Source of the DNA: an uncultured Mollicutes bacterium | GTDB taxonomy: Bacteria > Bacillota_I > Bacilli_A > Acholeplasmatales > Anaeroplasmataceae | NCBI GenBank assembly: GCA_945923475.1 | Contig: CAMELE010000015.1 | Coordinates: 1 to 44,224, forward strand | Direction: 5' to 3' | DNA: 44,224 nucleotides | In this document: positions 1 through 44,224 of the stretch, one piece after another | Numbering within the stretch: position 1 is the stretch's first letter | Layout of the letters: each line of letters opens with the position of its first letter | The notes under the pieces: model-generated | What the model was told of the DNA's origin: nothing | Database searches by the model: none | The model's input: the letters and a program-made list of their open reading frames with translations, nothing else | Position numbers and translations under genes: made by a program

Positions 1-93
1 TAAGATGTCTATAAACATAACATTTAATACAACTTCGTACTCCTTCAAAAAAGTTCGTACCCCTAAAAACAAAAGAAAAGCCATCCTCGAAGT

Positions 94-120
94 AAAATAG
101 ACCCTACAAAGTAGAATCTA
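94..120 (-). terminator. Terminator of the radical SAM cassette (bidirectional)
   Basis: On the minus strand a 10-bp stem, TAGATTCTAC / GTAGGGTCTA (two G-U pairs), closes a TTT loop and is followed by TTTT. On the plus strand the same hairpin is followed 4 nt later by seven Ts, so it may work both ways. It sits about 65 nt downstream of the stop codon of the second radical SAM gene. Confidence 0.5.
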
Positions 121-161
121 CACCTTTTTTTATTTGTGTCCTTGACTTGGGGTACTATTTA

Positions 162-182
162 TTGGTATCAATCCTATTGTCT
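162..182. repeat. Left copy of a 21-bp direct repeat flanking the cassette
   Basis: Begins TTGGTATCAAT and matches 2547-2567 at 18 of 21 positions. It abuts the end of the last cassette gene. The two copies bracket the whole radical SAM operon and its promoter region, so they could be a target duplication or attachment core; this is inference. Confidence 0.45.
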
Positions 183-183
183 A

Positions 184-1119
184 TTATGTGGCATTGGTCC
201 TTTCATGAATCCCAGCGTGCTTCCTATTTCTTTTTCCTGTGTTGTTTGAGCCTCTAACCTCTTCGTGATAGAAATAGTCAACGATTACTGGGTGACCTTT
301 TTTAGCCCTTCCATATGGTGTTTCGTTATCCACGAACGGGCAATCGTTGTCTTTGGCTAATTGCTCAGCCTCTTTTTCTAATTCTTCAAAATAGCTCCTG
401 TCTTTTTTCTTATATATCTTTTCGTATAAAGGATACAAATCAGTGTGGTTTTCTTTGATATAATCCATTATTTTCCCTTTGAATCCACCTCTTAGGTTAA
501 GGTTTTCAAGCCATATCAAATCGCATTGATCTTTAACCAATTCGAATATCTTCTTGAAATCCGTGATGCCTGGGAATACTGGCGAAATGAAGCATACCGT
601 TCTAATCCCGGCATCATACACTTCTTTCATTGCCTTTAGTTTTCTTTCTATTGACACAGAATCGTCCATATCGCTTCTGAAGCCTTCGTCTAAGGTGTTG
701 ATTGACCAAGAAACCGTGACTTTGTCGAATTTCTTTAACAAATCCAAATCCCTAACTACCAAATCGGATTTCGTGCATATCAATAGTTCTGCGTCAACGC
801 CCACCAATTGTTCCAATAGTTTTCTAGTGTTCTTGTATTTGGCTTCTTCTGGCAGATACCCATCGGTTACGGTCCCAATGATGATGTGCTCACCTTTGAA
901 TTTATCCAGATTCCTGATCGGCTGCCAGTTCTTGACATCCAAAAACGTTCCCCATTCTTCCGTGTGGCCCGTGAATCTTTTCATGAATGAGGCATAGCAG
1001 TATCTGCAGCCATGGGTGCATCCGACATAGGGGTTGACGCAATATCCTCCTATAGGGGCGCTGGATTTGGTCATTACGTCTTTGACTTGGATTTGCCTTA
1101 TGATTAAATTCTTATTCAT
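184..1119 (-). CDS. Radical SAM protein, mobile pair protein B type
   Basis: The 311-residue protein has the radical SAM signature CTHGCRYCYA near residue 33 (CxxxCxxC, the three Cys that bind the [4Fe-4S] cluster) after the conserved NPYVGC lead-in, so it should reductively cleave S-adenosylmethionine. The remainder resembles the SPL/Rv2578c-like radical SAM group. It is the last gene of a three-gene operon; its start overlaps the marR stop by 8 bp, indicating translational coupling. The layout of small radical SAM gene, MarR gene and larger radical SAM gene fits the family described as a radical SAM mobile pair. The substrate is unknown. Base composition is much richer in G+C than the genes beyond 2.6 kb, supporting recent transfer. 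Confidence 0.88.
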   Translation of the reverse strand: MNKNLIIRQIQVKDVMTKSSAPIGGYCVNPYVGCTHGCRYCYASFMKRFTGHTEEWGTFLDVKNWQPIRNLDKFKGEHIIIGTVTDGYLPEEAKYKNTRKLLEQLVGVDAELLICTKSDLVVRDLDLLKKFDKVTVSWSINTLDEGFRSDMDDSVSIERKLKAMKEVYDAGIRTVCFISPVFPGITDFKKIFELVKDQCDLIWLENLNLRGGFKGKIMDYIKENHTDLYPLYEKIYKKKDRSYFEELEKEAEQLAKDNDCPFVDNETPYGRAKKGHPVIVDYFYHEEVRGSNNTGKRNRKHAGIHERTNAT

Positions 1120-1543
1120 CTTTTAGATTCTCCTTTACCTTATTTAACAATCTATCTAACTCGCTTGCCTCTTCTTCGCTAAGGCCTTTGTAGAAAATAT
1201 CACCTATTCTTTTTGTGGCTCTATTTATCTTGCTTTCAAGCGAGAGTGTCTTGTTGCTTAAATAGATAATTAGACTCCTTTTGTCCTCTTTGGATTCCTC
1301 GACAATTAAAAGGCCGTCATTCTTCATCCTCTCCACCATCGAGGACAATGTTGTTTTAGCCAGAGAAGTCCTTTTCGATAATTCGATCAAGGAGAGTTTC
1401 TCGTCTTTCCATAAAGAAAATAAGATCCTCCCTTGCTGGCCGTTGAATTCGTATATGCCCTCTTCTTTTAGAATCTTGTTGAAAATCCTATCTTGAAGCT
1501 GCTTGATTTGAGAGATAAGAGTTCCACCGTATTGTTTTTTCAT
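1112..1543 (-). CDS. MarR family regulator of the radical SAM pair
   Basis: The 143-residue protein has a winged helix-turn-helix of MarR type: helices around residues 38-85 including SLAKTTLSSMVERM, then a wing with KEDKRS, and flanking helices for dimerisation. The start ATG overlaps the stop of the upstream radical SAM gene (ATGA) and its 3' end overlaps the next gene, so all three proteins are made from one transcript. MarR dimers bind palindromes; the perfect 14-bp palindrome inside the operon promoter at 2225-2238 is the obvious autoregulatory target. MarR proteins often sense small ligands or oxidants, but nothing here identifies the signal. Confidence 0.88.
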   Translation of the reverse strand: MKKQYGGTLISQIKQLQDRIFNKILKEEGIYEFNGQQGRILFSLWKDEKLSLIELSKRTSLAKTTLSSMVERMKNDGLLIVEESKEDKRSLIIYLSNKTLSLESKINRATKRIGDIFYKGLSEEEASELDRLLNKVKENLKDE

Positions 1544-2205
1544 TTCAATGCTTCCTCCATTTCTAAAGCGAGCTCTTGGATCGCGTTTTCTTCGCCCATA
1601 ATTTTATAAACAAGCTCTTCTTTGAAAAAAATCCTGCAGCCGCATTTTCTAGCGACAGCCACCAAATGATCGGCCCATTCCTTTTTGGCATCTATCTTGC
1701 CCTTGCATTTCCCGGTCTCTGTTCCGATGACTACCCATTTGATTCCCGATAAATCAATGTCGCCCAGATCCTCGAACAACGGCTCAAACGTGACGTGATA
1801 GTTCTTGCATTTGATATTTTCCCTTAATGCTTTCAACCTCCATAAATCCGATTTCGATGTGATGGTGACCCCCATCCAAGCATTATCGGGAATGTCGTCA
1901 AGCTTTATTTTATTTGGGGCTTTAGTCAAATATATCCCCACTGTTTTCGGAGATTCCCTCAATAATTCGAACGACTTATCAAGCCACTCCTTTTTCCATA
2001 GATACAAATCGGACATCCCCGTCAGAAAATATACTCCAGGCTTTCTTAATCTTTCCAATTTATGCAAATCTGCAATTGGCTTAGAGAAATCGTCTGTCAG
2101 GTGGAATCTATTTGCCACCGCTTTGGCGTAGCAGTACCTGCAGCCGATGTTGCAGCCGATGACCGCGTTGATGTTCTTAATCTTATTCTTAATGCTAATA
2201 ACCAT
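1540..2205 (-). CDS. Radical SAM protein, mobile pair protein A type
   Basis: The 221-residue protein carries CNIGCRYCYA near residue 18 (CxxxCxxC cluster motif) and, in its second half, WMGVTITSK and WVVIGTETG segments resembling the DUF5131 / phage Gp37-Gp68 radical SAM group. It is first in the operon. ATG at 2205 is preceded by AGGGTG at 5-nt spacing and by a promoter that holds a palindromic operator. Only about 220 residues long, so it is probably a partial barrel that may act with the second radical SAM protein. The reaction is unknown. Confidence 0.85.
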   Translation of the reverse strand: MVISIKNKIKNINAVIGCNIGCRYCYAKAVANRFHLTDDFSKPIADLHKLERLRKPGVYFLTGMSDLYLWKKEWLDKSFELLRESPKTVGIYLTKAPNKIKLDDIPDNAWMGVTITSKSDLWRLKALRENIKCKNYHVTFEPLFEDLGDIDLSGIKWVVIGTETGKCKGKIDAKKEWADHLVAVARKCGCRIFFKEELVYKIMGEENAIQELALEMEEALK

Positions 2206-2221
2206 TCAATCACCCTGATAT

Positions 2222-2250
2222 ATTGTACTATATAGTACTAGTTTTGTCTA
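2222..2250 (-). promoter_or_regulatory. Promoter of the radical SAM operon
   Basis: Reading on the minus strand: -35 TAGACA (2245-2250), 17-bp spacer, -10 TACAAT (2222-2227), about 17 nt before the first start codon. Confidence 0.7.
2225..2238. promoter_or_regulatory. Palindromic operator, likely MarR site
   Basis: GTACTATATAGTAC is a perfect 14-bp palindrome. It fills the spacer next to the -10 box and overlaps the first three -10 bases, so a bound dimer would block RNA polymerase. The regulator encoded as second gene of the operon is the natural binder (inference). Confidence 0.65.
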
Positions 2251-2380
2251 CCGTTTTGCCCTTAATTGTTCAGGGAAAGTTTAGAAAACATCCAAAATTT
2301 GGTGGCCAACTTCCATACAACCGCAAAAAAGGTCTTAAACATCTTCCCCTAGAGGCCTATTAACAGGGATTAAGGTATAT

Positions 2381-2428
2381 TCGTGCTTTTCGTGCTTTTT
2401 GTTAGTTAAATCGTGCTTTTCGTGCTTC
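2381..2428. repeat. Four copies of a 9-bp repeat in two tandem pairs
   Basis: TCGTGCTTT occurs at 2381 and 2390, and again at 2411 and 2420 (the last ends in C). The pairs are 30 bp apart, close to three helical turns, in the non-coding stretch 2251-2528 between the operon promoter and the tRNA-Glu terminator. The spacing suggests a protein-binding array such as recombinase arm sites or iterons, but the function is unknown. I see no gene in this stretch. Confidence 0.55.
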
Positions 2429-2528
2429 TTACAAATAGCAGTCGATAAAATGAGCAAATAAAAAAGGACTACTTCACCTGAATTAAAGCAAAAATAAGCC
2501 TAAAACAAGCAAAATAGCCTTAAAAATG

Positions 2529-2560
2529 AAAAAAGAACTGATATTTTTGGTATCAATTCT
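2529..2560 (-). terminator. Terminator of tRNA-Glu
   Basis: On the minus strand AGAATTGATA pairs with TATCAGTTCT (one mismatch) over a 7-nt loop, followed by TTTTT. It begins 13 nt after the tRNA CCA end. Confidence 0.7.
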
Positions 2561-2567
2561 GTTGTTT
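2547..2567. repeat. Right copy of the 21-bp direct repeat flanking the cassette
   Basis: Matches 162-182 at 18 of 21 positions. This copy overlaps the tRNA-Glu terminator hairpin, whereas the left copy has no hairpin partner, so the right copy is likely the ancestral sequence. Confidence 0.45.
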
Positions 2568-2572
2568 CAATA

Positions 2573-2647
2573 TGGTAGTCGAGACGGGAATCGAACCCGT
2601 GATTGAACCTTGAGAGGGTTCCGTCTTAACCACTTGACCACTCAACC
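2573..2647 (-). tRNA. tRNA-Glu (anticodon CUC)
   Basis: A full cloverleaf can be drawn: acceptor GGTTGAG with CTCGACT (two wobble pairs), D arm GTC/GAC, anticodon stem GAACC/GGTTC around loop CTCTCAA, T arm ACGGG-TTCGATT-CCCGT, then discriminator A and encoded CCA. The loop places CUC at positions 34-36, which reads GAG (Glu). The D-loop and T-arm closely follow the usual tRNA-Glu pattern. tRNA genes are common integration sites, and a foreign cassette lies just past its 3' end. Confidence 0.92.
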
Positions 2648-2670
2648 ATTTACTTGCTTAATGCTTTTAT

Positions 2671-2699
2671 ATATTAACATATAATTTACACCATTGCAA
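2671..2699 (-). promoter_or_regulatory. Promoter of tRNA-Glu
   Basis: -35 TTGCAA (2694-2699), 17-bp spacer, -10 TAATAT (2671-2676), about 23 nt before the first base of the tRNA. Confidence 0.6.
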
Positions 2700-2715
2700 G
2701 TATTTTTTTACATTT

Positions 2716-4536
2716 TTATTCTAATTCTAAATGACCTGTAGATAATTGATAATACTTACCATGCTGGCTAATTAAATCCTCATGGGTTCCTCTTTCAACA
2801 ATCCTTCCGTTTTCTAAAACCATAATCGCATTTGAATTTCTAACCGTAGATAATCTATGAGCAATTACAAATACCGTTTTTCCTTCCATTAAACGATCCA
2901 TGCCAGATTCAACTAATGCTTCTGTACGAGTATCAATTGAAGATGTAGCCTCATCTAAAATAAGAATTGGTCTTTTTGATACCATTGCTCTGGCAATTGA
3001 TATAAGCTGTCTTTGACCTGATGATAAATTATTACCATCCGAATATATCATTGTATTATATCCATTAGGCAGCCTTTTAATAAAGCCATGAGCATTTGCA
3101 AGCTTTGCAGCTTCTATTACATCTGAATCGCTTGCTTCTAGATTTCCATAACGGATATTATCCATAATTGTTCCCGTAAATAGATGAGTATCCTGTAATA
3201 CAATACCTAATGCCTTACGTAGATCATCCTTTTTAATCTCTTTAATATCAATTCCATCAATTAATATAGTACCCTTTTCTATTTCATAAAAGCGATTAAT
3301 TAGGTTTGTTATCGTTGTTTTTCCTGCTCCTGTAGCTCCAACAAAGGCTATTTTTTGGCCAGGGTGAGCATAAAGACTTAAATCCTTAAGTACCTTTTTA
3401 CCCTCCTTATAGGAAAAATCAACATCAATAAATTTAACATCACCAAGCAGTTTTATATATATTTCTTTATTCTTCCAATAAAATTCATTATCTTCTCTTA
3501 ACACTAACTCAACATTTCCGCCATCAACCTCAGGCTCTTCATCCATAAGCATAAATATTCTTTCCGCACCAGCAAGACCATTCAATAAAATGTTAGCTTG
3601 ATTCGTAAACCTGTTAATAGGCATAGTACCTTGTCTTACAAGCACTAAATATGAAGCAATTTTTCCTACTGTCATTGAAGTAGTTATAGGAAAATAGCCA
3701 AGAGCTATTAAACCGCCAAAAATCGCCACAATCGCATAATTAATATAACCCAACGATACAACCATAGGTATTAAAGAAAAACTATATCTTAATGCTTGAC
3801 ATGAGGTCTCTTTATACTTATTATTTCTTTCTTGGAACTCATTAATATTTTCTTCTTCATGGTTAAATACTTGAACTACTCTTTGACCAGAAACCATTTC
3901 TTCTACAAATCCATTAACTGATGCGATGACCTTAGAGGACTCATAAAATGCCTTCTTACTCTTTTTAGATGCATAAATAATATATGAAAACATAATCACA
4001 TAAAAAATCAAGCATATTAATGATAATAACCAATTTATTACAAATATTAAGATAAACATACCTACAATTTGAATGAAATTAGCAATTAGCAATGCAAAAG
4101 CATTATTTATAGCCTCAGAAACTGAATCTATATCGTTTACATATATACTCATAATTTCGCCATGTGTTCTTGAATCAAAATACTTTAAAGGAAGCTTATC
4201 CATCCTAATAAACATATCGTGACGCATTTCATATACTATTTTTTGAGCAAATCTACACATAATTTGGGTATATCCTAATGTTGATAAAAATCCAACCGAA
4301 TAAATCGAAGCCTCAAGTATAATCATCTTCCATAGTTGTGGGAAATACTCAGCTGTAGTATATTTATCAATTATTGGTTGAAACATATAGGTACCAAGCA
4401 AATTTGCAGATGATGATAGTATAACTAATATTCCTACAAATAATAGGGTTAACTTATGCTTGCCAATATAAGATAAAAATCTTTTTAATGTTTTCTTCAA
4501 ATTATTAGGTCTTTTACGAGCTTGCATTATTGCCAT
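2716..4536 (-). CDS. ABC exporter half-transporter, catalytically complete subunit
   Basis: The 606-residue type IV ABC exporter half has about six membrane segments (residues 30-320) and an ATPase domain: Walker A GATGAGKTT at 400-408, signature LSSGQ at 504-508, Walker B LILDEA with catalytic Glu529. ATG at 4536 follows AGGAGG at 8 nt. It overlaps the 3' end of its partner by 23 bp. The partner lacks the catalytic Glu, so the two form a heterodimer with one working and one degenerate ATP site, as in TM287/288- or BmrCD-like exporters. Substrate (drug, lipid or peptide) cannot be read from the sequence. Confidence 0.9.
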   Translation of the reverse strand: MAIMQARKRPNNLKKTLKRFLSYIGKHKLTLLFVGILVILSSSANLLGTYMFQPIIDKYTTAEYFPQLWKMIILEASIYSVGFLSTLGYTQIMCRFAQKIVYEMRHDMFIRMDKLPLKYFDSRTHGEIMSIYVNDIDSVSEAINNAFALLIANFIQIVGMFILIFVINWLLSLICLIFYVIMFSYIIYASKKSKKAFYESSKVIASVNGFVEEMVSGQRVVQVFNHEEENINEFQERNNKYKETSCQALRYSFSLIPMVVSLGYINYAIVAIFGGLIALGYFPITTSMTVGKIASYLVLVRQGTMPINRFTNQANILLNGLAGAERIFMLMDEEPEVDGGNVELVLREDNEFYWKNKEIYIKLLGDVKFIDVDFSYKEGKKVLKDLSLYAHPGQKIAFVGATGAGKTTITNLINRFYEIEKGTILIDGIDIKEIKKDDLRKALGIVLQDTHLFTGTIMDNIRYGNLEASDSDVIEAAKLANAHGFIKRLPNGYNTMIYSDGNNLSSGQRQLISIARAMVSKRPILILDEATSSIDTRTEALVESGMDRLMEGKTVFVIAHRLSTVRNSNAIMVLENGRIVERGTHEDLISQHGKYYQLSTGHLELE

Positions 4537-6253
4537 TGTAATTACCTCCTAACTGAGTATCACATAATTCCTTATATATATTAGAGGTATAATAAAGGCT
4601 TTGATGATTACCTTCACCAACTATTTCACCGTCATCAAGAATAATAATTTTATCTGCCTCACATACGGACATAACTCTTTGACCAATTATTATATTAGTT
4701 ACATCCTTTAAGCCTCTAATTCCTTCTAATATTTTTCTTTCCGTTTCCATATCACATGCTGATGTTGAATCATCAAATATTATTATTTTTGGATTTTTAA
4801 GCAGTGCTCTTGCTATACAAAGTCTTTGTCTTTGTCCACCTGATACATTTACACCACCTTGACCCAAATCATAATCAAGTCCTCCTAAAGAACTTACAAA
4901 CTCATAGGCCTGAGCTATCTTTAAGGCGTTATATATTTCATCATCAGATGCATCTTTATTTCCCCATAATAAATTTTGTCTAATAGTACCACTAAAAAGT
5001 ACATTATTTTGAAGAACAATTGATACACTATCTCTTAAATTATTTAGATCATATTCCTTTATATTCTTAGAATCTATTAATATTTCCCCTTTACTTACAT
5101 CATATAAGCGACATATTAGACTAACTAGCGTACTTTTAGCACTACCAGTACCACCAATTATACCTAGGCTTGTCCCACTTGGAATAGAAAGATTAATATT
5201 TTTTAAAACTAATTCCTCTGATGATTCTTTATATTTAAAATCTACATTTCTAAATTCAATATTTCCCCTATCAACAAAATCTTTACCTTCATTTTTTATA
5301 GTTGGCTCTTCCTTTAATACGGCATTAACTCTTGATGCTGATGCAAACGAACGATTTAGAAGCAAAAATATATTAGATAGCATCATAATCGAATTAACAA
5401 CCTGCATAACATAGGATAATAAGGCAGAAAGCGTACCAACCAATAATTCATCGTTATGAACCAATTTAGCTCCAAAGAACAATATCATGACAGTTACTGC
5501 ATACATTGTAAGCTCAAAGGCTGGTTGATTAAGCGTAGAAACCTTAAATGTCGATGTCGTGGTCTTTGTAACACTGTTATTTGCTTGATTAAACTTAGCA
5601 TTTTCATGCTCTTCTCTTACATAAGCCTTAACAGTTCTTATTGCGACTATATCTTCTCTAACTACTAAATTTATTTGATCAATATCCTCTTGAAGCCTTT
5701 TATATTTAGGTGCTGTATTTCTAATTATTAAAATTAAAATAAGTGCTAACAGCGGTATAGCTACAATAAATATCCATGCAAGCCTTGGTGATAAAATAAA
5801 TGATAAGCCAACTCCTAACACAAGCATCATAATGCTCCTAATAATAGGCCTTACACTTCCACTTAGTGTATTTTGAATAACACTTACATCATTAGTAATT
5901 CTTGTAATTAAGGTTGAAGCCTCAAATTTATCCAAGTTTGCAAAGGAAAAGGTTTGAATTTTTTTAAATATCTCACCTCGTAGCATATAACTATAATTTG
6001 AAATAAATCTAGCATTAAATATTGAATAAAAATGTCCAGTAATAACCGACATAAGTGCACAACCTATAATTATAAGTCCATATATCAAAATAGGCCCCAT
6101 GCTTTCTCCCTTGATTCCTTTATTAATTATATCCTTCATCACAAAAGGAATAATTAATTCAAAAAGGGTTTCAACGATTATTAGAGTTATAGACATTATA
6201 AAATTTTTTTTATCATATTTAATAAATCGTAAAATATCCTTTAAATCCTTCAT
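4514..6253 (-). CDS. ABC exporter half-transporter, degenerate-site subunit
   Basis: The 579-residue half-transporter has six predicted membrane segments (about 17-295) and an ATPase domain with two departures from consensus: Walker A is GGTGSAKST (367-375; Ala replaces the last Gly) and Walker B is IIIFDD, with Asp495 where the catalytic Glu should be. The signature VSGGQ (470-474) is intact and would complete the partner's active site. It begins 7 bp after recO and so is probably co-transcribed with the era-recO block. Likely role: export across the cell membrane together with the next gene. Confidence 0.9.
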   Translation of the reverse strand: MKDLKDILRFIKYDKKNFIMSITLIIVETLFELIIPFVMKDIINKGIKGESMGPILIYGLIIIGCALMSVITGHFYSIFNARFISNYSYMLRGEIFKKIQTFSFANLDKFEASTLITRITNDVSVIQNTLSGSVRPIIRSIMMLVLGVGLSFILSPRLAWIFIVAIPLLALILILIIRNTAPKYKRLQEDIDQINLVVREDIVAIRTVKAYVREEHENAKFNQANNSVTKTTTSTFKVSTLNQPAFELTMYAVTVMILFFGAKLVHNDELLVGTLSALLSYVMQVVNSIMMLSNIFLLLNRSFASASRVNAVLKEEPTIKNEGKDFVDRGNIEFRNVDFKYKESSEELVLKNINLSIPSGTSLGIIGGTGSAKSTLVSLICRLYDVSKGEILIDSKNIKEYDLNNLRDSVSIVLQNNVLFSGTIRQNLLWGNKDASDDEIYNALKIAQAYEFVSSLGGLDYDLGQGGVNVSGGQRQRLCIARALLKNPKIIIFDDSTSACDMETERKILEGIRGLKDVTNIIIGQRVMSVCEADKIIILDDGEIVGEGNHQSLYYTSNIYKELCDTQLGGNYNGNNASS

Positions 6254-6260
6254 AATTCAC

Positions 6261-6947
6261 CTATAAAATCCTGTACTTATTCAAACTAATATCTAAATAA
6301 TAACTATAATATTCTTCTAATATCTTATATACACCTTCTAAATCAATCCCATCAAGTGAAGAAAAAGGTTGATTTAAATCAAAATAATATAACCTTTTAA
6401 TATCCTTAACTAAAAAATCACTATCCTTATGCATGATGCACACAGCTCCACCATTTTTAATACTAAAAAACTCACCATTTAATGTTCCACATTTGATACA
6501 TGAATTAAATTCTGGCTTAACACCAAAAAGAATTAATATCTTAGTTAAGTATATTAATGCCAATAGCTTGGCATCGCTACCATTCTCAATCTCAAGTAGC
6601 ATTTTTTTTAAGAAGCCATATGTTTTCTCAAAATTTATATTATTATCAAAATAATACGAAACGCCTAGCATCATACTTGTCCACATAAAAGAAGAAAAAT
6701 CCTTTTTTATCAAAGGAAATTTTTCTTCTAAACTATAATTGATTAGTGTAGGAAAATCTTGATCAGATATTTCGACATTTACTAAAGTAAGGAATTCATA
6801 AGAATTAAAATTTTTATTCTTGTAGTTTTTTACCCCTAAAGCTCTTATAGACAATATTCCTAAAGGAGTAAGAATCTTAATAATTTTAGATGTCTCTTTA
6901 TAATCAAGATTTTTTAGAATTATCCCTTCTGTCTTTATTGTCTTCAT
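6261..6947 (-). CDS. recO: DNA repair protein RecO
   Basis: The 228-residue protein starts with the RecO OB-fold pattern (TEGIILKNLDYKETSKI), binds ssDNA/RecR and helps load RecA in gap repair. The zinc site is Cys150, Cys153, Cys170 and His173: the fourth ligand is His rather than the usual Cys. The gene order era, yqzL-like, recO is the standard Bacillota arrangement. The start ATG lies inside the 3' end of the small upstream gene, so translation is probably coupled. Confidence 0.88.
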   Translation of the reverse strand: MKTIKTEGIILKNLDYKETSKIIKILTPLGILSIRALGVKNYKNKNFNSYEFLTLVNVEISDQDFPTLINYSLEEKFPLIKKDFSSFMWTSMMLGVSYYFDNNINFEKTYGFLKKMLLEIENGSDAKLLALIYLTKILILFGVKPEFNSCIKCGTLNGEFFSIKNGGAVCIMHKDSDFLVKDIKRLYYFDLNQPFSSLDGIDLEGVYKILEEYYSYYLDISLNKYRIL

Positions 6948-7044
6948 TATGCTTCTCCTTTTCTTTAGCTAACTCCATTCGATATTTTAAGAAATCCTCA
7001 ACCTTTCCCGTTTTCATAAACTCCTTGTAAAGCTTTTTGTTCAT
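6904..7044 (-). CDS. YqzL-like small protein
   Basis: A 46-residue reading frame from ATG at 7044, preceded by GAGGTG at about 5 nt, to TGA at 6904. Residues YKEFMKTGKVEDFLKYRME resemble the F-x-x-TG-x-(I/V)-x-x-(Y/F)L-x-Y core of YqzL, which sits between era and recO in Bacillus; the C-terminal half is a charged Lys/Glu helix. It overlaps recO by 44 bp in another frame. Function is unknown; position and leader make it a real gene. Confidence 0.6.
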   Translation of the reverse strand: MNKKLYKEFMKTGKVEDFLKYRMELAKEKEKHNEDNKDRRDNSKKS

Positions 7045-7098
7045 TTTTACACCTCACAAATATTATGAGTTTATTTTACAAAAATATCCATTTACTTC

Positions 7099-8007
7099 CT
7101 AGAAATTATCTTTTTCATAGCCTAAAGCTTTTAAATAGTCTGGGCGATTTGTCCAATCCTTTTTAACCTTAACCCATAAAGTTAAGTCTGCTTTAGAGCC
7201 TAAAAGTTTATTAATATCTCTCCTTGCAAGCTCTCTTACCTTTTTAAGCATTTGGCCACCCTTACCAATTACTATCTGTTTTTGGCTTTGCCTTTCTACA
7301 AAGATTGTCGCATAAATTTCAACCAAGGTTTCATCGATTTGCTTCATAGAATCAATTACAACCGCAATAGAGTGAGGAACCTCCTCTTCTGTAAAATATA
7401 ATAGCTTTTCTCGGATGATTTCTGATACAATAAATCTTTCTGGATGATCAGTAATTACATCATCAGGATAAAATTTTGGACCATCAGGTAATAAAGCTAT
7501 TAGATTATTAATTAATTCAGAGATATTAATTCCTTCCTTAGCCGAAATTGGGAAAACTTCCTTAAACTCCATAAGCTCATTATAGGCAACAATTACCTTA
7601 TCTAAATCCTTCTTATTTTTAAGCAAATCAACCTTGTTAATCAATAAATAAACAGGTCGCTTTGATTCAGATAGTTTTTCAATAATAAGTCTATCACCAG
7701 GACCAGGCATATCAGTAGCACTTACCATAAATAAAATAGCATCCTGGCCAGAAATTGCATTATAGCTTGATTCGTTCAATCTTGTACCAAGCTCTGATTT
7801 TGGCTTATGGATTCCGGGCGTATCTGTAAATATTATTTGGGCACAATCAGTAGTTAATACACCCAAAATAGTGTTTCTTGTTGTCTGAGGCTTGTCAGAC
7901 ATTATTGCAATTTTATGACCTATTACTCTATTTAAAAATGTTGATTTACCAACATTTGGACGACCAATAATAGTAACAAATCCCGATTTATAATTAGGCA
8001 AGCTCAT
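7099..8007 (-). CDS. era: GTPase Era
   Basis: The 302-residue GTPase acts in 30S ribosome assembly and 16S rRNA 3'-end maturation. G motifs are all present: GRPNVGKS (15-22), DTPG (62-65), NKVD (124-127), SAK (155-157). A C-terminal KH domain with VIGKGGQMLKKV near 246-257 binds 16S rRNA. Full family length. Its start overlaps cdd by 14 bp, and ybeY, another 16S maturation factor, lies two genes upstream in the same operon. Confidence 0.96.
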   Translation of the reverse strand: MSLPNYKSGFVTIIGRPNVGKSTFLNRVIGHKIAIMSDKPQTTRNTILGVLTTDCAQIIFTDTPGIHKPKSELGTRLNESSYNAISGQDAILFMVSATDMPGPGDRLIIEKLSESKRPVYLLINKVDLLKNKKDLDKVIVAYNELMEFKEVFPISAKEGINISELINNLIALLPDGPKFYPDDVITDHPERFIVSEIIREKLLYFTEEEVPHSIAVVIDSMKQIDETLVEIYATIFVERQSQKQIVIGKGGQMLKKVRELARRDINKLLGSKADLTLWVKVKKDWTNRPDYLKALGYEKDNF

Positions 8008-8386
8008 CGAAGCTGTAAGGAAGTAAATCCCCTACAGTAACCTCCTTAGTTTTACCATTTGCTGTTGCAAGGACAACTACCAAATCCTTTGCTAGCAATT
8101 CATTCATAACCTGGCGGCATTCACCACATGGAGATATTGGCAATTCAGTTACACCAACAACGCACATTTTCATAACATCACGCTTTAAATCATAGCCCAA
8201 ATTGTATGCTGTATATAATGTACTTCTTTCAGCACACATACATGCTCCATAAGCAGCATTTTCAATATTACAGCCAGTAATATACCTACCATCTGACATT
8301 AATAAAGCTGCGCCAACCTTAAATTTAGAATATGGTGAATAGCTTTTATTCATTCCTTCAATGGCCTTTAAAACAATTTCATCCAT
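7994..8386 (-). CDS. cdd: Cytidine deaminase
   Basis: The 130-residue enzyme deaminates cytidine and deoxycytidine in pyrimidine salvage. Zinc ligands Cys51, Cys87 and Cys90 and catalytic Glu53 are visible in CAE and SPCGEC. Length is typical of the homotetrameric class. It overlaps ybeY by one base and era by 14, the common ybeY-cdd-era order of Bacillota. Confidence 0.95.
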   Translation of the reverse strand: MDEIVLKAIEGMNKSYSPYSKFKVGAALLMSDGRYITGCNIENAAYGACMCAERSTLYTAYNLGYDLKRDVMKMCVVGVTELPISPCGECRQVMNELLAKDLVVVLATANGKTKEVTVGDLLPYSFDELA

Positions 8387-8829
8387 TATTTACTTCCTCC
8401 TCTTGTAATCCCTGCTCGCTCAAGAATTTCATCCTGACGCTTAAACATTACCTCTTCATCTTCCTTAGTCATATGATCATATCCACATAAATGAAGATAT
8501 CCATGAACAGCTAAGAAACCGACCTCTCTTGAAACACTATGACCATATTCTTCTGCTTGCTCAATAGCTCTATCAATACAAATAAAGATATCACCAAGTT
8601 CATCCTCAGCTCCATAATTACATTCATCATTATCGTTTAAAGCAAAACTAATTACATCTGTAACCCGATCAACATTACGATAATCCCTATTTATTTGATG
8701 AATTCTTTCTTTTGAAACAAATATGATGTCAAAACATCTATTATCATCAATTGTATTAAAAATACTACTAATAAGCTCTTCGTATTCAGTTGTAGAGGTT
8801 GCTAATTCATTTATAAAATTAATTTCCAT
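8386..8829 (-). CDS. ybeY: Endoribonuclease YbeY
   Basis: The 147-residue metallo-endoribonuclease matures 16S rRNA and takes part in ribosome quality control. The zinc motif HGYLHLCGYDH gives ligands His109, His113 and His119. Complete length. phoH, its usual upstream neighbour, is absent; here a degenerate GGDEF/EAL gene precedes it after a 53-bp gap. Confidence 0.95.
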   Translation of the reverse strand: MEINFINELATSTTEYEELISSIFNTIDDNRCFDIIFVSKERIHQINRDYRNVDRVTDVISFALNDNDECNYGAEDELGDIFICIDRAIEQAEEYGHSVSREVGFLAVHGYLHLCGYDHMTKEDEEVMFKRQDEILERAGITRGGSK

Positions 8830-8882
8830 ATTTACGCCTTCCTCATCTATATATTTTACAACAAAATTTAAATAAAATGAAT

Positions 8883-11800
8883 CTATTTTGTGGATAGTAA
8901 TGCGATTATATCCTTAATCTTATAGATTTTTTTTAATGCACTACCTCTTATAATATATAATTCTTCCTTGATTAAGCCTTCGATTTGTTCATTAGACGAA
9001 ACATCATCTACTAGGATATCGACACCATATAGCTTTAGAGCATCCTTGATTGTATTTAATGTAGGCAAATCATATTGATTATAATCAACAACATAAAGCT
9101 TAGGATAATATCTAAATGCCATATCTAAGCTTCTAGTACATAAATTAATATACTTTAAATCGTCAGCATCTATTCTAAAATCAAATCTATCATCAATAAC
9201 CTCAATATAAACATATTTTGGATTTATATGAAGTAGCTTCATTTTTTCATAATAAAATGCTATAAAGCCTTTATCCTCAATAGTTTGGTGATGAACAGGT
9301 ATAAAAAGATTATAATATCCACCATATTCCTTATAAAACTCCTTTAGTTCCATTAAGGAATGGGTTATTAAATATTTATCCGTTTGTAAAAATAAATTTC
9401 TTTTTTTGATAACTGCTTCAAAATATGCATCAGATACAATGGCATTGCTTAAATTTAAATGAGCCATATATGCAAATGTACCCTTTTCCTTCATATTAGC
9501 AATTTGAGTATAGCATACCTCTAGTAAACCCTTATCAATTGCTTCTGATATGTGAAGTTCCATTTGAAAATCATAAAACCTAGCATCTGCTAATTTTGAA
9601 TTATGATATGCAACATCATTAAAGCCTGATTCTTCCTTTAACGCCCCAAGTGAATTCGATAGCATTTCAATAATTTTAGTTGCATCATAATCAGGACTTT
9701 TCCCAAGAACTCTAAGGATTGAGCCCTTGAAGGAAAGCTTAACTCGATAATTTAGCTCAAAAAGCTTTTGACTAAGCTCATCTAAGAATTCTTTGAATTT
9801 TTTGATGGTGCTTCTTTCATCATTCATTTTGAGTATAACAATAAATTTATCGCTATCATAATGATATAAATATGCTTGGTATTTATCCTTTAAATCTAGC
9901 ATTTTAAGTCCAATAGCTTTAATTAAATCATTGTGAAATTTTAATCCATAAATATCAAAATAAAGCTTAAAGTTTTTAGCATCAAATAGCATTATACTAT
10001 ATTTTTTCTCATGATTTAAGGTTAAAATATCCTCCTCAAAGCCTCTAAAACCCTTTAATGGCGTCAGGGAATCTAAACTTGCCCTTTCATTTAAATTTTG
10101 TTGCTGCTTGATATCATTTGTTACATCTAAAACAATCGAATTAATAATTATATGGTCTGTTAGCTCGTATAAATAAAACTGTTCCTTTATAGCTCTGCCA
10201 TCATATAATCTATATATTAAGGTAGCTTCTTTTATTTTTCCGCCATAAAAGGATGTAATAAGAGCTTTATACTTAGCCCTATCCTTTGATGATACAATAT
10301 CATAAAAGCCTTCATTATCAACACTTTCAAAATTAACATTATATATTTTTTTGCATGTATCGTTTAAGATTGTATACTCATCTGTAATTGTTTTTATTCC
10401 AAAAGGAATTTTCTTAAGCAATTCATTTACATATTTAGCATTATCATTAACCTTATTCTTATATAGCATAGAATCAATTTTATTAGATAAGCAAAAAGAA
10501 TATGTTTTTAGAATCTCAAACTCCAACGAAAAATCGATATCATCAAAATAATATGAAACCGAACCAAAGGATTTTCCATTTGAGCAAAGAGGATATGAAA
10601 TTACCCCTTTATAAATAGACTTACGCGTAGTAATAATATCGATATTATTTTCGATATTATCAATATTATCATTTAAATATTCCTTTCCACTCTTCATAAC
10701 CCTAATAGGAATACTTTTTTCTATAGCCTCTTTATTTTTGAAATGCTTATCGTATAGTCTTCCATCCTTATATTGGTAGCCATCATACACAGTATTATAA
10801 TCATAAATAATGTGACATTCCTTAAATTTATATTTTTTTTCGATTTCAAGTAATGATTTTCTAATAGGCTCACGGATTTGTAAAGCCTCCATACTTAAAG
10901 CTTCTAAAGCCTCGTTCAACGCAAAATAAGCCTCTGAAACATGTGCTAATAAAGATGGCTCAGCTGTTAGAATCACATCAGGTTCAACAGGCTGTGGTCT
11001 AACTTCCTGTGCTTTAGGAACAATAATTGGATCCTGTATTTCAATTTTTTTATACTTCTTTTGTTCTTTAGTTTTTTGAGGAACCTCAACACTATTCAGT
11101 AATTCAATTTGCTCTTCAATCGATTGAACAATACTTTTGTTCCCATATGTAGAATAAAGTAAATGGATTGTATTTAAATAGTCCCTTTTTATTTCTAAGC
11201 TTGCGTTATTTAATAATTCTCCATAATCACCATCAACTATGGAAGCCTTTCTAAGTTCATCTTTTGATAAATGATATTTAATTATTTGACTAGCATAAAA
11301 TAGTTTTAAATCATCACTAGCAATCGGTTCGTTTATTTTTTCGGTACAAAATTTAAATAAATCGTCTAGTAGGTTTTGATATAAAAGTAAGCTAGCTCGT
11401 AAATAATTTATGTGATTAATTCCTAAATCATTATTTAACTGATTATACGATTCTAAAAGTTTATCATAAGAGGCATCAAAGCCCTTAATATCATGCTCTT
11501 CATACTGAAACTCGATTATCCTTTCAAAGCCAAATAATCTTTCCTTTGGATCAATCGTTTCATCAAGATACATTAATATATATCTTTTTTCGTTTTCTTT
11601 ATCCTTTATATAATTGTAATATACAATCATATCCTTAAAATATTGTTCCTTGTGGACTATATCTAGATGCTCTTTTTTAATATTGATATATTTTAATGCT
11701 CTTTCTGGGTCATCAAACTTTAGGAATATTGATATTAATGTATCACATAAGGAAATAACCTCATCCTGTTGTAGTACCCAAATTTTCCCTTCAAGTTCAA

Positions 11801-11981
11801 GTAAAAGCTTAATAGCCTCTTCATCCTTACCAAGGCTATGTAAAATTGCGCCCTTTAGGCATAAGGCTTTGTAATAATCTGGTGAACCTAAGGTCTCTTT
11901 TTTAATAAAAGTATCAACCTTTTTAAGGGTTTCTTTATTAAATTGTAGTTTTTTAAGCTCACTAAATTTCACTTGACTCAC
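8883..11981 (-). CDS. Large signalling-like protein with degenerate GGDEF and EAL domains
   Basis: The 1032-residue soluble protein appears to have helical TPR-like repeats (about 1-290), a linker, a GAF-like region (about 345-505), a PAS-like region (about 515-620) and then a diguanylate cyclase fold (about 632-795) whose GGDEF motif is DSDKF (709-713), followed by an EAL-like fold (about 800-1030) whose EAL motif is MAH (839-841). Neither active site looks usable, so it is unlikely to make or cleave c-di-GMP and may be a binding or scaffolding protein. The GTG at 11981 overlaps the stop of the upstream gene; GTG at 11972 has a better placed AGGTG and may be the real start. Domain limits are estimates. 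Confidence 0.75.
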   Translation of the reverse strand: MSQVKFSELKKLQFNKETLKKVDTFIKKETLGSPDYYKALCLKGAILHSLGKDEEAIKLLLELEGKIWVLQQDEVISLCDTLISIFLKFDDPERALKYINIKKEHLDIVHKEQYFKDMIVYYNYIKDKENEKRYILMYLDETIDPKERLFGFERIIEFQYEEHDIKGFDASYDKLLESYNQLNNDLGINHINYLRASLLLYQNLLDDLFKFCTEKINEPIASDDLKLFYASQIIKYHLSKDELRKASIVDGDYGELLNNASLEIKRDYLNTIHLLYSTYGNKSIVQSIEEQIELLNSVEVPQKTKEQKKYKKIEIQDPIIVPKAQEVRPQPVEPDVILTAEPSLLAHVSEAYFALNEALEALSMEALQIREPIRKSLLEIEKKYKFKECHIIYDYNTVYDGYQYKDGRLYDKHFKNKEAIEKSIPIRVMKSGKEYLNDNIDNIENNIDIITTRKSIYKGVISYPLCSNGKSFGSVSYYFDDIDFSLEFEILKTYSFCLSNKIDSMLYKNKVNDNAKYVNELLKKIPFGIKTITDEYTILNDTCKKIYNVNFESVDNEGFYDIVSSKDRAKYKALITSFYGGKIKEATLIYRLYDGRAIKEQFYLYELTDHIIINSIVLDVTNDIKQQQNLNERASLDSLTPLKGFRGFEEDILTLNHEKKYSIMLFDAKNFKLYFDIYGLKFHNDLIKAIGLKMLDLKDKYQAYLYHYDSDKFIVILKMNDERSTIKKFKEFLDELSQKLFELNYRVKLSFKGSILRVLGKSPDYDATKIIEMLSNSLGALKEESGFNDVAYHNSKLADARFYDFQMELHISEAIDKGLLEVCYTQIANMKEKGTFAYMAHLNLSNAIVSDAYFEAVIKKRNLFLQTDKYLITHSLMELKEFYKEYGGYYNLFIPVHHQTIEDKGFIAFYYEKMKLLHINPKYVYIEVIDDRFDFRIDADDLKYINLCTRSLDMAFRYYPKLYVVDYNQYDLPTLNTIKDALKLYGVDILVDDVSSNEQIEGLIKEELYIIRGSALKKIYKIKDIIALLSTK

Positions 11982-12403
11982 CTACTAACTAATCTTGGTT
12001 GTCCATTTTCGATTATAATGTAAGTTCCATTTTTAAGGCTGCCGGGATTTAAAAACCAAATTTCATTTATTTTTTCACATAAAGGGACATGAGTATGTCC
12101 AAAAATAACATAACTTGCGTTTAATTCCTTTCCTCTATAATATATACTTTCATATTGATACTTAACATTATATCTATGTCCATGCGAAATAAACATAATC
12201 CCATAATCAGAATCTAATATAATTTCATCTTTACCATAAAAATCACAATTACCCTTAGCATATAAAGCATTATATTTATCCAATTCTTTGTAGGATATAC
12301 AATAATCGCCACAATGTATTATTTGATAATCCGGATATTTTTCAAATAGTTGAAACATATCATCCTCTAAGCCATGGCTATCTGATATTATTAGATAATT
12401 CAT
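11978..12403 (-). CDS. YfcE/MJ0936-type metallophosphodiesterase
   Basis: The 141-residue calcineurin-like phosphoesterase has the dimetal motifs DSHG (8-11), HCGDY, GNCD, HGH and FGHTH. It is short for the family but holds every metal-binding block. Relatives cleave phosphodiesters such as bis-pNPP or cyclic nucleotides; the natural substrate is unclear. It overlaps rdgB by 26 bp, the usual pairing in Bacillota. Confidence 0.88.
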   Translation of the reverse strand: MNYLIISDSHGLEDDMFQLFEKYPDYQIIHCGDYCISYKELDKYNALYAKGNCDFYGKDEIILDSDYGIMFISHGHRYNVKYQYESIYYRGKELNASYVIFGHTHVPLCEKINEIWFLNPGSLKNGTYIIIENGQPRLVSR

Positions 12404-12962
12404 TTAAATAATCTCCTAGTTTTTTTACAGCAATACTTCGATGAGAAATTTTATTCTTTTCTTCTATCGTAATCTCAGCCATTGTTTTTCCTAAGCTTGT
12501 TATAAAGAAATGCGGATCATACCCAAAGCCATTATTCCCCTTCGGATCATCAACAATACTACCATAAACTCTTCCCTCGAAAAACATAGGGGCTCCATCA
12601 TAATAACAAATAGCACATTCGTAGAATGCGTTACGATTAGAAACACCTTGAAGATTTTTAACTAGTAATGCATTATTCATTGAATCATCCTGCATCGGTC
12701 CAGCATAACGATGAGAATATACGCCAGGCTCCATACCTAAAGCCTCAACGCATAGTCCTGAATCATCAGCTATAACTGGGATATGATAAATATCATATAT
12801 CGTTTTAGCTTTAATTAAAGCATTGTCCTTAAATGTTTTCCCGTTTTCCTCGATATCACTATTAAAACCTATATCTTGAAGAGACAAAATTTCATAACCT
12901 TTTAACATTAATGCTATTTCCTGAATCTTATTTTTATTGCTTGAAGCCATTATTAATTTCAT
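12378..12962 (-). CDS. rdgB: dITP/XTP pyrophosphatase (RdgB/HAM1)
   Basis: Hydrolyses non-canonical purine triphosphates (dITP, XTP) to monophosphates, keeping them out of DNA. The N-terminal ASSNKNKIQEI, VIADDSGLCVEAL, YSHRYAG and GFGYDPHF blocks are diagnostic. I place the start at ATG 12962 (MKLIMASSN) because GGTG lies 6 nt upstream; GTG 12971 and ATG 12965 are alternatives. First gene of the block running down to recO. Confidence 0.94.
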   Translation of the reverse strand: MKLIMASSNKNKIQEIALMLKGYEILSLQDIGFNSDIEENGKTFKDNALIKAKTIYDIYHIPVIADDSGLCVEALGMEPGVYSHRYAGPMQDDSMNNALLVKNLQGVSNRNAFYECAICYYDGAPMFFEGRVYGSIVDDPKGNNGFGYDPHFFITSLGKTMAEITIEEKNKISHRSIAVKKLGDYLNELSNNIR

Positions 12963-12992
12963 CATAATCACCGCATTTTATTTTACCACAAA

Positions 12993-13700
12993 TCACAAGG
13001 TTTGAAAAGAATAAGCCATTCCATTTAAATTTAGCTTTATTAAATGAATTATTAAATTTTTATTCATTGTATCAATTATTTCAATATTTATAAAAGTATC
13101 GTTCAATTCATAGCTAATTCCATCTATATCATTTAAAGCATCTAACACATTAAAGTCCTTTATATATAAAACCTCTAAAATAATTTCATTGTCATCAAAT
13201 TGATAATTTTTTCTTATAGAACCATCTAAATTTATGACCTTATACGTTTCATAATCTGCAATTTTAAATACCTCTAAAGAATCATAATTATATGTTTTAT
13301 CTCCAATATTTATTTCTAATTTTTGATATCCTAGAGTATAATATGATTCAAACAGCAATGGTACAAACGATTCTAAGTCAAATGCCGTATCCATAGATAT
13401 CGTTAAGCTAACCGTAAAATCCTGGGTTTTATATTCATTTAAAATTACATTACTATTTGCATGAGTATTTGCATTTAAAGGTAATGCATTCCGTTTATAG
13501 GTTAAATAAGCAAATATATCCAAAATTGGGTCCTCTACATCCAAATATACACCTTTTATTTCATTTGCATCATCATAAAATACTAATTCTTCGGCCGATT
13601 TTTTTATGCTAACATCTAATTTTGGTATTTTAAAATATAAAAAAAATATTAGGGTAATGCTAATTACTATAAAAAAATAAAAAAAATATATTCTTTTCAT
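12993..13700 (-). CDS. Membrane-anchored hypothetical protein
   Basis: The 235-residue protein has one N-terminal hydrophobic segment (about residues 4-24) that should act as signal anchor; no lipobox Cys follows. The rest looks like an extracytoplasmic, beta-rich domain with many Asp/Asn/Tyr residues and no catalytic motif I recognise. ATG follows GAGGG at about 5 nt. It ends 31 bp upstream of rdgB on the same strand and may share its transcript. I do not recognise the family. Confidence 0.6.
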   Translation of the reverse strand: MKRIYFFYFFIVISITLIFFLYFKIPKLDVSIKKSAEELVFYDDANEIKGVYLDVEDPILDIFAYLTYKRNALPLNANTHANSNVILNEYKTQDFTVSLTISMDTAFDLESFVPLLFESYYTLGYQKLEINIGDKTYNYDSLEVFKIADYETYKVINLDGSIRKNYQFDDNEIILEVLYIKDFNVLDALNDIDGISYELNDTFINIEIIDTMNKNLIIHLIKLNLNGMAYSFQTL

Positions 13701-13781
13701 TTAATCCCTCAAATATTTATATGCCCTTTTTGTAAAATTATGATAAAATTAATTTAAAGCATAGAAAGGTAGAGCGTATTT

Positions 13782-14510
13782 ATGAAAGAAAAAATAATTA
13801 ACTATTTTAAAAATAAAGATAATTGTATGGCACTTTTGAGTATTGGAATATATTGTGCAATAATGTATGGCTTAGTTGAACTTATTTATTTCATGATAAA
13901 GCATTTTTTTAAAGAAAGCTTTATAGCAAGTAATATTAATGGAATAGTACTATTTATAAATGTATTTATCTATATCATTTTGTTTGCTGCATTAATTCCA
14001 ATTTCTCTAAAAAAAATAAAAAATGATTGGTTCATATCAAGAAACGATACAGCTGGTACAGCAAGATATATTGTTATAGGTATTATTGTAATGTACGGAG
14101 CTTCTTTTATAGCATCATTAATCTCTATAATGCTATCAAGTCAAACTTCAACTAATCAAGATAGTATCAATTCAATTATAAACCATTCTAAATTATTTTA
14201 CTGGATTATGTTCCCAATTATTGGCTTTATAGGGCCAATCTGTGAGGAGCTTGTATTTAGACATTCAATATTCAAATTAATAAAAAATGATACAATTTCA
14301 TTAATCGTATCATCAATCCTATTTTGTTTAATCCATATGGACGGTCAGGCTGGTGGAGTTATTGATTTTATAGCTGTAGCTATAAATTATTTAGCCTCTG
14401 GTTTAGCATTAGGTTTTACATACATATATAGCAAAAGGAATATTACTATAACAATATTCATCCATGTATTAAACAATGTTGTATCTTTACTAATGCTTAG
14501 TATTTTTTAA
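13782..14510 (+). CDS. CPBP family intramembrane metalloprotease
   Basis: The 242-residue multi-pass membrane protein has the CPBP (Abi, Rce1-like) motifs: EExxxR as EELVFR (Glu155, Glu156, Arg160), FxxxH as FCLIH (Phe181, His185) and HxxxN as HVLNN (His228, Asn232). These form the glutamate protease site in the membrane. Members act in prenyl-protein processing, bacteriocin immunity or signalling; no bacteriocin gene lies nearby. AAAGGTAGAG precedes the ATG. It converges with the ankyrin gene, the two 3' ends overlapping by 21 bp. Confidence 0.88.
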   Translation: MKEKIINYFKNKDNCMALLSIGIYCAIMYGLVELIYFMIKHFFKESFIASNINGIVLFINVFIYIILFAALIPISLKKIKNDWFISRNDTAGTARYIVIGIIVMYGASFIASLISIMLSSQTSTNQDSINSIINHSKLFYWIMFPIIGFIGPICEELVFRHSIFKLIKNDTISLIVSSILFCLIHMDGQAGGVIDFIAVAINYLASGLALGFTYIYSKRNITITIFIHVLNNVVSLLMLSIF

Positions 14511-15440
14511 TAATTTAACAATTTCTGGGTGATTATAGGCATAAGCCAAATCTATTGGTGTACGTCCATAATCATCCTTTTTATTTTTATTAATAATTGT
14601 ATTATTCTCTAAAATTAAAGCTAAATCATTCTTTATCACTGCAATATGCAACGGATACTTTCTAAGATAATTTTGATAAGATGGCTTCATCGTATATTCT
14701 TTTAAATCATGATAAAAACTTACAGGAACAATATCCTCTATTGTTTCATCAAATTTATTTTTTAAATCAAGTAATGCCATATAATCTAATAAAAGAATTG
14801 CACATTCATAGCATCCTCTTCTTGAAGCTAAAAATAGAGGTGTTTCTCCATCTATATTAGGAATATTTGGTAAACATCCATTCTCAAGTAAGTATTTAAC
14901 TAAATTCAAATTTCCTCTTTTTGACGCAATATGAAGTAATGTATCCTGATTATAATTTTTTGAATACAATCGTTTTGGATTATTTTTAATAAATTCATCA
15001 AGCATATTGGGATTGTCAAGACCCAAGAAATAGAATTCAATTCCTTCACCGTGCTTATTAACCAAATCAAGATTAGCCGATAAGCCTAATAGTGCCTTAG
15101 CCATAGAAATTCGACCAAGTCTCATCGCAAGCATTAAAGGTGTCTCGCAATTTTTATCAAGTAAATTTATATCTGCTTTTTGACTGATTAATAGCTTAAA
15201 AATACCAAAATGGTTATATAAAATAGAAAAATGAAGAGGAGTATACCCCGCTTCATTCTGTGAGTTTAAATTTATTGAGTTCATTACTAAAAAACTCACT
15301 ATTTCAGGATTATTATTTAAAATTGCTATATGAAGTAAAGAATTATTTTTTTCATCAACGATATTAATATTATAAAATTTTAAATTATCTCTAAGCATTT
15401 TAATATCGTTCGTTTTAACAATTTTAATAAGATCAATCAT
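14490..15440 (-). CDS. Ankyrin repeat protein
   Basis: The 316-residue protein is mostly ankyrin repeats; the clear copies include NNSLLHIAILNNNPEIVSFL (about 33-52), AGYTPLHFSILYNHFGIFKLL, NCETPLMLAMRLGR, QDTLLHIASKRGNLNLVKYLL, and GRTPIDLAYAYNHPEIVKLL at the C-terminus. No signal peptide or membrane segment, so it is probably cytoplasmic and binds another protein. Its ATG overlaps the HU stop codon (TAATG), so it depends on the hup transcript, an unusual partner for an ankyrin protein. Confidence 0.88.
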   Translation of the reverse strand: MIDLIKIVKTNDIKMLRDNLKFYNINIVDEKNNSLLHIAILNNNPEIVSFLVMNSINLNSQNEAGYTPLHFSILYNHFGIFKLLISQKADINLLDKNCETPLMLAMRLGRISMAKALLGLSANLDLVNKHGEGIEFYFLGLDNPNMLDEFIKNNPKRLYSKNYNQDTLLHIASKRGNLNLVKYLLENGCLPNIPNIDGETPLFLASRRGCYECAILLLDYMALLDLKNKFDETIEDIVPVSFYHDLKEYTMKPSYQNYLRKYPLHIAVIKNDLALILENNTIINKNKKDDYGRTPIDLAYAYNHPEIVKLLKNTKH

Positions 15441-15712
15441 TATCTTAATTTATCCTTTAAAACCTTTCCAACCTTAAATGCAGGAGTCTTTTGACTAGGA
15501 ATATCAATTCTTTCACCTGTACGAGGGTTTACACCTGAACGGGATACTCTGTTTCTTACCTCAAACGTACCAAAGCCTGATAAAACAACCTTGTCTCCAC
15601 TTGCTAAAGCTTCAGAAATAATGTCTAAAAATGCATCAATAACAATTTCTGCATCTTTCTTTGTTACATCAACATTTTCAGATAATTGACTTAAAATCTC
15701 TGCCTTATTCAT
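15440..15712 (-). CDS. hup: DNA-binding protein HU
   Basis: The 90-residue histone-like protein bends and compacts DNA. It has the HU start MNKAEILSQLSE, core GFGTFEVRNR and the DNA arm NPRTGERIDIPSQKTPAFK. AAAAGGAG precedes the ATG. Complete and highly conserved. Its stop overlaps the start of the ankyrin gene by one base. Confidence 0.97.
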   Translation of the reverse strand: MNKAEILSQLSENVDVTKKDAEIVIDAFLDIISEALASGDKVVLSGFGTFEVRNRVSRSGVNPRTGERIDIPSQKTPAFKVGKVLKDKLR

Positions 15713-15843
15713 TTTTCTCCTTTTAATAGCAATAACATTACTATATTAGTTTTTTATATCTTGACTAATAAACAAGTAATTTTTATTGAATCCATATTTA
15801 AACCTATATGGTTTTCTAAGTGTAGTATATCATTTAATATTGT

Positions 15844-15878
15844 AAAAAGCAAGTACCAAAGCCATTTTTGATACCTGC
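15844..15878 (-). terminator. Intrinsic terminator after the 230-residue membrane protein gene
   Basis: On the minus strand GCAGGTATCAAA pairs with TTTGGTACTTGC (12 bp, two wobbles) over a 6-nt loop, followed by TTTTT. It lies 30 bp past the stop codon at 15909 and insulates hup from that gene. Confidence 0.85.
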
Positions 15879-15908
15879 CTATTTTCTAACAATATTTAAT
15901 TAGTTATC

Positions 15909-16583
15909 CTATTTGTCTTGAGTAGAACTATTGCCTAATTTATATTCAATATTAAATGCAGTAAAGCTTTTAATCTCCTTTTTCACTTGGAAAATATAAA
16001 GCTGTTCTGATGATAAAACCTCAGTTGAATTATCTACATATGTTACCTCAATAGTATCTAAATATTTCCTAATAACAGTATCTGATTTTAAAGAAATTTC
16101 TTGTGGAACAAATTGATAAATACGATTATCATCAACCTTATACTCTTTAATTAAAATAGTATAGTCATCATTTCCGTCAATCTCAGCCTTAAGCTCCCTT
16201 GTTGGCTTCATACTATAGTAGACGAACCATAGTTTTTTAACTGCAAAAATATCACTTGAATTATCTATAATATTGTTATTATCATCAATATTCTTTTTTT
16301 GATAAATATAAACTTCATCTAATTCATATCTAACATATTCATCTGGATTCTTTCTTAGTGCATCACACGTCATATTCTCACTAAATCCTAGTGCAAAATA
16401 TAAATTACCAAAATAATATCCTACTAAAAGTCCTCCAAATATAATAATAGTAACTGTAAGTGCAATATGCTTTCTAACAAAAATTATTAATATTATTACA
16501 AGAGCAATGATTAATGCTATATAAAGAATATATTGCCAATGTGTTTGAAAACTAAAATCTTCAAAAAAACTTAAAAAACTCAT
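15909..16583 (-). CDS. Hypothetical membrane protein
   Basis: About 224 residues. Two closely spaced hydrophobic segments near the N-terminus (HWQYILYIALIIALVIILII and LTVTIIIFGGLLVGYYFGN) are followed by a roughly 150-residue polar domain. I choose ATG 16583 because GGAAG lies 7 nt upstream; an earlier in-frame ATG at 16601 would place that site inside the gene. No family recognised. TATAAT about 30 nt upstream of the start may be its -10 box. Confidence 0.6.
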   Translation of the reverse strand: MSFLSFFEDFSFQTHWQYILYIALIIALVIILIIFVRKHIALTVTIIIFGGLLVGYYFGNLYFALGFSENMTCDALRKNPDEYVRYELDEVYIYQKKNIDDNNNIIDNSSDIFAVKKLWFVYYSMKPTRELKAEIDGNDDYTILIKEYKVDDNRIYQFVPQEISLKSDTVIRKYLDTIEVTYVDNSTEVLSSEQLYIFQVKKEIKSFTAFNIEYKLGNSSTQDK

Positions 16584-16702
16584 ATTATTACTTCCTTTCA
16601 TTGATATTAATATTATACCTTATTTTGTCACAAATTAAAGAAAAATATTTAATTTATCACTATATTTTTTGTATTTTCGATATAATAATCCTTTTCCTTG
16701 TA

Positions 16703-17959
16703 TTAACTCATTTTGTCATCAAACTCATATTTAAATGATTTTATTTCGACACTACTTGCATTATAAATATATAAAGCATTTAATTTAGCATTTAAAATAC
16801 CATATTTATATGATGGACGTAGATCATGAGTATCATGTTCCCAAGTTGTTTTTTGATTAATTTCTAAATTTAATCCATTTATTTTTATATTATTAATTTG
16901 CCCTTCTCTTTGAGCAAATATAAATATTCCATTTTCTGAATCCGCATTTATATTCTCAAAAGAAATATTAGAAATAGTTCCACAGCTTACACCTTCAGTT
17001 CTATCTACAGCAGTAATAGCAATTGGCTCCGCCTTTCCCCAATAGTGAGGTGATGAAAAGCGTCTTGTTTCAATATAAATATTTTTAAATGAAATATTAT
17101 TTATTGAGCCTTTATCTCTTAATTGAAATGAAAGACCTCTATTTGACCTTAAAATATTTATGTTTGATATTTTTATATTTTTAAAATCCGACCATGATTC
17201 AGTACCAAATTTAATTGCAGCAGAGGTTGAGATTAATGTACAATTTAAAACATCTACCTCTTTACAATCTCCATAGCGCTTTCCGTATTGAGTATTTTTA
17301 AAAACAATTGCGTCATCTGCGGCTTCAATATAGCAGTCTTTAATTATGACATTTTGACTAGCATCTACATCGATTCCATCACAGTTTGCCATTTTTAAAT
17401 TATTAAAAACTTTTAGTGAATCGATTTCTACGTTCTTACACCCAATAATATGGGTAGTCCAAAAGCCACTTCTTCTAAATGTAATATCCTTAATCTTTAC
17501 ATTTTGACAGTTTTCAAAGAAAACTAATGGTACTCTTGGATAATATGAACCATCAATAAACCATTTGTTTTTTATTCCGTAAAATATTTCTTCATTACCA
17601 TCAATAACGCCTTCTCCGGTTATAGAAACATTAGATGCATTTAACGCCTTAATAAATGCTTGAGTAGGCTGTCCTGAATAATCACAATTTTCGTAGGTAG
17701 GAACATTAACCTTATTGATTGTATTCTGCTTTATAACAGCTAATTCGTCTAGGTTGCTTGTCAGAAACAAAAAGCCTAAAAATTCGATATGAAGTTCGAC
17801 ATTTGATAATAAATTAATTAATCCAGCAACATATTTTTCACCACTTTTTATTACTACACGTCCACCTCCATTTTTATTACAATCAATAATTGCATTATTT
17901 ATTGCAAGTGTATCTGATAAACCATTTATTTTATAATCCATTACATAAAATTCCTTCAT
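16703..17959 (-). CDS. GH28-like (polygalacturonase family) glycosidase
   Basis: The 418-residue right-handed parallel beta-helix protein resembles family GH28. Catalytic-region Asp residues are at Asp194 (ANCDGIDVD) and Asp215-Asp216 (AADDAIVFK). The GHG motif that holds a conserved His in classical polygalacturonases is replaced by KFGTES (250-255), and the RIK motif is not obvious, so the substrate may not be polygalacturonate. No signal peptide: an intracellular enzyme acting on imported oligosaccharides is likely. GAGGTG precedes the ATG. No sugar transporter lies next to it. Confidence 0.8.
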   Translation of the reverse strand: MKEFYVMDYKINGLSDTLAINNAIIDCNKNGGGRVVIKSGEKYVAGLINLLSNVELHIEFLGFLFLTSNLDELAVIKQNTINKVNVPTYENCDYSGQPTQAFIKALNASNVSITGEGVIDGNEEIFYGIKNKWFIDGSYYPRVPLVFFENCQNVKIKDITFRRSGFWTTHIIGCKNVEIDSLKVFNNLKMANCDGIDVDASQNVIIKDCYIEAADDAIVFKNTQYGKRYGDCKEVDVLNCTLISTSAAIKFGTESWSDFKNIKISNINILRSNRGLSFQLRDKGSINNISFKNIYIETRRFSSPHYWGKAEPIAITAVDRTEGVSCGTISNISFENINADSENGIFIFAQREGQINNIKINGLNLEINQKTTWEHDTHDLRPSYKYGILNAKLNALYIYNASSVEIKSFKYEFDDKMS

Positions 17960-18034
17960 AATAAAGCACCTCTATTTTTTTTAATAATTTATTATATTTT
18001 TTTAAAAATAAGCCACCATAAAAAAGGTGAGCTT

Positions 18035-18670
18035 ATGAAAAAAATACATTTAATACCTTCTACATTATTAATCATATCAAGTGTCTCATATGTAGCACTA
18101 GAAATGATTTCAATTATTTCCTCTAAATCATCGTTTAAAGGATACTTTCATACAATATCTGAATTATCAACACCTATTGGTGAAAAATATCGCGGTATTG
18201 AATCGAATTTTTCACCATTATCCTATTTATTTAATTCAATCCTAATAATCAATGGAATAGTCTATTTTATTGGAATAAGCTATTATATTATTAAAATGAT
18301 TAAGCCTAAATTTATCCCTTTATGCCTTATGATGTCAACACTCACAGGAATAGGAACCATTTTAGTTGGCTTCTTCCATTCCTCAACAAATCCTGTATTT
18401 ATCCATTACGTATCAACAGCATTAGTTTTTTTATTTGGAAATATATTACCAATTGTAATGTCATTTTGTACTAGCAAAAATACAATAATTTTTAAAATAA
18501 TTGGTATAAGCGGACTAATAGCCGGTTTCTTTTGCTTAATTCTTCCCAAAAACATAATTGGAATTTTTGAACGCTTTACAATATATCCGATAATAGCTCA
18601 TGAAATAGTGTGTGGAATAACGCTATTGAAGGACCCAAGTGAGAAAAGATTAGAATCAATAAATGTATAG
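18035..18670 (+). CDS. DUF998-like membrane protein
   Basis: The 211-residue protein has about six membrane segments and the pattern ISELSTPIG after the first, followed by PLSYLFNSILIINGI, both of DUF998 type. AAAAAGGTGAGCTT precedes the ATG. Function unknown. Its 3' end overlaps the convergent hemolysin III-like gene by 15 bp. Confidence 0.65.
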   Translation: MKKIHLIPSTLLIISSVSYVALEMISIISSKSSFKGYFHTISELSTPIGEKYRGIESNFSPLSYLFNSILIINGIVYFIGISYYIIKMIKPKFIPLCLMMSTLTGIGTILVGFFHSSTNPVFIHYVSTALVFLFGNILPIVMSFCTSKNTIIFKIIGISGLIAGFFCLILPKNIIGIFERFTIYPIIAHEIVCGITLLKDPSEKRLESINV

Positions 18671-19483
18671 CATTATTGCAACAAAATGAGTTGCAGCACC
18701 TGCTAGTACGAAGAAATGCCAAATAAAGTGAGCACCCTTTACACCCCTCTTAGCAAAAGGAATCATTCCTAATGTATATACAATTCCACCACCTAATATC
18801 CAAAAAAATAGTGGTAAATAATATTTTATCCAATATGGAATGATCATTATTCCGGCCCAACCTATAATGAAATACAAAGGGAAATGGAGCCATTTAAGTC
18901 TTCCTGGTCCGAATATCGCTACCATTGTTATACCAACAATGATTAATCCCCACATTATACAAAACCATACAATGCTAAGCGTTGGATAATGCTCATATAA
19001 ATTTACTAATAATATAGGGGAAAAGGTCCCTCCTATTTGCAAATATATCGAAGAATAATCAAATCTTCTCCATAATCTTTTAGCTTTTATTCCCCATTTA
19101 AACGAATGATAGAGTGAGCTCATTGTCATCATGAAAAACATTGAAATTCCATAAAATAATGCACCCATGATCTGCAAAGGTGTAGTTGACCTAATTAAAA
19201 GAATTATTAATCCTATAACTGCTAGAATTGCTCCTACGCCATGAGTTACTGCATTTCCCACTTCTTCCTTGATAGATAAATGAGGCGCTTCATTTAATTT
19301 ACGATGCCTAGCCCTTGTTATTTGTTTTTGACGTCTTTTTCGTTCATCTAAATAGGGCTTTAACCTTTTAAGTCTAGACTCATAACTTCTTTCTTTACTA
19401 TACTTATCGTATTTTTTCAACACCTTAGCATTTTTATTTTTAGATTTATTATTAAAAATTTTTAATATTTTTTTATACTTCAT
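18656..19483 (-). CDS. Hemolysin III / PAQR family membrane protein with basic extension
   Basis: About 275 residues. After a strongly basic N-terminal region of about 70 residues (many Lys/Arg, no membrane segment) comes a seven-helix PAQR/hemolysin III domain with EEVGNAVTHG, SSLYHSF and a final HFIWHFFVLAGAATH; the conserved His, Ser and Glu residues could bind zinc. I place the start at ATG 19483 because GGTGA lies 5 nt upstream; ATG 19510 is in frame. Bacterial members are linked to membrane lipid homeostasis; true haemolysis is doubtful. Confidence 0.83.
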   Translation of the reverse strand: MKYKKILKIFNNKSKNKNAKVLKKYDKYSKERSYESRLKRLKPYLDERKRRQKQITRARHRKLNEAPHLSIKEEVGNAVTHGVGAILAVIGLIILLIRSTTPLQIMGALFYGISMFFMMTMSSLYHSFKWGIKAKRLWRRFDYSSIYLQIGGTFSPILLVNLYEHYPTLSIVWFCIMWGLIIVGITMVAIFGPGRLKWLHFPLYFIIGWAGIMIIPYWIKYYLPLFFWILGGGIVYTLGMIPFAKRGVKGAHFIWHFFVLAGAATHFVAIMLYIY

Positions 19484-19552
19484 TTTATCACCAACTAAAA
19501 CTGCTAACATTATTTTAACGTAAATATATTATATTTACAATAAATAATGTAG

Positions 19553-19574
19553 AAAAAGTGGCCGAAGCCACCTT
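19553..19574 (-). terminator. Intrinsic terminator of the second ABC operon
   Basis: On the minus strand AAGGTGGC and GCCACTTT close a TTCG tetraloop (the very stable C-UUCG-G type), followed by a T run. It starts 3 nt past the stop codon of the ABC gene. Confidence 0.9.
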
Positions 19575-19576
19575 AG

Positions 19577-21340
19577 CTACCTTTCTTCAAATTGAAGCTG
19601 ATATAATTTGTAATAATATCCTTTATTCTTTAGAAGTTCTTGATGATTACCACTTTCTACTATTTCACCATGAGATAAGCAAATTATTTTATCTGCATGT
19701 TGAATTGTAGATAATCTATGGGCAACCACAAGCATTGTTCCTATGCTCTTCATCTTTTGAAGTGAGTCTTGAATCAAAACCTCTGTTTCTGTATCAATAT
19801 TTGATGTCGCTTCGTCCAAGATTAAGATTTGTGGTTTACTTAGTACTGTACGAGCAAATGATAATAATTGTCTTTGTCCTTGTGAGAAATTCTCACCTCT
19901 TTCAATTACTGGTTCATCAAGCTTGTTCGGTAATTTATCAATAAACCACGTTGCATTTACATAATCGCATGCTTTTTTTATTTCTTCTTCAGAATATGAA
20001 GGATCATTTAATGTAATATTACTCTTGATACTACCTGTAAATAGGAATACATCCTGAAGCATTTGACCTATTGCACGACGTAATGATTCTATTTTAATTT
20101 GCGTTATATCAATATCATCAATTAATATTTGACCCTTTTGAATATCGTAATTTCTAACAATTAAACCTAAAATTGTCGTTTTACCGGCTCCAGTAGCTCC
20201 TACAAAGGCAGCAGTTTGACCAGGCTCAATAACAAATGATACATCCTTTAAGATCCATAAATCTGGCTTATATGAAAACCATACATTCCTAAATTCAATC
20301 TTACCTTTAAATTCTTTTATTTCAATTGCATCTTCCTTGTCAACAACCATCGCAGGAACATCAAGTAAATTAAATAATCTTTCAGATGCAGTTAGAGCTC
20401 TTTGCAAATTATTTAATTGGTCAGAAATATTTTGAATAGGCTGGAAGAACTTAGATATATATAAATAGAAGGCTACAATTTCACCAGCATTTAAGCCAAT
20501 TTTTACTCCCATGAAAAATATTACCGCTGTAGCTAGAATTTGTAATAACGAAATAAATGGTCTATATATTGCAAATGCAATAGTAACCTTATATCTTGCT
20601 TTTCTTAAATTCTCGTTCTTTTCATCAAACTCTAATTCCTTAAATTTTTCTTGATTAAATATTTGAATAATTTTCATTCCTGAAATATTTTCATTCAAAT
20701 ATGTATTTAGCTCAGATATATATCTTCTTTCATTTCTAAATACCTTACCAACAACTGCGCCAAAAATATATGATGAAGCACCAATAACAATAACAAACAT
20801 CAACAATAACAATGATAACTTCCAAGAAATAACAATCATTATTGAGTAAACTCCAACAACTGTTAAAATATTTCTTATCAAATTAACTAAAACACTTGTA
20901 AATAAATCAGACATAGATGCTGTGTATGAGGCGACACGTGTTACCAGTGAGCCAACAGGCATTTCATCAAATTGATTTTGACTCATTTTCTCAATATGAG
21001 TAAATACTTCCATTCTAAGATTATAAATAATATTTTGACCTGCAACTTGCAAAATCATTGATTCAAAATATAATAATATTTGGTTTATTATACATATTCC
21101 AAAATATGATCCTGTTAGAATAAGTATATATTTAATACTAATCTCTGAACTAGTTAAATTGTTTGTGATATTACTAATAAATAACGGAAGAATAACATCT
21201 AATGCTACATTTAATATAATTAGAATAAATGCTAAAATAAAACGCCAAAGCTCAGGCTTAATGTACTTAATTGTACGCTTAAGCATAATAGAAATAGGAA
21301 GTTTTTTATCTCCCTTTAGCTTTTCTAATTCTTCATCCAT
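19577..21340 (-). CDS. ABC exporter half-transporter, catalytically complete subunit
   Basis: The 587-residue half-transporter has six membrane segments (about 33-310) and an ATPase domain with Walker A GATGAGKTT (381-389), signature FSQGQ (485-489) and Walker B LILDE with Glu510. Second gene of a pair; it overlaps the upstream partner by one base. As in the pair at 2716-6253, the partner carries the degenerate site. FSQGQ departs from LSGGQ in two positions and composes the degenerate site of the heterodimer. Substrate unknown. Confidence 0.9.
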   Translation of the reverse strand: MDEELEKLKGDKKLPISIMLKRTIKYIKPELWRFILAFILIILNVALDVILPLFISNITNNLTSSEISIKYILILTGSYFGICIINQILLYFESMILQVAGQNIIYNLRMEVFTHIEKMSQNQFDEMPVGSLVTRVASYTASMSDLFTSVLVNLIRNILTVVGVYSIMIVISWKLSLLLLMFVIVIGASSYIFGAVVGKVFRNERRYISELNTYLNENISGMKIIQIFNQEKFKELEFDEKNENLRKARYKVTIAFAIYRPFISLLQILATAVIFFMGVKIGLNAGEIVAFYLYISKFFQPIQNISDQLNNLQRALTASERLFNLLDVPAMVVDKEDAIEIKEFKGKIEFRNVWFSYKPDLWILKDVSFVIEPGQTAAFVGATGAGKTTILGLIVRNYDIQKGQILIDDIDITQIKIESLRRAIGQMLQDVFLFTGSIKSNITLNDPSYSEEEIKKACDYVNATWFIDKLPNKLDEPVIERGENFSQGQRQLLSFARTVLSKPQILILDEATSNIDTETEVLIQDSLQKMKSIGTMLVVAHRLSTIQHADKIICLSHGEIVESGNHQELLKNKGYYYKLYQLQFEER

Positions 21341-23133
21341 TAAAAATCACCCCTTTCAAGTTCTGCTTCAAGGGTTTGAAGTCGAACCATATTTTGGTAT
21401 GTAGGTGAAATTTTTAATAGATTATCAGGGGTATCAAACGCTTCAACCTCTCCTTCATTTAAAACTAAAATCTTATTTAAATGAGCTACGGTTGAAACAC
21501 GGGATGCTATAACAATGGTTGTTTTACCACTTCTATTTTCCTTAATATTCTTTAAAATAGTTTCCTCTGTCTTAACATCTACAGCTGAAACTGAATCATC
21601 CATAATCATAATAGGTGCATCCTTAAGATAAGCACGAGCAATACTTATTCTTTGTTTCTGACCTCCAGAAAGCGAAACTCCTCTTTCTCCTGAAATTGTA
21701 TCATATCCATCCTTAAAGCCAACTATATTATCATCAACATCTGCAAACTTCGCTGCTAGCTTTATTTTTTGCATATCTGTTTCTCGATCAGAAAACGCAA
21801 TATTATTTCTAATTTTATCACTAAATAAGAAATTATCCTGAGGAACATATGCTACATTATCTCTTAAGGACTTAATATCACATTTCATAATATCAACATC
21901 ATCTATTAAAATAGAGTTTTCCTGAACATTATACAATCTTAGCAATGAATTAACTAATGTTGTTTTTCCTGAGCCAATTTTACCAATAATACCAATTGTT
22001 TCACCAGGTTCAATTGTAAACGATACATTCTTAAGCGAGCTTACTTTAGAATCTGGATACGCAAATGTATAATTATTAAAGGTAATTTTACCTTTTATAT
22101 CCTTAAGGACAACTGCATTTTCAGGATTTTTGATTTCTTCTTGCTCATCTAAAAAATGAGCAATACGTTTATATGAAGCCTTAGCACGACCACGCATAGT
22201 TACAATTTGACCTAATGCCATAAATGGCCAAATTAACAAATCAAAGTAGCCAATAAATGTAATTAGCTTTGCCGCATCTAATTCTACAAGATGACCAAAT
22301 ATATTTATAGGATTATTTGTAGCAGTACTATATACAAACCATCCTCCTAATCCTAGGATTAAACACATTATGATTGTAATAAGCATTTCAATAATTACAT
22401 CGAATAAAACTGATGCTCTTGTAAATTCAAGATTAGCATCCTTATTCTTTTTAGCTATTTTAGCAAATTCATGAATTTGTTGTGTTTCCTTAACGAACGC
22501 TTTAATAACTCTAATACCTGTAAAGGACTCTTGAGAATAATCATATAAATCGTCAAATAACTTTTGTCTCTTTGTCCATTTTTTATCCATAAACTTTTCG
22601 ACTAAGCCACCCCAAACAATAATTAAAAGCATTGGAATAAATGCAATTAATGATAAAGCCCAATCTAGACGAATCATTTTATAAATAACAAATACTGATT
22701 GAAATACTGCATCTACAAGCATAACACTACCCCAACCTAAAAATTCTTGAATTTCTTCAACATCAGTAGTACACCAGCTCATAATAGTACCTACCTTGTT
22801 CTCATGGTAGTATCTTTGAGATAGTACTTCTGATTTTAAAAACATTTCTTTTCTAATATCAGCTTCAATTCTTTTGGAAGCATTGAATAATGATAAACGC
22901 CAAATAACTCTTCCAGCGCAAACTCCAAAAGCTACACCTATTAATGCTAATATAATAGATGATAATTTATCTACATTTACAACATTTTCACCATCAAACA
23001 TTCCGACGATTTTTCCTAAAAACTCCGGAATATATAACTGTAAATAATCAACACTAATAAGACATAATACGCCAATCAAATAGAAAATGAAGTACTTTTT
23101 ATAATACTTATTTATATACTTTCCGAATAACAT
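21340..23133 (-). CDS. ABC exporter half-transporter, degenerate-site subunit
   Basis: The 597-residue half-transporter has six membrane segments (about 15-315), Walker A GKIGSGKTT (384-392), perfect signature LSGGQ (488-492) and Walker B IMIMDD with Asp513 replacing the catalytic Glu. Paired with the following gene as a heterodimeric exporter. No Shine-Dalgarno is visible before ATG 23133: the leader is almost pure A/T and a -10-like TATACA lies about 16 nt upstream, so it may be leaderless or nearly so. Divergent from the DUF368 gene. Confidence 0.88.
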   Translation of the reverse strand: MLFGKYINKYYKKYFIFYLIGVLCLISVDYLQLYIPEFLGKIVGMFDGENVVNVDKLSSIILALIGVAFGVCAGRVIWRLSLFNASKRIEADIRKEMFLKSEVLSQRYYHENKVGTIMSWCTTDVEEIQEFLGWGSVMLVDAVFQSVFVIYKMIRLDWALSLIAFIPMLLIIVWGGLVEKFMDKKWTKRQKLFDDLYDYSQESFTGIRVIKAFVKETQQIHEFAKIAKKNKDANLEFTRASVLFDVIIEMLITIIMCLILGLGGWFVYSTATNNPINIFGHLVELDAAKLITFIGYFDLLIWPFMALGQIVTMRGRAKASYKRIAHFLDEQEEIKNPENAVVLKDIKGKITFNNYTFAYPDSKVSSLKNVSFTIEPGETIGIIGKIGSGKTTLVNSLLRLYNVQENSILIDDVDIMKCDIKSLRDNVAYVPQDNFLFSDKIRNNIAFSDRETDMQKIKLAAKFADVDDNIVGFKDGYDTISGERGVSLSGGQKQRISIARAYLKDAPIMIMDDSVSAVDVKTEETILKNIKENRSGKTTIVIASRVSTVAHLNKILVLNEGEVEAFDTPDNLLKISPTYQNMVRLQTLEAELERGDF

Positions 23134-23146
23134 ATATATGTATATT

Positions 23147-23175
23147 GTATAATCAAATTGTACTTATGATTATAC
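23147..23175. promoter_or_regulatory. Inverted repeat upstream of the second ABC operon
   Basis: Perfect 9-bp arms GTATAATCA (23147-23155) and TGATTATAC (23167-23175) separated by 11 bp, within 45 bp of the ABC start codon and overlapping -10-like boxes. Candidate operator. A second, imperfect pair (TTGTACTTATGA at 23158 and TTATGAGTACAA at 23201, 10/12) interleaves with it. Confidence 0.45.
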
Positions 23176-23252
23176 TCTCTCCTTTTGTTTAATAGTTATA
23201 TTATGAGTACAACATAAAATATATTTTATAATCCTATTTTATTACATATTTA

Positions 23253-23285
23253 TACCATTTTTTTTAAAACCAAAAATGGTATAAT
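23253..23285 (+). promoter_or_regulatory. Promoter -10 box of the DUF368 gene with inverted repeat
   Basis: TATAAT at 23280-23285 lies 25 bp before the start codon. Immediately upstream and overlapping its first two bases, perfect 10-bp arms TACCATTTTT (23253-23262) and AAAAATGGTA (23272-23281) enclose 9 bp, placed where a repressor would occlude the -35 region. Confidence 0.5.
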
Positions 23286-23310
23286 AATACTAATGAATGT
23301 GAGGATTATT

Positions 23311-24294
23311 ATGGATTTAAAAAAATTGCATAAAAAGGATTACCTTATAACCTTTTTAAAAGGTATCTTACTAGGGTTAGTAAGCATGGGTATCCCTGGC
23401 TTGTCCGCTTCTACAATTGCCATAATACTTGGTATGTATGTATTAGTCGTTGAAGCCATTAGTAACATATTTAAAAGTAAATATAATCTGTTCTTTTTTC
23501 TTTCGTATCTTTTTGGATATATGGTAGGCTCAGCAATGGCCGCTTTTTCTGTAACTATTTTATTTGAAAACTTTCCTCTTGTAACAACATTTGTTATATT
23601 AGGAATGATTTTTGGATCTATGCCAGATTTAATTATCAAATTAAAGGGTGGCTTAAAAAAAGCTAGTTGCTGGATAATTCTTATTCTTTTGACCTGTGGC
23701 TTAGTTTTACTAAACTTTTCCTTTAAAGCAGGAGCAGATGTAGAGTTCCCTACCGATCCAAATATAGGATACCTAATCAGAATGTTTTTTATCGGCATAA
23801 TAACGTCTACAACATTCATCATTCCTGGAATTGATTTTGCAATCGTATTCTTATCCCTTGGTATCTATTACTCATTTATGAATATGCTTACCTCTTTACT
23901 TTCATTTGGTAAGCCTGGCTATTTTGAAACCTTTTTACCAAATATAAAAATAATGGGCGTCTACATTTTAGGATATTTTATAGGAGTATTCATCTTTTCC
24001 AAACTTGTAAAGAAATTTATATATCGCTATAAGGATCAAACAAATTATGCATCATTTGCCTTTGTTCTTGCAGCACCAATAATCGTTATAAAAAACTGTG
24101 TTATTGATAACAACGCATTTTTTACCACGACTGGTCAAGTAATAGGTGCATTCATTGGTGGTACTGTAGCACTTATTCTAATTCTTTATTTAGGAATGAG
24201 AACCCGCAATAAAAAGCTCCAAAAGAACAAAAATGCTATAAATGAATCCAACGATATATTTGAAACAAATTCAAATGAATTTGAAGAACATTAA
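23311..24294 (+). CDS. DUF368 family protein, PopT-like polyprenyl-phosphate translocase
   Basis: About 327 residues, eight or more membrane segments, with the DUF368 signatures GLVSMGIPGLSASTIAIILG near the N-terminus and TFIIPGIDFAIVFLSLG in the middle. DUF368 proteins (PopT) recycle undecaprenyl phosphate across the membrane for cell-wall and polymer synthesis. I place the start at ATG 23311 because GTGAGGA lies 7 nt upstream; ATG 23293 lacks a site. Polar C-terminal tail with Asn/Glu. Confidence 0.88.
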   Translation: MDLKKLHKKDYLITFLKGILLGLVSMGIPGLSASTIAIILGMYVLVVEAISNIFKSKYNLFFFLSYLFGYMVGSAMAAFSVTILFENFPLVTTFVILGMIFGSMPDLIIKLKGGLKKASCWIILILLTCGLVLLNFSFKAGADVEFPTDPNIGYLIRMFFIGIITSTTFIIPGIDFAIVFLSLGIYYSFMNMLTSLLSFGKPGYFETFLPNIKIMGVYILGYFIGVFIFSKLVKKFIYRYKDQTNYASFAFVLAAPIIVIKNCVIDNNAFFTTTGQVIGAFIGGTVALILILYLGMRTRNKKLQKNKNAINESNDIFETNSNEFEEH

Positions 24295-24303
24295 TAACAA
24301 ACT

Positions 24304-24338
24304 AAAGAAGTTAGCCTCAAAGGCATACTTCTTTTTTT
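24304..24338 (+). terminator. Terminator between DUF368 and tldE genes (bidirectional)
   Basis: AAGAAGT...GCC pairs with GGC...ACTTCTT (two central mismatches) over TCAAA, followed by seven Ts on the plus strand; the minus strand also ends in a T run in the mirror direction. Confidence 0.7.
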
Positions 24339-25659
24339 ATTTACCTGAAATAGCAAGGCTGTTTACATAAATTGAGCCTGTTCCTACCTTACCATACACA
24401 TCAAAATCGGATGAAATATCAACTATATTATTTAGGGTATCAATAATATTTCCTGAAACAATTATTAAGGTTACTGGTTTATCAATCTTTCCATCCTTAA
24501 TTAAAAAGCCGCTTGATTGAAGATTAAAAGAGCCTGAAACAGGATTTACACCAGCGTGCTGTCCCATCATTTTAGTGATTAAAACACCATTTTTAATAGA
24601 TGAAATCATTTCATCAAAACTCTTGTTACCACACTTAATGCATAAATTAGTAGGGGCTACACATACCTTACCAGAGCCATTTTTAAAGCCATTACCTGTA
24701 GGCTTTAAATCTAGCATTTTCGAAGTAGATAAGCTAGTCAAATAATTTGTTAAAACACCACCGTCAACAAGCTTTGTAACAGATGTACCTACACCTTCGT
24801 CATCAAAGCTATATTGATGATGTGATTCCTTGCAGAATGGGTCATCTGTAATAGTTACATTATTACCAAATACCTTTTCATTCATTTTATTACATAATAA
24901 CGATAATTTTTTAGTTACATTATCAGCGTAAAACATTGACATAAAGCAGCTTATTAGGCTTGCAGCCATAGGTGCTTCAAAAACTACAGGATATGATCCT
25001 GATTCAATTGATTCTGCTCCTAAAGAAGAAATCGTTCTTTTAACTAGTCTTTCTTCCATTTCCTTGTAATCTATTTCACTAAATTTATCAATGTATTTCC
25101 CATAGTAGTTATTTAAAGATTTACCATCCTTATTAACTACAATAGATGCAGATAAATAGGCATATTCATTAGCTCTTGAAACGCTTAAACCATTAGAGTT
25201 AACAATACTGACCTCTTCACTTCCAACCTCAATACTTACTGATGTATTGGTAATTAAATCTGATTTACTACGTAAAAAGTCTTCTATTTTTTTACACAAT
25301 TCAATATAATCTGCCTGATTATATGAAGCATAATCGTTTTCTTTATTTACCAAAGCAGGATATTTTTCATCACCCTTATATATATAATATGGATCATGAG
25401 ACTCTGTAACAGAAGCGTTAGCAACTAATGATTTAACGATATTATCAATTTCATCATCTGTATCACGTTCAATATATAAGGAAGTTATATGATTGTTATA
25501 TACTCCACGAACAAACATTTCATTTTTAAAATATACCTCATTAGCATCTACCTCACCATTAAATGTTGAAACAGAGGTACCATTTTCTTTGATTTGGTGA
25601 ATTTCAACCTCAGTTATTCCGTTATTTCTACAAACTGATTCCAATTTTTTAAAATCCAT
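24337..25659 (-). CDS. pmbA: TldE/PmbA family metalloprotease subunit
   Basis: The 440-residue TldE-type partner of TldD lacks the HExxxH motif and so is the non-catalytic, substrate-holding subunit. Family blocks VFEAPMAASLI, DDEGVGTS and QHAGVNPVSGSF are visible. TldD/TldE heterodimers degrade unfolded peptides or trim modified peptides such as microcin B17; no such precursor is seen nearby. ATG overlaps the tldD stop (TAATG) with GGAGG upstream. Confidence 0.93.
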   Translation of the reverse strand: MDFKKLESVCRNNGITEVEIHQIKENGTSVSTFNGEVDANEVYFKNEMFVRGVYNNHITSLYIERDTDDEIDNIVKSLVANASVTESHDPYYIYKGDEKYPALVNKENDYASYNQADYIELCKKIEDFLRSKSDLITNTSVSIEVGSEEVSIVNSNGLSVSRANEYAYLSASIVVNKDGKSLNNYYGKYIDKFSEIDYKEMEERLVKRTISSLGAESIESGSYPVVFEAPMAASLISCFMSMFYADNVTKKLSLLCNKMNEKVFGNNVTITDDPFCKESHHQYSFDDEGVGTSVTKLVDGGVLTNYLTSLSTSKMLDLKPTGNGFKNGSGKVCVAPTNLCIKCGNKSFDEMISSIKNGVLITKMMGQHAGVNPVSGSFNLQSSGFLIKDGKIDKPVTLIIVSGNIIDTLNNIVDISSDFDVYGKVGTGSIYVNSLAISGK

Positions 25660-27056
25660 TATTTTTTACCTCCGTTTCCACCAACAGTCATGTTCTGAAT
25701 TCTAATTGTAGGCTGACCTACATTAGCAGGCACAGAGCCAGATTTAGATCCACATACTCCATGACCAAAGGAGCAGTTATTTGCAATCATATCAATATTA
25801 AATAAAGCATTTGATCCATTACCAATTAAAGTAGCTCCTCTAACTGGATGAGTGATTTTACCATCCTCAACCATATAACCCTCATTAACTGAGAAATTAA
25901 ATTCTCCAGTTACTGGATTTACAGAGCCTCCACCCATTTTTTTAGCAAAAAGCCCATATTTTGTAGCTTTGATAATTTCATCAAAGGTCGAATTTCCGTT
26001 TGCAATGAACGTATTTGTCATTCTTGATGTCGGACTAAATCTATAATTTTGACGTCTTGAATTACCAGTAGAAGCCATTTTCATTTTTCTTGCATTACGA
26101 TCATCAATCATATAGCTATTTAATATGCCATTTTTTATCAAAACATTACATCTAGTTGGATTACCTTCATCATCGCAATTTAAAGAACCCCATTCATTGT
26201 TTATTGTACCATCATCAATAGCAGTAACAATGTCAGACGCAATCTTTGTACCCTTTTTACCAGTAAAAACGGACAAGCCCTTTGCAACACTCGTTGCTTC
26301 AAGTGAGTGTCCACAGGCCTCATGGAATAATACTCCACCAAAGCCATTATGTATGATTACCGGATATACTCCACCAACCATTTCAGGAGCATCAAGCATA
26401 CTAATACATGATTCACAAACTTCAGCCGCAAAGGCCTTTAAATCCTTATTCTTATAAGAATCAATATCAAAATTTCCACCTATTGTATTCCCCATTGATT
26501 GAGTTTTATCTTTATCCTTAGCTACAACCTGAGCAGAAATTCTTTGTTGATTTCTTATATCCTTAATAAATTTACCCTTAGTATTAGCAATTGTAACATA
26601 TTGAGTTTTATCAGAAATACTAACAATTCTTTGAATTATTCTTTTATCATAGCCTTCGATTACCTCATCAACTATTTTTAAATACGCTATCTTCTCACCT
26701 AAAGCTACATCCTTAGATTCTCTAGCAATTACTACATTACCAGTCTTAGTAGCATCTTCCTCTATAAGAGTATAATCAAACTTTTTCACATCTGAATTAT
26801 ACGAATATTTTAATTTAGATGCTAATGCTAAAAGGCCTTCTAAACTACAATCAGAAGTAAACCCATATACCTCTTGATAATCAAGCAACACTCTTATTCC
26901 AGCTCCATAAATATGTCGAGTTGAGACATCCTCAACCACACCTGATATCATTGAAATACTATTTTCAGTTGTATCCTCGTAAAAAATTTCTGCAAAATCT
27001 GCGCCTGTAGACACACATTCATCTAATACTTTTTTTGCAATTTCTTTTGTAAACAT
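25659..27056 (-). CDS. tldD: TldD metalloprotease, catalytic subunit
   Basis: The 465-residue zinc peptidase has HEACGH at 245-250 (HExxxH, zinc ligands and catalytic Glu246) and the C-terminal NCSFGHGVCGSKSG block with the third-ligand Cys region. It works with the TldE subunit in the same operon. GGAGG precedes the ATG. A strong promoter lies just upstream. Confidence 0.95.
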   Translation of the reverse strand: MFTKEIAKKVLDECVSTGADFAEIFYEDTTENSISMISGVVEDVSTRHIYGAGIRVLLDYQEVYGFTSDCSLEGLLALASKLKYSYNSDVKKFDYTLIEEDATKTGNVVIARESKDVALGEKIAYLKIVDEVIEGYDKRIIQRIVSISDKTQYVTIANTKGKFIKDIRNQQRISAQVVAKDKDKTQSMGNTIGGNFDIDSYKNKDLKAFAAEVCESCISMLDAPEMVGGVYPVIIHNGFGGVLFHEACGHSLEATSVAKGLSVFTGKKGTKIASDIVTAIDDGTINNEWGSLNCDDEGNPTRCNVLIKNGILNSYMIDDRNARKMKMASTGNSRRQNYRFSPTSRMTNTFIANGNSTFDEIIKATKYGLFAKKMGGGSVNPVTGEFNFSVNEGYMVEDGKITHPVRGATLIGNGSNALFNIDMIANNCSFGHGVCGSKSGSVPANVGQPTIRIQNMTVGGNGGKK

Positions 27057-27087
27057 AATTTCAACCTCCTAGCACAATACATACTCC

Positions 27088-27116
27088 ATTTTACGATAAA
27101 ACAATTATTTTTTCAA
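27088..27116 (-). promoter_or_regulatory. Promoter of tldD-pmbA
   Basis: -35 TTGAAA (27111-27116), 17-bp spacer, -10 TAAAAT (27088-27093), about 31 bp before the tldD start codon. Confidence 0.7.
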
Positions 27117-27182
27117 TATTATTATGAAGAAAATACTCTTTTTAAAAGCATTTTTTTGAATTTTATTCGAATTACGCTTAAA

Positions 27183-28424
27183 TCATTCGATTATTTCTTT
27201 TAACGCTTTAGATGCTTCTACGATCTCTTTTTCAACTTTACTCATCAATAATATCCTATATAAATTTTCTGTACCTGACTTTCTTATAATAACAATTCCA
27301 TTTTTTACAATATCCGAAAGCCTTTTCTCAACAGCTATAGGATTTTTTATATCATAAGCATTTTCACTTTTTTCATAATAAGGAACAATATTATCCATAA
27401 TTTTAAAGCCGTGTTTCTGATATAATCTTAAAATTATTAATGCAGATACTATTGCATCTGAATAGCATAGTTTTGGTTCAATCAATAAATGGCCACTCTT
27501 TTCTCCTCCTATTCCCCCAATATCATTTATTTCCTTGGTAATATTATAATCACCTACATCAACCGCTTTAACGTTAATACCTTTTTTCTTTAAATAATTC
27601 ATTATCCCAGGATTCGCAATTTTTGTACATATTACATTATTTCCCTTAAGCTTAGCTTCACGTTTATATGCTAATGCAACAAAAGCTAGTAGCATATCTC
27701 CGTTATAAATTTTCCCAAATTTATCACAGACAATAATCCTATCTCCATCGCCATCAAAGGAAAAACCAATCTCACATTCATTATCTAAAGTAGCCTTCCT
27801 TAATTTATCCGGATATAAACTACCACATTCTTGATTAATATTTGTCCCATTTGGTTCATTTGCAATAATTATGGAATTACAAAAGCGTTTTTTTAAATAA
27901 TCCTCAAGGAAGCACATTGAACCATTTGCCAGGTCGAAGCATACCTTAATCCTATTATCACATTTGAATTTATTTAAATATGCTATATACTTATTTTTCA
28001 ATATTTTAGTATAGTACTTTCCAATTTTAGGACCCCTTATTGGTTCATTATCAATTTGCATTTCAATTCGTTCCTGATAAGCTTCATTTATTTTTTTACC
28101 TTTATAAATAATTTTTAATCCATTATAGGTAAAATCATTATGGGAAGCTGTAATCATTATAGCAGGTAATTTGTACTTAAGAGAACAAAACATTAGATAA
28201 GGGGTACTTCCCATCCCTAAATCAATCACATCACAGCCGCTAAGCCTAATCGAATATTTTAATAGTTCTTTAATAATATTACTGCTATATCTTGTATCAT
28301 AGGCTAATAGCACCCTTTTTTCCTTGAATATTTTCATAGAAGAGCCAACTCTTAGAATTAAATCAATCGATAAATCATCTCTTTTAAATATACCTCTAAT
28401 ACCATCAGTTTTAAAATATTTCAA
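27183..28424 (-). CDS. glmM: Phosphoglucosamine mutase (GlmM-like)
   Basis: The 413-residue alpha-D-phosphohexomutase opens with KYFKTDGIRGIF, typical of GlmM. It has the phosphoserine loop TASHN (Ser94), metal loop DGDGDR (224-229), sugar loop GEKSGH (307-312) and phosphate loop RKSGTE near the C-terminus. It converts glucosamine-6-P to glucosamine-1-P for peptidoglycan precursors. About 30 residues shorter than most GlmM but no motif is missing. The start is TTG at 28424 with GGTGA 6 nt upstream. phosphomannomutase is the alternative. Confidence 0.85.
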   Translation of the reverse strand: MKYFKTDGIRGIFKRDDLSIDLILRVGSSMKIFKEKRVLLAYDTRYSSNIIKELLKYSIRLSGCDVIDLGMGSTPYLMFCSLKYKLPAIMITASHNDFTYNGLKIIYKGKKINEAYQERIEMQIDNEPIRGPKIGKYYTKILKNKYIAYLNKFKCDNRIKVCFDLANGSMCFLEDYLKKRFCNSIIIANEPNGTNINQECGSLYPDKLRKATLDNECEIGFSFDGDGDRIIVCDKFGKIYNGDMLLAFVALAYKREAKLKGNNVICTKIANPGIMNYLKKKGINVKAVDVGDYNITKEINDIGGIGGEKSGHLLIEPKLCYSDAIVSALIILRLYQKHGFKIMDNIVPYYEKSENAYDIKNPIAVEKRLSDIVKNGIVIIRKSGTENLYRILLMSKVEKEIVEASKALKEIIE

Positions 28425-28470
28425 ATATTATCACCATATTAAATTATATGAAACATCTATTATAAAATGA

Positions 28471-28480
28471 AAAGTAGGTT
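28471..28480. repeat. Left arm of the split lon terminator
   Basis: AAAGTAGGTT, the exact reverse complement of 30031-30040. The two arms now lie on either side of the insertion sequence. Removing it with one TTT copy restores a 10-bp stem with a 6-nt loop 6 nt after the lon stop codon. Confidence 0.75.
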
Positions 28481-28485
28481 ATTTT

Positions 28486-28511
28486 TGTTGGGTACCCAAT
28501 AAATTGGACTA
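28486..28511. repeat. IS terminal inverted repeat, left
   Basis: Begins TGTTGGGTACCC and ends TTGGACTA. It matches the reverse complement of 30001-30026 over GTACCC and TTGGACTA (16 of 20 positions in the core). Confidence 0.85.
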
Positions 28512-28523
28512 AGTAATTTAATA

Positions 28524-29477
28524 TTATAATTGAGATACGGATTGTTGTCTATATTCTAAAGGACTCAATCCGTTTCTTTTTACATTAATTCTTTCTTCGT
28601 TATACCATTTGATATAATCTTCTATATTTTCTTTAAGATCATTCAAGGATTCAAATTCTGATTCATGACCATAAAACATTTCATTTTTAAGTATTCCAAA
28701 GAAATTTTCCATCAAGGAATTATCCATGCAATTTCCTTTTCTAGAAAATGATTGTTGAATTCCTTTTGCTTTTAACCACATATTATATTGTTTCATTTGA
28801 TATTGCCATCCTTGATCAGAATGAAATATCAAACCTTCTAGATTATCATATTGTTTAAATGCACTATCAATCATTCTTTTTGTCTGGTTAAAATCGGGAT
28901 GTTCCGATATATCAAATGCTATTATAGATCCGTCATACATATCCATAATAGGTGATAAATAAAGCTTACCATCTTTATGCTTAAACTCTGAAACATCAGT
29001 AGTCCACTTTTGATTTGGTCCTGTTGTTTCAAAATGTCTTATAAAAGTAGTTCTATGTTTTTCTTCATCAACTACTTTTTCTAAAAGAAGATTACTTTTT
29101 TCAATTCCATTATCACCTTTGTAAGAATGATACTTTGAGTTCTTGCCTTGTATTCCTATAATGCCTAATTCATGCATTATTCGCTGTACACGCTTGTGAT
29201 TTACTTTTCCTTGTCTATTTTTATTAATCACTAATGTAATGCGTTTAAATCCGTATCTACAATGCGATTTATTGTATATTTCAAGGATTTCTTCACGTAA
29301 TTCTTTATTTTTATCTTCCTTAGCTTTTATCGCTTTTACAGTGTAATAATAGCTAGATTTAGATATTCTAAAGATTTTTAATAACTCAGCTAATGGAAAT
29401 TCTTGCCTTAGTTCATTTATAGCTTTTACTTTTTCTTGGTTTGTTGGTTCTGACGTTGTTGAACTAAGGCCTGGATT
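28524..29477 (-). CDS. IS3-family transposase OrfB (made by -1 frameshift)
   Basis: Integrase domain of the transposase: DDE residues in TTDVSEF, HSDQGW and ENFFGILKNE, then the C-terminal LSPLEYRQ. A GTG at 29231 opens only a shortened 235-residue frame, but the frame is open well upstream and encodes the expected OrfB N-terminus (INELRQEFPLAELLKIFRIS, then HCRYGFKRIT). It becomes continuous with OrfA through a -1 slip on A-AAA-AAA at 29477-29483. So the natural product is an OrfA-OrfB fusion. No inactivating mutation seen. Confidence 0.88.
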   Translation of the reverse strand, partial: NPGLSSTTSEPTNQEKVKAINELRQEFPLAELLKIFRISKSSYYYTVKAIKAKEDKNKELREEILEIYNKSHCRYGFKRITLVINKNRQGKVNHKRVQRIMHELGIIGIQGKNSKYHSYKGDNGIEKSNLLLEKVVDEEKHRTTFIRHFETTGPNQKWTTDVSEFKHKDGKLYLSPIMDMYDGSIIAFDISEHPDFNQTKRMIDSAFKQYDNLEGLIFHSDQGWQYQMKQYNMWLKAKGIQQSFSRKGNCMDNSLMENFFGILKNEMFYGHESEFESLNDLKENIEDYIKWYNEERINVKRNGLSPLEYRQQSVSQL

Positions 29478-29965
29478 TTTTTTAAGCAGGCATTCTCCAT
29501 TTTAAGTTGATAGTTTTCTTTACGTAATTTATTTAATTCTTCACGTTCGGCATCATTTACTGGTGCCATTGCTTCTGTAGTAGAAGTTTGTTTTTTATTT
29601 TTCTTTGGTCTTCCCATTTTCGAGACACCTGGCTTTCCTCGATTATCTATAAGACCATTATACCCCAGTTGTTCATATTTTTTAATCCAATCTTGAATTA
29701 ACGAAATACTTCCATTTATTTCAATTGCTAAAGAGTTTTTACTCTCTCCGGAATAGTATCGATTAATTATTGCTATCTTTTCTTCAATTGTAAATGATTT
29801 TGAATGTGTATGTAATATTCCTTCTAATCCATGCATTTTATAACGTCGAATTAACGAGTTCATATTTGATTTGCCCATATTAAATTTACAAGCTAATTTA
29901 ATGTATGACCAACCTTCATCTATTAATTTTGCTATTTCTTTAATATCTTCATCTTTTAATTTCAT
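29426..29965 (-). CDS. IS3-family transposase OrfA
   Basis: The 179-residue protein has two helix-turn-helix segments (KEIAKLIDEGWSYIKLACKF and a second near 60-95) and a C-terminal coiled coil (NDAEREELNKLRKENYQLKMENACLKK). It binds the IS ends. Near the 3' end TTA-AAA-AAA-ATC provides the slippery heptamer that moves ribosomes into the OrfB frame. Confidence 0.9.
   Translation of the reverse strand: MKLKDEDIKEIAKLIDEGWSYIKLACKFNMGKSNMNSLIRRYKMHGLEGILHTHSKSFTIEEKIAIINRYYSGESKNSLAIEINGSISLIQDWIKKYEQLGYNGLIDNRGKPGVSKMGRPKKNKKQTSTTEAMAPVNDAEREELNKLRKENYQLKMENACLKKIQALVQQRQNQQTKKK
29477..29483 (-). promoter_or_regulatory. Programmed -1 frameshift site A-AAA-AAA
   Basis: Eight consecutive As in the mRNA, in phase with OrfA codons as A-AAA-AAA. 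A -1 slip enters the OrfB frame without meeting a stop, as in IS150 and IS911. Confidence 0.75.
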
Positions 29966-30000
29966 AAAAAAATACCCCTAAGTCTTTCTAGATTTTACTC

Positions 30001-30026
30001 TAGTCCAACTTTAGGGGTACTCTTCA
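30001..30026. repeat. IS terminal inverted repeat, right
   Basis: TAGTCCAACT ... GGGGTACTCTTCA, reverse complement of the left end with a few mismatches. Confidence 0.85.
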
Positions 30027-30030
30027 TTTA

Positions 30031-30040
30031 AACCTACTTT
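30031..30040 (-). terminator. Right arm of the lon terminator, disrupted by the IS
   Basis: AACCTACTTT in plus orientation; pairs with 28471-28480. On the minus strand it begins 6 nt after the lon stop codon. Before insertion the stem was followed by TCATTTT. Confidence 0.65.
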
Positions 30041-30046
30041 AAATTG

Positions 30047-32359
30047 TCACTTTATAATTGCTCTATTAATTACTTCCATTACATTCTTAACAGGAATAAT
30101 TTCAAGAACCTTCTTTACCTCTTCTGGAATATCATCAATATCTCTTTCATTTTCATATGGAATCATAATTGTAGATAATCCTGAACGTACCGCAGCGATT
30201 GACTTTTCACGTAAGCCACCAATTGGTAAAACGGCACCTCTTAATGTAATCTCACCTGTCATTCCTAAATGAGCATCTACAGGCTTATTGGTCAAAGCTG
30301 AAACTATAGCAGTTGTAAGTGTAACACCTGCACTTGGTCCATCCTTTGGAACAGCCCCTTCAGGTACATGAACATGAATATCATCTGTTTGGAAAACTTC
30401 AGAATTAATTCCAAAATCGTCTGCATGACTTCTTACATAGCTTAATGCAGCCATTGCAGATTCCTTCATTACATCTCCAAGCTTACCTGTTAATACCAAT
30501 CCACCCTTACCTTTATAGTGAGTAACCTCAATATCAAGTGTATCTCCACCAAATTGCGTATATGCAAGACCAGTTACAACACCAACCTGATTAATATTAC
30601 GATTTTCATTATTAAAGAACTTAATCTTTCCTAAATAATTTTGTAAATTATCACAAGTAATTGTAACGCAATCCTTTTTATCAACTAATAATTCTTTAAT
30701 TGACTTACGAATAAGAGTAGCTATTAAACGATCCAATTCTCTTACTCCAGCTTCTCTTGTATAGTGTTGAATTACAGAATACATTGCATCTGGCTCAATT
30801 TTAAATTGATTCTCTTTAACACCATGACGTACAAGCTCCTTTGGAATTAGGTGTTCATAAGCAATATTAAACTTTTCATATTCGGTATAGCTTGATAGCT
30901 CTACAATTTCCATACGATCCCTTAGTGGACCAGGAATTGTATCTAATGAATTAGCTGTAGTTATAAATAAAACCTTAGATAAGTCATAATCCTCTTCTAA
31001 ATAATTATCAGAGAAATTAGCATTTTGCTCAGGGTCTAATACCTCAAGCATAGCAGATGCAGGGTCTCCACGATATGAGGAAGACATTTTATCAATTTCA
31101 TCTAGTAAAAATACAGGATTAACAGTACCAGCGTCCTTCATACCCTTTAAAATACGACCTGGTAATGCTCCAATATAGGTTCTTCTATGACCACGAACCT
31201 CAGATTCATCAGAAATACCACCAAGAGATTGTTTAACAAACTTTCTTCCAAGTGCATCAGCTATAGATTTAGCAAGTGATGTTTTACCTACACCAGGAGG
31301 ACCAAATAAGCATAAAATTGTTTGAGGATTTTTACCAGTCATAATCTTAACTGATAAATATTCAAGAATACGATCCTTAACCTTTTCAAGACCATAATGG
31401 TTCTTATCTAATGCTTCCTTAACCTTTGTTAAATCGTTATTATCCTGGGATTCCTTATACCAAGGAAGCTTAATTAGGAAATCAAGATAGTTCTTAATAA
31501 TCCCTGCTTCAGCCATTTGATATGAAGCGTTTTGATATCTTCTAAGCTCGTTAAGAGCTTTATCTTCGATTTTTTTAGGCATTTTAGCCTCAAGAATTTT
31601 CTTACGAAGCTCTTCTATTTCTTCCTCTTGACGAGCCTTATCACCTAATTCAGTTTGTATAGCCTTCATTTTTTCACGAAGGTAATATTCCTTTTGTGAT
31701 TCATCAATTGATTTTTTTACTTCTTGATTAATCTTATTTTCAAGATCAGTAATCGTTTTTTCTCTTGTAATATCATCTAATATATAATGAAGACGCTTTT
31801 TAACATCTAATTCCGATAAATAACGATACTTGTTTTGATCTGTTCTTAGATTAAAAGCCACTAAATCAGATATATCAGCACAGGTTAAACCACTTTGCAT
31901 ACTACGTAAGATTTCATCTGCTCCATTTAAGGCTTGTGGATTTTTTGTAATTTCATTGATTACTGTACGAACTAATGCAGCCTCCTCCTCTGGTGATGAA
32001 GAAACTGAAGAAGCTGTTTCATAATCAATTGAAAAGAATGGCTCAGTTTGAATATAATTTAAAACTCTAATACGTTCCTTAATTTTAAACTTTACCTTGT
32101 AATTATTATTAGGTAATTTAAGCTTTAAGCTAATTTGTGCTAAAACACCATATTCATATAAGTCATCCTTTGTTACATTAATGCATTGTGGATCCTTTTG
32201 AATAAGTAAAACTATTTGATTATCGTGATTCTTTTCAGAGTCATCTAGTGCTCTTAATGAGACTTCACGGCCTACTTCGATACGAAATTCATTTCCAGGT
32301 AGAGGAATTACGCCACGTACAGCTATTGCTGGAATACGATTTGTATATATATTTTCCAT
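30047..32359 (-). CDS. lon: ATP-dependent protease Lon
   Basis: The 770-residue LonA has an N-terminal substrate domain (about 5-200), coiled coil (200-260), AAA+ module with Walker A GPPGVGKT (353-360) and Walker B LLDEID (Asp420-Glu421), and a protease domain with catalytic Ser676 (KDGPSAG) and Lys719 (GLREKS). It degrades misfolded and regulatory proteins. ATG at 32359 follows AGAGGTG. It lies downstream of tig; clpX, often between them, is absent. Its terminator has been split by an IS. Confidence 0.97.
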   Translation of the reverse strand: MENIYTNRIPAIAVRGVIPLPGNEFRIEVGREVSLRALDDSEKNHDNQIVLLIQKDPQCINVTKDDLYEYGVLAQISLKLKLPNNNYKVKFKIKERIRVLNYIQTEPFFSIDYETASSVSSSPEEEAALVRTVINEITKNPQALNGADEILRSMQSGLTCADISDLVAFNLRTDQNKYRYLSELDVKKRLHYILDDITREKTITDLENKINQEVKKSIDESQKEYYLREKMKAIQTELGDKARQEEEIEELRKKILEAKMPKKIEDKALNELRRYQNASYQMAEAGIIKNYLDFLIKLPWYKESQDNNDLTKVKEALDKNHYGLEKVKDRILEYLSVKIMTGKNPQTILCLFGPPGVGKTSLAKSIADALGRKFVKQSLGGISDESEVRGHRRTYIGALPGRILKGMKDAGTVNPVFLLDEIDKMSSSYRGDPASAMLEVLDPEQNANFSDNYLEEDYDLSKVLFITTANSLDTIPGPLRDRMEIVELSSYTEYEKFNIAYEHLIPKELVRHGVKENQFKIEPDAMYSVIQHYTREAGVRELDRLIATLIRKSIKELLVDKKDCVTITCDNLQNYLGKIKFFNNENRNINQVGVVTGLAYTQFGGDTLDIEVTHYKGKGGLVLTGKLGDVMKESAMAALSYVRSHADDFGINSEVFQTDDIHVHVPEGAVPKDGPSAGVTLTTAIVSALTNKPVDAHLGMTGEITLRGAVLPIGGLREKSIAAVRSGLSTIMIPYENERDIDDIPEEVKKVLEIIPVKNVMEVINRAIIK

Positions 32360-32415
32360 AAAATGTACACCTCTTTTTTAGTATAATTCGAGCATATAAA
32401 AGTACTCGTGTATAT

Positions 32416-32444
32416 ATAATACAATACTTTTGGCAGATTTGCAA
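32416..32444 (-). promoter_or_regulatory. Promoter of lon
   Basis: -35 TTGCAA (32439-32444), 17-bp spacer, -10 TATTAT (32416-32421), about 57 bp before the start codon. Confidence 0.7.
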
Positions 32445-32456
32445 GTAGTTTGCCAA
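32430..32456. promoter_or_regulatory. Inverted repeat around the lon -35 box
   Basis: TTGGCA (32430-32435) and TGCCAA (32451-32456) flank the -35 hexamer symmetrically to within a few bases. Not the CIRCE or CtsR consensus, so if it is an operator the regulator is another one. Short arms: could be chance. Confidence 0.35.
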
Positions 32457-32489
32457 TTTTTCATAATTTACCATAATTTATTGTAGTTT

Positions 32490-32527
32490 ATAAACAAATA
32501 ACAGTGGCTTATGGACCACTGTTATTT
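32490..32527 (-). terminator. Intrinsic terminator of tig
   Basis: Perfect 12-bp stem AAATAACAGTGG / CCACTGTTATTT over an 8-nt loop, 14 bp past the tig stop. The T tract is interrupted (TTATTTGTTT when the stem's last bases are included). Confidence 0.75.
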
Positions 32528-32540
32528 ATTTATTTAATAA

Positions 32541-33827
32541 TTAGATTTCTTTTGCTGAGCCTAATACTAAATTCACTACCTTATCATAAGATAATTGAGA
32601 ATAAATTTGACTAGCTCTTTGCTTTAATACTGCATCCTTAGTTGTCTTAGTAGAAGATGCAATTTCTGAAGCCTTAGCTTCCATTTCTTCCTTAGTTGGC
32701 TCAAGCTTCTCAGCCTTAATAATTTCAGAAAGGATTAATTGGAACTTAGCTTGTTGAACTGCAGATGCTTGAGCATTTGCTTCAAAAGCCTCCTTTGTAG
32801 TTCCCATTAAGCTTAAGAATGTTTCAAATGGAATGTTATATTGCTTAGCTTGATTAACATATCTTGAAGTAATATCATTCTTAATATTGTTAACTAATGA
32901 TTGAGGTAAATCAATATTAGTTGCTTCTATGATTTGATTGAATAGTTCATCAACTTGACGATCATGTTCAGAAGTCTTCTTTGAATCCTCTAAGCTTCCT
33001 TTCTTATATGCCTTAAGCTCATCAACTGTATTAACGTCCTTTATATTTAATGACTTAACAAATTCATCATTCAATTCAGGTAAAACATTTTCCTTAACTT
33101 CATGAACTGTAACCTTGAATACAGCTGCCTTAGATGCTAATTCAGTTGCAGGATAATTATCTGGGAAGGTTACATTGATATCCTTAACCTCATCCTTTTT
33201 CATACCAACCATTTGGTCTTCAAAACCTGGAATGAATTGACCAGAGCCAATTTCAAGCTCATAATCTTCAGCAGAACCACCATCGAATGCAACACCATCA
33301 ACAGTTCCAACGAAATCAAATTTAGCAGTATCATGTAAAGCAATAACTTGATCTGCTTTAACTTGAAGAGTTGAATGAGCCTTTAAATCAGCATTAATAG
33401 CATTGTTAATTTCTTCTTCAGTAGCCTCAAGAACTTGCTTCTTTACCTCTAAGCCCTTATATTGAGGTAAAGTAAATTCAGGAAGAACATCAAATGATAA
33501 AGATACCTCGAAATCCTTTCCTCTTTCAAATTCCTTAGTTTCAATTGCAGGCTCAAATTGACCACAAATCTTCTTAGATAATTCCTCATTAGTATAAATT
33601 TCTGAAGCCTTTTGATTTAAAACAATATTTAAAGCTTCATCATATAATGATTCAACCCCAAAGTTCTTTTCAAATATATTACGTGGACAATGACCCTTTC
33701 TAAAGCCATCAACCTTTACATCCTTTGATACAGTTGGGAAAGCTTCATCTAATGCTTTTTCGAATTCATCAGCAGTAACAGTAAAAGTTGCTTTAACCTT
33801 ACTATGCTCTAAGTTTTCTAATTTCAT
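32541..33827 (-). CDS. tig: Trigger factor
   Basis: About 428 residues: N-terminal ribosome-binding domain with GFRKGHCPRNIFEKNFG (signature GFRxGxxP), central FKBP-type peptidyl-prolyl isomerase domain (about 150-235, QVIALHDTAKFDFVG ... IPGFEDQMVGM) and a helical C-terminal chaperone cradle. It folds nascent chains at the ribosome exit. I choose ATG 33827 (MKLENLEHSKV) because this matches the usual family start; an upstream in-frame ATG at 33851 adds eight residues. No close Shine-Dalgarno: AGGAGGA lies about 45 nt upstream beyond a possible hairpin. Confidence 0.94.
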   Translation of the reverse strand: MKLENLEHSKVKATFTVTADEFEKALDEAFPTVSKDVKVDGFRKGHCPRNIFEKNFGVESLYDEALNIVLNQKASEIYTNEELSKKICGQFEPAIETKEFERGKDFEVSLSFDVLPEFTLPQYKGLEVKKQVLEATEEEINNAINADLKAHSTLQVKADQVIALHDTAKFDFVGTVDGVAFDGGSAEDYELEIGSGQFIPGFEDQMVGMKKDEVKDINVTFPDNYPATELASKAAVFKVTVHEVKENVLPELNDEFVKSLNIKDVNTVDELKAYKKGSLEDSKKTSEHDRQVDELFNQIIEATNIDLPQSLVNNIKNDITSRYVNQAKQYNIPFETFLSLMGTTKEAFEANAQASAVQQAKFQLILSEIIKAEKLEPTKEEMEAKASEIASSTKTTKDAVLKQRASQIYSQLSYDKVVNLVLGSAKEI

Positions 33828-33936
33828 ATTTATTTCGCAGACGGAGACCATTAAAATTGTAGGAAATCTGCTCCTCCTATTACTATATTTTTCTCCTAAA
33901 TCCTATATTTTTAATTAATAATTTTTCAACATTGTA

Positions 33937-33964
33937 ATTATATCATAAATTTAATAAATGTAAA
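33937..33964 (-). promoter_or_regulatory. Extended -10 promoter of tig
   Basis: -35 TTTACA (33959-33964), 16-bp spacer containing the extended TG, -10 TATAAT (33937-33942). Its leader is about 105 nt long. Confidence 0.7.
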
Positions 33965-33970
33965 GGGTTT

Positions 33971-33995
33971 AAAAAAGTAGGCAAAAATGCCTACT
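33971..33995 (-). terminator. Intrinsic terminator of the acidic membrane protein gene
   Basis: Perfect 8-bp stem AGTAGGCA / TGCCTACT with TTTT loop followed by a T run. The stem overlaps the stop codon of the gene. Confidence 0.9.
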
Positions 33996-34932
33996 AGCTT
34001 ACATATGGTCTATCATCATCGTTATGATCAATAAGTGGAGTTCTATCCTCAGGATCATCAATTTCTTTCTTGCCTTTTCTTGCAGGAGCCTCTTTTTTCT
34101 TTGATGTTTTTTTCTTATCGTCCTTTTTCTCTCTAACATCCTTAACATTAGAGCGATACTTACCATAATCAAAGAAGCCACTACCAGCAATCACAACGCC
34201 ACAAACAAATGCTAAAATAGCTAAAGCAAGTGCAATTTTACTAGCATCAATTTTTACTCCAAACAAGAAACTTCCAAATGTTATAACTGCAATATGAACA
34301 AACAACTGTATTTTATCTGTTTTTTCCGCAAATAATATTGTACTAACAAAATACACAAAGCCTCTTAGCCATAAAACAAAGCCAATTAGTATATTATAGT
34401 TTTCACTAGCAAACTTAACAATTCCTGTTTGCTCATCTCCAAAGTTCTTTATTGATAGAAAAATTAGTAAAACGCCAATTATAAGATCTATTAAAATCTC
34501 TACAAAGCATAAAACCTTAGAACTACCCTTTTCCAATGTTTTCATTAAAGGTAAAACTCTTATAATTGCATATAAGCTAAACACACCACCTGTAAACATT
34601 AATACAATTGATGTAGCAGCTTGCTTTTGAAATAATAGAATAAATCCTAAAATTACAAGAAGGACTGCTCCAAATATTTTAAACCAAAACTTATATGAAT
34701 GAATAGGGTTAATTTTAATAATGCTATCATTTTTCTTTTTTTCGCTTTTTGGATTATCCTTTTTCTTAGGATATTCTATATCCTCATCTAATTCATCCTC
34801 TTCATCATAATAGTTATCATCTTTATCTGCATCATAATAATATTCTTTGTTGTCTTCTTCTTCGTCTTCTACAACATCAATTAAATCATCTTTTTCATCA
34901 ATTTTTTTATCTTTGTTCTTCTTACCAAACAT
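33994..34932 (-). CDS. Membrane protein with acidic N-terminal and basic C-terminal tails
   Basis: The 312-residue protein has a low-complexity, Asp/Glu/Lys/Tyr-rich cytoplasmic head (about 1-75), six hydrophobic segments (about 80-250) arranged in short hairpins resembling the HdeD/DUF308 type, and a Lys-rich tail (KKDDKKKTSKKKEAPARKGKK) ending in acidic residues. No catalytic motif. GGGGGT precedes the ATG. Function unknown; the DUF308 relation is tentative. Confidence 0.65.
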   Translation of the reverse strand: MFGKKNKDKKIDEKDDLIDVVEDEEEDNKEYYYDADKDDNYYDEEDELDEDIEYPKKKDNPKSEKKKNDSIIKINPIHSYKFWFKIFGAVLLVILGFILLFQKQAATSIVLMFTGGVFSLYAIIRVLPLMKTLEKGSSKVLCFVEILIDLIIGVLLIFLSIKNFGDEQTGIVKFASENYNILIGFVLWLRGFVYFVSTILFAEKTDKIQLFVHIAVITFGSFLFGVKIDASKIALALAILAFVCGVVIAGSGFFDYGKYRSNVKDVREKKDDKKKTSKKKEAPARKGKKEIDDPEDRTPLIDHNDDDRPYVS

Positions 34933-35043
34933 GAGAATAACCCCCTACTTCCTTATTTCAATTATACTTTAAACTAATGTTTATGTAAAGAATTTTAATT
35001 TTATTGTTTCTCATTATATACAATTAATTTATGTTTATGATAT

Positions 35044-35072
35044 TTGACATATAATAAATTCGTAAATATAAT
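35044..35072 (+). promoter_or_regulatory. Consensus sigma-A promoter of the MacB-type ABC operon
   Basis: TTGACA (35044-35049), 17-bp spacer, TATAAT (35067-35072): both hexamers and the spacing are perfect consensus, with the gene starting 24 bp downstream. Such a strong promoter without an operator suggests constitutive expression, or control by a regulator not visible here. Confidence 0.88.
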
Positions 35073-35095
35073 ATATTATATAGGAAGTGACAATT

Positions 35096-35797
35096 ATGAC
35101 GTTTATAGAAGCAAAAAATATTAAAAAGGTTTATTCTGGACAAGGTACATCCTTTGAAGCCTTATCCAATGTTAATTTTACCATTGAAAAGGGAAAATTT
35201 ACTGTTATATTAGGTCCTTCAGGAGCAGGCAAAACTACTTTACTTAATATATTAGGTGGTATGGACTCACCAACTGAAGGTAGTTTAATAATTGATGGAA
35301 AAAAAATTTCTGATTTAAATTCAAAGGAACTAACATTGTATCGTAGAAATGATGTTGGATTTGTTTTTCAATTTTATAATCTTATGCCAAATTTAACGGC
35401 AATTGAAAATGTGGAGCTTGCAGTTGAGGTATGTAAGGATGCTTATAATCCCGCAGACATACTTAAAGAAGTTGGTCTTAAGGATAAGTTGAAATCCTTC
35501 CCCGCAAAGCTTTCTGGTGGTGAACAACAAAGAGTATCTATAGCAAGAGCAATTGCTAAAAATCCTAAATTGTTACTTTGTGATGAGCCAACCGGTGCTC
35601 TTGACTATGAAACAGGTAAAACTATTTTAAGACTCTTACATGATATAGCAGTCAAGCAAAATAAAAATGTTATCATTGTAACTCATAACCAAGCATTAAA
35701 AGATATGGCTGATCAAGTTATATATATCAAAAATGGAAAAATCAGTAAAATTGAAATAAACGATACGCCTACAAGTATTGATGATATCGAGTGGTAA
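35096..35797 (+). CDS. ABC transporter ATP-binding protein, MacB/LolD type
   Basis: About 233 residues: Walker [10 protein letters not shown] (40-48), Q-loop [10 protein letters not shown], signature LSGGEQQR (139-146), Walker [13 protein letters not shown] (Asp163, Glu164). This is the LolD/MacB/FtsE group that drives mechanotransmission through FtsX-like permeases. I choose ATG 35096 with AGGA about 10 nt upstream; GTG 35087 is an alternative. The next gene is its permease. Confidence 0.93.
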
Positions 35798-35798
35798 T

Positions 35799-37607
35799 AT
35801 GAAAGCATATAATAAGACAATATTTAAAACAATTTCATTAAATCTTTCAAGGTATATATCAATGATGCTTATTATACTTGTAGGAATATGCTTCGTTACT
35901 GGAGTTGGTGGAATAGTACCGAAAATTCATAATAGTTTAAATGAACATTTTAAAACCCAAAACGTATTTGATATAGATATAAAATCAACCTCAGAATATG
36001 GATTACCTTTAGATTTAATTGAAGATTTAAAAAATAACCCTTCAATAAAAAATATTGAAACTATCACTCAAATTGACACCTTTGATAAAAGTACTAATGA
36101 AAATATACGTATTTATTCTTTAGATACAAAAAACATAGCCATAAATAAATTAACACTTATCGAAGGAATGTATCCCCAAGAGGCGAATGAAATATTATGT
36201 GAACAATCATCAAAAACTATTAATAAAAAAGAAATTGGTGAGGAAGTAATAGTACTAGGACAATCTTATAAAATCGTTGGAATTGTTAAAAATCCAACTC
36301 TATTCTATTATTCAGGTGAAAAATCATTTTTTAATCAAGAATATTTATCAAGCATCTTCTACTTTGACTCAACCTTTAATAATTACTTTCCTGTAACTGA
36401 TATCTTAATCAAACTAAACAAAACAGATAATATGTCTTATTTTGATGACAAATATATTAGCAGTGTTAAAGCTGAAGCAAACAAAATTACATCGAGTATA
36501 AATGACAGTAATACTATAGCTCTTACTTTAAATGAGACGATGAGTTATTCAGGGCTCATTAATATAACTGATAAAATTGATATCCTAGCTATTTTCTTCC
36601 CGGTATTTTTCATTGCAGTTGTTGCCCTTGTAGTTCTTACAACTCTTACAAGACTCATATCGGAAGAAAGAAAGTCAATCGGATGTTATAAATCTCTCGG
36701 TTATTCAAATCTTAGAATTTTAAATAAATACTTATTCTTTTCTCTAACATGTTCAGTTATGGGAATAGTACTTGGTTTAATTTCAGGTGCATACATTTTA
36801 CCAAATATTGTTTATCCTATTTTTAATAATGTATTTATATTACCAAAAATGACTAACAAAATTAACATCACAACAGGACTAATATCATCTATTTTTATGT
36901 TAGCATCCATTTTACTTGTTACATTGTATGTAACACTTAAGGATATAAAAGAAAAGCCTTCATCTTTATTTCAACCAAAAGCGCCAAAGGAAGGTAAGAA
37001 AATATTACTAGAACATATTACTCCTATATGGAATATGCTATCTTTTAAGTATAAATCAGCTTATAGAAACATTTTTAGATATAAGGGAAGACTTTTAATG
37101 ATTTTGCTATCAACATTTGGCGTAAGTGCTCTTATTATGGCTGGATTAGGACTTTATAACGTGTCCCAAAAGCCGATAATCCTTAAAGGTGTTGCTTACG
37201 ATATAGGGGATTCAATTGTGTTTATTTCTATTGCTATAGTTATATTTGCAATACTATTAGGATTCTTAGTTATCTATAATATAACTAACATGTGTATATC
37301 CGAAAAAAACAGAGAAATTGCAACATTGAAGGTTTTAGGATATAAAAATACAGAGGTTATCACCTATGTCTACCGAGAGATAATATCAATTATTGTTGTT
37401 GGAATATTAATTGGTATTCCAGCAGGTATACTTTTGTTATACTATATTTTTAAATCGATGGATTTTGGTTCGATTAAAGAAATAAAGTTTACATCCGTAA
37501 TATTTACAGTTTTATTAGTATTAACATTTATAGCAATTGTAGATTTGATTCTTTCAAGAAAAATAATCAAGGTAAATATGAATGACTCTTTAAAGTCAAA
37601 TGAATAA
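35799..37607 (+). CDS. FtsX-like ABC permease
   Basis: About 602 residues: an N-terminal membrane segment, a large external domain (about 40-250), three membrane segments of a first FtsX core (about 260-380), and a second FtsX-type set at the C-terminus (about 430-595), as in Gram-positive MacB-like permeases. ATG 35799 comes 2 nt after the ATPase stop; GAGTGG lies just upstream. Likely moves peptides, lipids or senses envelope stress with the ATPase. No two-component system lies next to it, so it is not an obvious BceAB-type bacitracin module. Confidence 0.87.
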   Translation: MKAYNKTIFKTISLNLSRYISMMLIILVGICFVTGVGGIVPKIHNSLNEHFKTQNVFDIDIKSTSEYGLPLDLIEDLKNNPSIKNIETITQIDTFDKSTNENIRIYSLDTKNIAINKLTLIEGMYPQEANEILCEQSSKTINKKEIGEEVIVLGQSYKIVGIVKNPTLFYYSGEKSFFNQEYLSSIFYFDSTFNNYFPVTDILIKLNKTDNMSYFDDKYISSVKAEANKITSSINDSNTIALTLNETMSYSGLINITDKIDILAIFFPVFFIAVVALVVLTTLTRLISEERKSIGCYKSLGYSNLRILNKYLFFSLTCSVMGIVLGLISGAYILPNIVYPIFNNVFILPKMTNKINITTGLISSIFMLASILLVTLYVTLKDIKEKPSSLFQPKAPKEGKKILLEHITPIWNMLSFKYKSAYRNIFRYKGRLLMILLSTFGVSALIMAGLGLYNVSQKPIILKGVAYDIGDSIVFISIAIVIFAILLGFLVIYNITNMCISEKNREIATLKVLGYKNTEVITYVYREIISIIVVGILIGIPAGILLLYYIFKSMDFGSIKEIKFTSVIFTVLLVLTFIAIVDLILSRKIIKVNMNDSLKSNE

Positions 37608-37640
37608 GGATGGGTATATGCCCATCCTATTATTTATTTA
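37607..37640 (+). terminator. Terminator between the permease and degV genes (bidirectional)
   Basis: AGGATGGG / CCCATCCT, perfect 8-bp stem over TATATG, followed by a T-rich but interrupted tail. It lies in the 26-bp gap between two convergent genes and can serve both. Confidence 0.7.
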
Positions 37641-38473
37641 CTATTTGCAAAAAAAGCAACCGCTATAGCACCTGGTCCAACGTGTGTACCAATTGTACAG
37701 CCAATCAAATATTTTTCAATCTCAAAATTATCGGGATATAAATCGCGAGAATCATTAATATACTTATCAAGTAATTTATCTGATAAACCAGAATAAGCAA
37801 ACGCAGCCGGATAATTAAAGTTTATTCCATTACATTCAATAATTTTTTCCCTTAATTTATTATTCCCTTGTAAAGATCCTCTTGCTTTACCAAGCATGGA
37901 AACCTTACCATCTCTAACTTCTATTACAGGTTTAATTTGAAGCAAATTACCGACTAAAGCTGTAACCGTACCTATTCTTCCACCCTTTTTAAGATATTCA
38001 AGAGTGTCAAGTAATGCAATAACTCTAATTTTCTTCTTTTCTTCATTTAAAATACTAGCAATTTCTTGAACAATTTTGCCTTCACTTATAAGTTTTATTG
38101 CAAGTTTAATTAGAATTTGCTCCCCAACACATACATTTTCACTATCGACTAATGTAACATTACAAAAATCTGTACCCGCAATTTTTGCACTTTGAAATGT
38201 ACCAGATAATTTACTCGACAATGTAATACATAGTATCTCATCATCAGGATACTTTTTAAATGCTTCTTCAAAATCAAATGGTGATATTTGGCTTGTCTTA
38301 GGAAGAACTGATGACTCCACTAATTTTAAAAAGAATTCTTCTCTTGATAGAGTGACTCCATCTAAATATTCATCATTACCAAATGTAACCTTTAATGGAA
38401 TTATTTCAATACCTAAGCTCTTCGCTTCATCTAAAGGAAGATCACATGCCGAATCTGTTATTATACGAATCAT
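37634..38473 (-). CDS. DegV family fatty-acid binding protein
   Basis: The 279-residue protein has the DegV/FakB fold: start RIITDSACDLP, fatty-acid pocket region LSSKLSGTFQSA, and the C-terminal GCTIGTHVGPGAIAVAF. Such proteins present fatty acids to the kinase FakA for phospholipid synthesis from exogenous fatty acids; no fakA is in the window. AAGAGG precedes the ATG. The promoter is flanked by two copies of a palindrome. Confidence 0.93.
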   Translation of the reverse strand: MIRIITDSACDLPLDEAKSLGIEIIPLKVTFGNDEYLDGVTLSREEFFLKLVESSVLPKTSQISPFDFEEAFKKYPDDEILCITLSSKLSGTFQSAKIAGTDFCNVTLVDSENVCVGEQILIKLAIKLISEGKIVQEIASILNEEKKKIRVIALLDTLEYLKKGGRIGTVTALVGNLLQIKPVIEVRDGKVSMLGKARGSLQGNNKLREKIIECNGINFNYPAAFAYSGLSDKLLDKYINDSRDLYPDNFEIEKYLIGCTIGTHVGPGAIAVAFFANSK

Positions 38474-38495
38474 ATTATACCTCTTATCCTATTTT

Positions 38496-38517
38496 AGCTG
38501 TTGAAAAATCAACAAGT
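38496..38517. promoter_or_regulatory. degV operator copy 1 (partly conserved)
   Basis: Half-sites AGCTGTTGA and TCAACAAGT around a 4-nt centre; differs from copy 2 at two outer positions in one arm. It lies between the -10 box and the start codon. Confidence 0.5.
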
Positions 38518-38526
38518 TCATTTTAA

Positions 38527-38532
38527 ATTATA
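38527..38532 (-). promoter_or_regulatory. -10 box of degV
   Basis: TATAAT, 54 nt before the start codon and between the two palindromes. No good -35 is present at 16-18 bp, which overlaps copy 2, so activation or weak basal expression is possible. Confidence 0.6.
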
Positions 38533-38553
38533 CTTGTTGAAATGTCAACAAGT
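38532..38553. promoter_or_regulatory. degV operator copy 2 (perfect palindrome)
   Basis: Nine-base arms ACTTGTTGA and TCAACAAGT around centre AATG. The centre is 36 bp from that of copy 1. It covers the spacer and -35 region of the degV promoter. A terminator role is possible on the plus strand because a T run follows, but no plus-strand gene ends here. Confidence 0.55.
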
Positions 38554-38564
38554 TTTTACATTTT

Positions 38565-38591
38565 TTTAGCAACCACTAGGTGATTGCTAAA
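38565..38591. other. Hairpin downstream of the desulfoferrodoxin gene
   Basis: TTTAGCAACCAC and GTGATTGCTAAA close a TAG loop (one wobble), 12 bp past the stop codon. On the minus strand it is followed by As rather than Ts, so it is not a standard intrinsic terminator; it may protect the mRNA 3' end. Confidence 0.5.
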
Positions 38592-38602
38592 GTTTAAGAC
38601 TA

Positions 38603-38983
38603 TTAGATTGTGCTCTTCCATAATCCGTGAAGATTACAATATGCATATACAGCTTCTAGCTTTTCATCATTTGTAAGGATAAAGCTAGCTTTTGGTTCTT
38701 CACCTGGATTTAGGTATTTTAATTGATGACCCTTTGAAGTTTGGATACAAATCCACTCAATATAATGCTCAGGTTGCATAGGATGTAATACACTTCCAAC
38801 TGTAACATTTACAGTATTTTCAATTTGCTCGTAAACAGGGATATGCTTTTCTGCTGATGCCTCAACTGTACCAGGAACTAATTCCTTTAAATCCTCACCG
38901 CAGCAAGTAAGTCCACTACATTTTTCATCAACATAAACTAAAATATTTTTGCATTTGTTACATTTTAAAAACTTTAAATTCAT
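38603..38983 (-). CDS. dfx: Desulfoferrodoxin (superoxide reductase)
   Basis: The 126-residue protein reduces superoxide to peroxide in anaerobes. Centre I ligands Cys8, Cys11, Cys27 and Cys28 (desulforedoxin-type FeCys4) and centre II ligands His47, His67, His73, Cys116 and His119 (Fe-His4-Cys) are all present. Full two-centre length. AAAGGAG lies 10 nt upstream of the ATG. Supports an anaerobic life style with transient oxygen exposure. Confidence 0.96.
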   Translation of the reverse strand: MNLKFLKCNKCKNILVYVDEKCSGLTCCGEDLKELVPGTVEASAEKHIPVYEQIENTVNVTVGSVLHPMQPEHYIEWICIQTSKGHQLKYLNPGEEPKASFILTNDEKLEAVYAYCNLHGLWKSTI

Positions 38984-39155
38984 AATATCATTGCTCCTTT
39001 ATCTATATAATAACATTAAACTTGAAAATAGTAAAATATTATGCTTAAAATGATAGTGAGAATATTATGGTAATAATTTTATTTTTGAAATACTTTTTAT
39101 GTATAAATAAAGATGAATTCAAATCGAATACATTTTCTTTAATAATCAGAAATTT

Positions 39156-39857
39156 TTACTTGTAAATATATGTTGAGAACAACATTTGTCCAACACTAAC
39201 ATAAATATCTTGATTAAATGTCGTACAGTTTGCGGAAATCTTTACCAATGGATATTTAGATTCTTCTGAAGAAATGTAATTTTCAACTGATATCGTTAAT
39301 GTATTATCGCTGTTTACTGTTACAGAAGTAATAACGCCATTAGAATCAGGTAATTTAATATTACTAGTATTACAATTTTCTTCAATGAATGATCCATAAT
39401 CTAAAGAGAATTTTGAAGTTGCCATTTTATCTGTTGTGAAAAAAACAGATAACGCTAAAATCTTAGGTGAGCATAAATATACCTTCGTAACAACTGTTGC
39501 AGTTGTGTTTCCTTTTAAAGCTTTGCTTGATAATTCAATATTATAATAAGTATAATTACTATTTTCTGTATAATTTTCTAACTTACCTGATATAGTAAGC
39601 TCAGCTTTGGTTTCGCTTATATATTTAATGCTATCAACGGTTTTTCCTTTTAACTGCTCACTTAATGTTACATATGATGTTTCTAGTTTTTCTTCAAACT
39701 TTGCATCATCTGATGTAGTAACTGTTATTGTTTGTGTTCCCATAGCATATAGGCTTCCTTCTACGTCTGTAAACGTGAAGTGATTACTTGCGCATGATGC
39801 AAAAAGCCACGCAAACAAAACTATTAATGCGATATATAGTATATTAAATTTTTTCAT
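39156..39857 (-). CDS. Predicted lipoprotein
   Basis: The 233-residue protein begins with a type II signal peptide: Lys-rich start, hydrophobic core and lipobox FASC with Cys22 as the lipidated residue. The mature part is Ser/Thr/Asn-rich with regular beta-strand alternation, suggesting an extracellular beta-sandwich. AGGAG lies upstream of the ATG. No family recognised; nothing in the neighbourhood fixes its role. Confidence 0.7.
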   Translation of the reverse strand: MKKFNILYIALIVLFAWLFASCASNHFTFTDVEGSLYAMGTQTITVTTSDDAKFEEKLETSYVTLSEQLKGKTVDSIKYISETKAELTISGKLENYTENSNYTYYNIELSSKALKGNTTATVVTKVYLCSPKILALSVFFTTDKMATSKFSLDYGSFIEENCNTSNIKLPDSNGVITSVTVNSDNTLTISVENYISSEESKYPLVKISANCTTFNQDIYVSVGQMLFSTYIYK

Positions 39858-39942
39858 GTAAATTTCTCCTACCTTGTTAATATAATTATATATATTTTCT
39901 TAATATAAATCTAATAGTGAATTAAATTGATACTTTCTGGAA

Positions 39943-40237
39943 CTACTTTATATTATACTTAATCCAATTACGAATATACTCCTTACATTCATCATCACCA
40001 AATTTGATAAATCTTGAATATCTTAGTGCTATGTAGTACTTCACTATCTTTTCATCACATTCATTTTCACTTTAATATCCTCTAAAGCAGTTTTCATAAA
40101 CTTTTGATTAAGTCTTAAAATTTAAAACCAGGCTATATCAAATTCTTTATTTCCATATACTGATTGCTCAAAGTCAAGTATTACAAAAAAACTTTTCACC
40201 TTCGAACTAATTTGTAATTCAAGACATAATTTTGAAT
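39943..40237 (-). pseudogene. Decayed APH/choline-kinase-like phosphotransferase
   Basis: Translating the minus strand of this otherwise gene-free stretch gives VILDFEQSVYGNKEFDIAWF followed by a stop, then the same frame continues with ILRLNQKFMKTALEDI, and after a frameshift KYYIALRYSRFIKFGDDECKEYIRNWIKY to a stop at 39943. The first piece is the DFE-x-x-YGN-x-x-FD metal-binding block of aminoglycoside-phosphotransferase-type kinases, the last its C-terminal helices. The N-terminal lobe is missing upstream of about 40232, where the MATE gene ends. It is a fragment with at least one stop and one frameshift. Antibiotic kinase or metabolite kinase cannot be told apart. Confidence 0.65.
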
Positions 40238-41947
40238 TTAATTTATTGTTTCATTTTTCCTTTCAAAGCACAACATGTTACGATTGTAACCTATTGTTAT
40301 CATATAAATTCTTGACACCAAATTGGTAGAATCATCAATCTTTGGTAAGTTTTCACCCTCTTCACTCTTCGTCAAATCAAATAATTTCCCATTATCTCTT
40401 ATAATAATCTCTACTTTATTTGATATTAATAAAGAACATTCAACTAATACTTTTTCCGAAGGGTTATGGTTATATATTTTCATGCATGAATAATTAACAG
40501 TATCTAACATTTCTTTAGTATCTTCTTCACTAAAATTATTGATTCGTAATTCTAATTCCAATTTATCACAAACATCTAAAATAGTATCAGGTTCTAAAAT
40601 GGCATCAAAAATATACGATTTTTTTACTACTTTATCAAACAAAAGTGGAAACTTAGCCCTACCATACTTTATTATTAAAAATACTGAAACTAAAACAAGT
40701 GACACGAATGGTGATAATCCAAGACCAACCCAAACAGCATTCAAGCCAAATAAATATCCAAGTGAGCACATCATTATAATTGGCACAACCGCATCTTTAA
40801 ATCCTGTTATTCCTGTAGCCAGTATTTCTTTGCCAATAATCATATAGTATGTTGTTTGTAAGAATAAAATACCTGTGCAGAAAAAGAATGGACTCACCAA
40901 TCTTATTGCAAGAGTACTAATTTTAATCAATGTCTCATCTCTTAAGCCAAACAAATATGATACATATTTTCCAAAAATGCATAACAACGTGGTCGTCAAA
41001 ACACCCTCAACTATAGCCACAATAAGAGCAGATTTCATTACTCTTCTTATTCCAGTTTGGTTCCCCTCTCCACGATAAACATTAACAATAGGGGTTATTG
41101 CTTGGCCTATTCCATCAAACACCAATGTAAATTCAATAACGTCAAACACACATAGTAATATCGGCAGATAATATTCCCCAAATTTACTTATTACAAATTT
41201 TGAGGCTACAAATGATGTTAATCCAATAAATAAATAAGCACTTCCGTCAGTCATTCCGGATTTAAACACCTTAAGAGTGTCCTTAATATTAAAATAAAAT
41301 GAAAATTTAAGAGTGTTTTTCTTAAGAACAAAATGAATCATTAAAATAATAATGCTAACTATCATTCCCACCAATGATCCGAGTCCAACCCCATTAATGC
41401 CTAACGTTTTGCACAACACTAAAGAAAGGACAATATTTGTTGTAAATTGAGCAATACATGCGATATTACAAATCATTTCATCGCCATCAGCGTATATTAT
41501 TTCCAATAATACAGTATAAACCGGGCCTATAAGAATAACAAATTGATAATAAAAGTAATAATTCTTTGCCAATTGAGCAGTTTCTTCTGATACTTTTAAA
41601 ATATTAAAATATGCATTTTTCCCAAGCAAGCCAGTAACTAATAATAAAACACCAAAGAAAATTGCAATAATAACTCCCTGACTAAAAACTTGGTTAGCCT
41701 TTTTGCCATTAAACACACCTACTTGATATGAATAATATACAGATGTACCTATACTTACTAATGATCCAATAAATATTGCAAATGAATATATAGGCTTCAC
41801 TATGTTAACCGCACTTAAATACTGTTCACCTAAAACATTACCAATTATTAAAGTATCTGATAGCAACATTAAATATTGAATGACTACTGTAACTGTTCCA
41901 GTAGCGAGCAATGATTTAAATACTTTATTACAAAAAAACTTTTTCAT
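40238..41947 (-). CDS. MATE-family transporter with C-terminal histidine-kinase-type ATPase domain
   Basis: About 569 residues. Twelve membrane segments (about 8-435) in two six-helix halves resemble MATE antiporters (MLLSDTLIIGNVLG in helix 1). A soluble C-terminal region of about 125 residues resembles the GHKL/HATPase fold of anti-sigma kinases: TVNYSCMKIYNHNP fits the N box and IIIRDNGKLFD (about 516-525) the G1 box, though the later Gly-rich boxes are weak. I choose ATG 41947 with AAAGGAG at 5 nt. The upstream DMT transporter gene ends 12 bp away, so they form an operon. Substrate unknown. Confidence 0.8.
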   Translation of the reverse strand: MKKFFCNKVFKSLLATGTVTVVIQYLMLLSDTLIIGNVLGEQYLSAVNIVKPIYSFAIFIGSLVSIGTSVYYSYQVGVFNGKKANQVFSQGVIIAIFFGVLLLVTGLLGKNAYFNILKVSEETAQLAKNYYFYYQFVILIGPVYTVLLEIIYADGDEMICNIACIAQFTTNIVLSLVLCKTLGINGVGLGSLVGMIVSIIILMIHFVLKKNTLKFSFYFNIKDTLKVFKSGMTDGSAYLFIGLTSFVASKFVISKFGEYYLPILLCVFDVIEFTLVFDGIGQAITPIVNVYRGEGNQTGIRRVMKSALIVAIVEGVLTTTLLCIFGKYVSYLFGLRDETLIKISTLAIRLVSPFFFCTGILFLQTTYYMIIGKEILATGITGFKDAVVPIIMMCSLGYLFGLNAVWVGLGLSPFVSLVLVSVFLIIKYGRAKFPLLFDKVVKKSYIFDAILEPDTILDVCDKLELELRINNFSEEDTKEMLDTVNYSCMKIYNHNPSEKVLVECSLLISNKVEIIIRDNGKLFDLTKSEEGENLPKIDDSTNLVSRIYMITIGYNRNMLCFERKNETIN

Positions 41948-41958
41948 AGCTGCTCCTT

Positions 41959-42903
41959 TCACAGTGTACTATGACCAATAACCATCATAACACTACCTAA
42001 AATCATTATGAATATGCAAATATATTGTTTAGCTGTTAATTTTTCATGTAATAAGATTTTAGATAATAAAACTGTAATAACTGGATATACTGCCAATATT
42101 GGATCTGTTGATACAGAATCTATTGCCATTGCATATGCATAACATACAATTCCTACATTATCACATAGAGATCCAGCCAGTAGAGGAGCATTGCTTTTAC
42201 AAATAGGATTATATACTTTCTTTTGTTTAATACTAACAAATATCCATAATCCTAAAGCAATAACCGCATATTCAAGCCCAAGAATGATAATAGCATCTCC
42301 TTCTGACATTCCAAAACCAAATTTACTATCTAAGCATAAACCACTGACTATTGTTTCAAGCCCATCCATAAGTGAAAATACAATCGGGAAGATTAATGCT
42401 GTAGCACCTGCTTTAAAATTTTCTTTTTTGTGTTCTTTTTTGGCAATATTATGTTGAACAATTCCTAACATTAATAATCCAATAAATATGCACACAATAC
42501 CTGCAATCTTAAATCCATTTACAACATCCCATATGGATTCAATTCTACCAAATACTAAAAACAATATAATCAATAATATTACATAAGAACCATTGGCTGT
42601 ATTTTCAATAGGAGCATTTATAGATGATTTGTTATAAATATATCCTTTAAATGTAATAGTATTAGTGATTGCATAAATAATTCCAAAAGCAGTAACAGGC
42701 CAAAAGCGAATCATACTTTTCCATATAGAAAATGACTCATCTCTAATTATTAGATAAATAATCGCAATTAATAGAAATACAATTCCTGTTACAATTGAAA
42801 ACTTTAAATGAATGTATCTATCATCTTTATTTGCACCTTTTTTATAAAATATACTTGTAACACTCCATAATGATATCGTTAAAACTAAAAATAATATCCA
42901 CAT
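41959..42903 (-). CDS. EamA/DMT family transporter
   Basis: The 314-residue protein has ten hydrophobic segments as two five-helix EamA repeats; the second ends with the conserved DPILAVYPVITVLLSKILLHEKLT (split pattern typical of DMT permeases). Drug/metabolite exporters or importers (including LicB-type choline permeases) share this fold. AGGAG lies 5 nt upstream of ATG. First gene of the pair with the MATE-ATPase fusion and the decayed kinase. Confidence 0.87.
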   Translation of the reverse strand: MWILFLVLTISLWSVTSIFYKKGANKDDRYIHLKFSIVTGIVFLLIAIIYLIIRDESFSIWKSMIRFWPVTAFGIIYAITNTITFKGYIYNKSSINAPIENTANGSYVILLIILFLVFGRIESIWDVVNGFKIAGIVCIFIGLLMLGIVQHNIAKKEHKKENFKAGATALIFPIVFSLMDGLETIVSGLCLDSKFGFGMSEGDAIIILGLEYAVIALGLWIFVSIKQKKVYNPICKSNAPLLAGSLCDNVGIVCYAYAMAIDSVSTDPILAVYPVITVLLSKILLHEKLTAKQYICIFIMILGSVMMVIGHSTL

Positions 42904-42975
42904 AAATACTCCTAATCTAAAAGCTTATTGCCAAAATTTATATTATTTATCCACTTGATAAATTAATTTACTATT

Positions 42976-44224
42976 TTACCATTGCAGAGGAGTCAATCCA
43001 TCAATATCATAATGCCAATAATTTCCTTCATCTGAAGGTTGTGTTTCACTATAAAAGTAGATTAGCTCTGGTTCTATTTTTGAATCCTCTAATATTTCAA
43101 TTTTATTCCAACTTTCTAAATCGCCTTCGTAATATATTACTATACTATCATATGTGTATAATGAATATGAGCCAATTTTTGTTATACTTTTTGGAAGAAC
43201 TATTTCTGTCAATTTTGAGCAACCATAAAAAGTTTCATCATCAATTATTGATAAATTTTTAGATAGAGTAATATTTTGTAAACTACTACATCCATAAAAT
43301 GTACCATACAAAGCTGTGACTTTATCGGGAATATTAATGTTTGTCAAGCTTGTACAGTTCTTAAAAGCATTTGACCCAATAATACCTAAGCTAGATGGAA
43401 GAGAAACATTCTTAAGACTAGTACAATTTATAAATGCATACCATGCAATATTTGTTACTCCCTCTTCAAAAACAACATTTTCTAAGTTCCTACAATTTGA
43501 AAAAGCTTCTCCTGAAATTAAAGAAACATTTTTTGAAATAAAGACGCTTTTTATTTCCGTATTACCTTTAAATGCAGATGAATTGATATTTGTAATCTTT
43601 AGTCCGTTGTAATATTCAGGTATAACAATGTCTGTATCAGTACATTCACCAATTCCCTTAACATAATACGAGTCTTTGTTGCTTGATAAAATGTATTCTA
43701 ATCCTTGACTACCCTCTTTATATCCACAAACACTGCATATTCCAGCAACAAAAGAATGTGAAGCAGTTTCGCTTTTGTCTGTGCAACTGCATTCATGCCA
43801 ATGAGAACTATCGTTATAGTTCCACAATTCTGAATAATTGTGTCCTATTGCTGGTATTTCTTCTACATTTTCATATCCACATACACTACATACTTGTTTC
43901 TTACTTCCAGTAACATTATGTGTAGCTTCCTTTGTTACAATCCACTCTCCATATTTATGTGCAGCGACTTCTGATTTTTCTCCACATGAGCATTCATGCC
44001 AGTGATTTGTTGCATCATTTGTCCAATTATCTGAATAATTGTGTCCTATTGCTGGAATCTCTTCTACAATTTCATATCCACATACACTACATACTTGTTT
44101 CTTACTTCCAGTATCAGTATGAGTAGCTTCCTTTGTTATAATCCATTCTCCATATGTATGCGTTGCGATTTCTGATTTTTCTCCACATGAGCATTCATGC
44201 CAGTGATTTGTTGCATCATTTGTC
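42976..44224 (-). CDS. BspA-like leucine-rich-repeat surface protein, 3' part (cut by window end)
   Basis: The reading frame is open to the right edge, so the N-terminus is outside. The visible part (about 416 residues) has two and a part 67-residue repeats with HWHECSCGEKSE, GSKKQVCSVCGYE and GHNYSDNW, then a degenerate third repeat, then LRR_5-type repeats (STIKIxxxAFxxCxxLxNIxxP pattern, about six, spanning 43050-43650), ending DGLTPLQW. Paired Cys and His suggest zinc or disulphide crosslinks. No LPxTG anchor at the C-terminus. Surface attachment or host binding is usual for this group. Confidence 0.85.
   Translation of the reverse strand, partial: TNDATNHWHECSCGEKSEIATHTYGEWIITKEATHTDTGSKKQVCSVCGYEIVEEIPAIGHNYSDNWTNDATNHWHECSCGEKSEVAAHKYGEWIVTKEATHNVTGSKKQVCSVCGYENVEEIPAIGHNYSELWNYNDSSHWHECSCTDKSETASHSFVAGICSVCGYKEGSQGLEYILSSNKDSYYVKGIGECTDTDIVIPEYYNGLKITNINSSAFKGNTEIKSVFISKNVSLISGEAFSNCRNLENVVFEEGVTNIAWYAFINCTSLKNVSLPSSLGIIGSNAFKNCTSLTNINIPDKVTALYGTFYGCSSLQNITLSKNLSIIDDETFYGCSKLTEIVLPKSITKIGSYSLYTYDSIVIYYEGDLESWNKIEILEDSKIEPELIYFYSETQPSDEGNYWHYDIDGLTPLQW
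43780..44224 (-). repeat. Tandem 201-bp coding repeats
   Basis: The stretch GCATTCATGCCA recurs at 43789, 43990 and about 44191, a constant period of 201 bp (67 codons). Copies 1 and 2 from the right edge are almost identical at the DNA level; the third has diverged. The array continues beyond the window. Confidence 0.85.

Follow-up and report, generated by a model that had tools for sequence, protein, structure and literature searches.

At one edge of the 44,224-nt window, by which we mean the whole stretch of DNA that was analysed, lies an operon on the reverse strand (184–2205) that encodes two different radical SAM proteins and a MarR-type regulator in the order A-MarR-B (for coordinates and associated features see Table 1). 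The open reading frames and profile matches bore out the initial annotation, which had proposed two radical SAM subfamilies and a MarR regulator in one overlapping operon. Neighbouring genes overlap by 8 bp (B/MarR) and 4 bp (MarR/A), and A, MarR and B hence form one operon.

Table 1 Features at and around the A-MarR-B operon in the window.
Feature	Position	Strand	Details and basis
Paired GGGGTACGAAC / GAGTACGAAG repeats downstream of B	31–63	-	Sequence, by eye
Terminator-like hairpin downstream of B	97–121	-	Computed
22-bp direct repeat, copy 2, just beyond the B stop	159–180		86% identical; repeat search
B, radical SAM mobile pair protein B	184–1119	-	311 aa; CxxxCxxC C34/C38/C41; TIGR04470; Pfam Radical_SAM
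MarR-type repressor	1112–1543	-	143 aa; TIGR04472; Pfam MarR
A, radical SAM mobile pair protein A, DUF5131 type	1540–2205	-	221 aa; CxxxCxxC C18/C22/C25; TIGR04471; PF07505, E 1.9e-27
Operon promoter, TAGACA - 17 nt - TACAAT	2222–2250	-	Best sigma-70-like site of the region, 10/12 matches; site total at chance level
Candidate MarR operator, perfect 14-bp palindrome GTACTATATAGTAC, inside the promoter	2225–2238	-	Core CTATATAG
Tandem AAAAGCACGAAAAGCACGA repeats in the element end	2381–2430	-	Repeat search
tRNA-proximal element end, ~185 bp	2389–2572		Elsewhere in this genome a copy with 90% identity adjoins tRNA-Thr (G000:C11:13891-14075)
22-bp direct repeat, copy 1, forming half the tRNA terminator	2544–2565		Repeat search; 3 exact pattern matches genome-wide
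tRNA-Glu (CTC), integration target or boundary	2573–2647	-	ARAGORN, Rfam; 3' end = GACTACCA

In NCBIfam profile searches, B scored 540 bits against TIGR04470 (rSAM_mob_pairB), above the curated cut-off of 410, whereas A reached 252 bits against TIGR04471 (cut-off 355; full length, E 5.7e-75) and MarR 132 bits against TIGR04472 (cut-off 240; E 1.7e-38). The latter two are therefore divergent homologues rather than above-cut-off members and, because A falls below the TIGR04471 cut-off, the operon counts as a variant of the radical SAM mobile pair and not as a member. Moreover, the usual gene order of the pair is MarR-A-B. By its scores and gene order, the window operon thus represents a divergent branch within an NCBIfam set that has been named but not characterised. 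The proposed fit to the mobile pair stands for B, and A and MarR share with the set their full-length homology, their adjacency and their location on mobile DNA; as the set is already named in NCBIfam, however, the family is not an undescribed one. B also matched the PA0069 and Rv2578c family radical SAM proteins (NF033668 and NF038135) at 125 and 102 bits, respectively, far short of the cut-offs of 360 and 430. Literature searches on the radical SAM mobile pair found no paper, and sequence searches found no solved homologues of the operon proteins. Across the loci compared, A and B are neighbours in 75 of 81. B is unusually conserved, with 70–73% identity between branches, and its residues C115, C176, C199 and C260 are kept in 96–100% of 82 homologues.

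The core CTATATAG was present no more than 90 bp upstream of 11 of 12 A-MarR-B operons and 21 of 34 MarR-A-B operons, and was found at none of the 27 MarR-less A-B loci and none of the 5 B-only loci. In these upstream regions it accompanies MarR-containing operons and never MarR-less ones, and it is a likely operator.

The base composition of the operon is foreign to its host, as initially suggested. Its GC content is 40.7%, compared with 29.5% across 395 equally long host windows (sd 1.8, maximum 33.6), and its GC3 is 0.47–0.54 against 0.16–0.27; the local G/C counts first reported (31 of 60 at 961–1020, 13 of 60 at 3241–3300) were correct on recount. The cassette is patchily distributed, being present in 2 of 60 relatives and 18 of 395 genomes of the class and absent from both same-genus genomes examined. 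No copy was found that combined synteny with host-like composition.

The operon lies downstream of the tRNA-Glu gene, with 367 bp between the tRNA 3' end and the start codon of A, and homology with a same-genus genome (G002) begins exactly at that 3' end, in agreement with the position just past a tRNA 3' end originally noted. Beginning at a tRNA 3' end, a trait of tDNA elements, was likewise observed at tRNA-Met in three relatives (L007, L010 and L013). Because the contig starts at window base 1, 183 bp beyond B, the element's far side cannot be seen, and the expected copy of the tRNA-Glu 3' end would fall outside the contig; a search of the genome for a second copy of the 23-bp tRNA-Glu end found none. 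The pair of 22-bp repeats falls in the terminator and not in the tRNA 3' end. By eye, the layout of the paired repeats downstream of B matches that of the GGGTGTCGG repeats before the L007-type right end, and that of the L005 repeats.

Genome alignments show the operon of close relatives from rumen genomes to be a discrete unit of ~2.3 kb at tRNA 3' ends. In five genomes (L007, L010, L011, L012 and L013) this unit aligns over 2302–2306 bp with 98.8–99.5% identity between pairs, and the L009 copy aligns over 2230 bp with identity up to 99.9%. The left end lies exactly at the tRNA-Met CCA in L007, L010 and L013, and in the same three genomes a copy of the tRNA-Met 3' end (CCGCAACCA) is found at the other end of the unit. 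The right end reads ...CACCGCAACCA in the five genomes and TACCGCAACCA in L009. In L012 the same tRNA-Met is empty, with its own terminator directly after it. The 2302-bp unit contains three genes only and no integrase. Per genome, the L007-type left end is close to single-copy, and the window's own genome lacks it; a large family of such units is hence not shown. The operon resembles tDNA-integrated islands and phage morons in having its own promoter and in its insertion, which is either at a tRNA 3' end, with a tRNA-end repeat, or between genes of a phage. Tycheposons, an example of such islands, are described as spanning 4–200 kb, and those reported in PMC10872708 carry a tyrosine recombinase; the unit here differs in being only 2.3 kb long, with three genes and no recombinase. 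Overall, the sporadic distribution, the absence from same-genus genomes and the unit-wise transfer agree with the self-contained, transferable unit first envisaged.

In the sister branch, with the order MarR-A-B, DNA comparisons show an operon-only cassette that also turns up within structural regions of phages as extra genes (morons). Treponema putidum and T. socranskii share ~2.1–2.2 kb at 93.6–97.8% DNA identity with Ruminococcus, Roseburia, Blautia and Faecalibacterium, and across phyla only the operon is held in common. Copies also lie between phage tail genes, where related phages are empty or carry other genes; this insertion point is occupied in L148 and L196 and empty in L193–L195, L199 and L200, and insertion with an empty counterpart, as in phage morons, was tested and found in this branch. 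The other cargo at the same point is a flavin reductase with a regulator, or a TfoX-like gene, i.e. cargo of fitness type rather than defence type. A flavin-reductase partner was found at 28 of 81 loci (27 in A-B operons, 1 B-only) and was absent from the window's own branch. Where these loci include MarR, the operator or a close variant lies upstream of the flavin reductase in most. The tail of the long MarR-A-B form had no Rfam match, and its folding was no better than that of shuffles. In one branch, SIR2-like, patatin and heavy-metal ATPase genes recur as neighbours, and they were not treated as partners because their position and strand vary.

Structure models show predicted folds like that of spore photoproduct lyase (SPL) for both A and B, each with a radical SAM [4Fe-4S] motif and without the SPL catalytic cysteine. 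The best Foldseek match of both models was lesion-bound SPL (4fhf), the B model being only moderate (pLDDT 69), and B aligns with SPL-family proteins over 147 columns at 21% identity. The CxxxCxxC motif and a partial-barrel fold are shared with SPL (PF20903). The Foldseek and alignment matches are consistent with nucleic-acid repair or RNA modification, in which the SPL-like A and B would act on DNA lesions or on tRNA or rRNA. The conservation of B is as expected for a universal substrate, and neighbours in L. eligens include TtcA and RNA 2'-phosphotransferase genes, possibly by chance. However, neither protein matched the SPL model (PF20903) in a Pfam search, and NifB, viperin, lipoyl synthase and RiPP maturases reach equally good VIA Z values. 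The hydrogen-donor catalytic cysteine of SPL (C140 in the solved structures) corresponds to V84 in the invariant VTDG motif of B (IGxVTDG) and falls within the GMSD motif of A (TGMSD), with no cysteine in either; this position rests on motif and prior knowledge, and three PF20903 matches aligned here also lack the catalytic cysteine. A and B are in addition shorter than SPL, paired and not spore-linked. With the catalytic cysteine missing from both proteins, no match to SPL with its catalytic residues was obtained and the photoproduct-like repair initially suggested is unlikely; for repair or modification as a whole, we regard the case as rather doubtful.

A defence role of the cassette is possible but unproven. 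In its anti-phage form, A and B would make a modified nucleotide or modify nucleic acid upon MarR release, and the lysogen or host would be protected from other phages. A matches the B-component models of two PADLOC candidates (PDC-M30B and PDC-M41B) at ~1e-27; phages, plasmids and islands near restriction genes carry copies; and one close relative (L004) lies in a prophage, beside a HATPase gene (weak MzaB match) and a PLD-nuclease gene and upstream of HNH and terminase genes. However, the PDC-M30 and PDC-M41 systems require both components, and when A, B and MarR were compared, neither B nor MarR matched the partner. Furthermore, the DUF5131 family is broad, the neighbours are mostly redox or regulatory genes, and regulation by MarR suggests a chemical cue. 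We therefore consider anti-phage defence unlikely.

An assembly or binning artefact, with the operon wrongly joined to the contig, is very improbable. MAG assemblies can be chimeric, this one is fragmented (118 contigs), and the operon sits at a contig end with deviating GC, but the joining 185-bp segment recurs directly beside another tRNA in this genome and the same operon lies directly behind tRNA genes in close relatives. An integron gene cassette, suggested by the fact that many hosts carry a discrete cassette bounded on both sides by short repeats and by an integron integrase in both Treponema genomes, was rejected as extremely improbable after an IntI search of 11 genomes or records and a repeat search around the T. 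putidum copy, since neither the window's own genome nor the gut Firmicutes genomes yielded an integrase above the integron cut-off, the T. putidum copy lacks surrounding attC-like repeats, its pair and intI are tens of kb apart, and the tRNA-end and TTCNNGTTTG ends differ from GTTRRRY.

We tentatively favour, with slightly less than even confidence, A-MarR-B as a self-contained, self-regulated accessory cassette that enters behind tRNA genes without an integrase of its own and encodes a ligand-induced enzyme pair. MarR would repress its own operon until an inducer binds, and A and B would then be co-produced and work together, drawing on SAM and a low-potential electron. A third of relatives have a flavin-reductase-like protein in the same operon, and it probably supplies or accompanies this redox chemistry. 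The likeliest job would be an inducible reaction that acts on a small molecule, toxic or damaged, to the benefit of the host of the element, and the unit is probably moved by an integrase supplied in trans. More speculatively, and on balance somewhat unlikely, the cassettes could form a class of hitchhikers, in which integrase-less operons of ~2.3 kb are trans-mobilised into tRNA 3' ends of rumen Bacilli, sister cassettes, with different ends, insert into gene arrays and the structural regions of phages, and all spread one MarR-switched, two-enzyme radical SAM chemistry.

Previously, the mobile pair was a family name without biology. New here are the exact bounds of the mobile unit and its tRNA target, together with an empty site, the points of insertion into phages and a likely operator. 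These make the pair a testable object, in which the operator offers a route to the inducer and the inducer a route to the substrate. That the operon crosses phyla as DNA carrying hardly any passengers suggests that the two-enzyme radical reaction brings a strong and portable benefit.

As the initial annotation had proposed, the two radical SAM genes (A and B) and the MarR regulator gene form one overlapping operon, with three minus-strand genes in the first 2.2 kb of the window and overlaps of a few bases between neighbours. Its foreign composition was likewise borne out: operon GC content was 40.7%, versus an average of 29.5% and a maximum of 33.6% for 395 host windows of equal size, and third-position GC was 0.47–0.54 in the operon genes versus 0.16–0.27. 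Membership of the 'radical SAM mobile pair' set was firm for B, which scored 540 bits against an NCBIfam cut-off of 410, but the full-length matches of A and MarR stayed below their cut-offs (252/355 and 132/240 bits, respectively). Pfam identified A as a DUF5131 protein and B as Radical_SAM. The cassette is real, foreign and mobile, and it is a divergent variant of an already named family set rather than the undescribed system first suspected. The pair is single-copy in this genome and was found in 2 of 60 relatives and, within the class, in 18 of 395 genomes. Contig C15 extends no further than the window, so the element is truncated at base 1.

Features of the cassette region (window coordinates)
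Feature	Position	Strand	Note
A	2205-1540	-	ORF
MarR	1543-1112	-	ORF
B	1119-184	-	ORF
Promoter TAGACA-17-TACAAT	2250-2222		window operon
Perfect palindrome GTACTATATAGTAC	2225-2238		candidate MarR operator, inside promoter
tRNA-Glu(CTC)	2573-2647	-	

The ends of the unit were defined from rumen relatives with the window gene order, whose B is 85–92% identical to that of the window. Loci L007, L010, L011, L012 and L013 have 2302–2306 bp in common at 98.8–99.5% identity, with abrupt edges, and L009 shares 2230 bp with the L007-type unit at up to 99.9% identity. In L007, L010 and L013 the unit begins, at its left edge, at the CCA end of a tRNA-Met (called by ARAGORN in L007 and L013, judged by eye from near-identical sequence in L010). 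The right edge is CACCGCAACCA, which repeats the 3' end of the tRNA, with the variant TACCGCAACCA in L009. In L012 the corresponding tRNA-Met locus, 84% identical over 1.05 kb upstream, is empty, the tRNA passing straight into a terminator, and the unit lies 5.8 kb beyond. A, MarR and B are the only genes of the unit; because no integrase is among them, we infer that one supplied in trans moves the unit.

In prophage locus L004, whose B shares 91% identity with that of the window, a 20-bp site occurs three times, with two copies flanking the operon, which adjoins DUF1492, HNH and terminase genes. In L005, the end of another B gene precedes a window-like B 3' end and then the full operon, a tandem copy. 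L005 also has a NifX-like gene immediately after B and, 1.2 kb beyond the tandem pair copy, a HEARO (IscB-type omega RNA) match (L005:3564–3798), with an XRE-nucleotidyltransferase gene in between. A ~2.1-kb block overlapping the HtpG chaperone gene (L007:9372–11500, L012:2103–4230, L003:2637–4744) is ~98% identical among these genomes, unlike the pair operons of L003 and L007/L012 (only 78%), and is apparently a second mobile block adjoining the pair.

In the window, the right unit edge would fall past base 1, near which paired GGGGTACGAAC repeats resemble by eye the GGGTGTCGG repeats before the L007 right edge. Homology to the same-genus genome G002 (83% identity) begins exactly at the tRNA-Glu 3' end and runs on into ABC transporter genes; past the tRNA the sequences diverge. 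The 184 bp immediately behind tRNA-Glu have a 90% identical copy directly behind tRNA-Thr on contig C11, running into a phage tape-measure-like fragment, as if two different tRNA genes were followed by the same element end. On C11 (L139, G000:C11:12958–13944), tRNA-Thr is followed by this fragment and a run of short orphan genes, and the region shares the window's 185-bp element end.

In the sister branch (MarR-A-B), Treponema putidum, T. socranskii, Ruminococcus bicirculans, Faecalibacterium, Roseburia, Blautia and others have the operon alone in common. The shared segment, about 2.1–2.2 kb at 93.6–97.8% DNA identity, starts 70–100 bp ahead of MarR (further out in some copies) and ends at the stop codon of B or about 95 bp beyond; Treponema and Ruminococcus B proteins are 97–98% identical. 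TTCNNGTTTG occurs at one or both ends of many copies, and in L070 and L063 it flanks other small genes; Blautia luti has 15 occurrences versus one in a reversed control. In L070 (5638–6755), a small-gene array (GyrI-like, small membrane protein) flanked by TTCNNGTTTG(G)AGAATTGA sites lies ahead of the pair. In phages, the operon lies between distal tail protein and minor tail/head genes (L148), between terminase and portal genes (L153) or ahead of the tape measure (L151). Five phages 73–93% identical to L148 are empty counterparts, their distal tail gene directly abutting the next gene, while at the same point L197 has a flavin reductase and an HxlR-like regulator and L198 a TfoX-like gene (names by eye).

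The operator core CTATATAG was present no more than 90 bp from the operon start in 11/12 A-MarR-B and 21/34 MarR-A-B loci and in none of 27 MarR-less A-B or 5 B-only loci (shuffled-sequence expectation, at most 0.003 sites per locus). The loci are related and the counts therefore not independent, although gene order separates the two branches and their B proteins differ by about 28%. Most MarR-containing loci without the core there have flavin reductase as first gene, and most of these exceptions carry the core or a one-base variant upstream of that gene. The simplest reading is MarR autoregulation via the predicted operator, with MarR repressing until an inducer binds. The unit boundaries are exact and the operator is likely; we found no earlier description of either.

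A adjoins B in 75 of 81 loci, arranged as MarR-A-B (23), flavin reductase-A-B (16), A-MarR-B (13), A-B (12), flavin reductase-MarR-A-B (11), B alone (4) and others (2). Some B-only loci keep A fragments; in L060 (5066) and L062 (7905), the first ~20 residues of A precede the B frame, as if by in-frame deletion, with a cupin gene adjoining in L062. On Bacteroides plasmids, a gene for a metallo-beta-lactamase-fold protein overlaps A. Upstream of the pair in L015, L030, L039, L044, L048 and L073, a flavin reductase-A-B or related arrangement is accompanied by SIR2-like genes, several of them in tandem, and by a patatin-like gene. In L018, a macrodomain gene lies downstream. A second, different DUF5131 radical SAM gene lies within 1.5–7 kb of the pair in L057 (10408–11298), with similar cases in L041, L064 and L051.

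Between branches, B is conserved at 70–73% versus 45–50% for A, and besides its cluster motif B keeps C115, C176, C199 and C260; A likewise has a cluster motif. The best Foldseek match of both predicted models (pLDDT 81 for A, 69 for B) is spore photoproduct lyase (SPL; E 6.5e-3 and 2.8e-4, respectively). The modelled fold leaves the reaction unspecified, because VIA Z scores near 10 give ties with NifB, viperin, lipoyl synthase and peptide maturases.

A defence role is possible, because A resembles candidate-defence components and L004 adjoins nuclease/ATPase genes, although B matches no defence model. The photoproduct-like repair suggested initially is unlikely, at least as lyase chemistry of the known kind, because neither A (GMSD) nor B (V84 of its invariant VTDG) has a cysteine at what we take, based on the common motif and on background knowledge, to be the SPL catalytic position, which is also cysteine-free in the SPL-family sequences aligned with B (147 alignable columns). 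Three Bacilli proteins (L233, L234, L236) above the SPL Pfam cut-off lack the catalytic-motif cysteine, so the model seems to take in enzymes other than canonical SPL.

A and B would be partners in a radical SAM reaction. The flavin reductase that often accompanies them hints at redox chemistry. The genes accompanying the cassette at the phage insertion point suggest a role in host fitness or detoxification.
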